Source of the DNA: Actinoalloteichus caeruleus DSM 43889
Lineage (GTDB): Bacteria > Actinomycetota > Actinomycetes > Mycobacteriales > Pseudonocardiaceae
DNA: 64,000 nt
Assembly (NCBI RefSeq): GCF_000429185.2
Contig: NZ_AUBJ02000001.1
Coordinates: 2,666,001 to 2,730,000 of the forward strand
Direction: 5' to 3'
Below the pieces are notes generated by a model. The model was not told the DNA's origin. It did not search any database and saw only the letters and a list, made by a program, of their open reading frames with translations. A program made the position numbers and the translations under genes. Positions 1-64,000 of this stretch are shown piece after piece. How positions within the stretch are numbered: the first letter of the stretch is position 1; each line of letters begins with the position of its first letter.

Positions 1-747
1 CAGGCGGAACGCTTCAGCCAGAGCACGTGCACGGTGACCATGAAGACCAACGTCGAGTTGCCAGCCGACAGCCTCTGGGACCAGCCCCGGGTCGAAGCGC
101 TCGCCGACGAGACGATGACAGCGATCAGGATGGCGGAGAACCTCACTCCGGACGCCACCCGGATCAACCTGATCCCCACCATGCCGCTGCACGTCGCCTT
201 CTGGTTCGGTGCCCGGCTCGGGCAAACGCACGCTCGCGAGATCGTGGTGCACGCGATCCGGCAGAGCGATGGTGCCGTTCCCTACTTCCCGGCGACGACG
301 CTGCGCACGATCGATGATGGCCCCGGGATCACACCGTTGACCGTCGAACAGTCGCAGTCGATCGAAGGCGGCGACCCGACCAGGGCCGCTCTCGCCCTGG
401 ACCTCCAGGGACGGGGGAAGGACTTCTCCACGCACGTGAAGGAGGCGTGCCGCCGCGACGGGATCGGTCACCTCCTGATCCTCGGGCACGACTCCAAGAG
501 GTTGCCTGAGGACCGCGCCACCTACACGGGCGTGGTGGAGCAGGTCTGCCGTGTATGGCAGGACGATGCGCCTGACAAGGCGCGCACCGGGGAGTACGCG
601 ATTTTCCTCAGCGGCCCCGTGGCCATCGGGGTGGCTCTCGGAGCCCGGCTGGCCGCGCAGAGTCGAGGCCGCTGGACCGCCTACACCTTCGACAAGGACA
701 ACAACACCTACGAGCCGTTCCCGTTCCGCCCCCTCGCCGCCCACTAA
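1..747 (+). CDS. SAVED-domain protein, C-terminal part (N-terminus outside window)
   Basis: SAVED domains bind cyclic oligonucleotides made by CBASS cyclases or type III CRISPR Cas10 and switch on an attached effector. Two segments resemble the family: a PTMPLHVAFWFGARLG stretch near the start, and the C-terminal FLSGPVAIGVALGARL followed by a YTFDKDNNTYEPFPF tail, the usual alternation of small-residue helix and strand. A GTG at 34 could start a 237-residue protein, but the frame has no stop back to base 1, so the gene probably begins upstream and carries an effector domain out of view. A CRISPR array follows about 580 bases downstream on the same strand. The SAVED call is by eye; effector and ligand are unknown. 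Confidence 0.65.
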   Translation, partial: QAERFSQSTCTVTMKTNVELPADSLWDQPRVEALADETMTAIRMAENLTPDATRINLIPTMPLHVAFWFGARLGQTHAREIVVHAIRQSDGAVPYFPATTLRTIDDGPGITPLTVEQSQSIEGGDPTRAALALDLQGRGKDFSTHVKEACRRDGIGHLLILGHDSKRLPEDRATYTGVVEQVCRVWQDDAPDKARTGEYAIFLSGPVAIGVALGARLAAQSRGRWTAYTFDKDNNTYEPFPFRPLAAH

Positions 748-1331
748 ACCGAGTAGGACCGGAAGTACCGGCCCGGCCACGGCGGCCGGGCCGATGCCCC
801 GAATGCGCGCTCACGAAGGCGGTGCACCGACCGACGACAGTCCCAGCTCTCCGGCTCCCCGACCCTTCCCTCCGCGACTTCCTTACGGCGCCCAGTGCAG
901 GACGACCTTCCCGACCGGCAACCCGCCCGATACACCGACGGGGTTCCACCGCCTCCACGAGACGCCGTCCACCCGACCCGCTCCCCGCCGCATGCTGACC
1001 CTCGGCGCCTCCGCCTACCACTCGCACTCTCCGCGATACCGTGTCTCCGCACCGTGCACACCGACCATCTCAGGCCCACCGTTCGACCAGGCACCACAGC
1101 GCCCGGCACGTCTTCCTCCGCACGCGAGCCAGCTTTCGAGAAGGCCCCTACGACAGCGCGGAGAGACAACGGACCCCGCTGGGATGCCCCGACCACGGGC
1201 GAGGCGCAGCCGCAGGTCCGCGTACCATTTTCAGCGAACCCCCCGGGTCTGATGTCAAACCTCGGGTTCGCTGCAAAACAGCCACGAAAAACCGCTCGTG
1301 GACAGCCTCCCACCTGCGGCTTTACTCTCGG
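748..1331. other. Intergenic stretch and probable CRISPR leader
   Basis: I see no convincing coding frame here. A perfect 10-base inverted repeat (CAGCGAACCC at 1232-1241, GGGTTCGCTG at 1264-1273) lies about 60 bases before the first CRISPR repeat. It could be a terminator for the upstream gene or part of the leader. The most degenerate repeat of the array is at the far end, which puts the leader on this side. Confidence 0.4.
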
Positions 1332-1625
1332 GTCCTCATCGCCCCTAAGAGGGGTCACAACGCGAGCTCGGCCCACCGGTCAGCGTTGGCGGGTGACGTC
1401 CTCATCGCCCCTAAGAGGGGTCACAACCCCCGTCCACGTCGAGCAGGCGGGGCGCCGCCCACGGGTCCTCATCGCCCCTAAGAGGGGTCACAACCCTGGT
1501 ACTCCAACGAGGCTGCTGGCGAGGATTGGTCCTCATCGCCCCTAAGAGGGGTCACAACCGCTGGACGCCTGCACGCACGACGGCATCCCCGCCGGGTCCT
1601 CATCGCCCCTGAGAGGGGTCACGAC
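1332..1625 (+). CRISPR. CRISPR array, 5 repeats and 4 spacers
   Basis: Thirty-base repeats start at 1332, 1398, 1465, 1529 and 1596. Each begins GTCCTCATCGCCCC and contains the short palindrome CCCCTAAGAGGGG. The four spacers are 36, 37, 34 and 37 bases and unrelated to each other. The first four repeats are identical. The last has two substitutions (TGAG for TAAG, CACGAC for CACAAC), which marks the old end of the array, so the leader is on the left. The repeat is of the kind seen with type I or III systems in actinobacteria (inference). No cas gene is in the window; they may lie upstream of base 1 or be lost. Confidence 0.95.
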
Positions 1626-1644
1626 GTGCCTCGGCGTGGAGGCG

Positions 1645-2187
1645 TCACCACGGGGTACCGCCCAGGCTCGCTGGCCCGCTGTCGACGACGATCAGCTTGT
1701 CACCCAGGAAGCCGTCCACGTCTGGGCCCAGCCACGACTCGCCTGGTCGAGCACGGTGGAACCTGAAGGTTCCGTTCGTGCTGTTCGCTCCCACGATGCA
1801 GCGCACCGCGACGGGCTCGGGCAGCGCACGGACAAGCCGCACGACCTCCAGGGCGAAGCCCAACCCGTGCCGCGACATCCGCACCTGGTCCGCCTCGCTG
1901 ATCACCGGCTCGCCGTCCTCCAGGCATCCGACATCGACGGGAACCACGTCATCCAGGTGGATCTCGTTCGTCGCGCACTCCCATGCGGTCAGATCCTCGG
2001 TAGCGGCGTGGGGTGCGTGAGCACGGGTCGCGCGTCGGGCGAAGACCAGGGCCGGGCCGGCCCGCACGATGCCCTCGTCCAGCACCTCGCGCAGCTCGGG
2101 AGCCAACTCCGCCACTGGGGTCGCGCCCGCCAGGCCTCCCGGCTCCAGGGCGCGGACCGCCACCTCGTTCATCCGGATGTTGAGCAC
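1645..2187 (-). CDS. Hypothetical protein beside the CRISPR array
   Basis: An open frame of about 180 residues from a GTG at 2187, converging on the CRISPR array and ending 19 bases from its last repeat. The sequence is protein-like, with alternating hydrophobic strands, a conserved-looking ANSTNGTFRFH stretch and an acidic C-terminal half, and it has normal high-GC third positions. I do not recognise the family. The frame stays open upstream to 2631 but that part is low-complexity Arg/His and looks non-coding, while a different frame becomes protein-like there. The gene may therefore be a frameshifted remnant of a longer one. Confidence 0.4.
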   Translation of the reverse strand: MLNIRMNEVAVRALEPGGLAGATPVAELAPELREVLDEGIVRAGPALVFARRATRAHAPHAATEDLTAWECATNEIHLDDVVPVDVGCLEDGEPVISEADQVRMSRHGLGFALEVVRLVRALPEPVAVRCIVGANSTNGTFRFHRARPGESWLGPDVDGFLGDKLIVVDSGPASLGGTPW

Positions 2188-2303
2188 GGAGCAGAGCCTG
2201 CCAGGGACACGCCGAAGGACGCACGCGAAGACCGGCCTGCTGCTGACCGGCACCGGATGCGCGCGATGACCTTCCCCCTCCCCGTGGGCCACGCCTGGGT
2301 CGC

Positions 2304-2849
2304 CTACGCGCCAGGACGTCGAAGCCGGAAGGGGACGGCCTCCTTCGAGGGAGCCATCCGCTGTCGCGCCAGGCCTGGTCCCGCTCGTTCCAGCCAGGTC
2401 CCGAACGCCATCGCCGACCGTCCTTCGACGATGGCGAGCGGGCACCGGACCGGTGACCGGGTGCGGTCGATGATGATGGTGACGCCCGTGTCGCCGCTTC
2501 GCGTGTGCCGACGGCGGTGTTCGTCGACCCCTGAGAACGGCCACCCGTCGCGGCGAGCCGAGGCCTCGATCAGGATTAGCCTGCCCTCCTGCGGTGGCAT
2601 GGTGTCGGCGGCGGTGTGCCAGAACCCCCAACTCCCGACGACGCGGTCAGGGGCGGGTGCTGACGGGCGACCCGGACCAGTGCCCAGGCCAGGCCTCCGG
2701 GGAGCGCGCTTCGCCCACTGGGACCGGCGGACCGTGGTCACGGGTGGTGGGGCGCCACCCGAAGGACGGGTGCGCGTGCCGCGTGTGACGGTGTCTCGCG
2801 GGGCACCGAAGGGCCGCATCACCGCCACCTGGCGAACGTCGACGTTCAT
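2304..2849 (-). CDS. Possible upstream gene or frameshifted first half
   Basis: A frame whose last 115 residues look protein-like (SWGFWHTAADTMPP, GDTGVTIIIDRTRSPV). It ends about 115 bases before the hypothetical gene on the same strand. The first 50 residues are Pro/Arg-rich and doubtful, so the true start is probably internal. It could be a separate small gene or the N-terminal half of its downstream neighbour. No family is recognised. Confidence 0.25.
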   Translation of the reverse strand: MNVDVRQVAVMRPFGAPRDTVTRGTRTRPSGGAPPPVTTVRRSQWAKRAPRRPGLGTGPGRPSAPAPDRVVGSWGFWHTAADTMPPQEGRLILIEASARRDGWPFSGVDEHRRRHTRSGDTGVTIIIDRTRSPVRCPLAIVEGRSAMAFGTWLERAGPGLARQRMAPSKEAVPFRLRRPGA

Positions 2850-2906
2850 CCCGACCTCGATGCCGCGTGCGACGGTCCTGCCCAGCGATGTTCGGCAGCG
2901 GGGGCG

Positions 2907-3527
2907 TCAGGTGAGCAGGCGACGGCGGTAGCCCTCGGCGACCGCCGAGGCGCGATCACGAACGCCGAGTTTGTCGTAGATGTGTTGCAGGTGGGTCTTG
3001 ATGCTCGCTTCGCCGATGAACAGGGCCGTGGCGGCCTCCCGATTCGAACTGCCGTTCGCGACCAACTGGAGTACCTCCCTCTCCCGGTCGGTCAGGGTGC
3101 CGCGGCCGGGCCTCCGAACCTGACCCATGAGGTGGTGGGTCACCGACGGCGCGAGCACCGGCTCGCCGCGCGCTGCCGCACGGACGGCGCGCGTCAGTTC
3201 GTCGGGCAGCGCGTCCTTCAGGAGGTATCCGGTGGCGCCCGCCTCGATCGCCGGCAGCACGTCGCTCTCGCTGTCGAAGGTGGTCAGGATCAGCACGCGG
3301 GTGTTCGGGGACCGCTCCCGCAGGGCGGCGGTCGCGGCGACGCCGTCCATGCCCGGCATTCGGAGGTCCATGAGCACCACGTCCGCTGCCAGCCGCTCCG
3401 CACGTTCGATGCCCTCGGCGCCGTCCCCGGCCTCACCGACCACGAGGATGTCCTCGGCGTCCGCGAAGGTGTCGCGAAGACCGCCCCTCACGATCGGGTG
3501 GTCGTCGACGACTACCAGACGAATCAT
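2907..3527 (-). CDS. NarL/LuxR-family response regulator
   Basis: A DNA-binding response regulator of 206 residues. The receiver domain (about 1-115) shows the acidic pair D8/D9, phospho-acceptor D54 (VVLMDLRMPGMDG) and K104 (YLLKD). The LuxR helix-turn-helix follows at about 144-195 (LTDREREVLQLVANG, IKTHLQHIYDKLGV). It is the last gene of a four-gene operon and its ATG overlaps the stop of the kinase gene by four bases, so the kinase is its natural partner. In such operons the regulator usually controls the linked ABC exporter; the promoter bound here is not identified. Confidence 0.93.
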   Translation of the reverse strand: MIRLVVVDDHPIVRGGLRDTFADAEDILVVGEAGDGAEGIERAERLAADVVLMDLRMPGMDGVAATAALRERSPNTRVLILTTFDSESDVLPAIEAGATGYLLKDALPDELTRAVRAAARGEPVLAPSVTHHLMGQVRRPGRGTLTDREREVLQLVANGSSNREAATALFIGEASIKTHLQHIYDKLGVRDRASAVAEGYRRRLLT

Positions 3528-4876
3528 CCGTCGGTCTCCCCCTTCGCTCCCGTGCCCCCAGGGGCGATCGCCGGCACGCGCGCACTGACGGATGTCCCTT
3601 CACCCGGTGCGCTCTGCACCTCCACGTGACCGCCGACCCCTCTGATGCGCTGGCGCATGCTCGTCAGTCCGAAGCCGGTGCCGACCCCGTTCGTGAAGCC
3701 TCGTCCATCATCCCGGACGTCCAGCAGCACCTCGGTGCCCGTGTACGACAGGGTGACACCGACACGCGAGGCCTCCGCGTGCTTGGCCACGTTGGTCAGT
3801 GACTCCTGCGCGACCCGGAAGAGCGACACCTCGATCGCCGGGCTCAGTGGCTCTCGGGTGCCGGTGACCTCCACCTGTGTCCTGATCCCCTGGTCCTCCG
3901 ACCATCGCTCGGTCAGGGTGCGGAGCGCGTCGGGGAGGTGCGCTCGCCCGAGTTCCTGGGGGGCGAGTGCCCGCACGGACCGTCTGGCCTCGGTCAGGCT
4001 GTCGCGCGCGAGCCGCAGTGCGCGCGCGACGTGCTCCTCCGCCTCGCCCGGCGCACGCGCGGAACGCTCCGCCGCCTGGAGCTGCGTGATGATGCCGGCG
4101 AGCCCCTGGGCCAGCGTGTCGTGGATCTCGCCGGCCAGTCGCTGCCGCTCGTCCTGCGCCCCGGATTCACGGGCCTGGGCGACGAGTTGCGCGTGGAGCC
4201 CGGCGTTCTCGTGCAGTGCCGCTTCGAGGCGCTCGACGAGTTCCTCCCGCCTGCGTTCCTCGGGTTCGGTGTGCGCTGTCAGCAGGATGCCCACCCCGAT
4301 CGCCGCCGTCTGCACGGCGACGATCAGGATGAACTCCGCGAGCACGTCGGGGGCCGGGTGAGCCCATACGCGCATGACCGAGCCGTTGAGGGCAACGGAG
4401 GTGGCCAGGACTCCGAGCACCCCCAACGGCCACGGCCTGAGCAGGTAGGCGTGAAAGAAGCCCGCGATGGTGAAGACGAGGAAGATGTCGGAGTACGTCA
4501 TGAGGGTGACGCACGACGCCAGCAGCCCGACGAGGTAGATGCCCGCCGACGTGGGCCGCAGCGTCCTCCTCCTGATGGGCAGGGTGTGACCGAACAGCAC
4601 CCACAGCACCGAGATCGCGACCAGCCCGAGGACGGCCGGACCGTCGGGCCAGAAGGGTTCACCGGAGGTGGGGAGCACCCACGAGAAGTGGATCGCGGTC
4701 GAGATCGCCAGCAGCAGCCACGGGCTGACCAACTGCAGGAGGTCCCAGACCCGGAGCTGCTCCGCTTTCCAGGCCAACCGGGAGCGGTTCGCGATCGCCG
4801 CCTCTTGGCTGATGGCGGACTCGTGCGCCGCGAAGTTCAGCCGCTCACCCGTGCCGGCGTCCCTCGTCATCGACAT
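3524..4876 (-). CDS. Sensor histidine kinase, HisKA_3 type
   Basis: A membrane kinase of 450 residues that would phosphorylate the downstream LuxR-type regulator. About six hydrophobic segments occupy residues 45-200, without a large extracellular loop, which suggests sensing in or at the membrane. The dimerisation/phosphotransfer box is ERQRLAGEIHDTLAQGL with H252. The HATPase_c domain follows with an N-box (QESLTNVAKHA) and G-boxes (DVRDDGRGF, GFGLTSMRQR). The gene starts directly after the permease stop. An in-frame ATG two codons downstream is an alternative start. The stimulus is unknown, perhaps the substrate of the linked exporter. Confidence 0.92.
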   Translation of the reverse strand: MSMTRDAGTGERLNFAAHESAISQEAAIANRSRLAWKAEQLRVWDLLQLVSPWLLLAISTAIHFSWVLPTSGEPFWPDGPAVLGLVAISVLWVLFGHTLPIRRRTLRPTSAGIYLVGLLASCVTLMTYSDIFLVFTIAGFFHAYLLRPWPLGVLGVLATSVALNGSVMRVWAHPAPDVLAEFILIVAVQTAAIGVGILLTAHTEPEERRREELVERLEAALHENAGLHAQLVAQARESGAQDERQRLAGEIHDTLAQGLAGIITQLQAAERSARAPGEAEEHVARALRLARDSLTEARRSVRALAPQELGRAHLPDALRTLTERWSEDQGIRTQVEVTGTREPLSPAIEVSLFRVAQESLTNVAKHAEASRVGVTLSYTGTEVLLDVRDDGRGFTNGVGTGFGLTSMRQRIRGVGGHVEVQSAPGEGTSVSARVPAIAPGGTGAKGETDG

Positions 4877-5641
4877 CTACTCCCAGCGGAAGAGCTTGGC
4901 GGCGACCGCGCTCGCGGTCACCGCGATACCCGCCATCACGGCGATCTGCGGCCAGAAGGGCTGCCCACCAGCTGTGGCGGTGATCTGGCCCGCTTCGACG
5001 GACCACGCCGCGGTGAGGGCCTGCAGCCCCGGCGGTATGAACTCTCCGACCTCGCGCAGCACGTCGGGCATGACGACACGGGGCAGGAAGGCTCCCCCGA
5101 AGAACATCAGCGCGACGAACAGGAGGGTACCGAGCTGGTTCGCGGCACTGCTCGTTCGGACCACCGCGGCGGACACCATGCCGAGCCCGAGCAGCGCCGC
5201 GTAGCCGACGACGAAGGCGACGACGAACTCCAGGGGTCGTTCGGGCGGTGCGATGTCCAGTACCGCCCACGCGAGGAAGGTCATGAGCGCCGCGGAAACG
5301 ACCACGGAGGCGAGCGCGACGATCATCTGCGCGAGCAGGACTCCCCTCGGATGCGCGGGAGTGGTCGACAGCCTGCGGAGGATGCCGCGCTCCCGGTACG
5401 TCGCTATCACCGCTGGGACGTGCTGCACGGCGATCATCACCATCCCGAACACCAGTGCGGTCGGCGCCCAGATGTCGATGTCCCGGAGCCCGCCGGTTTC
5501 CGGCGACGGCTCCCTGAGCGCCGGGATGGCACCCAGGCCGAGCAGCAGTCCCGTCGGGAACAGCACACCGAAGATGACGGTGGCGGAGTCTCGGAGGAAG
5601 AGCGTCCCCTCGACCTTGACCATCTTCAGGAGGGCACGCAT
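4877..5641 (-). CDS. ABC-2 type exporter permease
   Basis: A 254-residue membrane protein with about six transmembrane segments and the ABC-2 layout: a cytoplasmic start (MRALLKMVKVEGTLFLRD), a first membrane pass, and the conserved middle region with YRERGILRRLSTTPAHPRGVLLAQM. It pairs with the ATPase encoded just upstream, with which it shares one base (TGATG). Drug or lipid export is the usual role of such pairs beside LuxR-type two-component systems. The substrate cannot be read from the sequence. Confidence 0.9.
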   Translation of the reverse strand: MRALLKMVKVEGTLFLRDSATVIFGVLFPTGLLLGLGAIPALREPSPETGGLRDIDIWAPTALVFGMVMIAVQHVPAVIATYRERGILRRLSTTPAHPRGVLLAQMIVALASVVVSAALMTFLAWAVLDIAPPERPLEFVVAFVVGYAALLGLGMVSAAVVRTSSAANQLGTLLFVALMFFGGAFLPRVVMPDVLREVGEFIPPGLQALTAAWSVEAGQITATAGGQPFWPQIAVMAGIAVTASAVAAKLFRWE

Positions 5642-6576
5642 CAGCCGACCCTCCTCGTGGAGTTCCCCGGGGACTCGGGAGCGCGTCCGGTGAAGGCCAC
5701 GAACGCGTCGTCGAGGTTGCGCTGGTCGACGCGGAGATCCTCGGCCACGACCCGCGCCCTGGCGAGGGCCCCGGCGACGCTGCTCAGGAGCTGCCCCCTG
5801 CCGGTGACCAGCCAGCGGCCCTCGGTGATCTCGACATCGGTCACGTCGGGAAGATCGGTCAGAACACTCCTGTCCAGCGGTTGGGACACGCGGAACCGGA
5901 CCTGCCGCGCCCCGCTCGACCGCGCGATCAGCCCAGCCGGTGTGTCCACCGCGGCGACCCGGCCACCGTTGATGACGGCGATCCGGTCGCTGAGGCGTTC
6001 CGCCTCATCCATGAAGTGCGTGACGAGGAGGATCGTGACGCCCGTGTCGCGAACCCGCTCGATGAGGCTCCAGGTGTCGCGTCTCGCCTGCGGGTCCAGT
6101 CCCGTCGTGAGCTCGTCCAGAATCGCGACTTCCGGGTTGCCGACCAGGGCGAGCGCGATCGAAAGCCGCTGCTTCTGCCCGCCGGAGAGGGCTTTGTACT
6201 GGGTGTCGCGCTTCTCGGTGAGCCCGAGGAGCTCCATGAGCTCGCGCCAGTCGGCGGGGTTCCGGTAGAAGGAGCTGTGGAGCTCGAGGGCTTCGGCGAC
6301 CTTGATCGCGTCCGGGAAGCTGCTCTCCTGGAGTTGCACGCCGAGTCGCTCACGCACCTCCGCCCGGTCCTTGGTCGGATCGAGCCCCAGCACGGAGAGC
6401 GAGCCGGAGTCGGGCGTTCGCAGGCCGGCGATGCTCTCGACGGTCGTCGTCTTGCCGGCGCCGTTGGGCCCGATGATGCCGAAGATCTCCCCCTTCTCGA
6501 CAGTGAAGGAGACGTCGTCGACGGCGACGTGCTGCCCGTAGCGCTTGTGCAGGTTCCGTACTTCCAGTGCGGTCAC
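5641..6576 (-). CDS. ABC exporter ATP-binding protein
   Basis: A 311-residue ATPase of the DrrA/CcmA type and the first gene of the exporter/two-component operon. Walker A is GPNGAGKT at about 36-43, the Q-loop is near residue 81, the signature LSGGQKQR is at about 130-137, and Walker B with its catalytic glutamate is AILDEL near 151-156, followed by the H-loop (LLVTHF). Walker B runs into ELTTG rather than the common EPTTG. A C-terminal extension of about 85 residues, ending LDDAFVAFTGR, is typical of DrrA-like subunits. Confidence 0.93.
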   Translation of the reverse strand: MTALEVRNLHKRYGQHVAVDDVSFTVEKGEIFGIIGPNGAGKTTTVESIAGLRTPDSGSLSVLGLDPTKDRAEVRERLGVQLQESSFPDAIKVAEALELHSSFYRNPADWRELMELLGLTEKRDTQYKALSGGQKQRLSIALALVGNPEVAILDELTTGLDPQARRDTWSLIERVRDTGVTILLVTHFMDEAERLSDRIAVINGGRVAAVDTPAGLIARSSGARQVRFRVSQPLDRSVLTDLPDVTDVEITEGRWLVTGRGQLLSSVAGALARARVVAEDLRVDQRNLDDAFVAFTGRAPESPGNSTRRVG

Positions 6577-6847
6577 ACCGCGAAGTCTCGGGCGCGCCTC
6601 GCCTCGCCACGCGTTGTAAGCCGATCACCCGTGGCACCGCGGTGGAATACCGTGCTCGGTCGCGACGGAGGCACGACAGGCTCGCCTCACAGTTAGCACT
6701 CTTCCCCCCACTTCGTTCCGCGCATGCACGGACCTACGACGACCAACCAACACTCACCAAGACGAGACGGAACGTTACTGATCCAGTACTGAGAGTGTCA
6801 ATCGAGTGTGATCTGGGTCTCGGTGGTGGCGCAGGGAGGTCGCCGGT
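6577..6847. other. Intergenic region upstream of the exporter operon
   Basis: This spacer separates the ATPase start from the stop of folD, both on the minus strand. It must hold the promoter of the exporter operon. I found no clear inverted repeat or riboswitch-like structure. Confidence 0.3.
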
Positions 6848-7705
6848 TCAGGATCCAACGGCGGCCCCGGCGCGTTCAGCCACATCGACGGTGTGGCGCA
6901 GCAACAGCGCCGTAGTCACCGGGCCGACGCCGCCCGGCACGGGTGACAGCGCGGCTGCTTTGCCAGTGACACCAGGATCGACGTCGCCCACCAATCCACC
7001 CCCTGGTGTCGGATTGGTGCCGACGTCCACGACGACCGCAACGGGGCCGACGTGATCTGCGGTGATCAGACGGGCGCGACCCACAGCCGCGACGACGACG
7101 TCGCCACGGCTGGTCACCTCGGCGAGACCGTGGGTGCGCGAGTGGGCGATGGTTACAGTGGAGTGTCGGTCGAGCAACAGGTGCGCGAGCGGCTTGCCCA
7201 CCACAGTGGACCGGCCCACGACCACGGCGTGCTTGCCGTGCAGGTCGATGCCGTGGTGATCCAGCAGCTCCACGACGGCCTGCGCCGTTGCCGGAGCGAA
7301 CGCGCGGAGCCCGGTGGCGAGCCGCCCGAATGACTCGGGGTTCGCGCCGTCGACGTCCTTCTCCGGGGCGATGGCTACGGAGACACGCTCCGAACGGACC
7401 CCGTCAGGCAACGGGGTCTGGAGGATGATGCCGTGGACACCGGGATCATCGCCCAGCTTGACGAGCATGCTCCGGATGTCGCTCTCCGTCGCTGTCACCC
7501 CGAGTTCCTCGACCCGTCCGGCGATTCCCACGGCGGCCGCCGCCTTCGTGATGGATCGGACGTACCAGGCGCTCGCCTCGTCATCAGTGGCGGTGACGAT
7601 CGCAAGTCCCACTTGGACACCTCGGGCAGTGAGCGCCTGAACCCGTTCCGCAATGTCCTTTTTGATCTGTGCGGCGAGTACCTTACCCGAAAGGACAGTC
7701 GTCAC
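6848..7705 (-). CDS. folD: Methylene-THF dehydrogenase / methenyl-THF cyclohydrolase
   Basis: A bifunctional folate enzyme of 285 residues that converts 5,10-methylene-THF to 5,10-methenyl-THF and then 10-formyl-THF, with reduction of NADP. The N-terminal domain has the expected WYVRSITKAAAAVGI region (family YVRxK, here with a serine-isoleucine variation) and the ILQTPLPDGV motif. The Rossmann domain has VVVGRSTVVGKPLAHLL and the GDVVVAAVGR and VVDVGTN strands. Its ATG overlaps the stop of fchA by four bases, so the two are co-translated. The catalytic-lysine position reads S-I-T-K here, which deserves an alignment. Confidence 0.92.
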   Translation of the reverse strand: MTTVLSGKVLAAQIKKDIAERVQALTARGVQVGLAIVTATDDEASAWYVRSITKAAAAVGIAGRVEELGVTATESDIRSMLVKLGDDPGVHGIILQTPLPDGVRSERVSVAIAPEKDVDGANPESFGRLATGLRAFAPATAQAVVELLDHHGIDLHGKHAVVVGRSTVVGKPLAHLLLDRHSTVTIAHSRTHGLAEVTSRGDVVVAAVGRARLITADHVGPVAVVVDVGTNPTPGGGLVGDVDPGVTGKAAALSPVPGGVGPVTTALLLRHTVDVAERAGAAVGS

Positions 7706-8322
7706 TTCGAGATCCCTTTCAGCACAGCGGAGGTCACGCGCTCGGCCCGCTTGGTGATGACCTGGACTCGTGCGGCCTGGGCGGCCAGCGCGGTCCGGGT
7801 CGGCTCGTCCTTGATACCCGCCCGGTTGATCTCGATGTTGATTCGTGCCGTGACGGCGGCGGCCCTGGCCGCTTCGGCCGCGCAGGCGATGTCGGTGACG
7901 ACGTTCCGGTTCCCGATGGGTAGCAGCCCCTCGGCGAGCCCGACAACGCGGTCGGTCAACTCGACCACCTCGACCGGCGGCGCGGCCGAGGCGACCAGTG
8001 CCCGCTCAATCGCCTGTCGTCTTTCGACCTCCTGAGGCTCCGTTCCGCGGGGAAGGGCGTAGGCATGGCCGACCGCCTCGAACGCGGCGGCATCGCGCGC
8101 GGCGACAGCCAGCGCAGCTTCGCGCACGTCATCGGACTCGGCAACGATTCGCCCAATCGTGTCGGCATGCTCGGCGTACTTCGCGCCATCGCTGTAGCGG
8201 CCGACCATTCCGACGAGCGCAGCGGCCTGCGCCGCATGCAAGGCCGAACTCGCGCCACCGCCTGGCGTCGGCGTCCGCGCGGCCAACTCGTCCAGGAATG
8301 CGCCAATCGTGCTCCGGTGCAT
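7702..8322 (-). CDS. fchA: Methenyl-THF cyclohydrolase / cyclodeaminase family (FchA-like)
   Basis: A formiminotransferase-cyclodeaminase-like protein of 206 residues. The start is set at the ATG at 8322, because the family N-terminus STIGAFLDELAARTPTPGGGASSALH begins there with the characteristic TPGGGA motif. Upstream in-frame codons look non-coding. Such proteins hydrolyse 5,10-methenyl-THF or deaminate formimino-THF. It is translationally coupled to folD, so the pair forms a small one-carbon module. No formate-THF ligase or glycine cleavage gene is nearby. The promoter region upstream is AT-richer than average and abuts the mobile island. Confidence 0.85.
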   Translation of the reverse strand: MHRSTIGAFLDELAARTPTPGGGASSALHAAQAAALVGMVGRYSDGAKYAEHADTIGRIVAESDDVREAALAVAARDAAAFEAVGHAYALPRGTEPQEVERRQAIERALVASAAPPVEVVELTDRVVGLAEGLLPIGNRNVVTDIACAAEAARAAAVTARINIEINRAGIKDEPTRTALAAQAARVQVITKRAERVTSAVLKGISK

Positions 8323-8550
8323 GAAAGTCCTCTCAACCCGAACAGTGTCACTCCAGATCCTAGTACTACAACGGGCAGGATCAAGGGCGGGGGTCAATCG
8401 GTCATAGCGACGTCCTAATAGGATCTTGTCCCAATGATTGACTGGTTCATTGTGGTGGTGGAGCGAAAAATCATTTCCCTTGAGTTGAGCCGAGATTCAA
8501 GATGAGGACTGTTCCACTAGTTTCCTGGACACCTTCGCGGCAAGCATCAT

Positions 8551-8960
8551 TTGACGATCGCTCGAGAGATCAAGGCGAAGGGTGGCCGAGGTGAGTATCG
8601 GCTGGCGACGCTCAGCGTCGCGCAAAGGGGGATCGGCGTCGCCCGAAGTCTGCGCGAGAAATGGTCGCCGCAGCAGATCAGCGAGAGACTGATCGAGGAC
8701 CATCCGACTGACCTTGAGATGCGCGCTTCCCATGAAACGATCTACGAGTGCCTCTATCGGCAGGCTCGAGGTGCGCTGCGCGCGGAGTTGAAGCTGGCCT
8801 GCCCGACTTCACGCGGAACAGCATCACCTGGGACCAGGGGAAAGAAAATGACTCGCCGCGCCGACTTCACCATTCGTACGGGAATGCCCATCTACTTCTG
8901 CGACTCGTGCTCGGCCTGACACGCGGCAGCAACGAGAACACCTGGTGGTGCACACTGAGT
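8551..8960 (+). pseudogene. IS30-family transposase fragment, frameshifted
   Basis: A relic of an IS30 transposase. One frame gives the family motif LREKWSPQQISERLIEDHP and SHETIYECLYRQARGALR. The catalytic-domain piece ITWDQGKE then appears in a second frame, ADFTIRTGMPIYFCD returns to the first, and RGSNENT reads in the second again. At least two frameshifts, and loss of both the N-terminal helix-turn-helix and the last catalytic residue, make it inactive. No terminal inverted repeats were found. Confidence 0.8.
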
Positions 8961-9200
8961 GGCGCCGGAGCTCGTTCGACGGGACGAGCGCTGGTCGGGC
9001 TGCTGGGTGACTCTGAGAACACGTGCCCCGTCGGGGGCCTTCCGTTGGTCTGTCCACAGCAGCCCGCAGGGCGAGCGCCCCGGCCAGGAGTGACTTGATA
9101 GAAGCCTGCTGAACAGTCAACTCGCACGAGGTTTGTCCCCAGGCCGGGGCGTTCGCGTCTGTCCCGTCATCGGCGATGAAGACAACGCGGACAAGCACTG

Positions 9201-9451
9201 ATGGTGACAGTGGGAATCGATCCGCACAGCACGTCCACGTCGCGGTGGCCGTCGACGCTGGCGGCGGGCGCGTCGGCAAGCCGCTGACCGTCGGCATCGA
9301 CGCGTCCCTGATCAGCGTGCTGCTCAGGTGGATCAGGTCGATCACCGGCGCACCGGTCACCTGGGCCATCGAGGACGGCCGGGGCTTCGCCCGCTGGCTG
9401 GCCGACGGGCTGTTGCTGGCAGGCCACGAGGTGGTCTGGGTTCCCCGTTAC
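9201..9451 (+). pseudogene. IS110-family transposase, N-terminal fragment
   Basis: The first 80 or so residues of an IS110-type transposase: VTVGIDPH, then after a one-base loss near 9224 HVHVAVAVDAGG, followed by VTWAIEDGRGFARWLADGLLLAGHEVVWVP. The gene stops being recognisable exactly where the left end of the first IS110 element begins, so it was probably its landing site. The remaining part of this transposase is not found on the other side of that element, which implies a later deletion or rearrangement. Confidence 0.75.
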
Positions 9452-9463
9452 CTAATGAATCTC

Positions 9464-9900
9464 GAACAGCCCGCTGGGACCGGTGTAGGCCTCCCCGTTA
9501 CCTGACCCGCTGAGGTCTCCAAAAAGAGCGGCAGCTTGGGGTCTTGGCGGGCTGTTCACCCCTGCTCGGCATCGAGGTAGGCCTTGCCCCTTTCTGGACT
9601 TGAGTCCTCACGGGAGACCGGCCGACGCGATGTCGGCGGTGGTGGTCCGCCGCGCGAGTGCCATGCCTGAGTACCACTGGGGCCTTCGAGCCCTCATGCA
9701 AAACCGGCGGGCTCGGCGTGTCGGACCACCACCGCGATCTTGCTGGGTCAGGTTGGTGCTCGTGGTTCGAGCCTGTCCGCACGGTGGGTGCCTTGTTTCT
9801 CGGAAGCCGGTGAGCTCTGACGCGAAGACTGGCTGCCGTGCGGGTCGCTGGGATCGCGAACAGCTCATCGGAGGGAAGGCCATCGAGCCTCGTCATTAGG
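9464..9900 (+). ncRNA. Putative IS110 bridge RNA, copy 1
   Basis: The non-coding left end has three structured parts in the order described for IS110 bridge RNAs. First is a 5' stem (GAACAGCCCGC at 9464-9474 pairing with GCGGGCTGTTC at 9547-9557). Second is a long loop closed by a perfect 14-base inverted repeat (9636-9649 with 9722-9735). Third is a donor-type loop: ATCGGAGG at 9867-9874 equals the element's right end, and TCATTAG at 9893-9899 is the exact complement of its left end. The middle loop matches the present flanks only weakly, about four bases on each side. Confidence 0.55.
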
Positions 9901-9963
9901 GCGCTGCGCGTTCTCGTTGGGTCTCTGACCAGCAGAGATTATCGAACGACCGGAGGTTGTGGG

Positions 9964-11209
9964 TTGACACTGTTCTGCGGAATCGACTGGGCCGAAGTCC
10001 ATCGCGACCTGGCCGTGGTCGACAGCGCCGGCAAGCTCATGGCGAAGAAGAGGGTCAACGAGGACGTCGATGGCTTCGCAGAGCTGACCGGCCTGCTCGC
10101 CGAGCTCGGGGACACCGCCGAGGACCCGATCCCGGTCTCGATCGAAACACCTCGTGGCCTGCTCGTCGCCGCATTGCGGGCGACCGGACGCCCGGTGTTC
10201 GCGATCAACCCGATGGCCGTCGCCCGTTATCGCGAGCGGCACTCGGTGTCTCGCACCAAGTCCGACCACGCCGACGCCATGACCCTGGCGAACATCCTGC
10301 GCGTGGACGCTCACATGCATCGCCGTATCCCGGCCGACAGCGACCTGGCGCAGGCCGTGGCCGTCCTGGCCCGCGCCCAACAGGACGCGATCTGGCGGCG
10401 CACCAAGGCCAGCAACGAACTGCGCGATGCTTCGCGAGTACTACCCGACCTTCCTTGAAGCCTTCGCTGGCAAGTCCGCGACGAACCTCGCGAGCACGGA
10501 AGCCCGCGCGGTCCTGGCGATCGCCCCGACTCCGGCGCTCGGGGCCGCGCTGTCGAAGGCCCGCATCGCCGCGGCTCTGCGCCGCGCCGGTCGCACCCGC
10601 TACGTCGACCAGGCCGCCGCCGACATCAAGGCGGCGCTGCGAATCCCGCAACTGCGCCAGTCCGCGCTCGTGGAGGATGCCTTCGGACGCCAGGCCCTCG
10701 CTCTGCTCGCCACACTCGACGCCGCCTGCAGCGGTGCCGACGACCTCGGCGCAGCGGCTGCGGACGCGTTCCGCCAGCACCCGGACTACGCGATCACCAC
10801 CAGCTTCCCCGGCCTGGCCGACTCCACCGGAGCTCGCGTCCTGGCCGAGATCGGCGACGACCGCGCCCGGTTCGCCGACGCCCCCGCGCTCAAGGCCTAC
10901 GCCAGCTCCGCACCCGTCACGCGCGCGTCCGGGCGGTCGATCTCCGTCACCTATCGGCGGGTCAAGAACGACCGCCTCGCCGCCGTCGGCTGGCTCTGGG
11001 CCTTCATCGCCGCCACCCACTGCGAACCCGCCAAAGCCCACTACCGACGCCGCCGCGACCACGGCGACCGCCACTCCACCGCGCTGCGGCACCTGTTCAA
11101 CCGCATGCTCGGCCAGCTCTATCACTGCCTCTAAAGAGGACAGATCTACGACGAGACCCGGGCCTTCCACCAACCGTCCACTCCGCCCGCCGAACCGGTC
11201 GCTGCTTGA
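9964..11209 (+). pseudogene. IS110 transposase, copy 1, frameshifted
   Basis: A DEDD/serine recombinase of the IS110 family, about 415 codons from a TTG at 9964. The N-terminal RuvC-like half (TLFCGIDWAEVHRDLAVVD, KSDHADAM) reads to about 10425, where two bases are lost relative to the other copy. The rest (MLREYYPTFLEAF, FPGLADSTGARVLAEIGDD, APVTRASGRS) continues in another frame. A TAA at 11132 also interrupts the tail before the family ending PVAA. Both lesions make it non-functional. The protein is close to the copy at 14001. Confidence 0.85.
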
Positions 11210-11396
11210 CAGTTAGCAAGATCGGAGGTCTTTTTCGTAGCTCCTGATCAAGGAGTCGTGGTCGCCAGGCCCGGCATGACTGACGCCCCCAGTCGAACCC
11301 TTGATCCGGGGGGTGTCACCAGGCCTGGTGGCATCGAGGGACCGCTGATAGGGACACGGCCACCGATCGGGTAGGTCTCGATGCCCCTATTGTTCG

Positions 11397-12489
11397 TCAA
11401 GCAGCGTGCCGTGCTGGTGCAGCCGGTGGCTCGGGCGAGGTGATGATTCGGTAGAGCTCGCGGGCGATATAGCGTTTGAGGCACCGGACGGCCTCGCGTT
11501 TGGTTTTGCCCTCGCGGACACGCCGGTCGATGTAGTCGCGGGTGCGTCGATCCCAGCGCAGGCGGACCAGCACGATGCTGCGCGGCGCGGAGTTCGCTTG
11601 GCGGTCGCCACCGCGGTTGAGCCGGTGGCGTTGCGTCCTTCCTGAGGATGCTTCCACCGGGCTGACACCGCACAGCGCGGCGAACGACGCTTCGCAAGCG
11701 TTCGGGGTTGTCGCCGGCCGCGATGAGGAGGGTCGCGGCCGTGTCAGGCCCGACTCCGTAGGTGTCGAGCATGGCGGGGTTGTGGCGGGCCAGGACAGCG
11801 GCGGTCTGCGCGTTGAGGTCGGCGATCTCCTGGCTAAGCCGGTCGATCCGGGCGGCGAGCAGACGCAGGGTGTACCGAGCCGCGGTAGCACTGTCGGATG
11901 GCGTGGCGGGCGTCCACGCGATGCACCGCTGCACGAGCTTGGCGGTGCTGAGATCGCGCAATTCGTCGCGCAGCGCAGGGTCGGCCGAGACCAGGACGGC
12001 CTTGAGCTGGTTGATGGCCTGGGTCCGGGACTTGAGGGCCGAGGTCTTCGCCACCTTGAACATGCGCAGCATTTCCACTGGCCCCTGCCCTCCCTTGGCC
12101 AACGCGCCGGCCTGCCCGTTCAGCACGGAGCGGGCTGCGGACTCGGCGTCGAGAACGTCGTTCTTGCCGCGCCGCCGGCGATTGGCCTTGTCAGGCTGGT
12201 TGACCTCGAACACGTCGATGTCAGCGGGCGCTAGGTGGCGGGCAAGCGCGGCTCCGTAGGAGCCCGTGCACTCCACGCCCGCGCGCCGAACGACGCCGAA
12301 TCCGCGTGCCCACTTCACCAGAGCTTGATACCCGGCTCGCGTGGTCGGAAATGCTTTGCTGGCCAGCAAAACGCCCAGCGCCGTGACGACCGCGGCGACG
12401 TGGAAGTCCTTGTGGGTGTCGACTCCCACGACCACCTCCTCGCCGTCGCGAGCCTGGGACTGGGAGGAAGGACGAAGGGTACTCGGCAC
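11397..12489 (-). pseudogene. IS110-family transposase, second type, frameshifted
   Basis: A different IS110-family transposase on the minus strand. The N-terminal half is intact (VVGVDTHKDFHVAAVV, ECTGSYGAALARHL, GKNDVLDAESAARS). The conserved YGVGPDTAATLLIAAGDNPERLRS follows. Near 11695 a frameshift moves the reading to FAALCGVSPVEASSGRTQRHRLNRGGDRQAN and the C-terminal RRVREGKTKREAVRCLKRYIARELY. It is inactive as it stands. The 300 bases upstream of its start are non-coding and could have held its own guide RNA, but I could not delimit its ends. Confidence 0.82.
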
Positions 12490-12794
12490 GGTCTGCTGGC
12501 TCCTGCTCTGATCGAAACGCCGGTGGCTGGCCGACGCCGGGCCGATCAGGCGGTCAGGACTGTGAAGATGCGCAGTGCGGCAAAGCCCCTATCGGGACAC
12601 GCCCCACCAGCCCGGCGGCAGCAAGCACCGCCCCGGACCGAGGCCGACGGATCGAGACAAAGACACACCGGTCAGTCGTAACGCGGGTCAGGCCACGGCC
12701 CGGGGCGGCACCCTTGATCATCACAGTCGTAACGTGGGTGCCGGCCGTCGATGCCCAACCGGCGACCACCCGCGACGGACGAAAGACAGTACGG

Positions 12795-13616
12795 ATGACC
12801 AGCGGTTACCAGGTGTTCCTCGGCCTGGACGTCGGAAAGGGCGAACACCACGCCGTCGGCTTGGACCCGACTGGAAATCGCCTGCATGACGGGCAGCTGC
12901 CCAACAGCGAACCCCAACTGCGAGCGTTGCTGGACAAGCTCGCCGCCCACGGCCCCCTGCTGGTGGTGGTCGACCAACCAGCCACGATCAGCGCCCTGCC
13001 TGTCGCGGTCGCCCGCGCCGCTGGTCACCAGGTCGCCTACCTGCCCGAATTGGCCATGCGCCGCATCGCCGACCTCTACCCCGGCAGGGCCAAAACCAAC
13101 GCCCGAGACGCCTTCGTCATCGCTGATGCCGCCCGCTCCCTGCCTCACACGCTGCGATCGGTCGATGTCGGTGACGACGCCTTGGCCGAACTGGAGGTGC
13201 TGGTCGGCTTCGATGACGACCTGGCTGGTGAGACCACCCGGATCGGCAACCGCATCCGCGGTCTGCTCACCGGAATCCACCCCGCGCTGGAACGCGTCAT
13301 CGGCCCCAGGATCAGCCATCCAGCGGTGCTGGAGATCCTTTCCCGCTGCGGTGGACCCGCCGGAATCCGCACGGCGGGACGGCGCAAGCTCGCCTCGATC
13401 GCCACCACGCACGCGCCCCGCATGGGCGACAAGCTGGTCACCGGCATCCTGGCGGCGCTGCAGGAGCAGACCCTGACCGTTCCGGGTCCGCTGCCGCCGA
13501 CACCGTGCTGCCCAGGATGACCGAGAGCTTGCCAACCGTTCTCCAGCAACGCAAACAGGTTGCCACCGAGGTTGAGGAGATACTTGATCCGCACCCTCTT
13601 GCCGGGGTCCTGACCT
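12795..13616 (+). pseudogene. IS110-family transposase, third type, 5' part (interrupted)
   Basis: The N-terminal two thirds of an IS110-type transposase (VFLGLDVGKGEHHAVGLD, AYLPELAMRRIADLYPGRAKTNARDAFVIADAAR, HPALERVIGPR). A single-base slip near 13490 changes frame, after which LPRMTESLPTVLQQRKQ and HPLAGVLT read on. At 13616 the gene is cut by the second copy of the other IS110 element. Its remainder resumes at 15285. Joining the two restores the family sequence LAGVLTSMPGIGVRTA without loss or gain of bases. Confidence 0.88.
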
Positions 13617-13960
13617 AAAAACACGCGAACGAGCCCGAAGCTAATCATGATCTCTGCTCGGTTCGGGCTCGCTCTCCAGTTCGTGTTCCGCCGACGCCTG
13701 GCGATACATGGGGCCTGAGCCCTCGCCTTGTCCTGACCATGGACCTGGAGTCCTTCATTGAGCCAGCGGATCATACCCGTCCGGGCCACCGTCACGCCTG
13801 CTGATCAAGGATGGCGCTCGTGGTTCGAGCCCGTCCGCACGACCTACACCCAGCTTCTCGGGAGCCTGGGAGCTCGGGCATCAGGACCGGAGTCGTGCGG
13901 ATCGCTGGGATCGTGAACGGCTCAATCGGAGGGAAGGCCACAGAGCCTCGTTATTAGGGC
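13617..13960 (+). ncRNA. Putative IS110 bridge RNA, copy 2
   Basis: The left end folds into the expected three parts. A 5' stem-loop is built from CGAGCCCGAA (from 13627) and TTCGGGCTCG, with an outer AACAC...GTGTT pairing. A target loop has GTCCTGACC at 13730-13738, identical to the left insertion flank (13607-13615). CATTGAG at 13756-13762 pairs with the right flank CTCGATG, with one G-U wobble. The two guides are separated by a GGAC/GTCC hairpin. A donor loop has ATCGGAGG at 13925-13932, identical to the right end, and GTTATTAG at 13950-13957, complementary to the left end at seven of eight positions. This is the architecture reported for IS621-like bridge RNAs. Exact RNA ends are unknown. 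Confidence 0.7.
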
Positions 13961-14000
13961 GCCGCACGTTCTCGCCAGGGGTTCCAGCCAGTCCAAACAG

Positions 14001-15262
14001 GTGAGCAAGGAGAGCAAGTTGGCAATCGTGTTCTGCGGCATCGACTGGGCTGAGCACCACCACGACGTCGCCCTGGTCGATGCCGAGGGCAAGCTGGTGA
14101 CCAAACGCCGCATTGCCGAGTCCGCCGACGGTTTCGCCGAGCTGACGGCCATGCTGGCCGAGGCCGGCGACAGTCGCGAGGACCCGATCCCGGTCGCGAT
14201 CGAGTCCCGCGCGGGCTGCTCGTTGCCGCGCTGCGGGAAACCGGGCGGGCGATCTACGCGATCAACCCGATGGCCGTCGCGCGCTACTGCGAACGGCACA
14301 CCGTCTTCCGTAAGAAGTCCGACCACGCCGACGCGATGGTCCTGGCCAACATCCTGCGCACCGACGCCCACGCCCACCGTCAGCTGCCCGCCGACACGGA
14401 GCTCGCTCGCGCGGTCGCGGTCCTGGCCCGCGCCGTCCAGGATGCGGTCTGGCGCCGCACCAGGGCCTTGCAAGAACTGCGGTCTCTGCTGCGCGAGTAC
14501 TACCCGGGCTTCCTCGCCGCGTTTCGCCGCAGCGGCGCTACCAACCTCGCCCGCCCCGAAGCCCGTCAGCTGCTCGCGCTCGCCCCGACACCGGCGGCCG
14601 CGAAGCTCACGCCGGCCCGGATCACGACCGCCTTGCGGCGAGCCGGCCGGCAACGCGGCATCGACGCCCTGACGGCCGAACTCCACCAAGCGTTCCGGGT
14701 TCCGCAGCTGCGGCAGCTTCCGCTCATCGAGGAAGCGTTGGGGCGTCAGGCTGTTGCGCTGCTGGCAACGCTCAACGCCGAATGCGACAACGCCGAGCAG
14801 CTCGGCCAGGTCGCCGTCGAGGCGTTCCGGCAACACCCCGATCACGCGGTGATCACCAGCTTTCCCGGCATAGGCAAACTCTGCGGCGCACGGCTCCTGG
14901 CCGAGATCGGCGACGACCGCGACTGCTTCGCCGATGCCCGCGCGCTCAAGGCCTACGCCGATTCAGCACCGGTGACGAGAGCCTCCGGACGCAGCATCGC
15001 CATCACTCGCCGCGTGGTGAAGAACGACCGTCTGAACGCGGTCGGGTTCCTCTGGGCCTTCGCGGCTATGCCCCGCCCAGGTCCGGCGAAGGACCACTAC
15101 GACCGGCGACGCGCCCGCGGCGACCACCACGCCGCCGCGTTGCGGCACCTGTTCAACCGCATGCTCGGCCAGCTCTACCATTGCCTCCACACAGGACAGA
15201 CCTACGACCCGATCAAAGCCTTCGGCGAACCCGCATACAACGCCGAACCCGTCGCTGCTTGA
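14001..15262 (+). pseudogene. IS110 transposase, copy 2, frameshifted
   Basis: An IS110 transposase homologous along its length to the one at 9964. The N-terminus (IVFCGIDWAEHHHDVALVD, DPIPVAIE) is followed by loss of one base near 14207. Reading then continues in the next frame through INPMAVARYCERHTVFRKKSDHADAMVLANIL, REYYPGFLAAF, FPGIGKLCGARLLAEIGDD and RHLFNRMLGQLYHC to the end PVAA. Without the slip it would be about 420 residues. The start is a GTG at 14001 or a TTG at 14019. The lesion lies at a different place from that of copy 1, so the two decayed independently. Confidence 0.87.
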
Positions 15263-15284
15263 CAGTTAGCGAGATCGGAGGTCT

Positions 15285-15660
15285 CGATGCCCGGCATCGG
15301 AGTCAGGACCGCAGCCCGGATCCTGCGGGAAGTCGGCGACGCTTCGGCGTTCAATTCCTCCGCCCACCTGGCCGCCTACGCCGGGATCGCGCCGGTCACC
15401 CGCAGTTCGGGCTCCTCGATCAAGGGTGAGCACCCGGCCCGCACCGGCAACCGCAAACTTAAACGTGCCTTCTTTCCCGCCTCGTTCGCAGCACTGTCCG
15501 ACCCCACCAGCAGGGCCTATTACCAGCGGAAACGCGATGAGGGGAAGAAGCACAACGCCGCCCTGACCTGCCTGGCCCGGCGCCGCTGCGACGTCGTGTT
15601 CGCCATGCTCCGTAACAAGACCTACTACCGACATCCCGAGACCGTTCCCGCCCCATCAGA
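15285..15660 (+). pseudogene. IS110-family transposase, third type, 3' part
   Basis: The continuation of the transposase interrupted at 13616. It opens with MPGIGVRTAARILREVGD and includes AAYAGIAPVTRSSGSS and KRAFFPASFAALSDPTSRAYYQRKRDEGKKHNAALTCLARRRCDV (the conserved C-terminal core), ending near FAMLRNKTYYRHPET. The frame runs on to 15988 but the recognisable protein ends about 15660. The downstream end of this element was not located. Confidence 0.85.
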
Positions 15661-15833
15661 TCGGGTATTTGCCGACCGCTGCGGCCCGTGCCCTCGGGTG
15701 GCTACGCGAAGTAGGGACCGCGCCTACCGGTCGACGTCGCCACCCGAGAATCCACCGCGCCCCGCCCGTCGCCACTGGCCCGGCGCCCACCGCCGACACC
15801 CGCTACCAGTAGAAGATCGAAAGGACCAGCGCG

Positions 15834-16130
15834 ATGACCGCCCCGCCCACGTCATCCGACCCGACCACGTCGATCGTCTCCTCGGGTGCCCGGTTGGGCA
15901 GCTGGTGAGCTTTGCCGATGGGTGGCCGCCGGTCTCGCCGATTGGCCCGACGTCGACCACACGCCCCGGGCCGTCGCGCACGTGTTGACCCGGTCGGCCG
16001 GGGCCGTCGCGAACGCCCTCACGGTTCTGGTGGACAGGGGAAAAGCCGCGCGGACATCGACAGCACCCGCGCGGTATCAGGCCACCTGCACCACGGGCGG
16101 CGCCGCGTCCGCGTCGCACACCGCGCGGTC
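15834..16130 (+). pseudogene. Winged-helix regulator remnant of a mobile element
   Basis: A degraded small regulator gene. An ATG at 15834 gives MTAPPTSSDPTTSIVSSGARLG and runs into a stop. A neighbouring frame then carries GELCRWVAAGLADWPDVDHTPRAVAHVLTRSAGAVANALTVLVDRGKA, a winged-helix DNA-binding domain seen beside MoxR-type ATPases on actinobacterial integrated elements. The frameshift and the decayed tail make it non-functional. Confidence 0.5.
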
Positions 16131-16218
16131 GGGTTCGGCCCGTCGCCCACGGCGACCCCGGGCGACGGCGGCACCGACGACACTCTCCGCCGTGGTTCCC
16201 GACGTAGTGTCGGGTCCG

Positions 16219-16713
16219 GTGACACGGCCGAATGGACAGCCCTATCACCCGCGCACGGTGGCGGGAATTTCCGACGTTACGGCGTTGCGCAGGTTGCGCG
16301 AGGCAGGGGTGTTCCGTCCTGTTGTACGTTCCACCCGGCACCGGGAAGACCTCGGTGATCGAGGCCGCCTTCCCGGATTTGATCACCGTCGCGGGTGACG
16401 GCGACACCACGGTCGCGGACTTCGTGGGCGAGTATACCCAGACCCCCGAGGGCCTGTACACGTTCGTCCACGGGCCGCTGATCCGGGCGATGAGGGAAGG
16501 CCGGACCCTGTTCATCGACGATGCCACCCTGATCCCGCCGCCCGTGTTGGCGGTGGTGTACCCCGCGATGGACGACCGCCGCGAGATCATCGTGAAGGCC
16601 AACAGCGGCGAGGTCGTCAAGGCCGCCCCCGGGTTCTACGTGGTCGCTGGTCACAACCCGGGCGTGCACGGGGCGACGGTGTCCGACGCGCTGGCGTCCG
16701 ACGCTCGAACTTC
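16219..16713 (+). pseudogene. MoxR-like AAA ATPase remnant
   Basis: Part of an AAA ATPase. A first frame from the GTG at 16219 gives TRPNGQPYHPRTVAGISDVTALRRLREAGV. After a slip near 16309 the next frame gives the Walker A region LLYVPPGTGKTSVIEAAFPD, then VGEYTQTPEGLYTFVHGPLIRAMREG and the Walker B region TLFIDDATLIPP, ending near GVHGATVSDALAS. The arginine-finger half is missing. Such genes are common cargo of actinobacterial integrative elements, consistent with the integrase relic next to it. Confidence 0.75.
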
Positions 16714-16769
16714 CGAGATCGATTCTGGGTTCCCGCCGTGGCTGGACACCGCGTACGCGGCTGGGCCCC

Positions 16770-17108
16770 CTACTGCCCGGCTTCCACTTCCATGATCTCC
16801 GTCACGCCCACAAGACGTGGCTCATCGAGGACCACGTCCCCGAAGTCGCTCAACACAAACGCCTCGGACACCGGAGGCGCGGCATCGCGGGCCGGTACTC
16901 GCATGTGACGCAGGACATGGTCGATCAGATGTGCGACAGCCTCCAACGTCGCTGGGAACGGGCCTCGACCGGCAGCGTGGAGCCCTGCTTCCCGAACACA
17001 TACCGCGACCAGGACCGCAGCAACATCATCTGCTCCCAAAATGCTCCCACAACGCAGAAAACCCCGCCGACGAAGATCGTCGACGGGGCTTCTGACCACC
17101 ATGTATAA
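16770..17108 (+). pseudogene. Tyrosine integrase, C-terminal fragment at tRNA-Val
   Basis: The last part of a phage-type integrase. HDLRHAHKTWL carries the conserved H-x-x-R of box II, LGH follows in HKRLGHR, and YSHVT holds the catalytic tyrosine region. The N-terminal two thirds are gone, replaced upstream by the MoxR relic. The frame ends at 17108, two bases from the CCA end of the tRNA-Val gene on the other strand, the normal place for an integrase of an element inserted into a tRNA 3' end. The last 20 codons run through the tRNA terminator, so the natural C-terminus may be earlier. Confidence 0.75.
17055..17088 (-). terminator. Rho-independent terminator of the tRNA cluster
   Basis: Read on the minus strand, a 12-base stem with one mismatch (17062-17073 with 17077-17088) and a three-base loop is followed by a short T-run. 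It lies 22 bases after the CCA of tRNA-Val and ends the Gly-Cys-Val transcript. Confidence 0.85.
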
Positions 17109-17112
17109 CTGG

Positions 17113-17184
17113 TGGGCGATACTGGGATTGAACCAGTGACCTCTACCGTGTCAAGGTAGCGCTCTCCCACTGAGCTAATCGCCC
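17113..17184 (-). tRNA. tRNA-Val (GAC)
   Basis: A 72-base cloverleaf on the minus strand with acceptor stem GGGCGAT/ATCGCCC, anticodon loop TTGACAC (GAC) and T-loop GGTTCAATCC. CCA is encoded at 17110-17112. It is the last tRNA of a Gly-Cys-Val transcript. An integrase relic ends at its 3' side, marking a former attachment site. Confidence 0.97.
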
Positions 17185-17185
17185 G

Positions 17186-17257
17186 AGGCGGAGGCGGGAA
17201 TCGAACCCGCGTACAGGGCTTTGCAGGCCCTTGCCTAAACCACTCGGCCACTCCGCC
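17186..17257 (-). tRNA. tRNA-Cys (GCA)
   Basis: A 72-base cloverleaf with acceptor GGCGGAG/CTCCGCC, anticodon loop CTGCAAA (GCA) and T-loop GGTTCGATTCC. The discriminator base is U, as is characteristic for tRNA-Cys. It is separated by a single base from tRNA-Val. Confidence 0.97.
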
Positions 17258-17303
17258 GAATCCCGGCTCGCACCGAGACGTCGGCCTCGTTACGGCCGCT
17301 CAG

Positions 17304-17376
17304 AGCGGACGACGGGACTCGAACCCGCGACCCTCACCTTGGCAAGGTGATGCGCTACCAACTGCGCTACGTCCGC
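17304..17376 (-). tRNA. tRNA-Gly (GCC)
   Basis: A 73-base cloverleaf with acceptor GCGGACG/CGTCCGC, anticodon loop TTGCCAA (GCC) and T-loop GGTTCGAGTCC. It is the first gene of the minus-strand Gly-Cys-Val cluster. The promoter should lie in the 140 bases between it and ssgB. Confidence 0.97.
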
Positions 17377-17517
17377 AGAAGCAAGGCGGTGAACCCCTGG
17401 GCTTGGATCCTCCCGGGGAGTCCCTGCCTCGCTGTCGTGATGAGAACTCTAGCGGACCCCGTCCTGGTGGATCAAACGGGGGGTCCCCAAACACGCATGG
17501 TCGGCCGTTTCCGCTGG

Positions 17518-17943
17518 TCAGGACCGGTCGTGAGGGAGCAGTCGCGCCAGCGCGTCGTCGACGTTGACCCAGAGGTTCTCGTTGCCGGGCATCACGACGT
17601 CGTAGGTCTGGTCCAGGAAGTCGGCGAGCTCCTGCGCCGAAGCCTCGAACATGGCATGCCCCGAGGGGGAGCTCAGCTCGATGACGACGACCTCGGGGTT
17701 GTCCATCGCGGGCCGCAGCCGGACGTCGCCGTCACCGACCTCGGCGATGAGTCCGTCGGCGAGCAGGTCGCGGGCGAAGACCCACTCGACACTGCCGCCC
17801 CGCCCCGTCTGGAACGCGGCGACGATGGCGTAGGGGTCGCGGGTGTCGTACCGGAGCTCCACGTGCACCGGCACGGCCGGTGTGCGGGGGGCCAGCAGAT
17901 CGAAAACCGCCTTCGAGCAAAGCGTCACGTGATCGTTGCGCAT
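17518..17943 (-). CDS. ssgB: SsgA-like sporulation/cell division regulator, SsgB type
   Basis: A 141-residue SsgA-like protein. SsgB helps position FtsZ rings during sporulation septation in streptomycetes. The start is the ATG at 17943, preceded by AGGAGAG at good spacing; longer readings upstream are Arg/Ser-rich and not protein-like. Family features include VPVHVELRYDTRDPYAIVAAF, VEWVFARDLLADGL, GDGDVRLRP and SSPSGHAMFEA. SsgB is the only member widely conserved outside streptomycetes, hence the choice, though another SALP is possible. It lies alone between the tRNA genes. Confidence 0.88.
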   Translation of the reverse strand: MRNDHVTLCSKAVFDLLAPRTPAVPVHVELRYDTRDPYAIVAAFQTGRGGSVEWVFARDLLADGLIAEVGDGDVRLRPAMDNPEVVVIELSSPSGHAMFEASAQELADFLDQTYDVVMPGNENLWVNVDDALARLLPHDRS

Positions 17944-18570
17944 TGTTGTTACCCTCTCCTGTTCACTACTGGTCTGAAACGACCGACCACAACAGTTGTG
18001 ACGCGTAGAGACCCGAAAATGCTCGCATTGGGCCGAGACATCACCCGTACGGGTCAGAACTAATTCGTTGGGCGACCGACCAGCTGCGCTCCGTGCCCAG
18101 AATCCGAGGAGTCTCTCCTGGCCGTCCACCTCCGCCCGGGAGGAGCGGGCAGTCATCTCGCTGCGTGACGCAACTGGCCCTGGACGCACGGTGAGTGCCA
18201 CGGCGAGCCACTTCCACTCTTGTCACATGCCGCCATCGTCCGTCCTGAGCAAACCAGAGCGCAGCCGCGCCGGCCATCATCACATTGCGGGAAAAAGCAC
18301 AGGGTGAGCCGTCGCCGGGAGCTCTCGCGCGCCCCCGACCACCCGCCCGGAGGGGCGACGCGGGAGGCGACCCACCTCGGCACGGGAGACGCGGGTGCCA
18401 GGAGGCGGGTGGCCGCCCACCAGGCGTTCCCGTTCCATGATCCGGCCGCGACCCCCCGGGCGAAGACCGCCGAACAGGTGGTGTAGTGTTCTTCTCGTCG
18501 CCGGGGAGCCCCGGAGGCACCGGAGCCAGCCGAGCAAGCGGAAGTGATTCCGCCCTCGACCAGGAACCAC
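17944..18570. other. Intergenic region between ssgB and tRNA-Val(CAC)
   Basis: About 630 bases with no supportable gene. Frames across it are rich in Pro, Arg and Ser with no recognisable family. It must contain the ssgB promoter at its left and a tRNA promoter at its right end. Confidence 0.4.
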
Positions 18571-18642
18571 GGGCGATTAGCTCAGGGGGAGAGCGCTTCG
18601 TTCACACCGAAGAGGTCACTGGTTCGATCCCAGTATCGCCCA
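18571..18642 (+). tRNA. tRNA-Val (CAC)
   Basis: A 72-base cloverleaf with the same acceptor stem as the tRNA-Val(GAC) nearby (GGGCGAT/ATCGCCC) but with anticodon loop TTCACAC (CAC), which reads GUG. CC but no full CCA follows. It stands alone with its own terminator. Confidence 0.97.
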
Positions 18643-18650
18643 CCCAACGC

Positions 18651-18690
18651 AACGGCCCTACCCGATAGGTTCGGGTAGGGCCGTTGTCGT
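18651..18690 (+). terminator. Terminator after tRNA-Val(CAC)
   Basis: A perfect 13-base stem, AACGGCCCTACCC at 18651-18663 with GGGTAGGGCCGTT at 18673-18685, and a nine-base loop, followed by GTCGTTTT. It is a classical intrinsic terminator, rare in form for such a GC-rich genome. Confidence 0.9.
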
Positions 18691-18902
18691 TTTCCCAGGT
18701 GCCCCCTGGTCGCGCCAGACCGGGCTCGTGTGCCCGTCGCCACCCCTCGTGAGCGGTCGTGCCGCGACGCTGCCGGGCCGGAGCCGGCCCCCTCATCCGC
18801 CGCCCTCCACCGTCCTTCCGCGTGGTTGGCGCCCGGACCAGCGTCGAGGCGCCCCGGACGTCGAACGGACGGTGGTGGCGACGACGGCGGTGCCGTCCTC
18901 GG

Positions 18903-20759
18903 TCAGTCCCCCGCGTACCTGATGTTCGGCCGGGGCGGCGGCGCCATGTCCGCGCCGAGGAAGTAGTCGAGGTGGTGGGACTGCGGGTAGCCCTTGAGCG
19001 TCATCCCGTTTCGGTAGGCGGGGTTGTGGGCGAGCGTGTAGATCCTGGTGTCCGTCGGCTGGTCCGTGGTGAAGATGATGAGTTCGTCGTACTCGGCGTT
19101 GGTGTGAACGACCTCCTCACGCCAGTCGCCCAGGATGTCGCCCACGAAGGCCGGGTTCGGTCCGCTGGCGTTGACCGCGCCGTGCCGCCAGGTGGTGACC
19201 AGCCTTCGAAGGCTGTTGCTCGGTCTCGGGTCGTTGGGCTCCCACTTCTCGATCTTGCCGTCGTTGAGCAGCTCCATCGTCAGATCGCCGTCCCACCACA
19301 GGCCGAGGTGCGGCCACGGCGCCAGCGAGGTGTCTGGTTCGGTGAGGGTGTTGGTGGGCGCGTTGTACAGGCCGGAGAACGACCAAACCTCCATGCCGGG
19401 GTGGTTGGGGTCGATGTCGCCCGCCATGCCGCGGCCGACGTCGCTGACGCCCTCCTCGACGTGCTGCCACAGCATGGTGCCGTCGCTGGCGTCGTAGTAG
19501 TACTCGCGCAGGCCACCGGGGTGGTCCTGCTGCACCCCGTACCCCTGGAGGCCCGGGCGGGTCGGGTCCATCTTGGCGATGTGGAAGCGGTCGCCGTGGA
19601 CGATGCCCTGCTCCCCCAGGCTGTAGCGGAGGGTTCCGTCCCCGTTGAGCACGAAGCCGATCTCGGCGATCTCGTCCCTGCCGTCGCCGTCGACGTCGAC
19701 GATGCGGGTGTTGTGGCCGTCGGGGGCGTTCTGGTCGCCGCGCAGCCACGTCCACTGCCGCGTCAGGTCGCGGCCGTCGAAGTTCCAGGCGGCCATCATC
19801 AGGTTGAAGCCGCCGTCGCCGACGCGGTTCTTCATGTAGGAGACGACGCTCGGCGTGACGCCGTCGAGGTGGCCGACGCCGAGGCGCGCGTACATCGGCC
19901 CGTCGGACAGGTAGTCCGTGGGGACGGCGGCGGTGGCCCGGGACGCGCCGGTCATACCGTCGAGGATGGCGATGAACTGGTGGTCGTCGTGGTCGTGGGT
20001 GAAGGTCTCCCCGTCTCCGAAGGTGACCCCGTTGGCGATGCGCACGGCGACCTCCGCGTGCCCGTCGCCGTCGAGGTCCTGGACGGTGACCCCGTCCCAG
20101 TGGCCCACGTTGAGGGTGGACGAGCCTCCTTCGATGTTGTTCTGGTCCATGCTGTTCGGCCCCATGTCGACCTCCCAGAGGAACTCCCCGTCGTTGCGGT
20201 AGGCCTCGAGCTTCTGGGGTGCGGTCTGCCGGTCGAGCACGTAGTCGTACTCGCCGTCACCGTCGAGGTCACCGACCCAGACGAACTTGACGGGGCCTCC
20301 GGGTCGCAACGGGACGCGGACGACGGGTTCGACGGGGTTGTCCGCGGGCAGGGTGAAGGAGCCGCTCGGATCCTGTTCGGTGTCGTCGAGCACCGGACGC
20401 ACCCGGTAGCTGTTGGGCTGGTCGAGGTCGGCGGTCGAGTCGACGAAGTTGGTCCCGCCCGTGAGGACCTCGGAGTTCAGCCGCTCGTACGGCCCGCCGG
20501 AGGCGGAGCGGTACACGTGGAAGCCGATGTCGTCCGGGTCGAGTCCGAGGAGCCGCCAGGTGACGAGGACGTCGGAGCCGCTGGAACGCACCGCCACGAC
20601 ACCGCGGTCGAGGCGCTCCATCACGCGCGGCGTCGAGATCGCCGGCTCGCCCGGTGGGTCGTCACCGCCGTGGGGCGGGTTGGTCACCAGGGTGGCGCTG
20701 GCGGTCAGTACCAGCGCGCTGATCGTCGCGGCTCGGCGGCGGGGACGCGTGACTGCCAT
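18903..20759 (-). CDS. Secreted rhamnogalacturonan lyase (PL11-like)
   Basis: A 618-residue extracellular pectin enzyme that cleaves the rhamnose-galacturonate backbone of rhamnogalacturonan I by beta-elimination. An N-terminal signal peptide (MAVTRPRRRAATISALVLTASATLV) is followed by a fibronectin-like domain (about 45-140) and an eight-bladed propeller. The propeller has many calcium-binding loops of the type DLDGDGEYD, DLDGDGHAE and DVDGDGRDE, and the family region GMAGDIDPNHPGMEVWS. No carbohydrate-binding module is appended. It is divergent from a LacI regulator, with operator-like sites between them, so pectin-dependent regulation is likely. Confidence 0.9.
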   Translation of the reverse strand: MAVTRPRRRAATISALVLTASATLVTNPPHGGDDPPGEPAISTPRVMERLDRGVVAVRSSGSDVLVTWRLLGLDPDDIGFHVYRSASGGPYERLNSEVLTGGTNFVDSTADLDQPNSYRVRPVLDDTEQDPSGSFTLPADNPVEPVVRVPLRPGGPVKFVWVGDLDGDGEYDYVLDRQTAPQKLEAYRNDGEFLWEVDMGPNSMDQNNIEGGSSTLNVGHWDGVTVQDLDGDGHAEVAVRIANGVTFGDGETFTHDHDDHQFIAILDGMTGASRATAAVPTDYLSDGPMYARLGVGHLDGVTPSVVSYMKNRVGDGGFNLMMAAWNFDGRDLTRQWTWLRGDQNAPDGHNTRIVDVDGDGRDEIAEIGFVLNGDGTLRYSLGEQGIVHGDRFHIAKMDPTRPGLQGYGVQQDHPGGLREYYYDASDGTMLWQHVEEGVSDVGRGMAGDIDPNHPGMEVWSFSGLYNAPTNTLTEPDTSLAPWPHLGLWWDGDLTMELLNDGKIEKWEPNDPRPSNSLRRLVTTWRHGAVNASGPNPAFVGDILGDWREEVVHTNAEYDELIIFTTDQPTDTRIYTLAHNPAYRNGMTLKGYPQSHHLDYFLGADMAPPPRPNIRYAGD

Positions 20760-21181
20760 GAAGTCCTCCCTGACTTCCGATGGTCATGCGGTGCTGTGTG
20801 CGGATGGTGCGGCGCTGGCGGGACCGGCGGGGTGGACCCGGACGGCGGGTGCGCGGCGCGGGGCGGGGTGGGGTGGGCGGTGGCGTGGCGGATCCCGGAA
20901 CACGCTCAGGGCCTCGTACCGGGTTCCGGGGACGCGGCGGGCGTGTGGGCTCGCGTTCCCGTGCTCACGGGGCGGGCCCTCCCGGCCGCCGGGTGCCCGG
21001 GGAACGTCACGGGCGGGCCGACGGGGTCACCAGGGGGCGAGGTCGCTGCGGGCGGACGGCGCTCCGCCGCTGTGCGCGCGGTTCGGTGGGCCGGAGTGGC
21101 CGACGGGGGTCCGAGGATGTCGGGCGGCCGTCACCTACGCCCTCCCCACCACGGCCGTTTCCCGGTAGCGGACCGACTCCA

Positions 21182-21195
21182 TGTATACGGTTACA
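21182..21195. promoter_or_regulatory. LacI-type operator candidate before the lyase
   Basis: TGTATACGGTTACA is a near-palindrome with TGTA/TACA arms and a central CG, the layout of LacI-family operators. It resembles the second site near 21360 and lies on the lyase side of the divergent region, about 420 bases before the lyase start. Confidence 0.5.
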
Positions 21196-21358
21196 TAAGG
21201 ATGGGAGCACGGTGCCGCCGGTGCCGTCAAGGGAGCGGGCGCCGGCATCCTGGGTGGCCGCGTCGTTCCCCCTGGGCGGGTGGCGCGGGTTCTCCCTCCG
21301 ATCCACGCTGTGGGCGCGGCGGTGATTTGACACCAGTGCGCCAGCCCGGAACCATCGC

Positions 21359-21375
21359 GTGTAATCGTTTTACCA
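21359..21375. promoter_or_regulatory. LacI-type operator candidate before its own gene
   Basis: TGTAATCGTTTTACCA contains TGTA/TACC arms around a central CG, 30 bases before the start of the LacI gene, and suits autoregulation. It shares the TGTA-CG-TTAC pattern with the site at 21182. Confidence 0.55.
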
Positions 21376-21404
21376 GCACGTTTCAGCGTGACGAGGAGGT
21401 ACGG

Positions 21405-22493
21405 ATGGGCCGGCGCGCGGCGTCCGACAGCGGGGGACGGCGGCCGACGACGATCAGGGATGTGGCCGCCCGCGCCGGGGTGTCCGTCGCCACGGTGTCC
21501 CGCATCCTCTCCGGGACGTACCCGGGAGCCGCCGCGACCCGGGGCAAGGTGCTCCGCGCGGTGCGCGAACTCGACTACGTGGCCAACGCGAACGCGCGGG
21601 GGCTCGCCGGCGCCCGCAGCCGCAGCGTCGCGATCATCGTCAACTCCGTGATCTCCCCGCACTACGCCCACGTGGCGCAGGGGGTCCAGACGCAGGCGGC
21701 GATCGAGGGCAAACTGTGCATCGTCGGCACCACCGGCGGCGATCCCGAGCGCGAACTGGCCACGGTCCAGTTGATGCGCGAGGAGCACGCCGAGTGCGTG
21801 ATCCTGGTCGGGAACGTGATCGCCGACGACGCCTACCGCGAGCGCATGGCGAACTACGCCCGCGCCCTGGCGGCGGCCGGCTCGCAGCTGGTGCTGTGCG
21901 GCCGACCCGCGTTGGGTTCCGACGTCCCCGCACTCGTCGTCGAGTACGACAACACCGGTGGCGCCTATGCCATCACCAGCCACCTGCTGTCGCTGGGGCA
22001 CCGGCGCATCCTGTTCCTCGGCCGCCGCGACAGCTACACCACCCCGGAAAGCCGGGTCGCCGGCTACCGGGCGGCCCTGGCCGACCACCGTGTCCCCCAC
22101 GACCCCGGGTTGGAGGTCGAGGGCCGGATGGAACGGGACGAGGGCTACCGGATGATCCGGGATCGGCTCGCCGCCGGGCCGCGCGACTTCACCGCCGTCT
22201 TCGCCGGGAACGACCTCATCGCGGCGGGCGCCCGCCAGGCGTTGCGGGCGCACGAGCTCCGCGTCCCCGAGGACGTCTCCCTGGTGGGCTTCGACGACCT
22301 GCCGCCGTCGGCGGACATCGACCTCACCACGGTGCACGTGCCGCACGAGGAGCTGGGACGCACTGCCGTGCGGATGGCCCTGGGTCGCCCCCGGGATTCC
22401 ACGGCGGCGGTCCCCGGCGTGATGCTCGGGACGCACATCGTCGTCCGCGACTCGGTTCGGCCGCTCGTCCGCGAGGAGCCCCGGGTGGGGTGA
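21405..22493 (+). CDS. LacI-family transcriptional regulator of the lyase locus
   Basis: A 362-residue repressor. The start ATG follows GAGGAGGT. The N-terminal helix-turn-helix is TIRDVAARAGVSVATVSRIL, the hinge helix is ANARGLAGARS, and the periplasmic-binding-protein-like effector domain runs to the end (HRRILFLGRRDSYTTPESR, VFAGNDLIAAGARQALR, LVGFDDLP). It is divergent from the rhamnogalacturonan lyase gene and probably senses a pectin breakdown product; this is inference from position. Confidence 0.92.
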   Translation: MGRRAASDSGGRRPTTIRDVAARAGVSVATVSRILSGTYPGAAATRGKVLRAVRELDYVANANARGLAGARSRSVAIIVNSVISPHYAHVAQGVQTQAAIEGKLCIVGTTGGDPERELATVQLMREEHAECVILVGNVIADDAYRERMANYARALAAAGSQLVLCGRPALGSDVPALVVEYDNTGGAYAITSHLLSLGHRRILFLGRRDSYTTPESRVAGYRAALADHRVPHDPGLEVEGRMERDEGYRMIRDRLAAGPRDFTAVFAGNDLIAAGARQALRAHELRVPEDVSLVGFDDLPPSADIDLTTVHVPHEELGRTAVRMALGRPRDSTAAVPGVMLGTHIVVRDSVRPLVREEPRVG

Positions 22494-22790
22494 CGGTGGG
22501 CCCGGGACGCCCGGTCGAGGAGGTACCCGTCGCGGGTCCGTCCCGCTCTCCCGGTGTTCCCGCACCACGCCCGCCCGGGGCACACCCCGCACCACGGCCG
22601 GGCGAGGCGGGGCGCCGCCGACGATCGGTTCGGGGCTGGCGGTGGTCCCGGCGGGCGTGGGCCGGGAGCGGATCACGCCCGGTGCCCGTGCCCGGTGGTC
22701 GCGCCAGGCCGTCGCGTTCTCGACCGTGCCGTCGACATCCGCCCATCCCGTCGCACCGGTCAACGGCGGTGCGCCCCGGACGCGGGTCAC

Positions 22791-23699
22791 CTACAGCCGG
22801 GGGTGCTCGCCGGGCGGCTCCTCGAAGAGGTCCCCGTACCGGTCGAGCCGGTCCGGGATCATGCCGTGGGTGAAGACCAGGTCCTCCGGCGCGGCGCAGC
22901 TCTCCACCTCGTCCCAGGTGACCGGGGTGGACACGGTGGCCTGGGCGCGGGCGCGGAGCGAGTAGGGCGCCACCGTCGTCTTGGCCGGGTTGTTCTGGCT
23001 CCAGTCGATGAGCACCCGGCCCACCCGCCTGGCCTTGGTCATCGTCGACACCACGGCCTCCGGATGGCGCTGGGCCAGCCGATCGGCGAGTTCCCTCGCG
23101 TACCGGGAGGTCCGGTCCGCCTCGGCCACGGTGACCGGCACGTAGAGCTGGAGCCCCTTCGACCCGCTGGTCTTGGGCCGGGGGGCGAGCCCGTCCGCCT
23201 CCAGTTCGACGCGGAGGAGTTCCGCCACCCGGCAGCACTCGACGACCGTCGCGGGCGGGCCGGGGTCGAGGTCGAAAACGAGCAGGTCGGGGGTGTCGCG
23301 CGCCCCGTCGGGGGTGACCCGCCACTGGGGGACGTGCAGTTCGAGGGCGGCCAGGTTGGCGAGCCACACCAGGGTCGGTACCTCGTCCACCAGGACGAAC
23401 TCCGTCGTCTCCGCTCCCTTGCTGCTGCCCGGGGTGGGGATCTCGACGGTGGGCACCCAGTCCGGGGCCGACCGGGAGGCGTTCTTCTCGAAGAACGACT
23501 GCCCGTCGACGCCGTCCGGGTAGCGGCGCAGCGTCACCGGTCGTCCCCGGAGGTGCCCGAGCAGGACGGGTGCGACCCGGGCGTAGTAGTCGATGACGTC
23601 CCGTTTGCTCACCCCCGCCTCGGGGTAGAGGATCTTGCCGAGGTTCGTCAGGCGGAGGCGGCGGTCGCCGACGACGACGCTGACCCGGTCCTCAGGCAC
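22791..23699 (-). CDS. ligD: NHEJ DNA polymerase (LigD polymerase domain)
   Basis: A stand-alone primase-polymerase of the LigD family, 302 residues. It fills gaps with ribonucleotides during non-homologous end joining. Motifs are LTNLGKILYPEAGVSKRDVIDYY, the phosphate-binding region LRRYPDGVDGQSFFEKN, the catalytic pair in VFDLDPG, and KTSGSKGLQLYVPV. The start overlaps the stop of the ligase gene by eight bases, and ku lies upstream in the same operon. A second polymerase of this family is encoded at 49770-50801. Confidence 0.93.
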   Translation of the reverse strand: MPEDRVSVVVGDRRLRLTNLGKILYPEAGVSKRDVIDYYARVAPVLLGHLRGRPVTLRRYPDGVDGQSFFEKNASRSAPDWVPTVEIPTPGSSKGAETTEFVLVDEVPTLVWLANLAALELHVPQWRVTPDGARDTPDLLVFDLDPGPPATVVECCRVAELLRVELEADGLAPRPKTSGSKGLQLYVPVTVAEADRTSRYARELADRLAQRHPEAVVSTMTKARRVGRVLIDWSQNNPAKTTVAPYSLRARAQATVSTPVTWDEVESCAAPEDLVFTHGMIPDRLDRYGDLFEEPPGEHPRL

Positions 23700-25125
23700 C
23701 CTCGGTCACCTCCGCTGGCCGTTTGTCGTCCCGGAGTCCGCGCCAGCGGGGGGCCCGGAGCCGCCCGTCCCGCGTCCACTCCTGGAACAGCACCTCACCG
23801 ACCAGGCGGGGTTCGACCCAGCGGGCGGACCGGGCCCGCTGGGCCGGCACCGGTCCGGCGAAGGGGGACTTCGCGCTGGCCAGCTCGCGCAGCGTGCCGG
23901 TGAGGCTCCTCAGTTCGGCTTCGGAGAAGCCGCTGCCGACCGATCCGACGAAGCGGAGCCCGTCGGGGCCGGGGAGGCCGAGCAACAGCGATCCCAGCAC
24001 CCCGCTCCGCCGGCCCTCCCCCGGACGCCAGCCGCCGACCACCACCTCCTGGGTGCGTACGTCCTTGATCTTGGTCCAGGCCGGTGAGCGCCGGCCCGGC
24101 CGGTACGGGGAGTCTCGGTGCTTGGCGACGATGCCCTCGAACCCCCGTTCCCTGCTCACCTGGAGGACGGCGGCGCCCCCTCCGGAGAAGGACGGGGGTG
24201 TCTGCCAGTGGGGTCCGCGCGGGGCGAGCTCGTCGAGCAGCGCCCGCCGCCGCGTGTAGGGCAGGTCGAAGAGGTTCCGGCCGTCGAGGTGGAGGAGGTC
24301 GAAGACGAGGAGGGTGGCGGGGTGTTCCTCGGCGAGGCGCCTGGTCCTGGCCTGCCCGGTGACGTGGAGCCGACGTTGGAGCAGCGCGAAACTCGGGCGT
24401 CCCTGGTCGAGCACGACGATCTCGCCGTCGAGCAGCACCTGGGTGGAGCCGAGCTGCTCCCCGAGCCCCCGCAGCTCGGGGTAGGTGGCGGTGACGTCCT
24501 CGCCTCGACGGTTGCGCAACCGGAGCCGACCGCCCTCCACCTCGGCGAGGGCCCGGGCGCCGTCCCACTTGAACTCGTAGCACCACTGGTCGTCCTCGGA
24601 GGTGCTGGGCAGGGTGCCGGCGGTGGCCAGCATCGGCGCCACGTCGTCGGGCACCGGGACCCGGTCGGGGTCCTGGGGCGGGTCGCTCCGTCGCACCATC
24701 CAGTCGCCGCCTCGACCGAAGAAGACGTAGCGCCCCGTCACCCGGTCGCCGTGCAGCACCACGTCGACCTCGTGGTCGGTCCACTTCCGGGTCTCGTAGG
24801 TGCCCCTGTCCCAGATCAGCACCTCACCGGCCCCGTACTCCCCCTTCGGGATGCGGCCCTCGAAGTCCGCGTAGTCGAGCGGGTGGTCCTCGGTGCGCAC
24901 GGCGAGTCGGACGGTGCCGGGTTCGGCGGGCAAGCCCTTGGGCACCGCCCAGGAGACGAGCACCCCGTTCCGTTCGAGCCGGACATCCCAGTGCAGGCGT
25001 CGGGCGTGGTGTTCCTGCACGACGAACACGTCGTCCGCGCCGTGCGGGAGGGGGCCGTGGTCGGGGACGGGCTCGGGCGTCCGTCTCGGGTCCCGCCGAC
25101 GCCGGTACTCGTCCAGGTCGGCCAT
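23692..25125 (-). CDS. ligD: LigD-type 3'-phosphoesterase/ATP-dependent DNA ligase
   Basis: A 477-residue protein joining two of the three LigD activities. The phosphoesterase domain (about 25-150) has HHARRLHWDVRLE and GEYGAGEVLIWDRGTYE. The ligase core has catalytic lysine motif EFKWDGAR, then LLDGEIVVLD, FDLLHLDGRNL, EGIVAKHRDSPYRPG and WTKIKD, followed by an OB domain. The polymerase activity is on a separate downstream gene, an arrangement common in actinomycetes. It follows ku after two bases, so it is co-transcribed with it. Confidence 0.93.
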   Translation of the reverse strand: MADLDEYRRRRDPRRTPEPVPDHGPLPHGADDVFVVQEHHARRLHWDVRLERNGVLVSWAVPKGLPAEPGTVRLAVRTEDHPLDYADFEGRIPKGEYGAGEVLIWDRGTYETRKWTDHEVDVVLHGDRVTGRYVFFGRGGDWMVRRSDPPQDPDRVPVPDDVAPMLATAGTLPSTSEDDQWCYEFKWDGARALAEVEGGRLRLRNRRGEDVTATYPELRGLGEQLGSTQVLLDGEIVVLDQGRPSFALLQRRLHVTGQARTRRLAEEHPATLLVFDLLHLDGRNLFDLPYTRRRALLDELAPRGPHWQTPPSFSGGGAAVLQVSRERGFEGIVAKHRDSPYRPGRRSPAWTKIKDVRTQEVVVGGWRPGEGRRSGVLGSLLLGLPGPDGLRFVGSVGSGFSEAELRSLTGTLRELASAKSPFAGPVPAQRARSARWVEPRLVGEVLFQEWTRDGRLRAPRWRGLRDDKRPAEVTEGA

Positions 25126-25127
25126 GC

Positions 25128-26045
25128 TCAGGCGCTGCTCTTCCTACCGCCGGTGCGACGGGTGGAGCCGGACCGGGTGGTCTTCTCGTCCTGCTCCTTC
25201 TCCGCCTTCTTCTTCCCACCCCCGCCGCTGCGCCCCCGGGAGGTCCGGCGGTCCTGGTCCCCGGTGCCGTCCCGGGAGGTCCTCGCCTGCTCGACGCTGC
25301 GTTCCAGCGCGGTCATGAGGTCGATGACCTCGCCCTCCCGTTCGGGTTCCGGTCGTTCGGGTATCTCGGCGCCCTCGGCCTTGGCGCTGATCAGTTCCCC
25401 GAGCGCCTCCCGGTAGTCGTCGGAGAACTGGTCGGGTTCGAAGTCCCCGGCCATGCTCTGCACGAGGGAGGACGCCATCTGGAGTTCCTGGGGCCGGATC
25501 TCGACGTCCTGGGACAGGAAGGAGAACTCCGGTTTCCGGACCTCGTCCGGCCAGAGCATGGTGTGCAGGACCAGGACGTCGTTCCTGGCGCGCAGCATCG
25601 CCAGGGTCTCCCGCTGGCGGAGGGTGATCTTGACCACGGCGAGCAGGTCGGCCTCCTCCAGGGCGCGGCGCAGCAGCACGTACGGCCGGACCGCCGCCTT
25701 GTCGGGTTCGAGGTAGTAGCTCTTCTGGAAGAAGATCGGGTCCACCTCGGCGGCGGGCACGAACTCGAGGACCTCGATGGCGTGCTCGGTCTTGATCGGC
25801 AGCGACTCGAAGTCCTCGGGCCCGAGCATCACCATCCGGCCGTCCTCGAACTCGTACCCCTTCGCGATGTCCTCGTTGCCGACCTGCTTGCCGCAGACCG
25901 AGCACACCCGCTGGTACCGGATCCGCCCGCCGTCCTCCCGGTGCACCTGGTGGAACCGGAAGTCGTGTTCCTCGGTCGCCCGGTACAGCCGGACGGCGAC
26001 CGTCACCAGCCCGAAGGACACGGCTCCACGCCACAGCGACCTCAT
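25128..26045 (-). CDS. ku: Ku DNA end-binding protein
   Basis: A 305-residue bacterial Ku homologue that binds broken DNA ends as a homodimeric ring and recruits LigD. The Ku core is clear (MRSLWRGAVSFGLVTVAVRLY, FHQVHREDGGRIRYQRVCSVCGKQV, KTEHAIEVLEFVPAAEVDPIFFQKSYYL). The C-terminal tail of about 55 residues is very rich in Lys, Arg, Ser and Gly, as seen in long actinobacterial Ku proteins where the basic tail aids DNA threading. It is first gene of the ku-ligD-ligD operon. Confidence 0.95.
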   Translation of the reverse strand: MRSLWRGAVSFGLVTVAVRLYRATEEHDFRFHQVHREDGGRIRYQRVCSVCGKQVGNEDIAKGYEFEDGRMVMLGPEDFESLPIKTEHAIEVLEFVPAAEVDPIFFQKSYYLEPDKAAVRPYVLLRRALEEADLLAVVKITLRQRETLAMLRARNDVLVLHTMLWPDEVRKPEFSFLSQDVEIRPQELQMASSLVQSMAGDFEPDQFSDDYREALGELISAKAEGAEIPERPEPEREGEVIDLMTALERSVEQARTSRDGTGDQDRRTSRGRSGGGGKKKAEKEQDEKTTRSGSTRRTGGRKSSA

Positions 26046-26443
26046 GGGGTCTGCCTACCCGAGGCTGGAGCCCCCAACCACCCGAGGTCACCCACATCGG
26101 CGGATTCCCACCGGAGGCAGCGGTCGGGCCGGTCGTCGAATCCACCGGTCCCTCCTGGACCCGGCGGTGTCCGCCCTCGGCATCCGTTACCACCAACCTG
26201 CCGGAAATGTGCTGATCAGAGAGGGTCTCGACGATGCGCCGGCAGCCCGGTGCGGTGCGCTCGGCAGGTGTATATTCCCTGCTTCGTGTGCGGCTGTCGG
26301 GTCCGAGCGCCCCTGCTTCCCGCTTCCCCGGTTCGTCGGGCCGGCAGGAGGCCGACCCGACTCGCTGCCGTGGTCGTGGAGCGCGTGGTCGTCGTGGCCG
26401 GGCATGACGGCGACCTCACCCCCTCCCCGGTGGACTGAGCACC
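26046..26443. other. Divergent promoter region of ku and ktrB
   Basis: About 400 bases without a supportable gene, between the divergent starts of the NHEJ operon and the potassium transporter. No clear operator or riboswitch-like structure was seen. Confidence 0.35.
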
Positions 26444-27835
26444 GTGAGTCTGTTCGAGGGCGAACTGCGCCCGCGGAAGCGGCCGCGAGGTCGCTCCATG
26501 GCCACGACCAAGTGGTGGCAGTACCCGGCCCGGCTGTTGGTCCTCGTCTTCGCCGCTGCCGTGCTCGTCGGCACGGTGCTGCTCGCGTTGCCCCTCGCCA
26601 CCGAGGGACCGGCCTCCGCTCCGCTGCTCACCGCACTGTTCACCGCCACCTCCGCGGTGTGCGTCACCGGGTTGATCATCGTCGACACCCCGGTCTACTG
26701 GTCCACCTTCGGTGAGGTGGTGCTCATCGGGCTCGTGCAACTGGGCGGGCTCGGGATCATGACCCTGGCGTCCGTTCTCGCCCTGGTCGTGTCCCGCCGG
26801 CTGGGACTCCGGATGCAGCTCTCGGCCCAGGCCGAGACCGGCACGCTGAACCTGGGTGATGTGCGCGCGCTCGTGGGTGGCGTGATCCGTACGAGCCTGC
26901 TGTTCGAGGCCGTGACGGCGGTCATCCTGGTCACCCGCTTCCTCGTCGGGTACGACGAACCCTGGTCACAGGCCTTGCGGCTGGGTCTGTTCCATGCGGT
27001 GGCCGCCTTCAACAACGCGGGTTTCGCGCTGTTCAGCGACAACCTGGAGAGCTTCTCGGGGGATCCGTGGATCGTGCTTCCGGTGGTGGTGGCCGCGACC
27101 GCGGGTGGGCTCGGGTTCCCCGTACTGCTGGAGCTGTGGCGCAGGATGCGCACCCCCCGCCGCTGGTCGCTGCATGTGAAGGTGACGCTGATCACCAGCG
27201 GCGCGCTCGCCGTCCTCGGAACGCTCATGGTGACGACCTTCGAGTGGTCCAACCCAGCCACCCTGGGTTTGATGGGGGTGCCCGAGAAGCTGATGAACGG
27301 CTTCTTCCACGGCATGATGCCCAGGAGTGCCGGGTTCAACACCGTCGCGGTCGGCGAGATGGAGCAGGCGACCCTGCTCGGCACCTCGGCGCTGATGTTC
27401 ATCGGCGGAGGCAGTGCGGGCACGGCGGGAGGGATCAAGGTGACGACCTTCGCCGTCCTGCTCTTCGTGCTGTTGGCGGAGGTGCGGGGCCACCCCAGCA
27501 CGCACGTGGCAGGCCGCCGGGTCCCCCTCGACGTCCAGCGACAGGCCCTCGCCGTCGCGCTGATCGGCGTGGCCGTCGTGATCCTGTCCACCGTCTACCT
27601 GCTGCTCATCAGCTCGTTCCCGTTGGAGAAGGCGCTCTTCGAGGTCACGTCGGCGTTTGGCGTCGTGGGCCTGTCCACGGGCATCACGGCTGACCTCCCC
27701 CCCACGGGCCAGGCACTGCTGGTCCTGCTCATGTTCGCCGGACGACTCGGTCCCATCACCCTCGCCGCCGCGCTGGCCCTTCGTGAGAAGACGCGGCGGT
27801 ACGAACTCCCGGAGGAGCGACCCATCATTGGCTAG
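26444..27835 (+). CDS. ktrB: Ktr/Trk potassium channel subunit
   Basis: A 463-residue membrane protein of the TrkH/KtrB/HKT family, with four membrane-pore-membrane repeats. The selectivity-filter glycines sit in TSAVCVTGLIIVDT, AFNNAGFALF, SAGFNTVAVGEM and FGVVGLSTGI. The start is a GTG at 26444. A TTG-initiated regulatory subunit overlaps its end, forming a KtrAB-type uptake system. Sodium coupling is typical for the family but not shown by the sequence. Confidence 0.93.
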   Translation: MSLFEGELRPRKRPRGRSMATTKWWQYPARLLVLVFAAAVLVGTVLLALPLATEGPASAPLLTALFTATSAVCVTGLIIVDTPVYWSTFGEVVLIGLVQLGGLGIMTLASVLALVVSRRLGLRMQLSAQAETGTLNLGDVRALVGGVIRTSLLFEAVTAVILVTRFLVGYDEPWSQALRLGLFHAVAAFNNAGFALFSDNLESFSGDPWIVLPVVVAATAGGLGFPVLLELWRRMRTPRRWSLHVKVTLITSGALAVLGTLMVTTFEWSNPATLGLMGVPEKLMNGFFHGMMPRSAGFNTVAVGEMEQATLLGTSALMFIGGGSAGTAGGIKVTTFAVLLFVLLAEVRGHPSTHVAGRRVPLDVQRQALAVALIGVAVVILSTVYLLLISSFPLEKALFEVTSAFGVVGLSTGITADLPPTGQALLVLLMFAGRLGPITLAAALALREKTRRYELPEERPIIG

Positions 27836-28511
27836 GAAACGTCAACGCAGGAAGCCCCCCTCGGGGCACCGCGTCCTGGTGATCGGTCTTGGCCGCTTCG
27901 GCGGCTCGCTGGCGCTCGAGCTCGCCAACCGGGGGTGGGAGGTGCTCGGGCTGGACAACGACGCGCGGGTGGTCCAGGACTTCCGCCAGCAACTCACGCA
28001 CACCATGGTCGTCGACTCGACCGACGTCGAGGCCCTCCGGCAGGTGGGGGCCCAGGAGCACCGCCGAGCGGTGGTGGGCATCGGCACCGACCTGGAGGCG
28101 AGCATCCTCACCACCTCGCTGTTGGTGGACCTGGGCGTGCCCAACATCTGGGCCAAGGCCATCAACCGGCAGCACGGGCGGATTCTGGAGCAGATCGGCG
28201 CCCACCACGTGGTCCTGCCGGAACACGACATGGGTGAGCGGGTCGCGCACCTGGTGACGGGCCGGATGTTGGACTTCATCGAGTTCGAGGACGACTTCGC
28301 GCTGGCGAAGACCGTCGCCCCCGCCGAGGCCACCGACCTGCCGCTGGGCGAGTCGAGGCTCCGGGCGAAGTACGGCGTCACCGTCGTGTCCATCAAGCGG
28401 GAGGGGGCCGACTTCACGTACGCGACGGCGGACACGGTGATCAGGCGGGATGACGTGCTGATCGTGGCTGGACGGACCAACGACGTGGAACGGTTCTCCG
28501 AGCTGGTGTGA
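27828..28511 (+). CDS. ktrA: Ktr/Trk potassium uptake regulatory subunit
   Basis: A 227-residue RCK protein that forms the cytosolic nucleotide-binding ring under KtrB. The RCK_N domain begins HRVLVIGLGRFGGSLALEL with the Rossmann glycines and LGLDNDARVVQDF. RCK_C follows from about residue 145. The start is a TTG at 27828 overlapping the ktrB stop by eight bases, supported by the GGAGGAG ten bases upstream. No ATG or GTG lies between it and the conserved Rossmann strand. Confidence 0.92.
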   Translation: MARKRQRRKPPSGHRVLVIGLGRFGGSLALELANRGWEVLGLDNDARVVQDFRQQLTHTMVVDSTDVEALRQVGAQEHRRAVVGIGTDLEASILTTSLLVDLGVPNIWAKAINRQHGRILEQIGAHHVVLPEHDMGERVAHLVTGRMLDFIEFEDDFALAKTVAPAEATDLPLGESRLRAKYGVTVVSIKREGADFTYATADTVIRRDDVLIVAGRTNDVERFSELV

Positions 28512-28535
28512 CGGTCGGCGGCCCGCCGCCGACCG
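28512..28535. terminator. Bidirectional hairpin between ktrA and csoR
   Basis: CGGTCGGCGG at 28512-28521 and CCGCCGACCG at 28526-28535 form a perfect ten-base stem with a four-base loop, between two convergent genes. There is no T-run. Confidence 0.6.
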
Positions 28536-28541
28536 GGCCGC

Positions 28542-28823
28542 TCAGGACCGCACGAGCCGGGCGATCGCCTCGCTGGCCTCGCGCACCTTCTCGTCGGCGA
28601 CCTCCCCGCCCTCGGTCAGCGCCTCGCTGACGCAGTGCCGGAGGTGGTCGTCGAGGAGGCCGAGGGACACGGCCTGGAGCGCCTTCGTCGCGGCGGCGAT
28701 CTGGGTGAGGACGTCGATGCAGTAGCTGTCGTTCTCGATCATCCGGGAGAGACCCCGCACCTGGCCCTCGACGCGGCGCAGCCGCTTGAGGTAACTGTCC
28801 TTGTCCGGCGTGTAACCGTGCAT
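28542..28823 (-). CDS. csoR: CsoR-family copper-sensing repressor
   Basis: A 93-residue all-helical metal-sensing repressor. The copper ligands C35, H60 and C64 fall at the family positions (SYCIDVLTQ, DDHLRHCVSEA), with the N-terminal RLRRVEGQVRGLSRMIE helix. It is shortly downstream of an inverted repeat that fits its own operator. No copper ATPase or chaperone gene lies beside it, so its regulon is elsewhere or limited to itself. A persulfide sensor (CstR) would lack the histidine, so CsoR is preferred. Confidence 0.9.
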   Translation of the reverse strand: MHGYTPDKDSYLKRLRRVEGQVRGLSRMIENDSYCIDVLTQIAAATKALQAVSLGLLDDHLRHCVSEALTEGGEVADEKVREASEAIARLVRS

Positions 28824-28861
28824 CGGGGCTCCTCGCGTCGTCCGGTCCCTCCCGACGACGT

Positions 28862-28876
28862 TACCCCCACCGGGTA
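28862..28876. promoter_or_regulatory. Candidate CsoR operator
   Basis: TACCC at 28862-28866 and GGGTA at 28872-28876 form a perfect inverted repeat separated by five bases, 38 bases before the csoR start. GC-tract inverted repeats of this kind are bound by CsoR proteins. Confidence 0.6.
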
Positions 28877-28900
28877 GCGTTCCGGGCCGCTCGACCGGGG

Positions 28901-28921
28901 GCGGCTGACGTCGTCAGCCGC
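28901..28921 (-). terminator. Hairpin after the WhiB operon
   Basis: GCGGCTGAC and GTCAGCCGC form a perfect nine-base stem with a three-base loop, about 80 bases after the stop of the small acidic gene that follows whiB. It probably ends that transcript. Confidence 0.55.
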
Positions 28922-29002
28922 TGCCCGTCACCTCGGTGCCGCGGGTGGGAGCCGGGAGCTCGACGTCGTGCTCCCGGGGATGGCCACCGCCAGGAGGTGG
29001 GC

Positions 29003-29203
29003 TCAGCCGTCGGAGGGCCGGTAGTCCTCGTCCAGGGGTTCGGACCTCAGCTGCTCGGCGACGTCGGCGGGGTTCGCCTGTTCCGCCCGGTCGGCGATGT
29101 GCTCGGCGTCCCCGCTCGTCTCCTCCTCGTCGGGAGCCGCGGCTCGCTCCTGTTCCACGGCGTCCGGTTGCGGGACCGCCCGGTCCTCGTCGTGGCTGGA
29201 CAT
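29003..29203 (-). CDS. Small acidic protein downstream of whiB
   Basis: A 66-residue, very acidic protein (about a third Asp and Glu) with no membrane segment. It ends in AEHIADRAEQANPADVAEQLRSEPLDEDY, a pattern of charged helix plus short acidic tail found in several small actinobacterial proteins of unknown function. It starts two bases after the stop of the WhiB gene and is surely co-transcribed with it. The conserved tail and tight spacing argue that it is real. No function is assigned. Confidence 0.6.
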   Translation of the reverse strand: MSSHDEDRAVPQPDAVEQERAAAPDEEETSGDAEHIADRAEQANPADVAEQLRSEPLDEDYRPSDG

Positions 29204-29205
29204 GG

Positions 29206-29547
29206 TCAGCCTCCCGTCGACTGGGGCTCCAGCGCACGTTCGCTGGTCCCGCTCTCCGCCCTGGTCTCCGCGCGGAGCCGGTTCAACAGCTCGCGGCGCT
29301 CGCCCTCGGCCAGGCCGCCCCAGACCCCGTACCGTTCACCGCTCGCCAACGCGTGCGCGCGGCAGCGGAGCATCACCGGGCAGGTCTCGCAGATGCGCTT
29401 GGCGCGCTCCTCGCGGATCGTCCGGGCCGCTCCGCGCTCCCCCTCCGAGAAGAAGAAGACGGAGGGGTCGATGTCCCGGCAGGCCGCCTCGAGTTGCCAG
29501 TCCCAGAGTTCCGTCACAGGCTGTGGTAGGCGCTTGGTGCTCGTCAT
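29206..29547 (-). CDS. WhiB-family iron-sulfur regulator, WhiB3/WhiD-like
   Basis: A 113-residue WhiB protein. Four cluster-binding cysteines (C23, C53, C56, C62) lie in the order C-x29-C-x2-C-x5-C, followed by the GVWGG turn and a basic C-terminus. The N-terminus ELWDWQLEAACRD and FFSEGERGAARTIREERAK are closest in pattern to WhiB3 of mycobacteria and WhiD of streptomycetes, linked to redox sensing and sporulation respectively. It would act by binding the primary sigma factor. It is the first gene of a two-gene transcript. Confidence 0.92.
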   Translation of the reverse strand: MTSTKRLPQPVTELWDWQLEAACRDIDPSVFFFSEGERGAARTIREERAKRICETCPVMLRCRAHALASGERYGVWGGLAEGERRELLNRLRAETRAESGTSERALEPQSTGG

Positions 29548-29837
29548 GCTCAGCTCCCCGCAGTTGTCCCAGGTCCGTAGTTCGCTGTTCGGCGGCCCGT
29601 GCCGACCCGCGCTACTTCGTCCTTACCCACCCGAGGCGAAAACATGCATGTGATCCACAGGAGCTTTTCGGGTTCGGTCGGGGGGTCCAGGGGCACCACC
29701 GGTCGGGACCGCCACCGCCGGGCGCACCCGGTTCGGCTGGCCGTGGCCCCGAACCTGACGGGGCCGTGACCACGTCGGGGGGCGGCGGTGGCCGTGGGCG
29801 CCACCGGCCGCGTTCCCCGGGGCGGCGAGTGGACACC

Positions 29838-30935
29838 GTGAGCGCGTCCCTCCCGAGGGGTCTCGTCGTGACCGCCGCGCTCAGCTGGCGCCTGCTCGTC
29901 ATCGCGGGTGCCGGCTACCTCGTCCTCCACCTGGTCGCCGCCCTCTCCACGGTGGTGGTCCCGACCGCGCTGGCCGTGCTGCTGTCGGCGCTGTTGGCTC
30001 CGGTGGTGGGCTGGCTGGTCCGGCACCGGGTCGCGCGCGGTCTCGCCACGGCGATCGCGATCCTGGGTGGTCTCGCCGTCCTCACGCTCCTGCTGACCTT
30101 CGTGATCGGGGCGCTCGTCTCGGGTGCCGGCGAACTCGCCGGGCAGTTGGCAGACGCGGTGGGTTCCGTCGAGACCTGGCTGGTCGAGGGGCCGTTGCCG
30201 CTGGGCGACGACGTGGTCAGCGACCTGTCCGACCGGTTGAGCCGGTGGCTCTCCGAGCACCAGGCGCGGCTGGCCTCCTGGGCGGTGACGGTCGCCGGCG
30301 GTGTCGGCGCGGTCCTGACCGGGGCCGTCCTCACGCTGTTCGTCCTGGTCTTCTTCCTCCGCGACGGTGAGCGCATCTGGCGTTTCGTCCTGCTGGCCGT
30401 TCCCGCGCGGTACCGGCCGAGGACCGACGACGCGGGTCGGCAGGCGTTCCGCCAGCTGGGCCGCTACATCCGCGCCACCGCCGCGGTCTCCTTGATCGAC
30501 GCGGTGGGGATCGGCCTGGGCCTACTGGTCCTGGGCGTGCCCCTGGCCCTCCCCCTGTCGATGCTGGTGTTCGTCGGGGGTTTCGTCCCGCTGATCGGGG
30601 CCTTCCTGTCCGGCGCGGTCGCCGTGCTGGTGGCCCTGGCCTCGAACGGCTTGCTGACCGCGGTGCTGGTGCTGGGCGTGGTGCTGGCCGTGCAGCAGCT
30701 GGAGGGCAACGTCCTCCAGCCACTGCTGATGGGCCGGATGGTCCGGTTGCACCCGCTCGCGGTGGCGCTGGCCATCGCCGTCGGCGTGATCCAGGCCGGT
30801 GTCATCGGCGCGTTGCTCGCGGTCCCCCTGCTCACGACGCTGCGGACGATGGTGGTCGTGCTCGCGCGGTCGGCGGCGGAACCTCCCGGCCCCGTGGCAT
30901 CGGGAGGGGGGACGACCGAGGGCGAAGCGCCGTGA
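29838..30935 (+). CDS. AI-2E family membrane transporter
   Basis: A 365-residue protein with about eight transmembrane segments and the family layout: two early pairs, a central soluble part (about 100-160), then the conserved VFFLRDGERIWRFVLLAVP, and a final block with FVPLIGAFLSGAVAVLVAL and QQLEGNVLQPLLMGRMVRLHPL. The family includes TqsA (autoinducer-2 export) and sodium/proton antiporters. The substrate here is unknown. The start is a GTG at 29838; a GTG three codons upstream is equally possible. Confidence 0.85.
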   Translation: MSASLPRGLVVTAALSWRLLVIAGAGYLVLHLVAALSTVVVPTALAVLLSALLAPVVGWLVRHRVARGLATAIAILGGLAVLTLLLTFVIGALVSGAGELAGQLADAVGSVETWLVEGPLPLGDDVVSDLSDRLSRWLSEHQARLASWAVTVAGGVGAVLTGAVLTLFVLVFFLRDGERIWRFVLLAVPARYRPRTDDAGRQAFRQLGRYIRATAAVSLIDAVGIGLGLLVLGVPLALPLSMLVFVGGFVPLIGAFLSGAVAVLVALASNGLLTAVLVLGVVLAVQQLEGNVLQPLLMGRMVRLHPLAVALAIAVGVIQAGVIGALLAVPLLTTLRTMVVVLARSAAEPPGPVASGGGTTEGEAP

Positions 30936-31319
30936 GGTGCGGGCTGGCGTGCCGGTGGCGTCGGGGCCGAGGGGCGCCCCATCCCGCGAACCGGGTGTTT
31001 CCCCTCTCCCTGGCCCGCCCACGGTCACGCCTGGGATGGCTCGTCGGGCCGTCAGTGCGGGCGGCGGCCGAGGGGCCTGGTCGGGGACGTCCCGTCCGCT
31101 CCCGTGCCTCGGGGCCCCGCCACCGCCCGAACCGGTGGCTGGTGGGACCCGCTACACGGGTCGACCCCACCGCCTGGACACTCCACCCGATGTGCTCCTC
31201 GACGGACGGCACGTGACGCGCGGCGGGCTCTGCCGGCGACGTCGGTCCGTCTCGTTCCCCGTGCGCCCGGGGCCGACCGGGGGACGCGGGTCCGCGCCGC
31301 CGGCGCCGGGGGTGCCAGC
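30936..31319. other. Intergenic region
   Basis: About 380 bases between an AI-2E-type gene and the convergent Lsr2-like gene. Frames here are Pro/Arg-rich and unconvincing. No terminator-like hairpin stands out. Confidence 0.35.
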
Positions 31320-31793
31320 TCAGCCGGTGGCGGAGCTGAACTGGGGAAGCGAGACGGTGGGGCGGGTGGGGTCGGCGGCGGGCTGGGCTGGGGCCTCCTG
31401 GGCCGGGGCCGGCTGGCTCAGGGCGAGTTCCTGCGCGGAGGCCTCCGCCGCGGCGGCCAGCTCGGCACGCCTGGCTTCCTCCTCGGCCTCCCGGACGGCA
31501 CGCTGGTGGGCCCGGCCCCGTTCGGCGACCTCCCGGATGCGTTGGGTCGCCTCGCGCTGATCAGCCCGACGTTTGTTGCGCGCGACCCGGTCCTTCTTGA
31601 CCGTGCGGTCGTTGCGCTGGGTGACCGTCCGGGCGCGCTCCACGTAGGGTCGAAAGACTTCCCGCAAGTGGCTCGCGTTGCGATCCGAGAGGTCGATTTC
31701 GTAGTTGACCCCGTCCAAGGCGAACTGCACGGTGGACTGCGCAGGCGCTCCGTCGAGGTCATCAACCAGTTCGACGCAGACACGCTCGGCCAT
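31320..31793 (-). CDS. Lsr2-like protein lacking the DNA-binding domain
   Basis: A 157-residue paralogue of the Lsr2 nucleoid protein encoded divergently next to it. The N-terminal dimerisation domain is clear (CVELVDDLDGAPAQSTVQFALDGVNYEIDLSDRNASHLREVFRPYVERAR). In place of the usual C-terminal domain with its RGR minor-groove loop, there is a long charged helix (about 80-125, RIREVAERGRAHQRAVREAEEEARRAEL) and an Ala/Pro-rich tail. Whether the RGR in that helix binds DNA is unclear. The start is the ATG at 31793; a GTG two codons earlier is possible. It could dimerise with Lsr2 and modify its action (inference). Confidence 0.8.
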   Translation of the reverse strand: MAERVCVELVDDLDGAPAQSTVQFALDGVNYEIDLSDRNASHLREVFRPYVERARTVTQRNDRTVKKDRVARNKRRADQREATQRIREVAERGRAHQRAVREAEEEARRAELAAAAEASAQELALSQPAPAQEAPAQPAADPTRPTVSLPQFSSATG

Positions 31794-32074
31794 GATCACC
31801 TAGTCTTTCCGTGTACAACTCGGGCACCGCAGAGCCGCGGCGGCACCCTGATTCTAACGGAATCGTCACCGGAAGCCGAAACCCCTCCCCGGCCGACAAG
31901 CCTTGCGGCAAGATGCACGGCCCCCCTTACCAAGGGCCATCCGGGCGCACGCGCAAAGCGCTTCCCACGCAACGGCGAAGAGACACGCCATCAGCATCAT
32001 GTTTATGATTGCCGCAGTGGGATACCGTATGCCAACCGCGGGCATCGGGAAACAGCGGAATTAGGGAGTGCAAC
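31794..32074. promoter_or_regulatory. AT-richer divergent promoter of the two lsr2 genes
   Basis: This 280-base spacer is noticeably richer in A and T than its surroundings, with patches such as CATCATGTTTATGATTG near 32000 and TGATTCTAACGGAATC near 31850. AT-rich DNA is the preferred Lsr2 target, so autoregulation of both genes from here is plausible. Confidence 0.5.
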
Positions 32075-32428
32075 ATGGCCCAGAAGGTCACGGTCCAACT
32101 GCTCGATGACATCGACGGCTCAGTGGCCGAGCAGACCGTTAAGTTCGGACTGGACGGGGTGGAGTTCGAGATCGACCTGTCCAATGGGAACGCGGACAAA
32201 CTGCGGGAAACGCTGACGCCCTTTGTGGACAACGCCCGCCGAACGGGGGGCCGCAAGCGCGGTGGTCGGACCGCCAGGGCGACCGGTGCGCAGCCGGCCC
32301 CGAGCCAGGCCTCGGACCGGGAGCGCAACCAGGCCATCCGGGAGTGGGCGCGGGAGCAGGGCCTGAAGGTGTCCGACCGCGGCCGCATCCCCGCCGAGGT
32401 CATCGAGGCGTACGACAAGCGCGGCTGA
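32075..32428 (+). CDS. lsr2: Lsr2 nucleoid-associated protein
   Basis: A 117-residue H-NS-like xenogeneic silencer of actinobacteria. The N-terminal beta-hairpin and helix ([41 protein letters not shown]) mediate oligomerisation. A basic linker ([11 protein letters not shown]) leads to the C-terminal domain [26 protein letters not shown], whose RGR at 102-104 inserts into the minor groove of AT-rich DNA. The length is typical. A hairpin follows 118 bases downstream. Confidence 0.97.
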
Positions 32429-32545
32429 TCCGCGCTGGCCGTGGTAGGCCCAGCGCGAGACAAGCAGTCCCGGCACGATCGACGCGACAGCGCGAATGTG
32501 CCGGGATACGCGTATATGGGGCGGACGTCACAGCGCCGTTAACCA

Positions 32546-32574
32546 GGGTCCCCGGGGGAGCACCCCGGGGACCC
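32546..32574 (+). terminator. Hairpin downstream of lsr2
   Basis: GGGTCCCCGGGG (from 32546) and CCCCGGGGACCC (to 32574) form a perfect stem of twelve pairs around a five-base loop, without a T-run. It probably ends the lsr2 transcript. Confidence 0.65.
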
Positions 32575-33047
32575 GACCCCGGGTTCACCTCTGTTAATGC
32601 GCCCACGGGAGTAATCCCGCGCTCACCGAGGAGAACGGAAAATCAACGACACGCCCACGCCGGTCCCGGCAAACGAGCCACCGGGACGTGACGTGGCTCT
32701 CCGCTTAAGGGCTCGCGGACCACCCGACCGACTAGCCACCGATACCGGATCGATGATCCCGACTACTGCCCGCTACTACGAGCGGGCTCGTGACGACGTT
32801 TCGCGGGCGACACCACCCGCGCCGGCTGACCCTCCAATCGTCGGCACGACATTGGGTCACCACCGGTCACCTGGTGACGGTAGCGGCCCTTCCCCGACTT
32901 TCCCGGACGCTCCGCATTCGGCGAAACACGTTTGGTTGCCGTGGCGAGCGGACGTCGCCCTCCCACCCACACGCCCATCTCACTCGCGACCGACGGGGAC
33001 CATCGGTCGTGACCTCGCGACGGAGGTTCCTCCGTCCCGACGATTCC
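32575..33047. other. Intergenic region after lsr2
   Basis: About 470 bases without a supportable gene. Frames across it are Arg/Pro/Thr-rich. GC content is somewhat lower than in neighbouring genes. Nothing else recognised. Confidence 0.35.
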
Positions 33048-34112
33048 TCAATGCGCGCGGAGACGACCGGCCATCCCGGTCAGCCCGCCACCGGGCGCCG
33101 CCACCGAATCCCTGCTCCTGAGTTCGGCTGGCATGCGCACGACGGCCCCGGGGGCCGTCCGCCGCGCCCCGGTCGCGATCCGCCCCGCCGTGACCGCGCC
33201 GCTCCGCAACGGCAGTCGCACGGTGGTGAGCTCGGGCACCACGTCCACGGCGACGGGCAGGTCGTCGAACCCCGCCACCGAGACGTCCTCCGGTACCCGG
33301 ACCCCGCACGCGCGGAAGGACGCGATGACCCCGGAGGCGGTGAGATCGTTCCCGGCCACCACCGCCGTGCAGTCCACGCCCGCGCGCACCAGCTCGCGGC
33401 CGGCCTCCAGACCCGCGGCCCGGGAGAACCCGCTCCTGATCCAGAGGCAGCTGTCGGGATCGATCCCGGCCTCGGTCAACGCCTGCCTGGCACCGGCGAC
33501 CCGCGCGCTGCTCGTGGTGTGGTGGGGCGGGCCGGTGAGGTAGGCGATCCGGCGGTGCCCGGCGGCGAGCAGCAGTCGGGTGAGGGCGGCGGCGCCACCG
33601 TCGTTGTCGAACACCACGCTGGCCGCCTCGCTGTCGGGCGGTGCCTCCCGTCCGCAGAAGACGACGCGGGTCCCCCGGGAAACGCTCTGCCGCACCAGGT
33701 CGGCGGTCCGCCGACGGTGCCCGTCGTCCTCCGGTCCGCCCCCGGTGACGACGATGGCCCTGGCGCGCTGCCGGAGCAGCAGCTCCATGTACCTGAGTTC
33801 GTCGTCGGCCGAGCCGGCGGTGTGGCAGATCATCGTCAGCAGGTCCGCCTCGGCGGCCTCCCGTTGGATCCCGCTGGCGAGCACCCCGAAGAAGGGGTCG
33901 GACACGTCGTTGACCAGGACGCCGAGCACCTCCGACGTGGCGGCGGCGAGAGCCCGGGCCGGCCCGTTGACCACGTAGTTCAGTTCCCGGAGCGCCTCGG
34001 TCACCCGCCGCCGGGTCGCCTCGGCGACCGGGTAGTTGCCGTTGAGCACCCGGGACACCGTCGCGCTGGACACACCCGCCCTGGCCGCGACATCGGCCAA
34101 CGTTGCCGCCAC
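33048..34112 (-). CDS. LacI-family regulator of the DUF993 operon
   Basis: A 354-residue repressor. The start is the GTG at 34112, since the family N-terminus ATLADVAARAGVSSATVSRVLNG follows at once and upstream codons look non-coding. The effector domain shows VLVNDVSDPFFG, HRRIAYLTGPPHH, VVAGNDLTASGVI and VAGFDDLP. It is divergent from the DUF993/sugar isomerase genes, which are preceded by an AAGCGCTT operator, so it probably controls that catabolic operon. Confidence 0.9.
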   Translation of the reverse strand: MAATLADVAARAGVSSATVSRVLNGNYPVAEATRRRVTEALRELNYVVNGPARALAAATSEVLGVLVNDVSDPFFGVLASGIQREAAEADLLTMICHTAGSADDELRYMELLLRQRARAIVVTGGGPEDDGHRRRTADLVRQSVSRGTRVVFCGREAPPDSEAASVVFDNDGGAAALTRLLLAAGHRRIAYLTGPPHHTTSSARVAGARQALTEAGIDPDSCLWIRSGFSRAAGLEAGRELVRAGVDCTAVVAGNDLTASGVIASFRACGVRVPEDVSVAGFDDLPVAVDVVPELTTVRLPLRSGAVTAGRIATGARRTAPGAVVRMPAELRSRDSVAAPGGGLTGMAGRLRAH

Positions 34113-34324
34113 CCTGCACGCCTCCGATCGGTCCTGACCCGTCCCCCTCGGGACCGGTCCTGGATAGCACGCGGGAACGGGCCGTCGTGCGGGGCGGCAC
34201 CGTCTCCCGCACGCCGTACTGTCCGTCGCTCGCCCCCCGCGCGGCGCGGCCCCGGCCGATCTCGGCCAGGAGTGCGGGCACCTCCTTGACCACCCCGTGC
34301 CCTCCACCTAGCTTTCGAGGCTCA

Positions 34325-34336
34325 GTAAGCGCTTTC
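34325..34336. promoter_or_regulatory. LacI-type operator before the DUF993 operon
   Basis: GTAAGCGCTTTC contains the perfect palindrome AAGCGCTT, typical for LacI-family binding sites in actinobacteria, 21 bases before the DUF993 start. It differs from the sites at the lyase locus, as expected for another regulator. Confidence 0.65.
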
Positions 34337-34356
34337 TACGAACCGGAGCTGACCCC

Positions 34357-35514
34357 GTGGCACTCACGCTGCCGACAGACGCCGGCGATCTCGTCCAGTA
34401 CACCCCTCGACCGACCGCGCCGCGTTCGGCCAAGGGCGCTCCCCCGAGCAGCCGAGTGCTCTACGCCGCGGCGCACGTCGTGGCTGACCCGCTCGCGGAC
34501 AACACCCCGGGTGTCCCGGCACGCCCCGACTGGGGCGCCACCATGGCGTTCCGCCACCACCTGTGGGAGCACGGCGTCGGGGTCGCCGACGCCATGGACA
34601 CCGCGCAGCGGGGGATGGGCCTGGACTGGCCGACGGCGGCCGAGCTCATCCGCCGCAGCGGCGCGGAGGCCCGGTCGGTCGGTGGGGCGCTCGGCGTGGG
34701 TGTGGGCACCGACCAGCTCGGTCCCGGTGACCACGGCATCCCGGAGATCATCGCGGCCTACGAGGAGCAGGCCGAGGTCGCCGTGGCCGCCGGGGCCACC
34801 GTGATCCTGATGGCCAGCCGCGCCCTGGCCAGCGCGGCCACCGGACCCGAGGACTACCAGCGGGTGTACGACCACCTGTTGGGACAGTTGCCCGAGCCGG
34901 CGATCCTGCACTGGCTCGGACCGATGTTCGACCCCCAGCTGCTGGGTTACTGGGGCTCCCGCGACCTCGACACCGCGACAGACACCTTCACCTCGATCAT
35001 CGAGGCCAACAGCGCGAAGGTCGACGGCATCAAGGTGTCGCTGCTGGACGCGGACCGGGAGGTGGCGCTCCGGCGGCGGCTCCCGACGGGCGTCCGCTGC
35101 TACACCGGCGACGACTTCCACTACCCGGAGCTGATCAGGGGTGACGACCGGGGGTACAGCCACGCCCTGCTCGGCATCTTCGACGCCATCGCGCCGGCTG
35201 CGGTCGCGGCGGTCCGGGCGCTGGACTCCGGGGACGAGGAGACCTTCGACCGGCTGTTGGACCCCACCGTTCCGCTGTCCCGGCACATCTTCCAGACACC
35301 CACGTACTACTACAAGACGGGCATCGTCTTCCTCGCGTGGCTGTCCGGGCACCAGGACCACTTCCGCATGGTGGGCGGCCTGGAGAGCGCTCGGTCCGTC
35401 CCCCATCTGGCCAGGCTGTTCGTCCTCGCCGACGAAGCCGGCCTCCTCCCCGACCCCGACCTCGCCGAGCGCCGCATGCGCCTGTTCCTCGAACTGTCCG
35501 GAGTGGCCCAGTGA
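34357..35514 (+). CDS. DUF993 family protein, aldolase-like
   Basis: A 385-residue protein of the DUF993 family, thought to have a dihydrodipicolinate-synthase-like TIM barrel. Visible features are RHHLWEHGVGVADAMDTAQRGMGLDW, VAAGATVILMASRALA, LHWLGPMFDP, the lysine-bearing strand KVDGIKVSLLD (candidate Schiff-base lysine) and YTGDDFHYPELI. Family members sit in sugar-degradation operons with a dehydrogenase and an isomerase. Here the isomerase follows with a four-base GTGA overlap but no dehydrogenase is adjacent. The substrate is unknown. Confidence 0.8.
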   Translation: MALTLPTDAGDLVQYTPRPTAPRSAKGAPPSSRVLYAAAHVVADPLADNTPGVPARPDWGATMAFRHHLWEHGVGVADAMDTAQRGMGLDWPTAAELIRRSGAEARSVGGALGVGVGTDQLGPGDHGIPEIIAAYEEQAEVAVAAGATVILMASRALASAATGPEDYQRVYDHLLGQLPEPAILHWLGPMFDPQLLGYWGSRDLDTATDTFTSIIEANSAKVDGIKVSLLDADREVALRRRLPTGVRCYTGDDFHYPELIRGDDRGYSHALLGIFDAIAPAAVAAVRALDSGDEETFDRLLDPTVPLSRHIFQTPTYYYKTGIVFLAWLSGHQDHFRMVGGLESARSVPHLARLFVLADEAGLLPDPDLAERRMRLFLELSGVAQ

Positions 35515-36365
35515 CCAGCACCGACGCCGCTCCCCTCGCGGGAGCCGACCTGTCCCGGTTGAGCCTGAACCAGGCGACGATCAAGTACGCGGACCTGGAG
35601 ACCGTGGTGGCCGAATGCGTGCGCGCCGGGGTGCCCGGCGTGGGCCTGTGGCGGGAGCCGGTCGCCGAGTACGGGCTGGCCAGGTCGGCGGACCTGGTCA
35701 GGAAGGCCGGCCTCGAGGTCACCTCGCTCTGCCGGGGTGGCTTCTTCACCTCGGCGGACCCCGGGGAGCGGGCCGCCGCCCTGGAGGACAACCGCCGCGC
35801 GGTCGACGAGTGCGCCGAGCTGGGGACCTCGGTGCTCGTGCTGGTGTCCGGTGGCCTGCCCGCCGGGAGCACCGACGTGGACGGCGCCCGGGAACGGGTG
35901 GCCGACGCGCTCGGGGAGCTCGGCCCCTACGCCCAGGAACGCGGGGTCCGGCTCGCGGTGGAACCGCTGCACCCCATGTTCTGCTCGGACCGCTGCGTGG
36001 TCTCGACGCTGGACCAGGCGGTCGACCTGGCGAGCCGCTTCCCCGTCGAACAGGTCGGGGTGGTGGTCGACGCCTACCACGTCTGGTGGGACCCCAACGT
36101 CTACCAGGCCATCGAGCGGGCCGGCGAGCGGATCGCGTCCTACCAGGTCTGCGACTGGGTGACGCCGCTCCCGGCCGACGTCCTGCTGGGCAGGGGCATG
36201 ATGGGTGACGGCTGCGTGGAGCTCGCGCGGTTGCGCGAGGCCGTGGAACGCGCCGGGTACGACGGCCCCATCGAGGTCGAGATCTTCAACCAGGGGCTCT
36301 GGGACGCCGCGCCCCGCGAGGTGGTGGACCTGACCGTGGAGCGCTACCGGCGCCACGTCTGGTAG
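35511..36365 (+). CDS. Sugar phosphate isomerase/epimerase (AP-endonuclease-2 fold)
   Basis: A 284-residue TIM-barrel protein. The N-terminus is LNQATIKYADLETVVAECVRAGVPGVGLWREP. Metal-ligand positions appear in LAVEPLHPMF (Glu), VVVDAYHVWWDPN (Asp, His) and IEVEIFNQ (Glu). This Xyl_isom fold covers isomerases, epimerases and inosose dehydratases. It starts on a GTG overlapping the DUF993 stop, so the two act together, under the divergent LacI regulator. Confidence 0.88.
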   Translation: MTSTDAAPLAGADLSRLSLNQATIKYADLETVVAECVRAGVPGVGLWREPVAEYGLARSADLVRKAGLEVTSLCRGGFFTSADPGERAAALEDNRRAVDECAELGTSVLVLVSGGLPAGSTDVDGARERVADALGELGPYAQERGVRLAVEPLHPMFCSDRCVVSTLDQAVDLASRFPVEQVGVVVDAYHVWWDPNVYQAIERAGERIASYQVCDWVTPLPADVLLGRGMMGDGCVELARLREAVERAGYDGPIEVEIFNQGLWDAAPREVVDLTVERYRRHVW

Positions 36366-36466
36366 TCAATCGAACCCCGTCCGTGATCCCCGTCGGGAAG
36401 ATCGGTAGTACCGTGGCGGCGAGTCGGCCGTGAGGGCGCGACCGGACTGGATTGCCGAGGCACACG

Positions 36467-36922
36467 ATGGCACTGCGGGCGGGGGACCTCGTCCCCGACT
36501 TCGAGTTGACCGACCAGCACGGCGAGACGCTCTCGTTGGGTGACCTGCTCACCAGGGGTCCCGTCGTGCTCTTCTTCTACCCCGCCGCCTTCACCACCGG
36601 GTGCACCGCCGAGAGCTGCCACTTCCGGGACCTCGCCTCGGAGTTCGGCGAGCTGGGGGCGCGGCCGGTGGGTGTGAGCGGCGACGCGGTCGAGCGGCAG
36701 CGGGAGTTCGACGAGGCGAACTCCCTGGGTTTCCCGCTGCTCTCCGACCCCGCCGGCACCGTCGCCGCCCAGTTCGGGGTCCGGCGGATCGGTCCCCTCC
36801 CGATGAAGCGGCACACCTTCGTCATCGGGACCGACCGCCGGCTCCTGCACGTGACGCGCAGCGAGTTCCGGATGGAGATCCACGCGGACGAGGCGCTCGC
36901 CGCGTTGCGCGCGTCGTCCTGA
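36467..36922 (+). CDS. Peroxiredoxin (AhpE/BCP type)
   Basis: A 151-residue thiol peroxidase that reduces hydrogen or alkyl peroxides. The peroxidatic cysteine C46 is in YPAAFTTGCTAESCHF and a second cysteine C51 five residues on could resolve it, as in BCP-type enzymes. Mycobacterial AhpE uses a related one-Cys scheme. Length and the C-terminal KRHTFVIGTDRRLLHV strand fit. It stands as a single gene; the next gene follows after 60 bases and may be co-transcribed. Confidence 0.9.
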   Translation: MALRAGDLVPDFELTDQHGETLSLGDLLTRGPVVLFFYPAAFTTGCTAESCHFRDLASEFGELGARPVGVSGDAVERQREFDEANSLGFPLLSDPAGTVAAQFGVRRIGPLPMKRHTFVIGTDRRLLHVTRSEFRMEIHADEALAALRASS

Positions 36923-36981
36923 CGGGACCCGCGCCAACGCGGAACCGGCCACGGTCGCCCGCAGCCCCTACAGTCGGTGCC

Positions 36982-37770
36982 ATGTCACTCACCCTGGGAT
37001 CGGGTCCCTTCGCGCGACCGTTGGCCGGGCACCTGAACTTCGACCTGGAGGCGGCCGCGCCGGCGCACGTCCTGTACCTGCACGAGGTGGACCGCCGCGT
37101 TCGCGGCGAGGTGGCGGGCGAGACGGTGGTGGACACCGTCGGGGCGCGGATGCTGCACGAGACGGGCCTGCTCCCCCAGTGGTACCTCCCGCTGTCCGAC
37201 GTCAGCGGAGAGCTCGTGGACAGCGACCACCGGACGCACTGCCCCTTCAAGGGCGATGCCCGGTACTGGCACCTCCGGGTGGGTGACCGGGTGCTGGAGA
37301 ACGTCGTGTGGTCCTACCCGGACCCGGTGCGGGGCTCCCCGAACCTGTCCGGGCTCGGCGCCTTCTACTTCGAGCGCCTGGACGCGTGGTTCGAGGAGGA
37401 CGAGCGGGTGTTCGCGCATCCGAGGGACCCCTTCCACCGCGTCGACACCCGCCGTTCGAGTCGGCTCGTCCGGGTCTGGGCGGGGTCCCTGCTGATCGCC
37501 GAGACCCGGCGTCCGGTGGCCCTGTTCGAGACGGGGCTGCCCGTCCGGTGGTACGTCCCCCGGGAGGACGTGGCGAGCGAGTTCCTGGTGCCGGCGGAGC
37601 GGGTGACGATGTGCCCGTACAAGGGACGCGCGGGGTACTTCGACCTCGAGGCACCTGAGGTCAGCGGCGCCGAGGTGGCCTGGACCTACCCCCTGCCGCT
37701 GGCCGAGGCGGCGGCGGTCGCCGGCTACCTGTGCTTCGCCGGCCCCCGGGTGCGCGTCGAGGTGGGGTGA
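36982..37770 (+). CDS. Tandem DUF427 protein
   Basis: A 262-residue protein made of two DUF427 domains. The first (about 30-125) has HETGLLPQWYLPLSDV, THCPFKGDARYWHL and VVWSYPDPV. The second (about 155-255) repeats the pattern with FETGLPVRWYVPREDV, TMCPYKGRAGYFDL and VAWTYPLPL. The repeated C-P-[FY]-K-G and W-[ST]-YP motifs suggest a ligand site. The biochemical role of DUF427 is not known. A strong hairpin follows. Confidence 0.85.
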   Translation: MSLTLGSGPFARPLAGHLNFDLEAAAPAHVLYLHEVDRRVRGEVAGETVVDTVGARMLHETGLLPQWYLPLSDVSGELVDSDHRTHCPFKGDARYWHLRVGDRVLENVVWSYPDPVRGSPNLSGLGAFYFERLDAWFEEDERVFAHPRDPFHRVDTRRSSRLVRVWAGSLLIAETRRPVALFETGLPVRWYVPREDVASEFLVPAERVTMCPYKGRAGYFDLEAPEVSGAEVAWTYPLPLAEAAAVAGYLCFAGPRVRVEVG

Positions 37771-37774
37771 GGCG

Positions 37775-37803
37775 GTCCGCCGGGAACGGGGTTCCCGGCG
37801 GAC
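37775..37803. terminator. Bidirectional terminator hairpin
   Basis: GTCCGCCGGGAAC at 37775-37787 and GTTCCCGGCGGAC at 37791-37803 form a perfect 13-base stem with a three-base loop, between convergent genes. Confidence 0.8.
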
Positions 37804-37810
37804 GCTCCAC

Positions 37811-38611
37811 TCAGGAGGCGGCGACCGAGGACACCGCGCCGTTGAGCACCGGAAGGTATCCGTTGGCGTGGCCGTTGGCGTTGGGGTGGTAGGACTCGGT
37901 CAACGGGAGCATCGGGCCGTTGATCCACGCGCCGGAGGCGCAGTAGCCACGTCCCTGGAAGGCGGGCCGCGCGTCGGCGAAGGTGAAGCCGGCCGCACCG
38001 GCGTGGGTGTTGGTCACGTCGGCCAGCAGGTCCGCGGTCTCGTTCAGCAGCGTGCGGCGTTCGTTGGACACCAGGCAGGTGCCCGCCGAGAACAGGTGCG
38101 GGTAGCCGATCACGACGACCTCGGCATTGGGGGCCGAGGAACTGATCGCGGCGTAGGTGGCGTCGAGGCGGGCGGGGAGTTCGTCGGCGATGAAGGCCTG
38201 GGCGCCGGCGACCGCGTCCGCGCAGCCCTGGGAAGTTCCGATCGTGCAGGTCGTGATGACGCTGGCGAAGCCGGCGTCGTTGCCGCCGATGGAGACGCTG
38301 ACGAGGTCGGTCGCGGGGTCGAGCGCGCCGATCTGGTTGGCGAGCAGGTCGTCGGTGGTGGCTCCGGAACACGCGGCGAAGGTGAGGCTCGCGGCGTTCT
38401 CGCTCGCCCAGAGCTCCGGGTAGGCCAGCGGCGACCGCTGGCAGTTCCCGCTGTCGGGGTCGTACTGGCCGATTCCGGTACCGGAGACGTAGGAGTCGCC
38501 GAGCGCGGCGTAGGCGAGGTCCTGTTGGGCGACGGCGGCGGGGGCGACGGAGACGGCGGTGGCGACGGCGAGCGCCGCGCCGGCCAGGGTGGTCAGGAGA
38601 CGAGCACGCAC
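37811..38611 (-). CDS. Secreted SGNH/GDSL esterase
   Basis: A 266-residue extracellular lipase/esterase. The start is the GTG at 38611, supported by GGGAGGT six bases upstream and by the signal peptide that begins there (RARLLTTLAGAALAVATAVSVAPAAVAQ). The catalytic serine is S40 in ALGDSYVSGTG, block III is GGND, and the catalytic Asp/His region is LTESYHPNANGH. Six cysteines suggest three disulfides, as in streptomycete SGNH esterases. It converges with the DUF427 gene across a terminator. Confidence 0.9.
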   Translation of the reverse strand: MRARLLTTLAGAALAVATAVSVAPAAVAQQDLAYAALGDSYVSGTGIGQYDPDSGNCQRSPLAYPELWASENAASLTFAACSGATTDDLLANQIGALDPATDLVSVSIGGNDAGFASVITTCTIGTSQGCADAVAGAQAFIADELPARLDATYAAISSSAPNAEVVVIGYPHLFSAGTCLVSNERRTLLNETADLLADVTNTHAGAAGFTFADARPAFQGRGYCASGAWINGPMLPLTESYHPNANGHANGYLPVLNGAVSSVAAS

Positions 38612-38861
38612 GGATACCTCCCGATCATGGGCAACGTGGCTCATCCTTAACACGGTCGTTCTCAACGTGAAACTTTTCGCCGAGGCAACCAGCCGGTCGG
38701 ACGATCGCCGGTCACCGTGCGTGCGCACCTGGGCCGCTCCGCTCGCCCACTCGCCCGCCGGAAACGTTTCGCCGTATTCATGGTCGAATTCGCAACGAAT
38801 CGTCATAATGAGCATGGTTTGCCGCATGATCCGGTCGGGTATTGCCCCCTAGCCTTGAGGT

Positions 38862-40100
38862 ATGGCTGTCACGACCGACCACGCTCACGCGACGACGCGG
38901 AGCACCTCCGAGGCGATCGCGCTCGACGAGCGGTGGAGCACGCACAACTACCACCCGCTTCCGGTGGTCATCGCGCACGGTGAGGGCGCATGGGTGACCG
39001 ACGTGGAGGGGCGCCGCTACCTGGACTTCCTCGCCGGCTACTCCGCGCTGAACTTCGGCCACCGCCACCCGGACCTGGTGTCGGCCGCGGTCGAGCAGCT
39101 CGGTCGGGTCACCCTGACCAGCAGGGCGTTCCACCACGACCAGCTCGGGCCCTTCTGCGCCGAGCTCGCCGAGCTGACCGGCACCGAGCTGGTGTTGCCC
39201 ATGAACTCGGGCGCGGAGGCCGTCGAGTCGGCCATCAAGGTCGCCAGGAAGTGGGCGTACCAGGTCAAGGGCGTGCCGGCTGACACCGCGGAGATCGTGG
39301 TCGCCGGCTCGAACTTCCACGGCCGGACGACGACCATCGTGTCCTTCTCGACCGACGAGGTCGCCCGAGCGGACTTCGGACCGTTCACCCCGGGTTTCGT
39401 CGTGACACCTTACGGCGACGCCGCGGCGGTGGAACGCGCGATCACCCCTCGGACCGCCGCCGTCCTGGTGGAACCCATCCAGGGCGAGTCGGGAGTGGTG
39501 GTCCCGCCTCCGGACTACCTGCGGACCCTGCGGCGCGTCTGCGACGAGCACGGGGTGCTGCTGGTGATCGACGAGATCCAGTCCGGGCTGGCCAGGACCG
39601 GGGAGTTGCTGGCGTCCGCGCACGACGGGGTCCGCGCCGACCTGTACACGCTGGGGAAGGCGTTGGGCGGCGGGCTGTTGCCGCTGTCGGCCGTCGTGGG
39701 GAGCCGGGACGTCCTCGGCGTGCTCCGACCCGGTGAGCACGGCTCGACCTTCGGCGGGAACCCGTTGGCCTGCGCCGTCGGCAGGGCGGTGATCCGGCTG
39801 CTGTCCACCGGTGAGTTCCAGCGCCGCGCCGTCGAGCTGGGCGGACGGCTGCACTCCCGCCTCGGGGAGCTGGTGGGTCACGGCGTCACCGAGGTGCGGG
39901 GTCGCGGCCTGTGGGCCGGCGTGGAGATCGCGCCGGGGGGCCCGGCTGGGCGTCAGGTGTCGGAGGAACTGGCCCGTCGCGGGGTGCTCTGCAAGGAGAC
40001 CCAGTCGACGACGCTGCGCATCGCGCCGCCACTGGTGATCAGCGAGGCCGAGCTGGACCGCGGCGTCGAGGCCATCGGGGAGGTGCTCGGGAGCCGCTGA
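38862..40100 (+). CDS. rocD: Ornithine aminotransferase
   Basis: A 412-residue PLP-dependent class III aminotransferase converting ornithine and 2-oxoglutarate to glutamate-5-semialdehyde and glutamate. Family signatures are HNYHPLPVVIAHGEGAWVTDVEG, MNSGAEAVESAIKVARKW, VEPIQGESGV, VIDEIQSGLARTG and the PLP lysine in TLGKALGGGLLPLSAV. Length matches RocD. No arginase or proline genes are adjacent, so it is a stand-alone locus here. Confidence 0.93.
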   Translation: MAVTTDHAHATTRSTSEAIALDERWSTHNYHPLPVVIAHGEGAWVTDVEGRRYLDFLAGYSALNFGHRHPDLVSAAVEQLGRVTLTSRAFHHDQLGPFCAELAELTGTELVLPMNSGAEAVESAIKVARKWAYQVKGVPADTAEIVVAGSNFHGRTTTIVSFSTDEVARADFGPFTPGFVVTPYGDAAAVERAITPRTAAVLVEPIQGESGVVVPPPDYLRTLRRVCDEHGVLLVIDEIQSGLARTGELLASAHDGVRADLYTLGKALGGGLLPLSAVVGSRDVLGVLRPGEHGSTFGGNPLACAVGRAVIRLLSTGEFQRRAVELGGRLHSRLGELVGHGVTEVRGRGLWAGVEIAPGGPAGRQVSEELARRGVLCKETQSTTLRIAPPLVISEAELDRGVEAIGEVLGSR

Positions 40101-40107
40101 GCTCCCG

Positions 40108-41157
40108 TCAGCCGGCGGCGCCCTGCCCGCTCTCGGCCGGGCGAGTGGCGCCCTTCCTGGCCAAGGCGGTCAGGCGGCTGATCGCCCGCAGGTACTTCTT
40201 GCGGTACCCGCCGCGCACCATGTCGGCGCCGAAGAGCTCCGCGACCGAGGATCCCGACACGACCACCGGGATGTCGCGGTCGTAGAGGCGGTCGGCGAAC
40301 GCGACGAAGCGCAACGCCACGTCCTGGTCGGGTAACGGGCGGGCACCGCGCAGGTGGACGGCGCTCACGCCGTCCACCAGCCGCCCGTACCGCGACGGGT
40401 GCAGTCGGGCCAGGTGGGCGCACAGCTCCTCGAAGCCGTCGAGGGTGGCGTCGGGATCGGCCTCCGCGCGACGGGCGAGTTCGTCGTCGTCCACCGGCTC
40501 GGGAGCCTCCGGCAGGCCCCGGTGCCGGTAGTCGGGGCCGTCGACCCGCACCACCTCGAAGCGACTCGCCATCGCGTGGATCTCGCGGAGGAAGTCGTCC
40601 GCCGCGAAACGCCCCTCCCCCAACCGGTCGGGCAAGGTGTTGGAGGTCGCGGCGACGAACACCCCGGCGGACATCAGCTCGGACAGCAGCCTGGTCACCA
40701 GCATGGTGTCGCCCGGATCGTCCAGCTCGAACTCGTCGATCGCCAGCAGTCGGTGATCCGAGAGCCTGCGCACGGTCTCGGCGAAGCCCAACGCCCCGAC
40801 CAGGTGAGTGAGCTCGACGAAGGTGCCGAAGACCCGGGGCGCCGGTACCTCGTGCCAGGTCGCGGCGAGCAGGTGGGTCTTGCCGACACCGAACCCGCCG
40901 TCGAGGTAGATCCCCCTCGGCCCCGGGTCGGGGCGCCGGCTCCCGAACAGCGACCACCGGGACCGACGCCGTCCCCCGGCGACCCGGGCGGCGAAGTCGC
41001 GGCACCGCCGCAACGCCTCGGCCTGGCTCGGTTCGTCGGGGTTGGGGAGGTAGGTGTCGTACCGCACCGAGTCGAACTGCGGAGGCGGGCTCATCGCAGC
41101 GATCAACTCGTCCGCGCCGACCTGCGGTGTCCGATCGGTCAGGCAGGTGCCGGGCAT
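40108..41157 (-). CDS. zapE: ZapE/AFG1-like ATPase
   Basis: A 349-residue AAA-type ATPase of the AFG1 family; the E. coli member ZapE destabilises FtsZ rings. Walker A is GGFGVGKTH, Walker B is LLAIDEFELDD, and sensor-1 is AATSNTLPD. The start is the ATG at 41157; it overlaps head to head with the reductase gene on the other strand. The C-terminal LTALARKG tail is variable. Confidence 0.9.
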   Translation of the reverse strand: MPGTCLTDRTPQVGADELIAAMSPPPQFDSVRYDTYLPNPDEPSQAEALRRCRDFAARVAGGRRRSRWSLFGSRRPDPGPRGIYLDGGFGVGKTHLLAATWHEVPAPRVFGTFVELTHLVGALGFAETVRRLSDHRLLAIDEFELDDPGDTMLVTRLLSELMSAGVFVAATSNTLPDRLGEGRFAADDFLREIHAMASRFEVVRVDGPDYRHRGLPEAPEPVDDDELARRAEADPDATLDGFEELCAHLARLHPSRYGRLVDGVSAVHLRGARPLPDQDVALRFVAFADRLYDRDIPVVVSGSSVAELFGADMVRGGYRKKYLRAISRLTALARKGATRPAESGQGAAG

Positions 41158-41944
41158 GGCCACCAGCCTAACGTGGTGGGATGAGCCGGTGCGCAGGCTC
41201 TTCCCGCCGCCCGCCGAGGGCCTCCCCGAGCTTCCCGAGGACGAGGTGGAACGGCTACACGCGTATCCGCCGACCCTCGAACGGCCCTGGGTCCGGACGA
41301 ACATGGTGGCCAGTCTCGACGGGGCCATCAGCCTGGACGGGGCGTCCGGTGGGCTGTCCGGTCCCGCCGACCGCCGGATGCTCTCCCTGTTCCGCGACCT
41401 CGCCGACGTCGTGCTCGTCGGATTGGGCACGGCGCTGGCCGAGGGCTACCGGGGTATCACCGCCACCGAGAGGCGAACGGCCCGCCGAGCGAGGTGGGGG
41501 CTGGCCGGCGTCCCGCCGCTCGCCGTCGTGACCAATTCCTGTGACGTACCGCCCGGTGCGCCCCTCCTCACCGATGTCGTGGCCAAGACCATCGTCGTGA
41601 CCTGCGCCGCCGCGCCGGAGGAACGCCGCCGCCGGGCCGAGGACGACGGAGCGGAGGTGGTGCTCGCCGGTGACGCGCGGGTGGACCCTCGGACCCTCGT
41701 CGCGGAACTGGGCCGCCGTGGCCTGCGTCGGGTGTGCTGCGAAGGGGGCCCTCAGCTCCTCGGAGCCCTCATCGAGGACGAACTGGTGGACGAGTTCTGC
41801 CTCACGGTGTCCCCGGTTCTCGCCGGCGGCGCCACCGGCCGGGCAGCGCTCGGGTCACACCCGCCGGTCCGGCGGGACATGACCCTGCTGTCGACCTTGG
41901 AGGAGGACGGCATGCTCTTCCTCCGGTACGGCAGGCGGGCGTAG
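41156..41944 (+). CDS. RibD C-terminal/dihydrofolate-reductase-fold reductase
   Basis: A 262-residue pyrimidine reductase family protein. The fold is shown by RPWVRTNMVASLDGAIS, RRMLSLFRDLADVVLVGLGTA and RVCCEGGPQLLGALIEDELVDEFCLTVSPVLAGG, with NADPH-binding glycines. Actinobacterial members sit apart from the rib operon and their substrate is not settled. Its stop shares one base with the ECF sigma factor start, so it heads the envelope-stress gene run. The start ATG overlaps the zapE start, leaving almost no room for a promoter outside zapE. Confidence 0.85.
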   Translation: MATSLTWWDEPVRRLFPPPAEGLPELPEDEVERLHAYPPTLERPWVRTNMVASLDGAISLDGASGGLSGPADRRMLSLFRDLADVVLVGLGTALAEGYRGITATERRTARRARWGLAGVPPLAVVTNSCDVPPGAPLLTDVVAKTIVVTCAAAPEERRRRAEDDGAEVVLAGDARVDPRTLVAELGRRGLRRVCCEGGPQLLGALIEDELVDEFCLTVSPVLAGGATGRAALGSHPPVRRDMTLLSTLEEDGMLFLRYGRRA

Positions 41945-42513
41945 TGGAACGCCTGGTCGGGCACGGGGACCGCGAGCTCGTGGAGGCCGCCGTCGGCGGC
42001 GCGGACGGCGCGTTCGACGAGCTGGTCCGACGTCACACCCCCCGGCTCTACCGGGTGGCGCTGCGCATCGTCGGTGACCGCGCGGACGCCGAGGACGTCG
42101 TCCAGGACGCCTGGATCTCGGCCTGGCGCGCCCTGCCCCGCTACCGGGGCGACGCCGAACCGTCGACCTGGCTGTACCGGGTGGTCACCAACGCCGCTCT
42201 CGGTCGGTTGCGCCGGCGTCGACGGATGCCGGAGCAGCCGATGACCGACGCGGCCGCGGCCATCCTGGACACGATGCCCGCGCCCGGCGGTGGCCCCGAG
42301 GCGGGAGTGCTGCGGCAGGAACGTGGCGACCAGGTCCAGCGGGCGATCGCCACGCTCGACTCCTCCCAGCGCGTCCCGCTGGTGCTTCGGGAGTTCGAGG
42401 GACTCGACTACGAGGAGATCGCCGCCATCCTCGGCGTCGGGGTCCCTGCCCTCCGCGCCCGGTTGCACCGGGCCAGGGTGGTACTGCTCGGGAGACTCAG
42501 GGAGGTCCAGTGA
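41944..42513 (+). CDS. ECF-type RNA polymerase sigma factor
   Basis: A 189-residue sigma factor. Region 2 is FDELVRRHTPRLYRVALRIVGDRADAEDVVQDAWISAWRALPRYRG and region 4 is VPLVLREFEGLDYEEIAAILGVGVPALRARLHRARVVL. The GTG start overlaps the previous stop (TAGTG), and its stop overlaps the zinc-finger gene (GTGA). The following gene carries an anti-sigma zinc motif, so it is probably its regulator. No -35/-10 pair could be assigned with confidence. Confidence 0.93.
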   Translation: MERLVGHGDRELVEAAVGGADGAFDELVRRHTPRLYRVALRIVGDRADAEDVVQDAWISAWRALPRYRGDAEPSTWLYRVVTNAALGRLRRRRRMPEQPMTDAAAAILDTMPAPGGGPEAGVLRQERGDQVQRAIATLDSSQRVPLVLREFEGLDYEEIAAILGVGVPALRARLHRARVVLLGRLREVQ

Positions 42514-43082
42514 ACCTCGACCGGTCGGGAGACGACCAGGTCCTGGCGTGCGGCACGCCGGTCGGTTCCCTGCTCGCGCTGGTGGCCGACCGCGCCGCGC
42601 GGCGCCCGGACGCGGACTCGTCGACGCTGGCGCGCCACGTGTCCGGCTGCGCCGGCTGCCAGCGGCGGCTCCGGGAGCTCGCGTCGGGGTGGGAACCGGT
42701 GCGGCGGGAGGCGGCCAGGGAGGTCGCCGTCCCACCGAACCTCGTCGAGGAGGCCCTCCACGGCCTGGCCACGGTGCGGCAACGGGAGACCTCCGTCGAG
42801 GTGGTCGAAGCCGGCGGGAGCATCCGGGTGTCCCGGGGCGCCCTCGTCCTGCTGGTCAGGCAGGAGGTGGCCGACTTCGCGGCCGGCACCTCGACGGTGG
42901 GCCGCCCGACGGTGCGGGTGTCGGCGGACGGGGTCACCGTGGAGGTCGCCGCAAGGTACGGGGTCCGCGTCCCGCTGGCGGCCGACGCGCTGCGCCGGCA
43001 CCTCGTCGCCAGCCTGGACGAGCACTTCGGAACGGCCGCGCCGGCGGTCCGGGTCCTGGTCACGGACGTCCTGGAGCCCTGA
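42510..43082 (+). CDS. Zinc-finger anti-sigma domain fused to Asp23-like domain
   Basis: A 190-residue soluble protein with two parts. Residues 40-55 hold H43, C47 and C50 (RHVSGCAGCQRR), the zinc-binding pattern of ZAS-type anti-sigma factors. Residues 95-190 (IRVSRGALVLLVRQEVADF, VRVSADGVTVEVAARYGVRVPLAADALRRHLVASLDEHF) resemble the Asp23/Gls24 fold. There is no transmembrane segment, unlike most such anti-sigma factors. The fusion ties sigma control to the Asp23 proteins encoded after it. The Asp23 assignment of the second half is by pattern only. Confidence 0.75.
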   Translation: MNLDRSGDDQVLACGTPVGSLLALVADRAARRPDADSSTLARHVSGCAGCQRRLRELASGWEPVRREAAREVAVPPNLVEEALHGLATVRQRETSVEVVEAGGSIRVSRGALVLLVRQEVADFAAGTSTVGRPTVRVSADGVTVEVAARYGVRVPLAADALRRHLVASLDEHFGTAAPAVRVLVTDVLEP

Positions 43083-43218
43083 GGCTCACTCCTTAGGGGG
43101 GTTTGACGGCACAAGGTGCCAGCTGCCGGCATCAGGGTGGGTAACGCCATCGAACGGCGCGGGAGCGTTTCCGCTCGCGCCCGTGGTACCCGGTCTGACA
43201 GGGAAGAAGGTTGCCCCC

Positions 43219-43704
43219 ATGACGCAGAGCAGGACCAGCAAGGAGACCACCGGAACCGACAGCGGCCAGCCACCGAGCCCCCGGGCCTCCTCCACGGCGG
43301 TCCGCACCGCCGACGAGACCACCGAGGGCAAGACGACCATCTCCAGCGCCGTCGTCCAGAAGGTCGCGGGGATCGCCGCCAGGGAGATCGGCGGCGTCTA
43401 CGCGATGGGTGGCGGGGTGTCGAGGGCGTTCGGGGCGCTGAAGGAGCGGATCCCCGGCGGCGGCACGTCCGCGGCGACGGGGGTGCAGGTGGAGGTCGGG
43501 GAGAAGCAGGCCGCGATCGACCTGGACCTCATCGTCGAGTACGGCGTCTCGATCGTGGACCTGGCGCGCGCGGTGCGCCGCAACGTGATCTCCTCGGTGG
43601 AGCGGATGACCGGCCTGGACGTGATCGAGGTCAACATCGCGGTCAACGACATCCAACTCCCCGACCAGGACCAGCAGGAACCCTCCACCCCCCGGGTCGA
43701 GTGA
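43219..43704 (+). CDS. Asp23/Gls24 family envelope stress protein
   Basis: A 161-residue canonical Asp23 protein. After a polar N-terminal 45 residues the domain begins GKTTISSAVVQKVAGIAAREIGGVYAMGGG and continues AIDLDLIVEYGVSIVDLARAVRRNVISSVERMTGLDVIEVNIAVNDI. Asp23 proteins line the membrane through AmaP and support cell-envelope integrity. The ATG at 43219 follows GGAAGAAGG. It is the first of three Asp23-like genes in the run. Confidence 0.92.
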   Translation: MTQSRTSKETTGTDSGQPPSPRASSTAVRTADETTEGKTTISSAVVQKVAGIAAREIGGVYAMGGGVSRAFGALKERIPGGGTSAATGVQVEVGEKQAAIDLDLIVEYGVSIVDLARAVRRNVISSVERMTGLDVIEVNIAVNDIQLPDQDQQEPSTPRVE

Positions 43705-43839
43705 GCACGGGACGCGCCGGCCCGGTCGGGAGCCTCGAACCGGGAGGGCGTGGTCCGAGGGGCACCGGTGATCCCGGTGCCGACGGTCACCGGATCGGAG
43801 CGGTGACCTCGGGAGACACCGGACCGGGGGCGTGAACCC

Positions 43840-44190
43840 ATGCAGCCAACACCAGCCAGGCACGAGCACGACGACACTCGCGGCCGCGCGGAGCGGTTGC
43901 GCCAGGAGGTGCTGTCCCACCCGGCGGTGGAACGGTTGGACGAGAGCCGGACCTCCGCCGTCGACACCCTCCTGCCCGGCGCCCGGATACGCGGGGTGGC
44001 CGTGGGAGAGGCGGGTGAACCGGTCGCCATCGCCGTGGTCCTGCGGTTCGGAGCCTCGATCCCGCAGGTGGTCCGGGAGTTGCGTTCCCTGGCCCGGACC
44101 GTGGTGGGGGACGTGCCGGTGGACGTCACCGTCGCCGACGTCGTGGTCTCGACGGAACCACCCGCGCCGCGCGTCGCCAGCGGGAGGTGA
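43840..44190 (+). CDS. Divergent Asp23-like protein
   Basis: A 116-residue protein whose centre (ARIRGVAVGEAGEPVAIAVVLRFGASIPQVVRELRSLARTVVG, then VDVTVADVVV) follows the strand-helix order of an Asp23 domain but with low similarity. Its stop overlaps the GTG of the next gene, confirming membership of the operon. It may form mixed assemblies with the canonical Asp23 protein (inference). Confidence 0.65.
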   Translation: MQPTPARHEHDDTRGRAERLRQEVLSHPAVERLDESRTSAVDTLLPGARIRGVAVGEAGEPVAIAVVLRFGASIPQVVRELRSLARTVVGDVPVDVTVADVVVSTEPPAPRVASGR

Positions 44191-44447
44191 CCGTGCCCGA
44201 ACGGTCAACGCCTCGGTCCGCTGACTGGCGGGCCGCACGACGAGCGTTCGTCCGCGCGCACCACCCCGACGCCGGTGGTGACCCGGCGGCCTTCTCCGCC
44301 GGACTCCCGCCCCGGCTCGACGGCACCGACCCGCGTTCCCACCCACCCGTGGTGGTCACCGCGTTCCGCCACCGGTCGTTCCCGGTCCGGTGCGGACGGT
44401 GCCTCCGCCGGTGGTGGTGGCGACGCCACCACGCCAGGGTGCGGTGA
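44187..44447 (+). CDS. Small protein with a J-domain-like HPD motif
   Basis: An 86-residue protein. Its first part WRAARRAFVRAHHPDAGGDPAAF matches helix II, the HPD loop (26-28) and helix III of DnaJ J-domains, which stimulate Hsp70 ATPase. The rest is basic and Trp/Arg-rich (RRWWWRRHHARVR) and shows no known domain. Four-base overlap with the preceding gene argues that it is translated. Whether a bare HPD motif of this length can act on DnaK is open. Confidence 0.5.
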   Translation: MTVPERSTPRSADWRAARRAFVRAHHPDAGGDPAAFSAGLPPRLDGTDPRSHPPVVVTAFRHRSFPVRCGRCLRRWWWRRHHARVR

Positions 44448-44520
44448 CCTCCACCAGGCGCCCGCAGCGCGGAGCGGCGACCGAAGCGCCGCACCGAAGT
44501 CGACCAGCAAGGAGACCCGC

Positions 44521-44706
44521 ATGAGTGCCACCCAAACCGGCCTGTTGGCCGGCCTGATCCTCGGCGCCGCCGGCGCCATCGGCGGTTTCGCCGCCTTCCT
44601 CGCCGCCCTGGTCGTCGGGTTGATCGGTCTCGTGATCGGCCGGGTCCTCGACGGTGAACTCGACCTCGGCGGCATGTTCGAACGCGGCCGGGGGCGGGAC
44701 CGGTGA
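44521..44706 (+). CDS. Small two-helix membrane protein (DUF2273-like)
   Basis: A 61-residue protein that is almost entirely two transmembrane segments (GLLAGLILGAAGAIGGFAAF and FLAALVVGLIGLVIGRVL), ending in a charged tail. Small proteins of this kind accompany Asp23/AmaP genes. An AGGAGA-like site precedes the ATG, and its end overlaps the next GTG. Confidence 0.7.
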   Translation: MSATQTGLLAGLILGAAGAIGGFAAFLAALVVGLIGLVIGRVLDGELDLGGMFERGRGRDR

Positions 44707-45143
44707 CGCCGGGCGCGCACCGACTCGACCGGGCGAGCCCGAGGCGGCCCACCGGATCCGAGGGGGCCGGACCCGGGGTTGAGGACCGCCCCTCGCGGGT
44801 CGAGCGCACGCCGCCCGACGACGCCGGGGAACGCGGGACCCTCACCATCAAGGACCAGGTGCTCCGCAAGGTGGCGCGCCAGGCCGTCGGGGAGTCGCCC
44901 ACCGTGCTCCCCTCGGGCGGGGGCGGGCACGGGGGCGCCAAGGTCCGGATCACCGACCCGGGGGACGGGCTCCACCTGCGGCTCGACGTCGCCCTCCGCT
45001 ACCCGTGCCGGGTGCGGTCAGCGGTGGCGGAGATCCGGGAACGGGTGCGCGCGGGACTGCTCCGGGCCACCGGCAGGGAGACGCGAACGGTGGACGTCAG
45101 GATCGTCGCCCTGCGGGGCGTGTCCCCGGCACGGGTGGAGTAG
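44703..45143 (+). CDS. Asp23-like protein with long N-terminal tail
   Basis: A 146-residue protein. After 45 disordered, charged residues it has GTLTIKDQVLRKVARQAVGE and VRITDPGDGLHLRLDVALRYPCRVRSAVAEIRERVRAGLLRATGRETRTVDVRIVAL, the third Asp23-type domain of the operon. It starts on a GTG that overlaps the previous stop and lacks any membrane segment. Confidence 0.75.
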   Translation: MTPGAHRLDRASPRRPTGSEGAGPGVEDRPSRVERTPPDDAGERGTLTIKDQVLRKVARQAVGESPTVLPSGGGGHGGAKVRITDPGDGLHLRLDVALRYPCRVRSAVAEIRERVRAGLLRATGRETRTVDVRIVALRGVSPARVE

Positions 45144-45145
45144 AC

Positions 45146-45745
45146 ATGCGCGCACTGATCCGGATCCTCACCACCCTCATCGGGGTCGCCGTCGCGGTCG
45201 TCGGCGCCCTGACCGTCATCGAGGTGTTGTGGGCGTGGTGGCGGCCGGCCTCCGCGCCGCTGTGGATCCCCTGGCCCCAGTGGCTGGACCAGGCCTCCAC
45301 CCTCACCTGGCAGGGCACGGGCCCACGCGTCACCGCGGCCCTGGTCGCACTCGCCGGTCTGCTCCTGGTCCTGCTCTCGGCCGCCGCCCGGCGACACCAC
45401 CTCGCCCTGCACGACCCCGCACCGGACGTCACGGTGACGACGTCGTCCCGTTCCCTGGCCCGCGTGGTGGGCCACCGCGTGCGGGCCGAGACCGGGGTGC
45501 GCTCGGCCTCCGTCACCGCCACCCGGGCGCACGTCACGGTCCGAGCGGCCGCCGCCCCGACCGACGGCGACGACACCCTGCGCGCGCGGCTGCTGGAGAT
45601 CGTGCGGGACCTGGTGGACGACCTGCCCCTGCGGGAGAAGCCGCGCGTCACCGTCACCATCGATTCCTCCCGGGAACGCCGGGAACGCCACCCCGAGCCG
45701 TCGGGGTCACGTCCGGCGGCGCCCGGGCTGCGGCCGGGGTCCTGA
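45146..45745 (+). CDS. Membrane-anchored envelope protein of the Asp23 operon (DUF6286-like)
   Basis: A 199-residue protein with two N-terminal transmembrane segments (about 5-28 and 65-85) separated by a Trp-rich loop (LWAWWRPASAPLWIPWPQWLDQ). A cytoplasmic domain follows (VTVTTSSRSLARVVGHRVRAETGVRSASVTATRAHVTVRAA) that resembles the AmaP soluble part. It is two bases after the preceding stop. The role is presumably membrane anchoring of Asp23 proteins (inference). Confidence 0.7.
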   Translation: MRALIRILTTLIGVAVAVVGALTVIEVLWAWWRPASAPLWIPWPQWLDQASTLTWQGTGPRVTAALVALAGLLLVLLSAAARRHHLALHDPAPDVTVTTSSRSLARVVGHRVRAETGVRSASVTATRAHVTVRAAAAPTDGDDTLRARLLEIVRDLVDDLPLREKPRVTVTIDSSRERRERHPEPSGSRPAAPGLRPGS

Positions 45746-45785
45746 CGGCGAACACCCGCCCCCCATCCCATCGCGAGGAGTTGTC

Positions 45786-46379
45786 ATGAGCAGGAGTTCC
45801 CACGCCGCCGTCGCCCGGCCCGCCACCACGGAACGCACCGTGACGGCGGTCGTGGGCACCCTCGCCCTGCTGGCCGGGCTCCTCGCGCTCGTCGTGGGGG
45901 CCGGCTGGCTGGGCGCCGACCGCGCCACCCGACCGGTGGCCGACCCGGTCGCGGTCGACTGGCTCGGCGGCTCCGGGGTCCTGGGTCGGTTGCTCGCCGT
46001 CCTGCTCGGGCTCGTCCTCCTGGTGCTCGGCGTGCGCTGGGCGCTGCGGGCGTCGCGCCCGGAGCACCACCCGGACGTGGAATTCGACGACGCGGAGGGC
46101 GAGCTCCGGGTGTCGGCCCGCGCGGTGACGGAGGCGGTCCAGGACGACGCGCGGGGGATCGACGGGGTGTCCAGGGCTCGGGTGACCCTCGTGGGCAGCC
46201 AGGAGCGGCCGGCCTTGCGGCTCCTGCTGGCCCTGCGCCGGGGCACCGACATCCGCATGGTGTGGAGCGCGCTGGAGAACCGGGTACTCGCCCGGGCCAG
46301 GGATGCGCTCGGGCTGGAACGGCTGCCGGCGGCGGTCCACCTGGAACTGGACGCGGCGGAGCGGCACCGGGTCCGCTGA
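45786..46379 (+). CDS. amaP: AmaP-like alkaline shock membrane anchor
   Basis: A 197-residue protein with two transmembrane segments (about 20-45 and 65-88) followed by a soluble domain (LRVSARAVTEAVQDDARGIDGVSRARVTLVG, ALRLLLALRRGTDIRMVWSALENRVLARARDALGLERLPAAVHLELDA). This layout is that of AmaP, which holds Asp23 at the membrane. The ATG follows GAGGAG, nine bases upstream. It is the last gene of the run that began with the ECF sigma factor. Confidence 0.75.
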   Translation: MSRSSHAAVARPATTERTVTAVVGTLALLAGLLALVVGAGWLGADRATRPVADPVAVDWLGGSGVLGRLLAVLLGLVLLVLGVRWALRASRPEHHPDVEFDDAEGELRVSARAVTEAVQDDARGIDGVSRARVTLVGSQERPALRLLLALRRGTDIRMVWSALENRVLARARDALGLERLPAAVHLELDAAERHRVR

Positions 46380-46620
46380 GGTCCCGGCAGCGGTCGCCGG
46401 GCAGAGCCACCAGGACGGGCGCGCGCCGCATCGGAGGACCGGCGGACCCCACCTCGCTCCCGCTGCTGACGTGGTGGCGGCCGTCCGCCCCAGGGGCAGG
46501 GGCAGGGCCGGGTCCGCGCTCACCACCGCGCGGCCCCCAGGCGGCCAGCCGGGCCGGGTGACGGGGCCCCAGGGCACGGGGCGACATGCGGGACGGAGCC
46601 GCCGGTCCCACGATGGGGAC

Positions 46621-47703
46621 ATGGCGCTCCCGCTGGCTCCTCCCGTCGCTCCCATGCTCGCCAGGCCGGTCGCCGATCTGCCCGCCGGGGACTACCTCTT
46701 CGAACCCAAGTGGGACGGCTTCCGCTGCCTGGTGTTCCGGGACGGCGAGGACGTCGTCCTCCAGTCCCGCACCGGCAAGTCGTTGGACCGGTACTTCCCG
46801 GAGGTGGTGCGGGAGGTCCGCGATCGGCTCCCGGCCGGGGCCGTCGTCGACGGGGAGCTCGTGGTCGCGGTCGGCGACCGGCTGGACTTCGACGCGATGT
46901 CGGAACGCATTCACCCCGCCGAGTCCCGGGTTCGGGCACTGGCGGAACGGACGCCGGCCACCTTCGTCGCCTTCGACCTGCTCGCCGACGCGAACGGGCT
47001 CCTGGTGGACGAACCGTTCGAGGCCCGCCGGGCCGCGCTGGAACGGATGGTGCCCGCCTCGACCGGCGGGGTGCGCCTCACCCCGGTCACCCGGGACAGG
47101 GGGACGGCGCGGCGGTGGTTCGAGCTCTTCGAGGGAGCCGGTCTGGACGGGGTGATCGCCAAGGCCGCGACCGACCGGTACCAGCCCGGTCAGCGCGTCA
47201 TGCTCAAGGTCAAGCACCAGCGCACCGCCGACTGCGTGGTGGGGGGACTGCGCTGGCACAAGGGAACCGAACCGGGGACGGCGGTGGGCTCCCTGCTCCT
47301 CGGCCTGTACGACGAACACGCTGTGCTGCACCACGTCGGGGTGTGCGCGACGTTCACCGCCGCGCGTCGACGCGCGCTGGCGACCGAGCTGATGCCGCTG
47401 GCAGTCGAGCCCTCCGACCACCCGTGGTCGTCGGAGGCGGGCGAGGGCCGCCGGGTGCCCGGCCAGATCAGCCGGTGGCGATCCACCGAGCAGCCGTGGC
47501 AGCCGCTCCGGCCGGAGCGGGTCGTCGAGGTGGGCTACGACCACCTGGAGGGGGCGCACCCGGCTCGGTTCCGGCACACCACGAGCTTCCTGCGCTGGCG
47601 GCCCGACCGGGACCCGGTGACCTGCGGGTACGACCAGTTGGATGAACCCGTGCGGTTCGACCTGGCCTCCGTGCTCCGGGGGGAGGTTCGTGGCTCCCCC
47701 TGA
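46621..47703 (+). CDS. ligC: ATP-dependent DNA ligase, LigC type
   Basis: A 360-residue ligase. The adenylated lysine is in YLFEPKWDGFRCLVF. Further motifs are SRTGKSLDRYFPE, VVDGELVVAV, FVAFDLLADANGLLVDEPFEARRAAL, DGVIAKAATDRYQPGQR and MLKVKHQRTADCVVGG, with a C-terminal OB domain. LigC enzymes act in base excision and backup end-joining in mycobacteria. It has no fused LigD domains. A second NHEJ polymerase gene lies 2 kb further on, which may be its partner. Confidence 0.92.
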   Translation: MALPLAPPVAPMLARPVADLPAGDYLFEPKWDGFRCLVFRDGEDVVLQSRTGKSLDRYFPEVVREVRDRLPAGAVVDGELVVAVGDRLDFDAMSERIHPAESRVRALAERTPATFVAFDLLADANGLLVDEPFEARRAALERMVPASTGGVRLTPVTRDRGTARRWFELFEGAGLDGVIAKAATDRYQPGQRVMLKVKHQRTADCVVGGLRWHKGTEPGTAVGSLLLGLYDEHAVLHHVGVCATFTAARRRALATELMPLAVEPSDHPWSSEAGEGRRVPGQISRWRSTEQPWQPLRPERVVEVGYDHLEGAHPARFRHTTSFLRWRPDRDPVTCGYDQLDEPVRFDLASVLRGEVRGSP

Positions 47704-47893
47704 CCTCGGCCGCCGCGCGGGCACCGGTCGAGGACATCCGGGTGTCGCCTCGGGACCGCTCACCGCCCTGTTACCCGGTCGCTGGGAGCGTCTTGCGTAG
47801 TCTCTGCGTCAACCGGGACGTGGTCGGGCACGGGATGCCCGACCACCCGAGCCCGGCGACCAGCGGAGGACGGTTCCGATCGGGGGAGGACAC

Positions 47894-49465
47894 GTGCCGC
47901 GCACCCGAAGCCACGCGGTGGGTCTGGCGCTGACGCTCGCAGCCGTCGTGGCGGCGACCTCGTGTTCGGCGGGTGCGTCCACGCCACCCCCGGTGGCGGT
48001 GGCCGCCGACCCGGACCGCTCGGTGACCGTCGAACCCGGGACCGACCCCGTACCGCTGCCCCCGCTGGAGGAGCCGGGCGCCCACACCATCCACTGGGCC
48101 GACTGCACCCAGCACACTCGGCAACGGCTCGGGCTGCCCCAGGAAGCGGAGACCAGGTCCTACGAGTGCGGCAGCGTGACGGGCCCCCTGGACTCACCGG
48201 AGCAACCGAACTTCGGCACCGCCACGACCCACGTCCTGCGCGTGGGTACCGGTGCCGTCCCCCTCGTCGTGCTCAACGACGTCGGCGGGGCGCCGGGCTC
48301 GTTGTACGCGGCGCGCCTGGCCGAGGCGCTGCCGGCCGAGCTGTTGGAGACCTTCTCGCTCATCGGCGTCGACCGGCGCGGCACGGGCATGTCCGACCCG
48401 ATCAGCTGCGTCAGGGGCGACGACCGGGAGAACATGGTCGGGTTCGACCCCGCCGTCACCGACGTGGCCGGCCAGGACTCCCTGCACTCCTCCTCGTCGT
48501 CGGCCGCGAAGGAGTGCACCTGGTTGCTCGAGTACCGGGCACGGGCCTTCGACCCGGCGCGGACCGCCGGTGACCTGGAGGTCCTCCGGTTGGAGCTGGG
48601 GATGTCCCGGATCAACGCGATCGCACGGGGGGACGGGTCGGAGGTGCTGGTCTCCTACGCCCAGCGGTTCCCCGACCACGTCGGGCGCGTGGTCCTGGAC
48701 GGGGTCCCGGACCTGAGCTCGGACGCCCTGGCCCGGGCCGAGGAGCGGGCGGCCACGGCGGAACGCGCGTTCGAGGCGTTCACCTCGTCGTGCGCGGCGC
48801 GGGCGGACTGCCCGCTCGGTCCCGACCCGGGCGGTGCGGTGGCGGAACTGGCGGAAGTGCTGCGCCGGGAGCCGCTGTTGACCTCCGACGCGATGATCAC
48901 TCCCGGGACCCTGACCCGGGTGCTCCTCGACGGGCTCGCGGTGCCGGAGGAGTGGCCCGAGGTGGCCGAGGCGGTCGCGGCCGCCCGGGACGGGGACGGA
49001 GTGCCGCTGGGCACCCGGCTGCGGGACACGTTGTGGGAGGGTCCGCTGGACCCGCCCAGGTTCGATGCCTCGTTGGTGACCAGGTGCAATGCCTCCGCGC
49101 TGCGCCTACCGCCGAACCAGGTGGCCGAGCTCAGCGAGGAGTGGCACGCCGACTACCCGACCTTCGGCGGGCTGTTCGCCCAGGAACTGCTGCACTGCAC
49201 CGCCTGGCCGGTGCCGTACCAGGGGACCGAGGGCGACACGGTTCGGGGCGCGCCGCCGGTGATGGTGGTCAGCACGGCGACGGACCCGGTGACCCCGGGC
49301 CCGGCGACCCGTCGGATGGCCGGGCGGTTCGACAGCGCGGTCCTGGTCGACTGGCAGGGCACCGGCCACGGCGGGCTGGCGCGGTCGTCCTGCGTGACCG
49401 ACGCCGCCGTCTCCTTCCTGGTGGACGGCGAGGCACCGGAGAACGACGTCGTGTGCCCACCGTGA
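47894..49465 (+). CDS. Alpha/beta-hydrolase lipoprotein lacking the nucleophile serine
   Basis: A 523-residue lipoprotein (lipobox ATSC with C24) of the tripeptidyl-aminopeptidase-like family. The oxyanion-region VLNDVGGAPGS and the strand IGVDRRGTGMSD are present, as are the Asp loop STATDPVTPG and the His loop QGTGHGGLA near the C-terminus, followed by TAP-like ending SFLVDGEAP. At the elbow, where the family has G-x-S-x-G, this protein reads A-R-G-D-G (244-248), so the nucleophile position is glycine. A serine lies three residues on. It may be catalytically dead or use another serine. Confidence 0.8.
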   Translation: MPRTRSHAVGLALTLAAVVAATSCSAGASTPPPVAVAADPDRSVTVEPGTDPVPLPPLEEPGAHTIHWADCTQHTRQRLGLPQEAETRSYECGSVTGPLDSPEQPNFGTATTHVLRVGTGAVPLVVLNDVGGAPGSLYAARLAEALPAELLETFSLIGVDRRGTGMSDPISCVRGDDRENMVGFDPAVTDVAGQDSLHSSSSSAAKECTWLLEYRARAFDPARTAGDLEVLRLELGMSRINAIARGDGSEVLVSYAQRFPDHVGRVVLDGVPDLSSDALARAEERAATAERAFEAFTSSCAARADCPLGPDPGGAVAELAEVLRREPLLTSDAMITPGTLTRVLLDGLAVPEEWPEVAEAVAAARDGDGVPLGTRLRDTLWEGPLDPPRFDASLVTRCNASALRLPPNQVAELSEEWHADYPTFGGLFAQELLHCTAWPVPYQGTEGDTVRGAPPVMVVSTATDPVTPGPATRRMAGRFDSAVLVDWQGTGHGGLARSSCVTDAAVSFLVDGEAPENDVVCPP

Positions 49466-49505
49466 GGTGGGCACATCCAACGCCGTGCTGACCGGGTGAA
49501 CGGGC

Positions 49506-49601
49506 TCAGCAGCCCGCGCAGCAGCCGCAGCCGGGGCCGGTGCACCCGGAACAGCAGCTGCAACCACCCTGGCTGGGCGCGTGGCTGGTCGTGATCTCCA
49601 T
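49506..49601 (-). CDS. 31-residue cysteine-rich peptide
   Basis: A tiny open frame with an ATG at 49601 preceded by a perfect AGGAGG at ideal spacing (five bases). The first 13 residues (MEITTSHAPSQGG) have no cysteine. The rest contains eight cysteines in two near-identical units, CSCCSGC and CGCCAGC, joined by TGPG. It could be a metallothionein-like metal-binding peptide or a ribosomal peptide precursor with a Gly-Gly leader end. No modifying enzyme or transporter is adjacent. It lies between convergent hydrolase and the second NHEJ polymerase gene. Confidence 0.65.
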   Translation of the reverse strand: MEITTSHAPSQGGCSCCSGCTGPGCGCCAGC

Positions 49602-49769
49602 GTCAGCCTCCTAACGGGAACGCGAAAATGCCACCTCGTCGATCGTCGCCGGGCTCGCACCCCGTCGGGGACCGCTGCTCGGATGAACCGAGGAGGTCAT
49701 TTTCACGCCGGCGGTCATACCCAACGTAGTCGCCTGAACCGTTTCGGTGATGACCTGGACCGGTCCCCG

Positions 49770-50801
49770 TCAGGCCTCCCGATCGGCGGTTCCTCGCCCC
49801 CTCGCGCGGGAGGGCTGCACCCGCGCCGGTTCCCCCGGCATCTTGGGGTGGTCGGGTGGATAGGGCAGGTCGCCCAGGCCGTGGTCACGTTCGTCCCTGT
49901 CCGCCAGTTCGAGGAGGGTCTCGAGTCGGCTCGGGTGGGAGCGCAGGTCGGCGTGGGGGTCGCCGCGCCGGGCCACCAGGCCGGGCACGGTGCGGGTGGT
50001 CAGGTCCCGGGGGTCGACCTCGCCGAGCTCGTCCCACTCCACCGGGGTCGACACCGTCGCCGTCGGGCTGGCCCGTACCGAGTAGGCGGCGACGATCGTG
50101 CGGTCGCGGGCGGCCTGGTTGTAGTCGACGAACACCCGCCGCCCCCGCTCCTCCTTCCACCACGCCGTGGTGAGCAGCTCCGGTTCGCGGCGGGCGAGTT
50201 CCCTGGCGAGGGCGATCACGGCTCGCCGCACGGTCACGAACTCCCACTCCGGCTCGATGGGGACCAGGACGTGCAGGCCTCGGCCACCGGAGGTCTTGAC
50301 GAAGCCCGGGTACCCCAGCTCGGCGAGCAGCTCCCGGGTGAGCTCGGCCGCCCTGACGGCGTCGGCGAACCCCGTTCCGGGTTGGGGATCCAGGTCCACC
50401 CGCAGCTGGTCCGGCTGCTCGACCCGGTCGCGGCGCACGGGCCAGGGGTGGAGCTCGATGGCCCCGAGGTTGGCCACCCATGCGAGCACGGCGACCTCGG
50501 TCGGGCAGATCTCGTCGGCGCTGCGACCACTGGGGAAGCGGATGCGGACGGTGTCGACCCAGTCGGGGGCGCCTCGGGGCACGCGTTTCTGGAAGAACGA
50601 CTCGCCGTCGACGCCCGAGGGGAACCGGCGCAGGGTGGTGGGCCGGTGGTGGACGGCGCGCAGCACGGCATCACCCAGCGCCAGGTAGAACTCGACGAGG
50701 TCGAGCTTGGTCACTCCGACCTCGGGAAACAGCACCCGGTCCGGGTTGGTCACCCGAACCGTCCGCTCACCGACCGCCAGTTCACGAGCCTCGGTCGCCA
50801 T
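49770..50801 (-). CDS. ligD: Second NHEJ primase-polymerase (LigD polymerase domain)
   Basis: A 343-residue LigD-type polymerase, distinct from the one at 22791-23699. Motifs are VTNPDRVLFPEVGVTKLDLVEFY, LRRFPSGVDGESFFQKRVP, the catalytic DLDPQPG, KTSGGRGLHVLVPIEP and DYNQAARDRTIVAAYSVRASPTATVSTPVEWDEL. The start is the ATG at 50801, since the conserved N-terminus follows there; a longer frame upstream is non-coding. The C-terminal 50 residues are charged and variable. It resembles the polymerase partners of LigC-type ligases, one of which lies at 46.6 kb. Confidence 0.92.
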   Translation of the reverse strand: MATEARELAVGERTVRVTNPDRVLFPEVGVTKLDLVEFYLALGDAVLRAVHHRPTTLRRFPSGVDGESFFQKRVPRGAPDWVDTVRIRFPSGRSADEICPTEVAVLAWVANLGAIELHPWPVRRDRVEQPDQLRVDLDPQPGTGFADAVRAAELTRELLAELGYPGFVKTSGGRGLHVLVPIEPEWEFVTVRRAVIALARELARREPELLTTAWWKEERGRRVFVDYNQAARDRTIVAAYSVRASPTATVSTPVEWDELGEVDPRDLTTRTVPGLVARRGDPHADLRSHPSRLETLLELADRDERDHGLGDLPYPPDHPKMPGEPARVQPSRARGRGTADREA

Positions 50802-50909
50802 GTGGTCCACCGTACGAGGAGTTGGCCCGCCCGGCCGGGCACGACGGCCCGTCCGCCCCGCCATCGCCGAACGGGTGGCCAGGTGGCCGCCACTCGCTAC
50901 CGTGGACGT

Positions 50910-51242
50910 ATGCGCGACACCTGGTTCGGTGCCGAGGACCCCGACGAGGGACGTGACGTGCCAGGCAACGGCACGGACCGCCTCCGGGACGAACTCGTGG
51001 GGCTCGACCCGGACGACCCCGAGGTCAGGGCTTTCGCCGAGCACCTCGACCGCATGTCCCGTCCGGGTCCGACGATGACGGTGGAGGGGTCGCTCCGGGC
51101 TGTCACCGAGTTCACCGACTCGGCGAACAGGGCGCGAGGTGGACGGCGGGCCCTCGCGGTGGCCCTGGTGTGGCTGATGTTGCTGTTCTTCGCGCTCGCC
51201 GCGTGGACCCTGCTCGGGTTCCTGCTCGGCGGCGGGGCGTGA
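50910..51242 (+). CDS. Small single-span membrane protein
   Basis: A 110-residue protein of unknown family. The first 75 residues are acidic and soluble (DELVGLDPDDPEVRAFAEHLDRM), then one transmembrane segment (ALVWLMLLFFALAAWTLLGFLLGGG) ends the chain, giving a tail-anchored topology. It is divergent from the second NHEJ polymerase gene across about 110 bases. No function assigned. Confidence 0.65.
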   Translation: MRDTWFGAEDPDEGRDVPGNGTDRLRDELVGLDPDDPEVRAFAEHLDRMSRPGPTMTVEGSLRAVTEFTDSANRARGGRRALAVALVWLMLLFFALAAWTLLGFLLGGGA

Positions 51243-51299
51243 CAGGGGTCTCCGCCCTCCGACCAGCGTCCGCTTGCCCGTGCGACTAGCGTTAGGGGC

Positions 51300-51722
51300 A
51301 TGGAACCGGTGGTCGGTGCGACCCCTCGGGTCGTGAAGTCCGAGCGGGAGTGGCGCGAGGAACTGGGTCCGGTCGAGTACGCGGTACTGCGACAGGCCGG
51401 AACCGAGCCCCCCTGGAGCGGGGAGTACGTCGAGACGAAGGCCACGGGCGTGTACGAGTGCCGCGCCTGCGGAGCCGAGCTCTTCCGCAGCTCGACCAAG
51501 TTCGACTCCCACTGCGGGTGGCCGTCGTTCTTCTCCCCGATGGCGGGCGATCGGGTCATCCTGCGCGAGGACCGCAAGCACGGGATGCTCCGCACCGAGG
51601 TCCTGTGCGCCTCCTGCCACAGCCACCTCGGGCACGTCTTCGAGGGCGAGGGGTACGACACGCCCACCGACCAGCGGTACTGCATCAACAGCATCTCGCT
51701 GCGCCTGGTCGAGGACGAGTAG
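51300..51722 (+). CDS. msrB: Peptide-methionine (R)-S-oxide reductase
   Basis: A 140-residue MsrB that repairs oxidised methionine. The structural zinc is held by C54, C57, C103 and C106 (CRAC, CASC). The catalytic cysteine is C128 in RYCINSISL, and the substrate motif FDSHCGWPSF is present. The enzyme has the typical length and no MsrA fusion. Confidence 0.95.
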   Translation: MEPVVGATPRVVKSEREWREELGPVEYAVLRQAGTEPPWSGEYVETKATGVYECRACGAELFRSSTKFDSHCGWPSFFSPMAGDRVILREDRKHGMLRTEVLCASCHSHLGHVFEGEGYDTPTDQRYCINSISLRLVEDE

Positions 51723-51801
51723 CCGGGCCCGCCGGCGCACCCAACATCACAACATGGCCACACCGGGCAACGGTGGTCCCCCCACCAGTCGTCCTACGGC
51801 C

Positions 51802-52470
51802 ATGGTTGGGATTCTCCGCTCGGCCTTCGTGGTGCTCGGGGCCACGGTCCTCGCCGGCTGCGCCTCCACCGCCCCCGCGACGGGGGCCCTCTCGTGCGCG
51901 CGGACCGAGGCGGCCCCCGGGGTGGAACTGCGGATCAACCCGCCCCTGGGAGCCAGGGTCGCGGCCGCCGAACTGGACGTGTGCTGGCAGGACTACTGCA
52001 CCTCCGAGTCCGTACGACTCGTGCGGAGCGCGACCACGTCCACAGACTGCGCTCCTCCCGGCCGCCCGACCGACACCCCGGAAGCCCGTCACGAACCGCC
52101 TTCGCCCGTGCCGGCCGACGCGTCCCCGCCCGGTCATGGCGCCGAGACCACCCCGCGCTTCTCGTGGCAGGCACCCGAACCCCCCGTCCTGTCCGAGGGC
52201 GAGGTCACCGCGGGTGGGCGGCTCGACGCGCTCACCGACTGCGAGGACCCGCGCGCACGGACGGAGCTCACCGGGTTCGTCCCGATCCCCGAGCTGTCGG
52301 CAGTGCCGACCGAGGTGAGCGTCCTGCTGGCCGAGAACGGGGGTGGCGTGCTGCTCAACGAGACGATCGAGCTGACCCCGTGGGACCTGGCCGAGGACGG
52401 GCAGTGCCAGGACAGCGGGGCGAGGGCGGTGCTGCGGGTCGACGGCGGGGGCCGGTTCTTCGCCGAGTGA
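51802..52470 (+). CDS. Putative lipoprotein
   Basis: A 222-residue lipoprotein of unknown function. The start is the ATG at 51802, giving a signal peptide VGILRSAFVVLGATVLAGC with a clear lipobox. The mature part has three pairs of cysteines and a Pro/Thr/Ala-rich linker (about 95-130). Such cysteine pairs suggest disulfides outside the membrane. No known domain recognised. Confidence 0.7.
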   Translation: MVGILRSAFVVLGATVLAGCASTAPATGALSCARTEAAPGVELRINPPLGARVAAAELDVCWQDYCTSESVRLVRSATTSTDCAPPGRPTDTPEARHEPPSPVPADASPPGHGAETTPRFSWQAPEPPVLSEGEVTAGGRLDALTDCEDPRARTELTGFVPIPELSAVPTEVSVLLAENGGGVLLNETIELTPWDLAEDGQCQDSGARAVLRVDGGGRFFAE

Positions 52471-52491
52471 GGACCCGACCCCGCCGCGAGG

Positions 52492-53184
52492 TCAGGGAAG
52501 CGCGGCCACCAGGTCACCGACCGGCACCCGGGTCCCGGTGTAGAAGGGGGTCTCCTCGCGCACGTGCCGCCGCGCCTCCGTCCCCCGGAGGTGGCGCATC
52601 AGGTCGAGGATCCGGTGCAGTTCGTCGGCCTCGAAGGCGAGCATCCACTCGTAGTCGCCCAATGCGAAGGAGGCGACGGTGTTGGCCCGCACATCAGGGT
52701 AGTCGCGTGCTTCCTTGCCGTGGTCGGCGAGCATCCGGCGCCGGTCGGCGTCGGGGAGCAGGTACCACTCGTAGGAGCGGACGAAGGGGTAGACGCAGAC
52801 GAATCGGCGCGGCTCCTCCCCGGCGAGGAACGCCGGGATGTGGCTCTTGTTGAACTCCGCCGGCCGGTGCAGCGCGACGTTGCTCCACACCGGCTCCGAG
52901 GCCCGCCCCAGCGCGGTCCGCCGCAGACCGGTGTAGGCCGCCTGGAGGGTCTCCACCTCCTCGGCGTGCCACCAGATCATGTAGTCGGCGTCGGCGCGGA
53001 GGCCCGCGACGTCGTACACACCGCGCACCTCGACGCCCCGGGGCCCCAGGGACTCCAGGTAGTCGTGGGCCTCGGTGGCCGCGTCCGCGCGGTCCTCGGG
53101 CAGGCTCCCGCCCCGCACTCGGAACACCGACCACATCGTGTACCGGATCGTGGAGTTCAGTTCGTGGTAGTCAAGCCGCGACAT
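52492..53184 (-). CDS. hemQ: Coproheme decarboxylase (HemQ/ChdC)
   Basis: A 230-residue chlorite-dismutase-family enzyme that turns iron-coproporphyrin III into haem b with hydrogen peroxide, the last step of the actinobacterial pathway. The start ATG at 53184 begins [20 protein letters not shown]. The key region is [22 protein letters not shown], with its tyrosines, and [12 protein letters not shown]. It is three bases downstream of the hemY stop in the order hemE-hemY-hemQ, the same order as in mycobacteria. Confidence 0.94.
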
Positions 53185-53186
53185 GG

Positions 53187-54650
53187 CTACATCCTCGCAC
53201 CGGCTGGCCGGGCGGCCCGCAGCTGGTCGAGGTCGTCCAGCACCTTGTCGGCCGCCGCGTTCCCGCTGGCCACACAGGCGGGGACCCCCACCCCGCCCAG
53301 GGCCGCGCCCGCCGCCGCGATCCCCACGACGGGGTCGAGCCCCGAGGTGATCCGCGCTACGCGGTCCAGGTGACCGACCCCGTACTGCGGCAGCGCCCCA
53401 CCCCAGCGCACGACAGCGGTGTCCAGGGGACGCACCGGGGTGCCGAGGAGCTCGGTCAGGTCCGCGAGCACGCCCCGCGTGATCTCCTCGTCGCCCCGCC
53501 GCAGGGCGGAGGCCTCCCCGAACCGGCCCACCGAGCCGCGCACCAGCACCGGAGCGTCCCCGCCACCGGCGAGGTGCGGCCACTTGCGGCTCGAGTAGGT
53601 GAAGGCCTTGGCCGTGAACGGAGTGCCGTCGTCGTGGCGCTCCCCCGCCGCCACGAGGACGCCGCTGCTGTCGGGGAGCACGGTGCCCGGCGGCAGTGCC
53701 AGCCCCACCACGACCGACGAGGCCAGCTCGACCTCCCGGTACGCCGCGGCCGCCCCAGGCGCGACGTCGGCCAGCAGCCGGGCCGCGGCGGGGGCGGGAA
53801 CGGCGAGGACGACCAGGTCCACCGAGAGCGACTCGGGGCGGGCGGCAGAGCCGATCTCCAGGCGCCACCCGTTCGTGGCGGGTTCGACGGCGCGGACCGG
53901 GAGGCCGAGGCGGAGGTCGGCGGCCGAGGATTCGAGCAACAGCTCGGGCAGGGTGGCAAGGCCCTCCCGCAGGGTCGCGAACACCGGAGGGCGGGACTGG
54001 CCCTCCGCGACGGGTGGTGGCATCAGGTGGCTGACGGCCGCCAACAGCGTGCTGGGTTCCTCATCGAGGCGGGAGGCCAGCCCCGGCATCGTGGCCCGCA
54101 GGCCCAGGTCGTCGGCGCGGCCCGCGTACACGCCCCCGAGCAGGGGATCCACCAGCCGGTCGACCACCTCGTCACCGAGCCGCTCCCGGACGAGACGGCC
54201 GAGGGAGACGTCCCGGCCCCCGAGGTCGACGGGAGGCTGGTCGGCCTCCGATGCCACCACCTCGACCGACGCCGGGGACAGCACGTCCCGCACGGCCTGG
54301 GGGGTTTCCGGGAGGCCCTGGAAGGTGCGGCGGGGCAGCGGAACCGTGCGCCCGCCAGCGCGCACCGTGGGGGCGGCCCCCGAAGGGTGGACGAGGTCGA
54401 CGTCCACGTCGAGTTCGCCCAGCAGGTCGGCGATCTCGGGACGCCGGGCCAGGTACGCCTCGGCGCCCAGGTCGTACCGGACGCCACCCACCGGCACCGC
54501 CCGCAGCTTGCCCCCGACCGCGCGTCCCTGGTCGATCACGGTGATCCGGGCGTCGGGGCCGAGGCGCTTCCGCAGCCGGTGGGCGGCCGTAAGCCCCGCG
54601 ACTCCGCCTCCGACGACGGCGACGCGGGGCGACGCGGACGAGTGGGTCAC
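53187..54650 (-). CDS. hemY: Coproporphyrinogen III oxidase (HemY/CgoX)
   Basis: A 487-residue FAD enzyme that oxidises coproporphyrinogen III to coproporphyrin III in gram-positive haem synthesis. The N-terminal dinucleotide fold reads [17 protein letters not shown], and the C-terminal FAD site [21 protein letters not shown]. The GTG start at 54650 lies 37 bases from the hemE stop. It works between HemE (upstream gene) and ferrochelatase, which is not in the window. Confidence 0.94.
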
Positions 54651-54687
54651 GGTCGACGCGTCCCGCCGGGAGTGGCACCCTCCACGG

Positions 54688-55779
54688 TCATGCCCCCGGG
54701 TCGCGGCGGGTGGTCTCGTGCACGTGGTCGACCACCCGGGTCAGCACGCCGGGATCGGTGTCCGGCAGGACGCCGTGCCCCAGGTTGAAGATGTGCCCCG
54801 CGGCGGCCCGGCCCTCGGTGATCACCCGATCGGTCTCCCGCAGCGCCACCTCCTCGCCGGCGAACAGCACGGCTGGGTCGAGGTTGCCCTGGACCACCGG
54901 GAGCGGGGCGTCCGGGTCGGCCAGCCGCAGCCGGCGCACCGCCTCGTCCAGCGGGAGGCGCCAGTCCACGCCGACGACGTCGGCGCCGGCCTGCCGCATC
55001 GATCCCAGCAGTTCACCGGTCCCCACCCCGAAGTGGATTCGGGGAACGCCCATGCCGGCCAGGCCAGCCAGCACCCTGCTGCTGTGCGGGAGCACGAACT
55101 CGCGGTACTCGCGCACCGAGAGGGCACCGGCCCAGGAGTCGAAGAGCTGCACGGCGTCCACCCCGGCTGCCACCTGCTCCCGGAGGAACAGCAGGGTCAG
55201 GTCCGCGAGGTGGGCCAGCAGCGCGTGCCAGGTGCCGGGGTCGCCGTGCATCATCGCCTTGGTCCGCTCGTGGTTGCGGCTCGGGCCGCCCTCCACGAGG
55301 TAGGAGGCGAGGGTGAACGGGGCACCGGCGAAACCGATGAGCGGTGTCCGCCCGAGTTCGCCGAGCAGCATCCGCACCGTCTCCGCCACGGGCGCGATCT
55401 GGTCCGGGTCGAGGCGCGGCAGCCGGGACACCGCGGCGGCGTCCCGTACGGGCTCGGCGATCACCGGTCCGGTACCGGGGACGATGTCCAGGTCGACGCC
55501 GGCCGCCGCCAGGGGGACGACGATGTCGCTGAACAGGATCGCCGCGTCCACCTGGTGCCTGCGCACCGGCTGGAGCGTGATCTCGCAGGCCATGTCCGGT
55601 GTCAGGCACGCCTGGAGCATCGGAACGCCCGCCCGCAGTTCGCGGTACTCGGGCAGCGACCTGCCGGCCTGACGCATGAACCACACGGGCGTGTGATCGG
55701 GAACCCCGCCGGAGGCCGCGACCAGCAAAGGGCTCTGGGTGAGGTCCCGACGCGTCGAGACCGTGGAGGGATTCGTCAT
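54688..55779 (-). CDS. hemE: Uroporphyrinogen decarboxylase
   Basis: A 363-residue enzyme that removes four carboxylates from uroporphyrinogen III to give coproporphyrinogen III. Signatures include [19 protein letters not shown] (substrate arginines), [37 protein letters not shown] and [16 protein letters not shown]. It is the first gene of the hemE-hemY-hemQ operon. The ATG at 55779 is followed by a variable short N-terminus. Divergent from the DUF3000 gene. Confidence 0.95.
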
Positions 55780-55928
55780 GGCACCCCCATCGTCCCATGC
55801 GTCCGCCACGCCCGGCACCGGCCCTCGATGGGTGCCGGGCTCCGAACGGGACGTCGTGTCGGACTGCCCGCGAGATTCTCGGCGCGCCTGCGGGATTCCG
55901 TCGCCGGATGCACCTACAGTCGCCAGCC

Positions 55929-56501
55929 GTGACCGGGATGGCGGGTGTACCCGAGGTGTTCCGGCTGGCGGTGACCACGCTGCGGTCGGTGAGGCCACGG
56001 CCCGAGTTGACCTTCGAGGAAGTGCGCCCGCCCCAGCGGCTGGCCCCGTGGGCGTACGCGCTGACGGCGGAGGTCACGGGACCGACCGGCGAGTTCGCCA
56101 CCGGCCGACTGATCGTGCTGCACGATCCGGAGAAGAGCGGCGGTTGGGGCGGTGAGCTCCGGCTCGTCGTGTACCTGCAGGCGGAGCTGGACCCCGAGTT
56201 CGCCGCCGATCCACTGCTGACCGAGGTCGGGTGGTCCTGGCTGACCGAGGCCCTGGAGGTCCGAGGGGCCGACTTCTCCGCGTTGGGGGGGACCGTGACG
56301 GTCACGTCCTCCGTCCGTTTCGGGGACATCTCCGGGCCCACCCGTTCCCACGAACTGGAGTTGCGGGGGTCGTGGACGGCGGGCAGCGGCGATCTCGCCC
56401 CGCACGGCGACGCCCTGTGCGGGTTGCTCGCCAGCGCGGTGGGCCTGCCGCCGGTGGGGGTGACCACGCTCGGCCCGCGCCGGGGTGACACGCACGCCTG
56501 A
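55929..56501 (+). CDS. DUF3000 family protein
   Basis: A protein of about 190 residues, conserved across actinobacteria and usually found between hemE and RNase D, as here. Conserved stretches are [74 protein letters not shown] and the end RRGDTHA. The function is unknown. The GTG at 55929 is chosen; an ATG at 55908 or 55938 is also possible. Confidence 0.85.
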
Positions 56502-57077
56502 TCGGCGCGCGGCGGCGGGCGCGGTGGCGCCCCAGCCCGTCGTGCCGTCGCGCCACCGGGGTGGGGCACTCGTGGTTGGTCGACTCGGGCGCCGGCGTTC
56601 GACGCGCTTCGGCGGGGTCGGCCCCGAGCGACCCGCGGGGACTGGTTGGTCGAGGGCACCCCGCTCGAGCGGAGAAGTGGGCGGGATCTCAGAATGGAAC
56701 CCGGCGGGACACCGGCCCGCCGTGATCGTCCCGGATTCCCGGTGGTGGCCGCGCCCCGACGGGCTGCGCTGTTCGGTGGTGCCGAGGCACCACCATCCGC
56801 TGGCGCCAGGTCCACCTATCGCACGATCAAAAAGGGAATGTCGCCCCACGGGCCGCTCGCGTTAGCCAACACTCGCATCGTCACCCGAACGTGTTATCAG
56901 TTCCTGGCCAGGTGACAACCCAATCGGGATAGATCCCGCCTCGATCGTCCCGCTGGGACAGTTTGCCGGCTACGCTGCCCGAGTCGACACCACTTTCGGT
57001 CGATCAGTGGCGCGGCTGATTGGTCGAGAGTCCCGGTGCCGGTCGGGGGGCACGACCGACTCCAGGGAGGTAGTGAC
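56502..57077. other. Intergenic region before the LuxR-type regulator
   Basis: About 575 bases with no supportable gene. The right half is AT-richer (around 56820-56920, for example CGATCAAAAAGGGAATG and GTGTTATCAGTTCC), a likely promoter zone for the regulator downstream. No clear palindrome was found. Confidence 0.4.
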
Positions 57078-57794
57078 GTGGCTGCCGTCGGCTTAGGTCA
57101 GGCCGTTCGAACCACGCCAGCCGGCGCGTTGCCGGCCAACATGGTCCCGCACCCGCGGGAAGAGCTGTTCTCGGTACTGGTGGTGGACGACCATCCGCTG
57201 CTTCGGGAGGCGATCGCCGCCCGGTTGCAGCAGATGGGCGCCGGCACCGTGCACGAGGCGGCGTCGCTGGCCGAAGCCAGAGCTCGTGCTCTGGCCACCG
57301 GACCATGCGACCTTGCGATCCTCGATCTCGGGCTCCCGGACGGGAGTGGCATCGACCTGGTCACGGAACTCCGTGGCCACGGTTGGCCCCGGATCGTGGT
57401 CCTGGCATCCTCCGACGACCCGTACGCGGTACGGGCGGCCTTCCAGGCGGGCGCTCAGGCGTACCTGCTGAAGTCCGCCTCGCCGATGGTCGTCACCGAC
57501 GGGGTTCGCCGGGTCCTCGACGGCGGGGTGTACGCCGACCCGAGTGTGGCGCCCGTCCTCGCAGCGGGCACCAGGGTTCCGGGCACCGACAACACGCCTC
57601 GCGAGTTGTCCGCCCGTGAGGTCGAGGTGTTGCAGCTGGTCGCTGACGGCCGATCCAACAAGGAGATCGGCGAGGCGCTCAACCTGTCCGCCCTCACGGT
57701 CAAGAGCCACCTGTCACGCATCGGCCGCAAACTCGGTACCGGTGATCGTGCGCAGATGGTGGCGCTGGCCATGCGGGCGGGCGTGATCCGCTAG
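57078..57794 (+). CDS. Orphan NarL/LuxR-type response regulator
   Basis: A 238-residue regulator. The receiver has D38/D39 (VLVVDDHPLLREA), phospho-acceptor D83 (LAILDLGLPDGSG) and K132 (YLLKSAS). The LuxR helix-turn-helix is LSAREVEVLQLVADGRSNKEIGEALNLSALTVKSHLSRIGRKLG. The start is a GTG after AGGGAGGT. There is no kinase beside it. Regulators at this position between DUF3000 and RNase D are a feature of Pseudonocardiales and relatives (from memory). Confidence 0.92.
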   Translation: MAAVGLGQAVRTTPAGALPANMVPHPREELFSVLVVDDHPLLREAIAARLQQMGAGTVHEAASLAEARARALATGPCDLAILDLGLPDGSGIDLVTELRGHGWPRIVVLASSDDPYAVRAAFQAGAQAYLLKSASPMVVTDGVRRVLDGGVYADPSVAPVLAAGTRVPGTDNTPRELSAREVEVLQLVADGRSNKEIGEALNLSALTVKSHLSRIGRKLGTGDRAQMVALAMRAGVIR

Positions 57795-57798
57795 TGGA

Positions 57799-57830
57799 GT
57801 GGGGATGGCACGAACCCGTGCCATCCCCAC
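57799..57830 (+). terminator. Terminator after the orphan regulator
   Basis: GTGGGGATGGCACG at 57799-57812 and CGTGCCATCCCCAC at 57817-57830 form a perfect 14-base stem with a four-base loop, directly after the stop codon. Confidence 0.8.
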
Positions 57831-57886
57831 CTTCCAGCAGTGCCTGTGGGACCCGGGGACGGGGGAGGCACGTAGGGTCATCGCCC

Positions 57887-59176
57887 GTGGACGCTCAACC
57901 AGCCAACCCGGATGAGGTCGGACCCGGCGACCGCGGCGGTGAGAACCGGAAACACGCTCAGGGCACGGACGAGAACGCGGCGGTACCGCTGCGCCGCCCG
58001 GCCGACGGCGTGCCTCCTGTTGTCGTCGACCGCAACGCGCTCCAGCTCGTCGCCACCGCGATGGCCGGTGCCACCGGCCCGGTGGCCGTCGACACCGAAC
58101 GCGCCTCGGGCTACCGGTACTCCAATCGCGCCTACCTGGTCCAGCTCCGTCGCGAGGGCGCGGGGACGGCGCTGATCGACCCGATCCCCGTCGCCGACGC
58201 GCTTGGCCCGCTCAGGGAGGCGCTCACCGGGCCGGAATGGGTCTTACACGCCGCCTCGCAGGACCTGCCGTGCCTCGCGGAGTTGGAACTGCGGCCGACG
58301 TCGTTGTTCGACACCGAACTCGCCGGCCGGCTCGCCGGCTTCCCCCGCGTGTCGCTCGCGGCGCTCGTGCGGCAGCAGCTCGGGTACGAGCTGGAGAAGG
58401 GACACGGCGCGGCCGACTGGTCACGTCGTCCCCTGCCCGCGGACTGGCTGAACTACGCCGCCCTCGACGTGGAACTGCTGGTGCCGTTGCGGGACTCCCT
58501 GGAGGAGGAACTCCGCCGGCAGGGGAAGCTCGACTGGGCGTTGCAGGAGTTCGAGTGGGTCCGCACGGCCCCACCTCCCCCGCCCCGCGCACAGCCCTGG
58601 CGCCGGACCTCGGGCATCCACCGGGTGCACGCCCCCAGGCAGCTCGCGGCCGTTCGCGAGCTGTGGCTGGCCCGGGACGCCGTCGCCGAGTCGCGGGACA
58701 TCGCCCCCGGTCGGGTCCTGCCGGACAAGGCCGTGATCGAGGCCGCGCAGGCTGCTCCGAAGACCGAACGCGAGCTGTTGGCGCTGCCGGTATTCCGGGG
58801 CCGGGCTCAGCGGCGGCGGGCGCACACCTGGCTGGCGGCCCTGCGGGCGGCGGCCGAGCTGCCGACGGATGAGCTCCCCAGCCCGGCGCAGCCCTCGGAC
58901 GGCCCGCCACCCCCGAACCGGTGGGCGGACCGGGACCCGGAGGCCGCGGCACGGCTCTCCGCCGCCAGGGCCGTGCTGACCGAGACCGCCGAGCGGCTGC
59001 GGCTGCCGGTCGAGAACCTCATCCAACCCGATCTCGTCCGCCGGACGTGCTGGACGCCCCCGGAGCAGCTGGACGTCCAGGCGGTGAGCGCGGCGCTGCG
59101 GGCGGGCAACGCCCGCGAATGGCAGGTGGAACTCACGGCGTCCCATCTCACCGAGGCGCTGCGGGTCACCGCCTGA
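57887..59176 (+). CDS. rnd: Ribonuclease D (HRDC-containing 3'-5' exonuclease)
   Basis: A 429-residue DEDDy exonuclease. Exo I is PVAVDTERASGYRYSNRAYLVQL, Exo II includes LHAASQDLPCLAEL, and Exo III is NYAALDVELLVPLRDSL with its tyrosine. An HRDC domain follows (about 235-310, RQLAAVRELWLARDAVAESRDIAPGRVLPDKAVIE). The GTG at 57887 begins a charged, probably disordered N-terminus of 45 residues. RNase D trims tRNA and stable RNA 3' ends. Confidence 0.92.
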   Translation: MDAQPANPDEVGPGDRGGENRKHAQGTDENAAVPLRRPADGVPPVVVDRNALQLVATAMAGATGPVAVDTERASGYRYSNRAYLVQLRREGAGTALIDPIPVADALGPLREALTGPEWVLHAASQDLPCLAELELRPTSLFDTELAGRLAGFPRVSLAALVRQQLGYELEKGHGAADWSRRPLPADWLNYAALDVELLVPLRDSLEEELRRQGKLDWALQEFEWVRTAPPPPPRAQPWRRTSGIHRVHAPRQLAAVRELWLARDAVAESRDIAPGRVLPDKAVIEAAQAAPKTERELLALPVFRGRAQRRRAHTWLAALRAAAELPTDELPSPAQPSDGPPPPNRWADRDPEAAARLSAARAVLTETAERLRLPVENLIQPDLVRRTCWTPPEQLDVQAVSAALRAGNAREWQVELTASHLTEALRVTA

Positions 59177-59183
59177 CAGCGGA

Positions 59184-59609
59184 TCACTCGAGCAGGGCCG
59201 CGGCGTGCTGGAGCGCCGCGGCCAGCCGGGCGGCGGTGTCCCCCGGGTAGGCCAACCGCGCAGGGGTGGCCTGGTGGCCGTTGAGCCGCAACACGGCCAG
59301 GGGGGCCTGCCGTCGGAGCGCGCGGTGCACCACCAGGGAGCGTGGTCGGGCGTCGGCGGTGACGCCGTCCACCTGGCCCAGCGGTCCCACTCCGCGCGCT
59401 CCGGGGAGGAAGGCGTTGCCGATGGTCAGGGCGGCCGTCTCCGCCGCGCGGGTGGTCACCTTGAGCGTCCCGCGCCCGGGGCTGTCCCCCAGCACCAGGA
59501 GGACCCGCCACTGCCGCCGGTCGACCGTGACCACGGTGAACGATGGAGTCCCGGTCACCAGGTCGTCGCCGGGCACCGCGACGGCCCAACGGTTGTCGAG
59601 CAGGATCAC
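59184..59609 (-). CDS. Conserved hypothetical protein
   Basis: A 141-residue protein that I do not recognise. The GTG at 59609 is supported by GGAAAGGAC upstream. The N-terminal half is a run of strands (ILLDNRWAVAV, FTVVTVDRRQWRVLLVLGD), the C-terminal half helical and Ala-rich (LAAALQHAAALLE). It is convergent with RNase D, seven bases apart, and divergent from the thiolase operon. Confidence 0.6.
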   Translation of the reverse strand: MILLDNRWAVAVPGDDLVTGTPSFTVVTVDRRQWRVLLVLGDSPGRGTLKVTTRAAETAALTIGNAFLPGARGVGPLGQVDGVTADARPRSLVVHRALRRQAPLAVLRLNGHQATPARLAYPGDTAARLAAALQHAAALLE

Positions 59610-59863
59610 CCTGTCTGTCCTTTCCGGAACGCGGGCTGATGTCGGGCGGCGTGTGCCGCCACCCTGATCGCGTTGCGGGGTCGCCACACTACGGCACGGC
59701 GCGGGGAGGCCCCGCGATGGGAGCGCTCCAACGACCCGCCCGACTCCGCTTCCCGATCTTTTCGCCGCCCACCCTGGCGTTTGGGTTACTGACGGGTAGC
59801 ATCGCGGTCAGCGGGCGCGGAGCAGCGCGCCCAGGCCCACTCAGCGAGGAGAAGGAGCACGCC

Positions 59864-61099
59864 GTGGCCGACGCCGTTGCAGCGCGTGCGCTTCGGAACG
59901 TGGTCTTCGTCGACGGTGTGAGGACACCGTTCGGCAAGGCCGGCCCGAAGGGCATCTACGCCGAGACCCGCGCGGACGACCTGGTCGTCAAGACGCTCAG
60001 GGAACTCCTCCGGCGACATCCCCAACTGCCGCCCGAGCGGGTCGGTGAGGTCGCCATCGCCGCGACGACCCAGATCGGGGACCAGGGACTGACCATCGGC
60101 AGGACGGCGGCACTGCTGGCCGGGCTGCCCCGTTCGGTGCCCGGATTCGCCATCGACCGGATGTGCGCCGGAGCGATGACGGCCGTGACCTCGGTGGCCG
60201 GCGGCATCGCCTTCGGCGCCTACGACGTCGCGCTGGCCGGCGGTGTGGAGCACATGGGCCGGCACCCGATGGGCGAGGGCGTTGATCCCAACCCCCGATT
60301 CCTCGCGGACAAGCTCGTGGACCCCTCCGCGCTGGTCATGGGCCAGACGGCGGAGAACCTGCACGACCGGTTCCCCCACCTGGACAAGGGTCGGGTCGAC
60401 GCCTACGCGGCGACCAGCCAGGAGCGCTTCGCCGAGGCGGTCAAGACCGGTCGGATCAGCGCCGACCTCGTCCCGGTGGCCACCAGGTCCGCCGAGCTCG
60501 GCTGGGGGCTGGCGACCGAGGACGAGCCGCCCCGCCCCGGCACCACCGTCGAGGCCCTCGCCGCGCTGAAGACCCCCTTCCGCCCGCACGGCCGGGTCAC
60601 CGCCGGCAACTCCGCCGGGCTGAACGACGGGGCCACCGCCGCGCTGATCGCCGGCGAGGACACGGCCACCGAACTCGGGCTGCCGGTGGGGATGCGGCTG
60701 GTCGGCTACTCCTTCGCCGGTGTCGACCCGGAGGTGATGGGAGTCGGGCCGGTACCCGCCACCGAGCAGGCGCTGGCCAGGGCTGGCCTGACGATCGACG
60801 ACATCGGCCTGTTCGAGATCAACGAGGCCTTCGCCGTCCAGGTCCTGGCCTTCCTCGACCACTTCGGCATCGCGGACGACGACCCCAGGGTCAACCCGTG
60901 GGGCGGCGCGATCGCGTGCGGCCACCCCCTCGCCGCCTCGGGCGTCCGGCTGATGACCCAGCTCAGCCGCCACTTCGCCGAACGCCCCGAGGTCCGCTAC
61001 GGGATCACCACCATGTGCATCGGCATCGGCATGGGCGGCACGGTCATCTGGGAGAACCCGCACTGGGACGGTCGGGAACGGAACGGGGACGCGAAGTGA
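59864..61099 (+). CDS. fadA: Acetyl-CoA acetyltransferase / 3-ketoacyl-CoA thiolase
   Basis: A 411-residue thiolase, the last enzyme of beta-oxidation. The nucleophile cysteine is in FAIDRMCAGAMTAV, the histidine in AIACGHPLAASG, and the second cysteine in ITTMCIGIGMGG. The GTG start follows GAAGGAG. Its stop overlaps the start of the multifunctional FadB gene (GTGA), so the two form the trifunctional-type complex. Confidence 0.94.
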   Translation: MADAVAARALRNVVFVDGVRTPFGKAGPKGIYAETRADDLVVKTLRELLRRHPQLPPERVGEVAIAATTQIGDQGLTIGRTAALLAGLPRSVPGFAIDRMCAGAMTAVTSVAGGIAFGAYDVALAGGVEHMGRHPMGEGVDPNPRFLADKLVDPSALVMGQTAENLHDRFPHLDKGRVDAYAATSQERFAEAVKTGRISADLVPVATRSAELGWGLATEDEPPRPGTTVEALAALKTPFRPHGRVTAGNSAGLNDGATAALIAGEDTATELGLPVGMRLVGYSFAGVDPEVMGVGPVPATEQALARAGLTIDDIGLFEINEAFAVQVLAFLDHFGIADDDPRVNPWGGAIACGHPLAASGVRLMTQLSRHFAERPEVRYGITTMCIGIGMGGTVIWENPHWDGRERNGDAK

Positions 61100-63222
61100 G
61101 TGACACGACGGGCGGGGTCACCGCCGAGGACATGCGGAACGCGATGCCGGACGAGGTCGTGACCAGGTCGGTGACCAGGCTCGTCCGCGTGCCCGGCGTC
61201 GAACGACCGATCGCCCTGGTGACCCTGGACAACGGGCACGACCACACGCGCCCCTCCACCCTCGGCCCCCAGGGGCTGCTCAGCCTGGACGCGGCGCTCG
61301 ACGAGGCCTTCGCCGCGGAGCCCGCCGCGATCGCGGTGACCGGCAAGCCGTTCGTCTTCGCGGTCGGCGCGGACCTCTCCGGCGTCACCCGGCTGACCTC
61401 GGCCGAGCAGGCCCGGTGGATCGCCCACACGGGGCACGCGGTCTTCCGCCGCCTCACCGAGTCCACCATCCCGACCTTCGCCTTCGTCAACGGGGCGGCG
61501 CTCGGCGGCGGCCTGGAACTCGCGCTCTCCTGCCACTACCGCACGGTCGCGGCGAACGCGGCGATGCTCGCCCTGCCCGAGACCTTCCTGGGGCTGTTCC
61601 CCGGGTGGGGCGGCACCCAACTGCTGCCCAACCTGATCGGGCCGGACGCGGCGGTCACGGTCATCCTGGAGAACGCCCTCAACCAGAACCGCCGGCTCAG
61701 CCCCGCCAAGGCCGCGGCGCTCGGCGTCGTCGACGTGGTCCTGGACTCCGCCGACTACCTGGAGCAGTCCCTGCGGTGGGCGGCCGGGGTGCTCGAGGGG
61801 CGGATTCGGCCCGAACGTCCGGAGATCGACCGGGACCAGGCCTGGACCGCCGCCCTCGACCGGGGGCGGGCCTTCGTCGCGGCCAAGACGCAGGGAGCGG
61901 CGCCTGGCGCGACGAAGGCGTTGGAACTCCTCGAACTGGCCCGCCACGCCACCCTGGACGAGGGGTACGCGGCCGAGACCGAGGGCCTCACCGAGCTGCT
62001 CATGTCCGACGAGCTGCGGGCGGGCCTGTACGCGTTCGACCTGACGCAGAAGCGCGCTCGGCGCCCCGCCGGCGCCCCGGACAAGTCACTCGCTCGTCCC
62101 GTCACCAAGGTGGGGGTGGTCGGCGCCGGGCTCATGGCGAGCCAGCTCGCACTGCTCTTCGTCCGCCGCCTGCGGGTTCCCGTGGTGCTCACCGACGTCG
62201 ACCAGGAACGGCTCGACCGGGGCGTCGGCTACGTGCACGCCGAGGTGGACAAGCTGTTGTCGAAGGGGCGCGTCTCGCCGGACGAGGCGAACCGGCTCCG
62301 AGCCCTGGTCACGGGTTCGCTGGACAAGGCCGCCTTCGCCGACGCCGACTTCGTCATCGAGGCCGTCTTCGAGGACCTGTCGCTGAAGCGGCGTGTGTTC
62401 GCCGAGCTGGAGGAGCACGTCTCCCCGGAGGCGGTGCTCGCCACGAACACCTCGTCGCTGTCCATCACGGACATGGCCGCGGAACTGCGACACCCGGAGC
62501 GGGTCGTGGGCTTCCACTTCTTCAACCCGGTCGCGGTCCTCCCGCTGCTGGAGGTCGTGCGGGGGCAGCACACCGACGACGCCACCGTCGCCACCGCCCT
62601 GCGCACGGGCAAGGAGCTGAAGAAGTCCTGCGTGCTCGTCGCCGACGCGCCGGCCTTCGTCGTGAACCGACTGCTCACCCGGTTCCTCGGCGAGGTGATC
62701 GGCGCGATCGACGAGGGCACCCCCTTCGAGGTCGCCGACCGCGCGCTCCAACCGCTCGGGCTGCCCATGAGCCCGCTGATCCTGCTCCAGCTGGTCGGGC
62801 CAGCCGTCGCCTCGCACGTCGCGCAGACCCTGCACGACGCCTTCCCGGACCGGTTCGGGGTCAGCGAGAACCTGCGCCGGTTCGTGGCGGCCGGCAAGAC
62901 CGCGGTGTGGACCTGGGACGAGCGGAACGTGCAGCGGCTCGACCCGGAGGTGGCGGAGCTCTGGCACCAGGGTGACGCGCCGCTCACCGAGGAGGAGCTG
63001 CGGGAGCGCGCGCTGGCCGCGCTCGCCGAGGAGGCCCGCGTCATGCTGGAGGAGAAGGTCGTCGCGGAGCCGGCGGACATCGACCTGTGCATGATCCTCG
63101 GCGCCGGCTGGCCGTTCTGGCTGGGTGGGATCACCCCGTACCTCGACCGCACCGGCGTGGCGGAGCGGGTCAACGGGGAACGCTTCCTCCCGAGGGGCGT
63201 CGCGTCCCCGGCGGCCGGCTGA
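61096..63222 (+). CDS. fadB: Multifunctional beta-oxidation protein FadB
   Basis: A 708-residue fusion of enoyl-CoA hydratase (about 1-220) and 3-hydroxyacyl-CoA dehydrogenase (about 330-700). The hydratase oxyanion holes are in VFAVGADLSGV and NGAALGGGLELALSCHY. The NAD-binding fold is VGVVGAGLMASQLALLFVRR, and the dehydrogenase catalytic His and Glu are in VVGFHFFNPVAVLPLLEVV. It is translationally coupled to the thiolase gene. Together they carry out the last three steps of fatty-acid degradation. Confidence 0.94.
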   Translation: MSDTTGGVTAEDMRNAMPDEVVTRSVTRLVRVPGVERPIALVTLDNGHDHTRPSTLGPQGLLSLDAALDEAFAAEPAAIAVTGKPFVFAVGADLSGVTRLTSAEQARWIAHTGHAVFRRLTESTIPTFAFVNGAALGGGLELALSCHYRTVAANAAMLALPETFLGLFPGWGGTQLLPNLIGPDAAVTVILENALNQNRRLSPAKAAALGVVDVVLDSADYLEQSLRWAAGVLEGRIRPERPEIDRDQAWTAALDRGRAFVAAKTQGAAPGATKALELLELARHATLDEGYAAETEGLTELLMSDELRAGLYAFDLTQKRARRPAGAPDKSLARPVTKVGVVGAGLMASQLALLFVRRLRVPVVLTDVDQERLDRGVGYVHAEVDKLLSKGRVSPDEANRLRALVTGSLDKAAFADADFVIEAVFEDLSLKRRVFAELEEHVSPEAVLATNTSSLSITDMAAELRHPERVVGFHFFNPVAVLPLLEVVRGQHTDDATVATALRTGKELKKSCVLVADAPAFVVNRLLTRFLGEVIGAIDEGTPFEVADRALQPLGLPMSPLILLQLVGPAVASHVAQTLHDAFPDRFGVSENLRRFVAAGKTAVWTWDERNVQRLDPEVAELWHQGDAPLTEEELRERALAALAEEARVMLEEKVVAEPADIDLCMILGAGWPFWLGGITPYLDRTGVAERVNGERFLPRGVASPAAG

Positions 63223-63240
63223 GAACTCCGGTCGACAACT

Positions 63241-63276
63241 CCGGTGGGGTCGGCGGGGAACCGTCGGCCCCACCGG
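63241..63276. terminator. Hairpin between fadB and the convergent kinase
   Basis: CCGGTGGGGTCGGCGG and CCGTCGGCCCCACCGG form a long stem with two mismatches and a four-base loop. It would terminate transcription from either side. Confidence 0.65.
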
Positions 63277-63310
63277 GACACCGGGTCCGTGTCCCGCCGC
63301 CCCCTCGGGC

Positions 63311-64000
63311 TCAGGGCGCGGCGGGGAACTCCACCGTCACGGTGAGGCCACCGCCGTCCACCGGCTCCACCTCGACACGACCGCCGTGGGCGGCCGCCGC
63401 CGACCGGACGATCGAGAGGCCGAGGCCGGCGCCGAAGTGGGAGGTCCTGCCGCCGCCCCTGCTGAAGGGCTCGAGCAGCTGCGCCGCCCGTTCCGGCGGG
63501 ACCACCGGCCCCGACGAGGACACCACCAGCCGCGAACCCGACTGGTCCCCGCTCGTGCGCACGCTGATCCAGCCCCCCTCCACGTTGTGCCGCACCGCGT
63601 TCTCGACCAGGTTCCCGGCGATCCGCTCGACCAGGGCCGGGTCTCCGGTCACCAGGCCGGGCTCCGTGTCGAAGGTGACGGAGAGCTTCCGGTCGGCGGC
63701 CTCGGCGCGCACCGCGCGCCACGCGCTCTCCACCATGGTGGCGAGGTCCACCGGCTCCCGGGCGTTGAGCCCCGTGGCGTCGGTGCGGGCCAACAACAGC
63801 AACGCGGTGACGAGGTGCTCCGCCCGTCGTGTGGCGTCCCGCACCACGTCGGCCATCCTGCGGAGCTCCGCCACGTCCGCGTCCGGATCGGCCAGGGTGA
63901 CGTCCAGCTCGGTGCGGATCACCGCCAGCGGCGTGCGCAGCTCGTGGCTCGCGTTGGCGACGAACCGGCGCTGGGCCTCGAAGGCGGCCTGGAGCCGGTC
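63311..64000 (-). CDS. Sensor histidine kinase, C-terminal part (cut by window edge)
   Basis: The cytoplasmic half of a HisKA/HATPase_c kinase. The phospho-acceptor box FVANASHELRTPLAVIRTEL reads in frame up to the window end, although no start is reached, so the N-terminal sensor lies beyond 64000. The N-box is ERIAGNLVENAVRHN and the G-box is GAGLGLSIVRSAAAAHGG. The partner regulator is not in view. Confidence 0.92.
   Translation of the reverse strand, partial: DRLQAAFEAQRRFVANASHELRTPLAVIRTELDVTLADPDADVAELRRMADVVRDATRRAEHLVTALLLLARTDATGLNAREPVDLATMVESAWRAVRAEAADRKLSVTFDTEPGLVTGDPALVERIAGNLVENAVRHNVEGGWISVRTSGDQSGSRLVVSSSGPVVPPERAAQLLEPFSRGGGRTSHFGAGLGLSIVRSAAAAHGGRVEVEPVDGGGLTVTVEFPAAP

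Follow-up and report, generated by a model that had tools for sequence, protein, structure and literature searches.

The Peptide Gene and Its Surroundings

The window, i.e., the whole stretch of 64,000 nucleotides analysed here, carries on its minus strand a short gene for a peptide with eight cysteines (Table 1). Read from 49601 down to 49506, with the stop, the peptide is MEITTSHAPSQGGCSCCSGCTGPGCGCCAGC, and its cysteines form the units CSCCSGC and CGCCAGC. The original prediction had named this 31-codon frame with its two units, as well as an AGGAGG five bases before the ATG, and both are present as described, the latter running from 49612 to 49607 and followed by CTGAC; the strand, which had been left unnamed, is minus. 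The double cysteine motif has one occurrence in the window versus none in 60 first-order Markov resamples.

Table 1. Positions of the peptide gene and of the features around it in the window.
Feature	Position	Strand	Remarks
Gene for the eight-cysteine peptide	49506..49601 (stop included)	minus	31 codons; relatives in other genomes
Ribosome binding site AGGAGG	49607..49612	minus	5 nt (CTGAC) ahead of the ATG
Likely counterpart of the conserved promoter-like site, TCATCCGAGCAGCGGTCC	49669..49686	minus	85 nt before the ATG; assigned by eye; weak match
Weak -10-like hexamer	49642..49647	minus	spacing as in relatives; poor match to TAnnnT
Perfect 10-bp inverted repeat TGTGCCCACC / GGTGGGCACA	49452..49475		overlaps the end of the hydrolase gene
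TAP-like alpha/beta hydrolase gene, convergent	47894..49465	plus	Pfam PF08386

A LigD primase-polymerase gene (49773-50801, its end being at 49770) lies on the same strand about 170 nt upstream of the peptide gene, and the window holds no same-strand gene close downstream of it. The 60 nt downstream of the stop give a folding z of -3.1, and the inverted repeat is probably a terminator hairpin common to the peptide gene and the convergent hydrolase gene. An ATP-dependent DNA ligase is encoded at 46600-47703 and, together with the LigD gene, flanks the hydrolase and peptide genes. These end-joining parts are encoded apart: among 19 regions compared, the ligase cluster is present in 7 and the LigD primase-polymerase cluster in 6.

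The other searched genome of the window's genus encodes an identical peptide from coding DNA that is 97.9% identical, with two synonymous third-position changes; the flanks are 70% identical over 200 nt upstream and 94.5% identical over 200 nt downstream. Within the window's genome, the peptide gene is the sole strong match, and two weaker matches (E 0.43 and 0.88) are loci that do not contain the CxCCxxC motif.

Distribution of the Family

A profile was built from 34 members and applied with a threshold of E 0.001. In the host family, Pseudonocardiaceae, it matched 109 of 150 genomes and 40 of 46 genera, and conservation of the cysteine pattern in relatives, the check that the original prediction had set for itself, is thus borne out. 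The gene is not essential, since 41 of the 150 genomes have no match at this threshold. In a class-wide search, two of 394 genomes were positive, both from the host family; one further genome of that family was negative, as were all of the other 391; an order-wide search gave 33 of 298 genomes, namely the window's own and 32 labelled as the same family. A search of 41 genomes at a loose E of 1 found some match in 30 of them, many surely due to chance; its clear matches end at or beside the last cysteine and mostly stand behind ribosome binding sites.

A pattern scan of named genomes, in which the search pattern fixed the cysteines and the Gly-Pro pair, returned at least 117 stretches, and 114 of the 117 loci listed hold such peptides. 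The listed members come from Lentzea, Saccharothrix, Saccharopolyspora, Amycolatopsis, Prauserella, Kutzneria, Saccharomonospora, Actinopolyspora and other genera. The NCBI taxonomy places Lentzea in Pseudonocardiaceae and Actinopolyspora in a separate order of its own; the remaining six named genera we take to belong to the same family as Lentzea. A few source titles look misassigned, e.g., that of L114, titled Melainabacteria. One genus (g8) has two matches in each of the six genomes listed. One 21-residue member (L047) comes from Amycolatopsis tucumanensis strain ABO, a copper-resistant isolate.

Two loci, L080 and L093, were dropped from the set as long low-complexity frames, and a third, L068, as an archaeal fusion. 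In the latter (L068:1-254, minus), from a Thermoplasmata metagenome-assembled genome (MAG), the motif CNCCDECTGPGCGCCEDC stands N-terminal to an AhpC/TSA peroxiredoxin (Pfam PF00578); its cysteine motif is near-identical to that of the peptides, and the fusion was found in one of 31 genomes of its genus.

Database searches returned no named family. With E values up to 10 admitted, Pfam gave no match for any of 34 members, and a Pfam search with three members likewise gave none; three members submitted to NCBIfam gave no family match, Rfam gave no match over 49300-49900, and a plasmid search gave no match. Searches of the PDB by sequence and by profile gave nothing, the sole match, prestin at E 0.34, being noise. 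A description of the family was not found in a literature search over titles and abstract openings, with subscription papers largely outside the search. What is new here is an unnamed, family-wide and extremely short gene, not a new principle.

Peptide Sequences and Selection

Peptide lengths, which rest on choosing the start with the best Shine-Dalgarno score within 25 codons, range from 21 to 36 residues, with 21 residues at 50 of the 114 listed loci, e.g., MGGCSCCSSCTGPSCGCCGSC. The start codon is ATG at 105 and GTG at 9 of these loci, and a Shine-Dalgarno-like match of at least 4 bases lies ahead of the chosen start at 104 of the 114 listed, so that the ribosome binding site is conserved in relatives as well.

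The 114 listed loci encode 53 peptide cores from 101 distinct DNA cores. The invariance of the cysteines and of Gly-Pro in this set is imposed by the search pattern; residue 13, which the pattern left free, is nevertheless glycine in 114 of 114 listed loci, with four codons used. The other free core positions of the listed peptides are occupied almost throughout by Ser, Gly, Thr, Asn or Ala, and in a few cases by Lys; none of the 114 cores has an acidic residue, an aromatic residue or a histidine. Among 20 hand-picked weaker matches to the profile, which itself favours Cys-rich matches, 19 have eight cysteines and one has seven. In these weaker matches, the first unit is arranged as CxCCxxC, CxCxCxxC or CCxCxxC, and Gly-Pro may be replaced by GK, GS, GH or AP. 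The cysteine number is thus kept while the spacing shifts, a pattern more in keeping with a thiolate cluster than with a fixed disulfide scaffold.

Upstream Site, Hairpin and Transcription Unit

In the regions upstream of 73 members, motif discovery yielded TC-A/G/C-C-Y-C ... R-G-Y-GGT-R-T. A simple form of this site, tested with a pattern derived from these sequences themselves, occurs in 83 of 112 members, most often 82-84 nt ahead of the start, versus 152 of 20,000 control windows; together with a TAnnnT downstream of the site, it is present in 63 of 112 members versus 61 of 20,000. The spacing between the site and TAnnnT is near-constant in the aligned sites. To our knowledge, the site is unlike any metal operator. 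Downstream, the 60 nt after the stop give z < -2 relative to simple shuffles in 77 of 106 cases, with 1 of 106 among controls. In the window, the hairpin is clear and the promoter-like site is a weak match: the site model gives 6.5 bits and E 1.4 at 49640-49687 on the minus strand (rank 31 of 71).

The peptide gene is probably its own, monocistronic transcription unit. Its upstream site and hairpin are kept while the neighbours change, which indicates that the gene is self-sufficient. That the short frame is a real gene, as had been argued from its ribosome binding site and internal duplication, is strongly supported by its presence in 40 of 46 genera, the Shine-Dalgarno-like match, the upstream site and the downstream hairpin, and we regard it as practically certain that the gene is real and belongs to a conserved, protein-coding family.

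For the search for a regulon, a model was made from the sequences of 28 upstream sites alone, some of them from the genomes searched, and 150 candidates were scored per genome. Among 10 genomes, the peptide's own site ranks first in five (G019, G020, G008, G013, G023) and lower in two (G014, G022), and it is absent among the matches listed for G000, G006 and G007. Twenty other matches inspected in these 10 genomes show no repeated target, and the majority fall within open frames. Of the 20, two to four precede a possible gene start (L158 and L159; L173 and L166 are doubtful), L159 being ahead of a methyltransferase-like gene. The best match in the window's genome (L158, G000:C1:5304675-5304717) stands 26 nt ahead of the frame for a TetR-like regulator, a gene that is the clearest possible second target of the site. 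No regulon shared with metal genes was found among the site-model matches in the 10 genomes.

Gene Neighbourhoods

A TAP-like hydrolase gene is convergent to the peptide gene within 800 nt at 57 of the 114 listed loci, and a further 8 have too little sequence to decide; at the 49 listed loci without it, the peptide has 21 residues in 35. The hydrolase is a conserved neighbour of one gene type and is not thought to be part of the function. The second gene type, made up of the other loci, lies elsewhere: beside a thioesterase (4HBT) and a MetE-like gene in Lentzea and Umezawaea (11 loci each), beside a gene resembling the NADPH-dependent FMN reductases in Saccharomonospora, near GroES at two Amycolatopsis loci, and beside a cysteine dioxygenase gene in Tamaricihabitans. 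Each neighbour family was named from a single representative. Across the loci, no partner gene was found to be constant, the neighbourhood differing between clades, and no obvious metal gene is present among 17 neighbour proteins scanned.

Two further observations concern the surroundings. In five regions (L019, L015, L018, L020 and L032), the peptide gene is preceded on its own strand by a gene whose L019 copy (L019:8578-9396) matches DUF6319. Within a few kb of second-type loci there are MnmA-like genes (L040, L067, L077) and cysteine desulfurase-like genes (L040, L077, L079), named by eye, and the surroundings of these four loci are a sulfur-related neighbourhood.

Function of the Peptide

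In our view, the data are best explained by a self-standing gene whose product would be a cytosolic, metallothionein-like peptide of very small size, a reading that the sequences make fairly probable. The reduced peptide would be unstructured and would wrap around one small metal-thiolate cluster, e.g., of three to six Cu(I) or two to three Zn/Cd, with the CxC, CC and CxxC pairs as ligands and with flexibility provided by glycine, serine and the Gly-Pro turn. Its task would be to buffer or to detoxify a thiophilic metal, comparable to that of MymT with copper in mycobacteria. The family shares with bacterial metallothioneins the form of a small Cys-rich peptide with CxC, CC and CxxC pairs. Eight thiols in about 18 residues, arranged as these pairs with small flexible linkers, and a cysteine number that is kept while spacing drifts all suit a metal-thiolate cluster, and the peptide should be cytosolic, since inspection reveals no signal sequence. 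A search of 26 genomes, of which 16 belong to the host family, did not find PF02069, the SmtA type, while a control genome was positive; the peptide could therefore fill an SmtA-type role.

Fungal copper metallothioneins of about 25 residues, such as the Neurospora protein, with seven cysteines in CxC repeats, are similar to the peptide here in length, cysteine density and Gly/Ser filling; they differ in kingdom and sequence. MymT likewise is a small Cys-rich actinobacterial protein with CxC-type pairs. MymT provides copper resistance, has a luminescent Cu(I)-thiolate core and consists of 53 residues under RicR control (PMC10470581). The peptides here, in contrast, have 21-36 residues and a different promoter-like site. 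SmtA and the Pseudomonas metallothioneins are bacterial Cys-rich metal-thiolate proteins, as the peptide here would be, and the Pseudomonas protein uses Cys and His ligands in a Zn3Cys9His cluster (PMC7387436); the core here, unlike that protein, is without His at all 114 listed loci and matches no Pfam model.

The cysteines could instead be a reducible pool against oxidants or electrophiles, or a cysteine store, a role in thiol redox or sulfur reserve that we consider unlikely, though it deserves to be named first among the alternatives. It would agree with the high cysteine density, with the Tamaricihabitans member (L028) convergent to a cysteine dioxygenase gene, with the motif at the head of the archaeal peroxiredoxin (L068), and with the divergent neighbour resembling an NADPH-dependent FMN reductase at five Saccharomonospora loci and one Prauserella locus, named by Pfam for L131 and by eye or clustering for the remainder. 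However, none of these sulfur or redox neighbours is constant, the archaeal fusion was found in one of 31 genomes of its genus, and metal thiolates commonly show CxC and CC spacing.

The second function offered in the original prediction, the precursor of a modified, secreted peptide, fits poorly; we would give it little weight, here taken as a ribosomal, Cys-rich product that is modified, exported and cut after Gly-Gly. About half of the members do have a longer Cys-free N-terminal stretch, GG stands ahead of the core at 66 of the 114 listed loci, and the hydrolase found beside half of the listed loci belongs to a family that includes peptidases. Against this, only three residues precede the first cysteine in 52 of the 114 listed members, leaving no leader there, GG is elsewhere replaced by GT, SG, AG, GS and others, and the gene's surroundings differ from clade to clade. 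Among the 17 neighbour proteins scanned, of which one is a TAP-like hydrolase, there is no match to radical SAM, YcaO or ABC exporter families and no typical maturation enzyme or exporter. A neighbour at L050, outside these 17, looks like an ABC-type ATPase. Of the two functions originally proposed, a metallothionein-like buffer fits better, as judged from the sequences.

Equally improbable is a carrier of an iron-sulfur or copper cluster that, instead of buffering, serves a partner protein as its chaperone or cofactor: eight cysteines could hold a cluster and the conserved promoter-like site suggests a specific role, but no constant partner gene is seen and ferredoxin-type spacing is absent from the sequence.

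Mycobacterial polycysteine leader ORFs, which are reportedly leaderless and control an operon, to go by a title of Canestrari et al. 2020, are likewise very short Cys-rich actinobacterial frames; unlike them, the gene here is preceded by a ribosome binding site, and the window shows no gene close downstream on its strand. A cysteine-responsive leader peptide of this kind, attenuating a downstream gene, is very improbable, even though the frame is short, Cys-rich and actinobacterial and has strong initiation signals, since the amino acids and not merely a run of cysteines are conserved, and since the hairpin that commonly follows the stop and the convergent gene at 57 of the 114 listed loci, with nothing close read from the same strand there, rule against a same-strand target in about half of the loci. 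Both a modified peptide and a regulatory leader are disfavoured by the three-residue N-termini of about half of the members and by the lack of a constant partner.

A bolder reading appears to us improbable. CxCCxxCxGPxCGCCxxC may be a stand-alone metal-cluster module, reduced to as few as 21 residues under its own dedicated promoter, and it might be the smallest metal-thiolate peptide that a bacterial gene encodes. Instead of simple buffering, its role may be that of a specific cluster cofactor, and the same module may have been added to the archaeal peroxiredoxin.

If the peptide binds metal, a family known for its antibiotic producers has a metallothionein outside the curated models searched, which would suggest buffering of thiophilic metals without the SmtA type. 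Its size would come close to the minimum that can hold a metal cluster, making it a minimal gene-encoded peptide for metal-thiolate chemistry. The conserved promoter-like site points to a putative regulator, and genes of 21 codons are an example of how such peptides escape annotation.
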